Of a stretch of 9,865 bases of DNA, positions 1 through 9,865 are shown in pieces (within the stretch, counting starts at the first letter, position 1; every line of letters begins with the position of its first letter). The position numbers and the translations under genes were made by a program. The DNA lies in NCBI GenBank assembly GCA_025774615.1, contig JALGVQ010000103.1:1-9865 (forward strand), given 5' to 3'. The stretch comes from a bacterium (GTDB lineage: Bacteria; Blakebacterota; Blakebacteria; Blakebacterales; Blakebacteraceae). The notes beneath the pieces are model-generated. The model saw only the letters and a program-made list of their open reading frames with translations, ran no database searches and was not told the origin of the DNA.

Positions 1-977
1 CCGGGATCGACGAACACGATCTCTTCGCGGCTCACACCCACGAACTGCTCCCCGTTCCAGGTGAGTCCCGAGAGCCTTTCTTCGAGTTCGATCTCGCTCA
101 CGATCTCCCCGCTGCGGGGATCGACCTGGCTGATCTTCCCCGAATGGAGTACCCAGAGGCTTCCGTCCTTCCAGGTGACCGCGCTGGCCGCATAGAACTT
201 GTTGACCAGCATCTCCTCGGTGACGATCTCCCTGATGATCCGGCCATTCCTCGGATCGATGACAAAGGTGGGTTTCCCGGCGGTCCAGCCGTACTGCATG
301 CCATAGAGATACCCGCCATCGTTACAGAGCCCCCTGACCGAGGTGGCCGGTTCCCCATCCACTTCCAGTTCGTAACGGTTCCTGATCGCCCCTGTCTCCG
401 GATCGATCCGGTAGAGTGAGCCGAACTGGGCCACCCACAGATCATTACCAAGTATTGTCAGCGCGGCCGGCACCTCTTCAGAGGGGGCGGAAATCGTCCG
501 AACCGTGCCGGTATCGATGATCGAGGCCGGTCTCGGGTCCGGATCATCCCACTCCTGGCCCGAACGGTAGAGTTCATTCCTCCTCAGCGCCTCATCGAGT
601 TCGCCCATAAACGGATCGGGCAGCTTATATCCGCTCCAGCGATAGACCTTCTCCTGCTCGTCCCCGATCACCATCAGACTGGGATGGGCGGTGACATTGA
701 ATCGACTGGTGATCTCCGGGGTGGAATCCCTGAGAACCGTGACCCAGTGGAATTTCCTGCTCATCGCCACGACCGCGGCGTCGGTGTAGGTGGAATCCTC
801 CAGCACCGTACACCAGTGTCACCCGTGGAAGGTGAAGTAGAGCAGCACCGGCTTGCCGTCCCTGACGGACAGTGCCAGCGCGTCCTCGATCGAATCCTCC
901 CACGTGATGCTTCTTGTGCAGGCCGTGGTGATAAGCAGGATCAACAGTGTCGGCAGCACGGGTATGCCTCGACGCAT
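1..977 (-). CDS. Selenocysteine-containing thioredoxin-like lipoprotein with C-terminal beta-propeller (partial, continues past left edge)
   Basis: Seen: reading the minus strand from ATG at 977-975, the frame has one TGA (codon 53) and is otherwise open to the window edge, giving 325 codons. The start has an ideal SD (AGGAGG, 7 bases before ATG). Residues 1-20 (MRRG, then a hydrophobic stretch ending ITTAC) resemble a lipoprotein signal, with Cys20 as lipid anchor; the lipobox is imperfect. Residues about 24-125 form a thioredoxin fold: GKPVLLYFTFHG, then U-H-W-C at 53-56, then a cis-proline loop AHPSLMV with Pro99. This resembles Thioredoxin_7 and the CHWC of DUF255/DsbH-like domains. From about residue 140 there are propeller-like blades with recurring I/V-D-P-x-x-G motifs (YRIDPETGAI, FVIDPRNGRI, SQVDPRSGEI). 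Inferred: a membrane-anchored, periplasm-facing thiol/selenol oxidoreductase of unknown partner. Alternatives are a nonsense mutation or sequencing error, but the TGA sits at the catalytic position and is followed by a SECIS-like hairpin, which argues against both. Confidence 0.85.
783..814 (-). promoter_or_regulatory. Bacterial SECIS-like stem-loop directly downstream of the TGA
   Basis: In the mRNA, four bases after the UGA, GGUGUA (814-809) pairs perfectly with UACACC (788-783). Inside, GG (807-806) pairs with CC (790-789). A 5'-side bulge U-G-C (805-803) then leads to UGGA (802-799) pairing with UCCA (794-791), closed by the loop GGAU (798-795). The apical GG lies 20 bases after the UGA. 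The E. coli fdhF SECIS likewise has a 5'-bulged U and a loop starting with GG, 18 bases after its UGA. An alternative fold of the top (GGUG/CACC with an 11-base loop) is possible. Known role: SelB binds such hairpins to deliver Sec-tRNA. The pairing is seen; the SelB role is inferred. Confidence 0.75.
819..821 (-). other. In-frame TGA, predicted selenocysteine codon (Sec53)
   Basis: This is codon 53 of the minus-strand thioredoxin-like gene, in the context F-H-G-TGA-H-W-C. The TGA replaces the first Cys of the C-x-x-C redox motif, where bacterial selenoproteins of the thioredoxin superfamily carry Sec (UxxC). Other genes in the window use TGA as their terminal stop, so wholesale TGA reassignment does not explain it. 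Reading stops here would leave a 52-residue fragment with no active site, while more than 270 conserved-looking codons continue in the same frame. Confidence 0.85.
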
Positions 978-1183
978 GGTCGATCCTCCTCATCGGTGTC
1001 TCCCGGAAATCCCCCTCCGGAAACAGTTTCGGGGACTATATCACAGGCATCGGGCAGGGGGAACCCGCTCTCTCGGAGGAGAAACCATCTTGCCATCGGA
1101 CCCGGCATCGGCTACGAAAGAAAGCGGAAGCGCATAACAGCTCTTCAACAACCACCCGTTTTGCCGGAGGCGCGCAGGAACGC
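978..1183. other. Divergent intergenic region with promoters for both flanking transcripts presumed
   Basis: These 206 bases separate the minus-strand selenoprotein gene from the plus-strand PLP-enzyme operon. The SD of the minus-strand gene (AGGAGG, 985-990 region) lies at the left end. A TATAGT hexamer on the minus strand (1040-1035) is a reasonable -10 for that gene, but the matching -35 region (TTCCCC, 1063-1058) is poor. I see no convincing promoter for the rightward operon. A plus-strand frame is open through this region, but only by chance; it lacks a ribosome site and the family homology begins at 1184. Confidence 0.35.
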
Positions 1184-2128
1184 ATGAAGAGACCTGATCT
1201 CGAAGATATCCGGGCCGCGCATCGCCGCATCGCACCGTATATCCATCGCACTCCCGTCCTGACGTCGGCAGCCCTGGATGAGATGTGCGAGGCCTCCCTC
1301 TTCTTCAAGTGCGAGAATATGCAGAAAGCAGGCGCCTTCAAGGCCCGCGGGGCCTGTAACGCGGTCTTTTCACTGGATGAGGAGACCGCATCCCGGGGTG
1401 TGGTCACCCACTCATCGGGCAACCATGCCGCCGCTCTCTCCTGGGCGGCCCGGCTGAGAGGCATTCCTGCCCACATCGTGATGCCGTCGAACGCGCCGGC
1501 AGTCAAGCGCGCGGCGGTGGAGAGTTACGGCGGGATCATCACCCTCTGTGAACCGACACTTGCTGCCCGCGAGAGCACGGCCGAGGCCGTGATAGCCAGA
1601 ACCGGCGCCGAACTCATCCATCCCTATGACGATTACCGGATCATCGAAGCGCAGGCCACAGCGGTGATCGAACTCCTCGAGGAGGCGAACGATCTCGACG
1701 TAGTGCTCGGACCCGTTGGAGGCGGAGGGCTGATCGCCGGCACCGCGCTCGCAATTCATCACCTCGACCTGCTCACACAGGTGATCGCCTGTGAACCGGC
1801 CAACGCGGATGATGCCTACCGGTCGTTCCATGAGGGGAAGATCATCCCGAGTATCGATCCCGATACGATAGCAGACGGTCTGAGGACCCAGTTGAGTGAC
1901 AGAACCTTCGATATCATCAGTCACTTCGTCGATGACATCGTGACCGTCAGCGAGGAAGAGATCGTGGCTGCCATGAGGACCGTCTGGGAGAGGATGAAGA
2001 TCATCATAGAGCCCTCCTCCGCTGTCCCGGTGGCGGCCGCGCTATCAGGCGACCTGCCGATAGTGGGGAAACGGGTCGGAATCATTCTGAGTGGTGGGAA
2101 TGTCGATCTGGGCAATCTCCCCTTCTGA
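1184..2128 (+). CDS. Serine racemase / threonine (serine) dehydratase-type PLP enzyme
   Basis: A 314-residue fold-type II PLP enzyme. Seen: the PLP-lysine motif A-F-K-A-R-G (Lys53), the SSGNH loop at 77-81 whose second Ser matches the re-face catalytic Ser of serine racemase, the phosphate-binding VGGGG loop, the E-P-A-N-A-D-D segment matching the metal-binding segment of eukaryotic serine racemase, and a C-terminal ERMKIIIEPSSAVPVAA...LSGGNVD block. From memory it tracks human serine racemase (about 340 residues) through most blocks. Such enzymes interconvert L- and D-Ser and/or eliminate water from Ser or Thr to give pyruvate or 2-oxobutanoate; the balance cannot be read from sequence. There is no C-terminal ACT domain, so it is not the isoleucine-regulated biosynthetic IlvA type. 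The ATG at 1184 was chosen because family homology begins there and AGGA lies 4 bases upstream. It is the first gene of a likely operon with the next two. Confidence 0.9.
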   Translation: MKRPDLEDIRAAHRRIAPYIHRTPVLTSAALDEMCEASLFFKCENMQKAGAFKARGACNAVFSLDEETASRGVVTHSSGNHAAALSWAARLRGIPAHIVMPSNAPAVKRAAVESYGGIITLCEPTLAARESTAEAVIARTGAELIHPYDDYRIIEAQATAVIELLEEANDLDVVLGPVGGGGLIAGTALAIHHLDLLTQVIACEPANADDAYRSFHEGKIIPSIDPDTIADGLRTQLSDRTFDIISHFVDDIVTVSEEEIVAAMRTVWERMKIIIEPSSAVPVAAALSGDLPIVGKRVGIILSGGNVDLGNLPF

Positions 2129-2155
2129 TCCCGCTGACGCTGATCCCGCTGACGC
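2126..2155 (+). repeat. Tandem duplication of 15 bp spanning a stop codon
   Basis: TGATCCCGCTGACGC occurs twice without interruption (2126-2140 and 2141-2155). The first TGA is the stop of the PLP-enzyme gene. The duplication lengthens the spacer to the next gene by 15 bases and changes no protein. Its likely origin is replication slippage. Confidence 0.95.
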
Positions 2156-2191
2156 AGGCGCGACACATCCGACCCGAGGAGGAAGAGTACG

Positions 2192-3289
2192 GTGAGATCC
2201 ACCTGGTTCCAGAAGTACCTGCTCCCCGGATTCGTGTTCCAGTCGGTTGTAATCGGCGGCGGCTACGGAACCGGCCGGGAACTGGTGGAATTCTTTCTCA
2301 CCAACGGCCCTGTTGGGGGGCTTCTCGGTATGATGCTGGTTTCCACGGTGATCTGGAGTGCTGTCTGCGCTGTGACATTCGAGTTCGCGCGCGTCTTCCG
2401 CAGCAATGACTATCGCACCCTTTTCACCCATCTGCTGGGCCGGGGATGGGTTATGTTCGAGATCTGCTACTTCCTGCTCCTGCTGATCATCCTCGGTGTG
2501 ATCGCGGCCACTGCGGGCACGATCCTCGAAGAAACATTCGCACTCAACTATACCCTGGGTGTGATAATCATGATGGCAGCGATCGGCTTCCTGGTATTCA
2601 GGGGCAGCCGAACAATCGAGCGGGTCCTGGCGACCTGGTCCTTCATACTCTATGGGGTCTTCTTCACCCTCTTCATCTGGTGCCTGATCCGGTTCAACAG
2701 CGAGATCGGGATGGCACTGACATCCGGCGGGATCGGCAGAGGCTGGTTCGTCGACGGGGTGCGGTATGCCGCCTACAACCTGGCCGTTATCCCGGCAGTC
2801 TTCTTCTGCGTGCGGCACATGGAAACACGGCGGGAGGCCGTCACCGCCGGTCTCCTTTCCGGTCTCATCGGCATCATTCCCGCGCTCCTTTTCTTCCTGG
2901 CGATGTCCGGGTTCTACCCCGGGATCGTCGATCAGCCTGTCCCGGCCACCTTCATGATCGGTGCGCTCGGATCCCACGGCTTCCTGCTGGTATATCAGTT
3001 CGTCCTGTACGGAACACTGATCGAGACCGGAACCGGCATGATCCATGCCATCAATGAGAGGATCGCTGGTGTATACGCAGAGAGACAGAGAGCCATGCCG
3101 GTATCACTCCGGCCGGCTATCGCTGTGGCCCTCCTCCTCTTTGGAGCGATTCTGGCCAGATTCGGTCTCATAGACCTTATCGCAAGGGGATACGGGACTC
3201 TCAGCTGGCTATTCCTGCTTATCTTCGTCATTCCCATCCTGACACGGGGCATCTGGCTCATCAGGGCGAGAGGGTACACCACAACATGA
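2192..3289 (+). CDS. YkvI-family integral membrane protein (putative amino-acid-type transporter)
   Basis: A 365-residue, strongly hydrophobic protein with about ten membrane segments. The N-terminal signature V-I-G-G-G-Y-G-T-G-R-E-L (residues 20-31) breaks the first helix with glycines, as in the unwound helix of LeuT/APC-fold carriers, and is typical of COG3949 (Bacillus YkvI). A second conserved stretch is L-I-E-T-G-T-G-M-I-H-A-I-N-E near residue 275. The start is GTG at 2192, preceded by GAGGAGG with a 9-base gap. The family has no firm substrate that I can recall. Its position 63 bases after a serine/threonine-type PLP enzyme and 16 bases before a GNAT enzyme points to amino acids or derivatives, as inference. 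A long antisense open frame covers part of this gene and is taken as a composition artefact. Confidence 0.85.
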   Translation: MRSTWFQKYLLPGFVFQSVVIGGGYGTGRELVEFFLTNGPVGGLLGMMLVSTVIWSAVCAVTFEFARVFRSNDYRTLFTHLLGRGWVMFEICYFLLLLIILGVIAATAGTILEETFALNYTLGVIIMMAAIGFLVFRGSRTIERVLATWSFILYGVFFTLFIWCLIRFNSEIGMALTSGGIGRGWFVDGVRYAAYNLAVIPAVFFCVRHMETRREAVTAGLLSGLIGIIPALLFFLAMSGFYPGIVDQPVPATFMIGALGSHGFLLVYQFVLYGTLIETGTGMIHAINERIAGVYAERQRAMPVSLRPAIAVALLLFGAILARFGLIDLIARGYGTLSWLFLLIFVIPILTRGIWLIRARGYTTT

Positions 3290-3305
3290 TGTGGAGGTTT
3301 CACTG

Positions 3306-4172
3306 ATGGTTGATGACAGGACGTGCGTGGAACTCTCAGATGTTGCCTTGCGCCCCCTGAAAACCCATGAGGATTTCGACCAGTGCGTCTCACTGCAGCG
3401 CGAGACGTGGGGTGAGGATTTCACCGAAGTGGTCCCGCCTTCCATCCTGATGATCAGCCAGAAGGTCGGCGGAGTTGCGGTCGGTGCGTTCGATCCCGCT
3501 GAAAGACTCCTCGGGTTCGTCTTCGGTGTGACAGGTATCGATGAAGGGGAGGTGGTACACTGGTCGGACATGCTGGCGGTTCGTCCGGAATGCACCGGTA
3601 TCGGACTCGGGAGGAACCTGAAGGCTTTCCAGCGCGAGCGACTTCTGGAACTGGGCGTGGAGATCGTCAGGTGGAGTTACGATCCCCTGGAGGCTTCGAA
3701 CGCCCATCTGAATATCAACCGTCTCGGAGCCCGTCCGGTCGAGTACATCGAGAACATGTATGGAAATGGCACCGGGAGTATCCGCCACATCGGGATCGGG
3801 ACAGACCGGTTCATGATCCAATGGGATCTGAAAGATCCCCGCGTCGATGACGCGCTGGCGGGCAGGCTGACGGTCAGTCCCGCTCTGATCGTACAGGTCC
3901 CTGTCGTGAATATTGACACAGTGGATGAGACTCCGGGACCGGTGGAGATCGATCTGCCGGCGCTTCCCTCGGTGCGGGTCGAGATCCCCGCGAACATCCA
4001 GGAAATGAAGCTCCAGGATCCTGACCTGGCCGGTCAGTGGCGGCTGACAACCCGCAGGGCTTTCCAGTGGTACCTCGGGAAAGGGTACGCCGTCGATGGC
4101 TTCATCAACGACCCGAATTCCGGTCGCTGTTTCTACTTCCTCTCCAGTATCAGTTCCCGGGAAGATGAGTGA
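3306..4172 (+). CDS. GNAT-family acyltransferase of the COG3375 type
   Basis: 288 residues. The GNAT core occupies about residues 15-180, with acyl-CoA motif A at M-L-A-V-R-P-E-C-T-G-I-G-L-G-R (89-103). It is followed by R-W-S-Y-D-P-L-E-A-S-N-A-H-L-N and R-L-G-A...N-M-Y-G, which I recognise from COG3375. A C-terminal extension (about 190-288, ending R-A-F-Q-W-Y-L-G-K-G-Y-A-V-D-G-F) is also seen in that group. The ATG at 3306 is preferred over GTG at 3291 because GGAGG (3293-3297) lies 8 bases before 3306 and would be inside the longer version. Known: COG3375-like proteins often sit beside N-acylamino acid racemases, and a GNAT enzyme N-succinylates D-amino acids in the D-to-L conversion pathway described in Geobacillus. 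Inferred: it N-acylates an amino acid supplied by its neighbours. The acyl donor and acceptor cannot be told from sequence. Confidence 0.85.
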   Translation: MVDDRTCVELSDVALRPLKTHEDFDQCVSLQRETWGEDFTEVVPPSILMISQKVGGVAVGAFDPAERLLGFVFGVTGIDEGEVVHWSDMLAVRPECTGIGLGRNLKAFQRERLLELGVEIVRWSYDPLEASNAHLNINRLGARPVEYIENMYGNGTGSIRHIGIGTDRFMIQWDLKDPRVDDALAGRLTVSPALIVQVPVVNIDTVDETPGPVEIDLPALPSVRVEIPANIQEMKLQDPDLAGQWRLTTRRAFQWYLGKGYAVDGFINDPNSGRCFYFLSSISSREDE

Positions 4173-4290
4173 TCAGCAGGAGATCATCCGACTGCAGGAA
4201 CAACCGTAAACACCACCCCAGATCACCCCGTCATCCCATCAGAACACCGGGAGTGAAAGAGAGAGATCGGAGCACCGCGAAGGATATACC

Positions 4291-7200
4291 ATGCGCGCCC
4301 GATCGTGCCGGCTCAACTGTCCTGTTTCCGGACATCTGCAGAGGACGTTGCCCCTCACCCTCCTCCTGAGCATCCTCCTCCTGAGTATCTTCCTTCCGCG
4401 ACCAGCTCTGGCGCAGGCAACAACCGGGGTGATCAGGGGGATGATTCACGATACAGAGACGACTGAGCCACTCCAGCAGGTGAACATCCAGCTGTTCCAC
4501 CATGACGGGACGAGTACCGGTATGGGGGCGGCTACTGATGAAGCGGGGCGGTTCGTCATCCTGAATATCCCACCCGGCATCTATACCCTCATGGCCACCA
4601 TGATCGGCTATGCTCCGGTTGAGGTCGATGGTCTGTCTGTGATCACCGGAAGGACCACGAATCTCGATATTTCCCTCGAACCGGTAACGATGGAGACCGG
4701 ATACATTATCACCGTCACAGCCGAGACTGATCACCTGAAGCGAGATGTGACTTCCTCACGGGACTCCTACACATCTTCGCAGATGATGGACATGCCCGCC
4801 TACAGCACTTCCGACATTCTCAATCTTCAGACGAATTTCTTCTTCGAGAACAATTTCACCCACGACATCCCCGGTTATTACGACCGGGGTATCCAGCAGG
4901 TACATGTGCGCGGTGGACGAAATGCCGAAGTCGCTTTCATGCTTGATGGGATGCAGGTCACCAACCTTGTGTTCGGTGGACAGGCTGTTCAGACGAACCC
5001 GAGCGCCCTGCAGGAAATGGTCGTCATGGCGAGCGGCATGAGCGCGGAATTCGGGAATGCGCTCAGTGGTGTGGTGAACTTCGTAACCAGAAGCGGCGGT
5101 CCGGTATACGAAGGGAATGTGGAGATCCTCTCCAGTGAGTTGAGCGGCCGGCAGCCGGATGATGTTCGTGACATGACCCGGGCCAGGGCTTCTCTTGGAG
5201 GCCCGATTCCGAGCATATCGTTCCTCACATTCTTCCTCTCAGGATCAACTGTCACCGAACGCGACTACCTGGTCGAGAAGGATGATGTCGTCTACGACCT
5301 GCATGTGGATCCTGAAGATCCCTCCAGCCGCAAGGATGATATTTCCTACGATCAGATGCCGGATGACTGGACAGAATTCGATTACGCGACACACAATCCA
5401 TACGCCCAACGGGAGACCGTCACCGGGAACAACTGGCGTATATATCCAACCGACATATACGCGGGCTGGCTCGGCTACGGATACAACAACAACCAGGAAT
5501 CACTGGTAAACCTCACCGCCAGAATCACACCGACCATGCGTCTGAAGGCATCGTGGGTCAGAAACCGGTCCGATCGGGTGCCATATACCAACGCCTGGCG
5601 GTACTCGATGTTCTGGGGGATACCGCAGGAGATCCAGGACAACTGCATCTGGGGCACCGAACGCTGGAACGCCGATCCGATGTATGCTGGAGAGGATTTC
5701 TATCTGGGAGACGCGCGCCAGAGTTCCCAGATCATCTCAAGCACAGGCCTGACCGATTTTCCCAACGAAAAGAATATTGTGACCAAGGCTCACGACCGGC
5801 TCGCGCTGGTCTGGACACACCAGCCCTCACAGTCGATCTTCTACACCCTCCGGGCGTCCTACCTTGACTACAACCGCACCATGCGGGTGAAGCGGTGGGT
5901 GAATGAAGATGGCTGGGCGCCCCGGTTCGAACATCGATATGCGGATTCAGGGACGTGGCTCAATACCCACTGGGACCCTGACGATGCGATGACCCAGGTC
6001 ACCCTTGAACCGACACCCTACATATCGAGCGACGATGCGCCTGATGGGAGCCGACGGTACGGGTATTTTCCGATCGGCGGCGCCGGTTACGGGAACGACG
6101 GATCGGATCGCTACTTCTCCAACCAGTTCGACATCACCCGCCAGGTGAAACTGGATGTCACTGCACAGGTGAGTCCCCATCATCTTCTGAAAGCAGGATT
6201 CCAGTACAGGGCGCTCACTATCGATCAATACGACGTGCAGCTGCTCTACCTCTACCCGCCCTACATCAGCCAGTACCGGCGGGGCCCCACAGAGGCAGCA
6301 GTCTACATCCAGGACAAGATCGAATACCCGCACTTCGTTCTGAACCTCGGTCTCCGGTATGATTGGAGTCGATCGGGCAACGTACCCTTCTGGCCTGATC
6401 CATATACTCCGACCTGGCCCGGCGGCTATGGTCCGATCGACATGAATGGTGAACTCTACATCCATCCCCCCGACCATGAGCAGTACTCTGTTCGTCATTC
6501 CGGCAAGAGGCAGGAGATCTCCCCCCGGCTTGGATTTTCCCATCCTCTCTCGGAACGGTCGGTCTTTTATTTCAACTACGGCCACTTCTATCAGATCCCT
6601 GTCTACCGGAACATGTATCTGCAGGGATCCATGGCAGATTCTGTCCCCCTGTTCGGCAATCCAACACTCGAGAGTGAACGATCATCAAAGTATGAAATCG
6701 GCCTGCGCAGTCATCTGGATGAGACACATATGGTCTCCCTCGTTCTCTGGGGGAAGGACACAAGCAATCTTGTTGGAACGCAGTTCGTCCCGGCCTTCTT
6801 CATGGGAGTAAGCAATCCCTATGATTACACCATCTTCGTCAACTATGACTACACCACGGCCCGGGGAGTTGATCTCTCAATCTCCCGCCGACTTCGCGGT
6901 CATTGGAGCGGCCGCGTGAATTATTCATTTCTCCACGCACGTACCAACCGTGACGATCCGTGGTCAGGTTATAGGGGACGTCACGATCTCGACACCACTC
7001 CGAAACGGACCCGGCCGGCAAAATGGGACCAGCCTCACACACTGTCCGCCTCAATGAGCCTGAATCTGCCGGCCGGATCGGGACCGATGATCGTCGGGAT
7101 CAAACCGTTCGAACGCCTCCTGGTGAGTCTTACCTACCGCGGTTCTGCAGGACGGCCATATACACCAACCACGAAGGAGCGGGCCCTCGAACTGAACTCG

Positions 7201-7458
7201 GGTAGACTTCCCTGGACCCATCAGTGCGACATGAGGGTCTACCGTGATCTGCACCTCTTCGGGCTGGATTGCGGTCTGCTCGCCCAGATCAGGAACCTGT
7301 TCGACCGACGGAATGTGCAATCGGTCTTTTCACGGACAGGGCAACCTGATGATCCGGGACCGGGGGCAACCAGTTACAGTGAGAATTACGACCGTTCTCA
7401 CTATTACGGCACACGCCGTGCGATAGATATCGGGATCCAGGTGAGGTTCAACGAGTAG
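4291..7458 (+). CDS. TonB-dependent outer-membrane receptor with N-terminal carboxypeptidase-regulatory-like domain
   Basis: 1055 residues. The signal peptide is residues 1-41 (long basic N-region, then L-T-L-L-L-S-I-L-L-L-S-I, cleavage A-L-A/Q). Residues 46-130 form a CarboxypepD_reg-like beta domain (G-V-I-R-G-M-I-H-D, then T-D-E-A-G-R-F, then I-P-P-G-I-Y-T-L). A TonB-box-like I-I-T-V-T-A follows at 139-144. The plug domain (about 150-275) contains V-H-V-R-G-G-R-N-A-E-V-A-F-M-L-D-G and A-L-S-G-V-V-N-F-V-T-R-S-G-G. The rest is an aromatic-rich beta-barrel ending I-G-I-Q-V-R-F-N-E. The role is energised uptake across the outer membrane; the substrate is unknown and no SusD-like partner lies in the window. 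The start has AAGGA 6 bases before ATG. The 118-base gap from the GNAT gene suggests its own promoter, which I cannot identify. Three TAG stops in tandem end the gene. Confidence 0.95.
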   Translation: MRARSCRLNCPVSGHLQRTLPLTLLLSILLLSIFLPRPALAQATTGVIRGMIHDTETTEPLQQVNIQLFHHDGTSTGMGAATDEAGRFVILNIPPGIYTLMATMIGYAPVEVDGLSVITGRTTNLDISLEPVTMETGYIITVTAETDHLKRDVTSSRDSYTSSQMMDMPAYSTSDILNLQTNFFFENNFTHDIPGYYDRGIQQVHVRGGRNAEVAFMLDGMQVTNLVFGGQAVQTNPSALQEMVVMASGMSAEFGNALSGVVNFVTRSGGPVYEGNVEILSSELSGRQPDDVRDMTRARASLGGPIPSISFLTFFLSGSTVTERDYLVEKDDVVYDLHVDPEDPSSRKDDISYDQMPDDWTEFDYATHNPYAQRETVTGNNWRIYPTDIYAGWLGYGYNNNQESLVNLTARITPTMRLKASWVRNRSDRVPYTNAWRYSMFWGIPQEIQDNCIWGTERWNADPMYAGEDFYLGDARQSSQIISSTGLTDFPNEKNIVTKAHDRLALVWTHQPSQSIFYTLRASYLDYNRTMRVKRWVNEDGWAPRFEHRYADSGTWLNTHWDPDDAMTQVTLEPTPYISSDDAPDGSRRYGYFPIGGAGYGNDGSDRYFSNQFDITRQVKLDVTAQVSPHHLLKAGFQYRALTIDQYDVQLLYLYPPYISQYRRGPTEAAVYIQDKIEYPHFVLNLGLRYDWSRSGNVPFWPDPYTPTWPGGYGPIDMNGELYIHPPDHEQYSVRHSGKRQEISPRLGFSHPLSERSVFYFNYGHFYQIPVYRNMYLQGSMADSVPLFGNPTLESERSSKYEIGLRSHLDETHMVSLVLWGKDTSNLVGTQFVPAFFMGVSNPYDYTIFVNYDYTTARGVDLSISRRLRGHWSGRVNYSFLHARTNRDDPWSGYRGRHDLDTTPKRTRPAKWDQPHTLSASMSLNLPAGSGPMIVGIKPFERLLVSLTYRGSAGRPYTPTTKERALELNSGRLPWTHQCDMRVYRDLHLFGLDCGLLAQIRNLFDRRNVQSVFSRTGQPDDPGPGATSYSENYDRSHYYGTRRAIDIGIQVRFNE
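4360..4389 (+). repeat. Imperfect 15-bp tandem repeat within the receptor signal peptide
   Basis: CTCCTCCTGAGCATC is followed at once by CTCCTCCTGAGTATC, one mismatch in 15. It encodes L-L-L-S-I twice in the hydrophobic core of the signal peptide. The unit length keeps the frame, so slippage here would lengthen or shorten the hydrophobic core by five residues. Confidence 0.85.
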
Positions 7459-7464
7459 TAGTAG
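7456..7464 (+). other. Three tandem TAG stop codons
   Basis: The receptor gene ends TAG-TAG-TAG in frame. The other five visible gene ends in the window use a single TGA. The triplet gives backup termination if the first TAG is read through. No terminator hairpin follows. Confidence 0.9.
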
Positions 7465-7500
7465 TCAATTTCCACCGGGTTCACTTTTCCCTTGCATAGT

Positions 7501-7549
7501 GTAACTCATAGGTTACTTTATGAGTAGTTAAGGTTATAATAAGTAACCT
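7501..7549 (+). promoter_or_regulatory. Nested inverted repeats, probable repressor operator
   Basis: An AT-rich island in GC-rich DNA. Three dyads overlap: GTAAC (7501-7505) with GTTAC (7512-7516); ACTCATA (7504-7510) with TATGAGT (7519-7525), perfect over 7 bp; and AGGTTACTT (7510-7518) with AAGTAACCT (7541-7549), perfect over 9 bp. Weaker GTTA/GGTTA half-sites lie at 7527-7530 and 7532-7536. The outer 9-bp arms bracket the TATAAT box, the usual geometry for a repressor site. The natural candidate ligand is the XRE regulator encoded at 8120-8326, as inference. Confidence 0.65.
7512..7540 (+). promoter_or_regulatory. Promoter for the membrane protein / XRE regulator pair
   Basis: A perfect -10 hexamer TATAAT lies at 7535-7540. 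With 17-bp spacing the -35 would be GTTACT (7512-7517), a weak match that overlaps an operator arm, so the promoter may be weak, activator-dependent or built for repression. Transcription would start near 7547, leaving a leader of about 55 bases before the ATG at 7604. Confidence 0.55.
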
Positions 7550-7563
7550 GTTGGTATCTCAAA

Positions 7564-7581
7564 CCGTGGTTCGGACCACGG
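7564..7581 (+). promoter_or_regulatory. 5'-UTR hairpin ahead of the membrane protein gene
   Basis: CCGTGGT (7564-7570) and ACCACGG (7575-7581) form a perfect 7-bp stem with the loop TCGG. It lies in the predicted leader, ending 10 bases before the AAAGGG ribosome site. No T-run follows, so it is not an intrinsic terminator. It could protect the 5' end of the mRNA, tune translation or be a protein-binding dyad. Confidence 0.6.
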
Positions 7582-7603
7582 ACAGCTATCGAAAGGGCGC
7601 ATC

Positions 7604-8116
7604 ATGACGGGAGAGAACGGCGGATTCATCGAGATCACCGAACGGCTTGACCGGCAGAGGAACCAGAGTCTGGCATGGTTCATGTGGTCGTTCCTGGTCT
7701 GGTCGTTCCTGCAGATATTTGTGATCATCGGATACGCGATCACAGGCCTGCAGGGTTCACCATTGCTTCCATGGTTGTTCCTCGGTGGCGGTCTGGTACC
7801 AATGGCGCTCTGGGTCTTCTTCCTCCTGCGCTATCTCTTTCTGGGACGACGGATCAGGTCCAATCCCGTGATCGCAGAGGCCTTGAGAGATGAGATGGTC
7901 CGCGATGCCTGGTATCGGGCAGCGGCCGCCGGGTTCTGGTCGATGCTGGCCGTGGAGGCCTCCTTCACGATCCTCAAAGTCCTCTCCACCGTGCTGATCG
8001 GCTATTTCCTCGGGGCTCCACAGCTCCTGATGTTCCTTGAAATCCGTTCGCCACTTGCAATCGCAGTGGGCCTCGGCGTCACGATCGGCACCTACCTCCG
8101 CTACCGGAGGGACTGA
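7604..8116 (+). CDS. Four-helix membrane protein paired with an XRE regulator (DUF2178-like)
   Basis: 170 residues. A short charged N-terminus (L-D-R-Q-R-N-Q) is followed by hydrophobic segments at about 24-46, 55-80, 104-132 and 150-165. The central cytoplasmic-type loop S-N-P-V-I-A-E-A-L-R-D-E-M-V-R-D-A-W (86-103) and the tail Y-L-R-Y-R-R-D are basic. The layout (two hairpins joined by a loop with a conserved D-E-x-x-R) recalls small membrane proteins such as DUF2178 that sit beside YozG-type regulators; I assign it by pattern, not by certain family match. The ribosome site AAAGGG lies 6 bases before ATG. Its stop is 3 bases before the next start, so the two are co-translated. The function is unknown; a role in sensing or sequestering the regulator is possible but unproven. 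Confidence 0.8.
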   Translation: MTGENGGFIEITERLDRQRNQSLAWFMWSFLVWSFLQIFVIIGYAITGLQGSPLLPWLFLGGGLVPMALWVFFLLRYLFLGRRIRSNPVIAEALRDEMVRDAWYRAAAAGFWSMLAVEASFTILKVLSTVLIGYFLGAPQLLMFLEIRSPLAIAVGLGVTIGTYLRYRRD

Positions 8117-8119
8117 GCC

Positions 8120-8326
8120 ATGGGCAACCCGAACCTGAGGAACAACCTGAAGGTATTCCGCGCCAGACACGACCTCACCCAGGCAGATCTGGCTGAGCGG
8201 ATCGGCGTTACCCGAAAGACCATCAATACCATCGAAACCGGCAGGTTCGTCCCCTCCACGGTCCTGGCTCTCAAGCTTGCCCGGGCGTTCGAGGTTCCGG
8301 TCGAGGAACTTTTCGAACTGGAGTGA
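8120..8326 (+). CDS. Small XRE/Cro-CI family transcriptional regulator
   Basis: 68 residues, essentially only the HTH_3 domain. L-K-V-F-R-A-R-H-D-L-T-Q-A-D-L-A-E-R-I-G (10-29) carries the first helices and the T-Q-x-x-L-A signature. V-T-R-K-T-I-N-T-I-E-T-G-R (30-42) is the recognition helix and following turn. The tail is A-L-K-L-A-R-A-F-E-V-P-V-E-E-L-F. This is the YozG-like minimal class. GGAGG sits 9 bases before ATG, overlapping the end of the upstream membrane protein gene, so the two are translationally coupled. As a dimer it would bind an inverted repeat; the dyads at 7501-7549 are the obvious candidate, implying autoregulation. No ligand or partner domain is present in the protein itself. 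Confidence 0.93.
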   Translation: MGNPNLRNNLKVFRARHDLTQADLAERIGVTRKTINTIETGRFVPSTVLALKLARAFEVPVEELFELE

Positions 8327-8439
8327 TGGCGGGGTCCGGATCGACAAAAATATCGCACTTTTCTGCTGTCGGTGCCTTGCACTACACTTTCGCCCTCACA
8401 GTCCAGCCGCGTTTCAACACTGGAATCCTGGGGGCGAGC

Positions 8440-9865
8440 ATGAAAACCTTACTATCCGGCGCTCTGATCTGTTGCACAGCACTTCTCTGCCTTGCCACCC
8501 CGGCTCAGGCGCAACTGGAAGAATGGGAAGAGGTCGTTAACAATCAACTCGCGGCCGCGCATGAAGCGCTTGCCGATGAAGGCTTCTCTCTCATCCGTGA
8601 CCATCAGAAAGGGTACCTTGCGAACGAGAGCAAGGAACGTATCTCCTTCACTCTCAGGGCAGGAGTCGCCTACCGGATCCTGGGAGTATGTGACAACGAC
8701 TGCGATGATCTCGATCTGACACTCTATGACCCGAAGGGGAAAAAGGTCACCGAGGATGTGGCCGTCGACGATTACCCTCTTCTGTCGATCACTCCTGATG
8801 TGACCGGAACCTACCAGGTCGAGGTCTACATGGTGTCATGTACGGTCTCGCCCTGCTACTACGGGATCGGTATCTGGGGTGAAGGGAGTGGAGTCGGCGG
8901 CGCATCGAACAAGCAGGGCGATTCCTATACCGGCAGACTGCAATCAGGAGACACCACTCTCACCTCGGGAGAGTATGTCGACAACTACACCTTTGAAGCC
9001 AGAGCAGGCCAGCACATCATCGTTGAACTCCGTTCGACCGATTTCGACACCTGGCTCATCGTGAAATCTCCCAGCGGTGACCAGACGGACAATGACGACC
9101 ATGAAGGGGACGTGAACCTCTCACGAGTTGAGATCGATGCCGGTGAGTCAGGAACGTGGAGTGTGCTGGCTACCTCGTACGAGAAGGGGGAGACCGGTTC
9201 GTATGAGGTCACCATCTCGGTCGGTGGTGACAGCGGCGGTGGTGGCGGGACCCGCAGGGAGAGCGGCAGCCTGGCAAAGGGAGACTCCCTGCTCGAAACG
9301 GGTGAATATTTCGACTCGTACACCTTTGATGCCGAGATCGGCCAGACGGTCGTGGTCGATCTATTCTCCAGTGAGTTCGACACCTATCTCGGAGTCGGTT
9401 CGCCCAGCGACGATCTCAACGAGAACGACGACTGGGAAGATGGGGACATCACCCATTCACGGGTCGAGGTAGACATCACCGAATCAGGGACCTGGTCGAT
9501 CATCGCCACTTCCTATGAGGGAGGAGAGACCGGCAGTTACGAACTCACCATCACTGTCAGTGGTGGACCAGCCGGATCTTCGAGTGGCGGTCCCCGGATC
9601 GAAAGCGGCGAACTCGCCCGGGGCGATGAGACCATCGATACCGGTGAGTTCATCGACCTCTATACCTTCGTGGGAACCGTGGGTGAACAGGTTGTCCTCG
9701 ACCTCCGCTCGATCCATTTCGACACCTACCTGATCGTTCTCACGCCGGGTCAGGAGAGGCAGGAGAACGATGACTTCGAGGGTGACGTGGATCGATCCCT
9801 GCTCAACCTCGAGCTCACCGAGAGTGGGACCTACACCGTCGGCGTGACCTCGTATGAGGCCGGAG
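8440..9865 (+). CDS. Secreted protein with at least three PPC-type beta-sandwich repeats (partial, continues past right edge)
   Basis: The frame is open from ATG 8440 to the window end (475 codons). Residues 1-24 are a clear signal peptide (M-K-T-L-L, hydrophobic core, A-Q-A/Q). Residues 25-60 look helical. Residues 65-147 form a beta domain with four cysteines in two pairs (C84-D-N-D-C88 and C134-T-V-S-P-C139), plausibly disulfides, and a D-D-L-D-L motif typical of PPC-like folds. Three repeats follow, starting near residues 165, 276 and 390, separated by Gly/Ser-rich linkers. Each has G-E-(Y/F)-x-D-x-Y-T-F, F-D-T-(W/Y)-L, an N-D-D acidic loop, E-S-G-T-(W/Y) and T-S-Y-E. PPC domains are usually non-catalytic C-terminal modules on secreted enzymes; no catalytic domain is seen before the edge. 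The ribosome site is poor (GGGGG 4 bases upstream), so the start rests on the signal peptide. Confidence 0.9.
   Translation, partial: MKTLLSGALICCTALLCLATPAQAQLEEWEEVVNNQLAAAHEALADEGFSLIRDHQKGYLANESKERISFTLRAGVAYRILGVCDNDCDDLDLTLYDPKGKKVTEDVAVDDYPLLSITPDVTGTYQVEVYMVSCTVSPCYYGIGIWGEGSGVGGASNKQGDSYTGRLQSGDTTLTSGEYVDNYTFEARAGQHIIVELRSTDFDTWLIVKSPSGDQTDNDDHEGDVNLSRVEIDAGESGTWSVLATSYEKGETGSYEVTISVGGDSGGGGGTRRESGSLAKGDSLLETGEYFDSYTFDAEIGQTVVVDLFSSEFDTYLGVGSPSDDLNENDDWEDGDITHSRVEVDITESGTWSIIATSYEGGETGSYELTITVSGGPAGSSSGGPRIESGELARGDETIDTGEFIDLYTFVGTVGEQVVLDLRSIHFDTYLIVLTPGQERQENDDFEGDVDRSLLNLELTESGTYTVGVTSYEAG
8932..9865 (+). repeat. Three tandem PPC-domain repeats at the DNA level
   Basis: The repeat units begin near 8932, 9265 and 9607 (steps of 333 and 342 bases); the first two end near 9222 and 9558 and the third is cut by the window end. 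Shared protein landmarks recur in the same order in each unit, showing internal duplication with moderate divergence. Gly/Ser linkers vary in length and sequence between units. Confidence 0.9.

Follow-up and report, generated by a model that had tools for sequence, protein, structure and literature searches.

The window analysed here is an entire contig of 9,865 bases from a bacterial genome assembly of 3.3 Mb, 324 contigs and 82% completeness. Its minus strand carries, from position 977 to position 3, a gene that is open over 325 codons apart from a single TGA at 821-819 (Table 1); this frame contains no TAA or TAG, and the other two minus-strand frames have eight stops each. The predicted protein reads MRRGIPVLPTLLILLITTACTRS...KPVLLYFTFHGUHWCTVLEDSTYTD..., in which the motif HGUHWC corresponds to codons 51-56. 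Because the gene runs off the contig end at codon 325, about 55 residues are missing from its C-terminus; the natural end is known from the orthologue L019, which has 378 amino acids. A sequence-only reading of the window had proposed a minus-strand gene starting at 977 with a good Shine-Dalgarno sequence and only one TGA, and this is borne out by the AGGAGG at 990-985 and the 325 otherwise open codons. The same reading held that TGA is a normal stop nearby, so that any recoding must be local. Consistently, TGA terminates four of the five neighbouring frames that we inspected, and it is therefore an ordinary stop rather than a general sense codon.

Beside this gene lies a divergently oriented PALP-family gene (threonine/serine dehydratase-like; 1184-2128, plus strand), which has a counterpart next to L019 (2-613, minus strand) and is the only neighbour common to the two loci. 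It is followed on the plus strand by a long open frame for a hydrophobic, transporter-like protein (2192-3289) and a 293-aa frame that is acetyltransferase-like by eye (3291-4172), both of which have no Pfam match at E 1e-4; by a gene for a TonB-dependent receptor that includes a carboxypeptidase-regulatory domain (4291-7458); and by a gene (8323-9864) that is truncated by the contig end and whose product contains a pre-peptidase C-terminal (PPC) domain.

Table 1. Features of the predicted selenoprotein gene in the window
Feature	Coordinates	Strand	Basis or remark
Predicted selenoprotein coding sequence	3..977	-	325 codons present, Sec predicted at codon 53; 3' end lost at contig end
UGA codon, predicted Sec53, first residue of U-H-W-C	819..821	-	8 orthologues have TGA in this column and 2 have Cys
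Ribosome-binding site AGGAGG, 7 nt 5' of ATG (977-975)	985..990	-	Sequence
N-terminal signal sequence, residues 1-20; last residue is Cys20, common to L019, a possible lipoprotein Cys	918..977	-	Sequence; export putative
Thioredoxin domain, residues 22-131, Thioredox_DsbH / Thioredoxin_7	585..914	-	PF03190 and PF13899 profiles
Codon (TGT) for resolving Cys56	810..812	-	Invariant in orthologue alignment
Codon for Pro99, cis-Pro position of thioredoxin fold	681..683	-	Invariant in orthologue alignment
Beta-propeller from about residue 155, incomplete; glutaminyl-cyclase-like fold	3..515	-	Full-length orthologue L019
Putative bacterial SECIS, GGUGUA-C-GGU-GCU-GGA[GGAU]UCC-ACC-UACACC	783..814	-	Apical loop GGAU 798-795, begins 20 nt past UGA

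An orthologue set was built by scanning 392 sampled Planctomycetota genomes, in addition to a contig scan with a two-sequence profile, which found only L019 and L049. Including the window, ten orthologues have the full architecture, of which eight carry TGA at the identical column and two carry Cys; thus, the homologue check that the sequence-only reading had suggested gave Sec or Cys at this column in all ten proteins. Of the TGA forms, two belong to different genera within the family of the window and six to Planctomycetota genomes; their motifs are UHWC (the window, L019, L049, L060 and L062), UTWC (L059 and L061) and UHFC (L063); both Cys forms (L057 and L058) have CVWC. L019, from another genus of the same family (G003; contig JAUVWC010000226.1, labelled Candidatus Zixiibacteriota bacterium CSMAG_1180), encodes a protein that is 69% identical to that of the window and has TGA at the same codon; L049, from a member of the Planctomycetota (G193), is 47% identical and again has TGA; and the same-column TGA persists down to about 36% protein identity. 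Cys56 and Pro99 are invariant across the nine aligned orthologues. Among 386 genomes sampled across the domain, the architecture was found only in the window's own family, and among 17 genomes from the class to which G193 belongs it was found only in G193 itself. In a tree of these proteins, the Cys forms L057 and L058 group as sisters, and they branch with the pair formed by the window protein and L019 with moderate support (83/92), a topology that fits one single exchange between Sec and Cys, in either direction.

These comparisons bear directly on two more trivial explanations of the TGA. The first is that sequencing or assembly introduced the TGA by mistake, or that it is a true stop which inactivates a pseudogene. 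The fragmented and incomplete assembly is in line with such an error; however, the TGA is conserved in eight separately assembled genomes, and therefore a sequencing error cannot explain it. Moreover, the frame contains no further stop, and two orthologues have Cys exactly at this position, making an error or a pseudogene exceedingly improbable. The second explanation is that the gene makes two products or a shorter one, by stopping at the TGA or by starting past it at the GTG at 806, in which case a product of at least 268 amino acids would comprise the propeller without the active site. A mechanical ORF finder does pick the GTG at 806 as the start, just as the sequence-only reading had anticipated for gene calling in general. 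However, the protein identity between the window and L019 extends upstream of the TGA, codons 10-52 being conserved at the protein level in that other genus; the AGGAGG site and the signal sequence belong to the start at 977; and the Cys orthologues run uninterrupted through the TGA position. We consider a shorter product in place of the full-length protein very improbable. Translation is nonetheless expected to end at a Sec UGA in some cases, and a short fragment may accompany the full protein. As ordinary gene calling removes the active site, members of this family are easily mis-annotated.

All four genes of the selenocysteine machinery for which the sequence-only reading had advised a search are present in the genome of the window: selA (E 6e-153), selB (E 7e-96, in a 701-aa frame), selD (E 5e-105) and a tRNA-Sec (66.2 bits with a cut-off of 47; anticodon TCA, based on ARAGORN). 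The selD gene also encodes a selenoprotein: its one in-frame TGA (L014 1531-1533) lies in the motif CAGUASK, which matches the UxxK site motif of Sec-containing selenophosphate synthetases (PMC13188914). With the machinery present and selD having its own TGA, recoding of UGA is expected elsewhere in this genome. Within the ten-orthologue set, the tRNA-Sec scores above the cut-off in every genome, and SelB does so in all genomes except the 63%-complete G003. Both genomes with a Cys form have retained tRNA-Sec and SelB, arguing that the exchange between Sec and Cys is not a by-product of machinery loss. In G001, a sister genome from the same genus as the window, the Sec machinery is present and a search for the orthologue found none.

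The machinery also bears on the possibility that the UGA is read as another amino acid, either by a suppressor tRNA or in a code in which UGA specifies Trp or Gly. A conserved in-frame TGA alone does not specify the residue; however, the usage of TGA as a stop in the neighbouring frames, the canonical tRNA-Sec together with three sel protein genes, and the fact that the orthologues exchange the residue for Cys and not for Trp or Gly, at the position that is the redox-active one, make this reading about as improbable as that of a shorter product. Altogether, the comparative sequence evidence makes it highly probable that the UGA at 821-819 encodes selenocysteine 53.

Past the UGA lies a hairpin that could act as a bacterial SECIS element. 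According to published rules, such elements have an apical loop of 3-9 nt with G in the first two positions, the loop lies 16-37 nt past the UGA, and the folding energy is at most -7.5 kcal/mol (PMC13188914). Each of the eight TGA orthologues has a hairpin within these rules, with energies from -10.3 to -17.2 kcal/mol and the loop 18-23 nt past the UGA; so do eight more distant TGA-bearing thioredoxin genes and selD of the window genome, which served as a positive control (-14.4 kcal/mol). The two Cys orthologues have -6.1 and -2.6 kcal/mol and fall outside the energy limit. In a rule-constrained scan of the window, the alternative with the lowest energy folds the same region into a hairpin with a larger loop. 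For the eight orthologues, which are not independent of each other, comparison of the hairpins with synonymous recodings yields a Fisher p of 0.004, and comparison with different codons from these genes yields 0.013; when the sixteen TGA genes are taken together, p is near 2e-5 under both controls. The relatedness of the genes makes all of these values optimistic. Gene by gene, the excess over random is modest: some individual genes do not stand out, and the hairpin of L061 is no better than random. In the window, the 34-nt hairpin alone has a z of about -2, and the 53-nt stretches that surround or follow the UGA have ordinary folding energies (z -0.8 and -0.2). Because the hairpins are placed differently in different orthologues, they have no support from covariation, and searches with the Rfam SECIS families gave no match at gathering scores or at E up to 10. 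Conservation at the codon level was compared between the window and L019. Among the 13 informative codons just past the UGA, 12 are identical, compared with 96/178 away from codons 37-68 (p 0.004). Codons 37-52, upstream of the UGA, are conserved equally (13/14), and therefore a SECIS element need not account for all of the codon conservation.

The N-terminal part of the protein is a thioredoxin domain. In the window, it matches PF03190 (Thioredox_DsbH) with 39.9 bits and PF13899 (Thioredoxin_7) with 34.0 bits, the cut-off being 27 in both cases, and the nine orthologues all match thioredoxin Pfam families at E up to 0.001. By sequence, the nearest PDB chains of this part are of the DsbH, DsbD-gamma and disulfide isomerase types. 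In an AlphaFold2 model of full-length L019 (pLDDT 88.8, pTM 0.78), residue 53 follows a core strand (residues 44-49) and leads into the helix of the active site (54-63), which U-H-W-C opens, and residues 154-378 form a beta-propeller. The sequence-only reading had assigned the TGA to the first CxxC position of a thioredoxin domain, and had described a proper cis-Pro loop and propeller motifs; the first is upheld by the U-H-W-C motif with Cys at this place in two orthologues, the second agrees with the invariance of Pro99, its predicted cis-Pro residue, and the third is confirmed by the L019 model. Among solved folds, glutaminyl cyclases come closest to the propeller, with Z 20.6-22.7 (2.1-2.5 Å), followed by the next fold at Z 16.4; NHL propellers have Z 14.7-15.9.

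This likeness raises the possibility that the protein contains Sec but functions otherwise than as a general reductase, i.e. that the Sec module is peroxidase-like or handles metal or selenium, and that the propeller is a second, glutaminyl-cyclase-like active site. The gap in Z between the glutaminyl cyclases and the next fold speaks for such a propeller. However, the propeller sequence of the window has 11.4 bits against the PF05096 cut-off of 22.3, and the closest sequence profiles of the thioredoxin domain are those of DsbH, DsbD-gamma and disulfide isomerases. We consider this possibility unlikely, albeit far more credible than the alternatives to Sec discussed above. Membership in PF05096 was rejected on the same score, only one of nine orthologues being below E 0.001; because the propeller is below the family cut-off, we do not claim cyclase activity, and a glutaminyl cyclase function without a family-level match was set aside.

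Selenoproteins with a UxxC motif in a thioredoxin fold are a well-known bacterial kind (PMC13188914, PMC2398784). The UxxC Trx-like selenoproteins, for example the thiol:disulfide interchange protein (PF13098) and 'Trx-like 2' of the GOS data (cd02953), resemble the protein described here in having a thioredoxin fold, a first redox Cys replaced by Sec and a bSECIS just past the UGA; however, none is tabulated with a C-terminal beta-propeller (PMC13188914, PMC2398784), and the H-W spacer and the sequence family differ. TsoB (NF045694), which is rhodanese/DsbD fusion-like, contains a similar DsbD-gamma-like thioredoxin module, but the match is weak (21.8 to 33.2 bits), far under the 805-bit cut-off, and TsoB has a different architecture and a UxxxxU motif with two Sec residues. 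The Trx7/PDZ (seleno)protein (NF041199) likewise combines a Thioredoxin_7-type domain with a second domain; in its case, the second domain is PDZ and Sec is the second redox residue (CxxU), and the score is 12.7 bits against a cut-off of 300. DsbH (NF043050) and DsbD-gamma share the thioredoxin fold and family (Thioredox_DsbH, PF03190) but have Cys and no propeller, and the DsbH equivalog scores 21.5-26.3 bits against a cut-off of 190. The score of NF041383 (VPGUxxT) is also under the family cut-off. The plant- and bacterial-type glutaminyl cyclases 3mbr and 3nol match the propeller fold (Z 22-23, 2.1-2.3 Å, 198-199 residues) but lack a thioredoxin domain, and the sequence of the window propeller scores below the cut-off of their family.

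The order of domains, a thioredoxin-type domain followed by a beta-propeller, is the same in NHLRC2 and SOQ1, in which the active motif sits in a cleft that a Trx-like domain forms with an NHL propeller (PMC6107167). The structures 6gc1 and 7djk align with the model over both domains, but at an rmsd of 12 Å, so shared packing is unsupported. These proteins have a six-bladed NHL propeller, and they differ in their CCINC motif, their TlpA/DipZ-type thioredoxin and their lack of Sec. Identity with NHLRC2/SOQ1 was rejected: their motif CC(I/V)NC (PMC6107167) is absent from the ten orthologues, all of which have UHWC, UTWC, UHFC or CVWC.

No NCBIfam model, including TsoB, Trx7/PDZ and VPGUxxT, reaches its cut-off on the protein; a thioredoxin–propeller fusion is missing from the 119 families and subfamilies in a 2026 inventory of prokaryotic selenoproteins (PMC13188914); and among the open-licence papers searched, we found none that joins a propeller to a bacterial thioredoxin selenoprotein. 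The sequence-only reading could name no described selenoprotein family for this protein, and NCBIfam and the inventory are consistent with that. Because no NCBIfam cut-off is reached, no inventory entry exists and the CCINC motif is absent, we suggest that the protein represents a new family among the UxxC thioredoxin-fold selenoproteins. It would add a selenoprotein family that combines a thioredoxin domain with a glutaminyl-cyclase-like propeller, in bacteria for which assembled environmental genomes are the main source of knowledge. Moreover, the natural Sec and Cys versions of one protein offer a direct route to the benefit of selenium for an envelope oxidoreductase.

According to our model, the UGA would be decoded as Sec by SelA, SelB, SelC and SelD of the cell, a step that the comparison of orthologues supports, and decoding would be directed by the SECIS hairpin within the coding sequence, which starts five bases past the UGA. 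The N-terminal signal sequence would lead to export of the protein, perhaps as an envelope lipoprotein. By analogy to the Cys-X-X-Cys of DsbD-gamma and DsbH, Sec53 would be the attacking selenolate and Cys56 the resolving thiol, and the likeliest role would be the reduction of disulfides or oxidised thiols in the envelope. By analogy with NHLRC2 and SOQ1, we speculate that the C-terminal propeller docks a partner or substrate beside the active site. An envelope reductase with a docking propeller is the role that we favour, if only by a little. Outside the family, the gene has no conserved operon partner, and by eye the Planctomycetota contigs have no common operon; with no conserved neighbour, the substrate and the direction of the reaction are guesses.

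More broadly, it is conceivable, and we propose it tentatively, that Planctomycetota and other phyla have many exported Trx_7/DsbD-gamma-like selenoproteins that await cataloguing, and that the thioredoxin–propeller protein is a branch of this large set. Within the set, the first CxxC position would commonly be Sec, with Cys as the derived state, and the envelope disulfide chemistry of these bacteria would accordingly depend on selenium.

Further Thioredoxin_7/DsbD-gamma-like genes contain a single in-frame TGA. They lie in Planctomycetota genomes (L053, L056, L075, L079, L084 and L085) and in L021 (G060) and L029 (G011). The TGA is mostly at the first CxxC position (UGAC, UTGC, UASC, UHFC and UKWC), the motif in L053 being C-U-P-V-D; each has a hairpin within the SECIS rules, and none attains an NCBIfam cut-off. 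In the scan of 392 Planctomycetota genomes, dozens more of the matches listed have one TGA. These further TGA-bearing Trx_7 genes suggest that selenium use in Planctomycetota has been under-counted. In G193, the orthologue is directly preceded on its strand by another thioredoxin gene with a TGA (first ~800 bases of L049; L053), and the two genes are possibly a selenoprotein pair; L075 contains two TGA-bearing thioredoxin genes in tandem.
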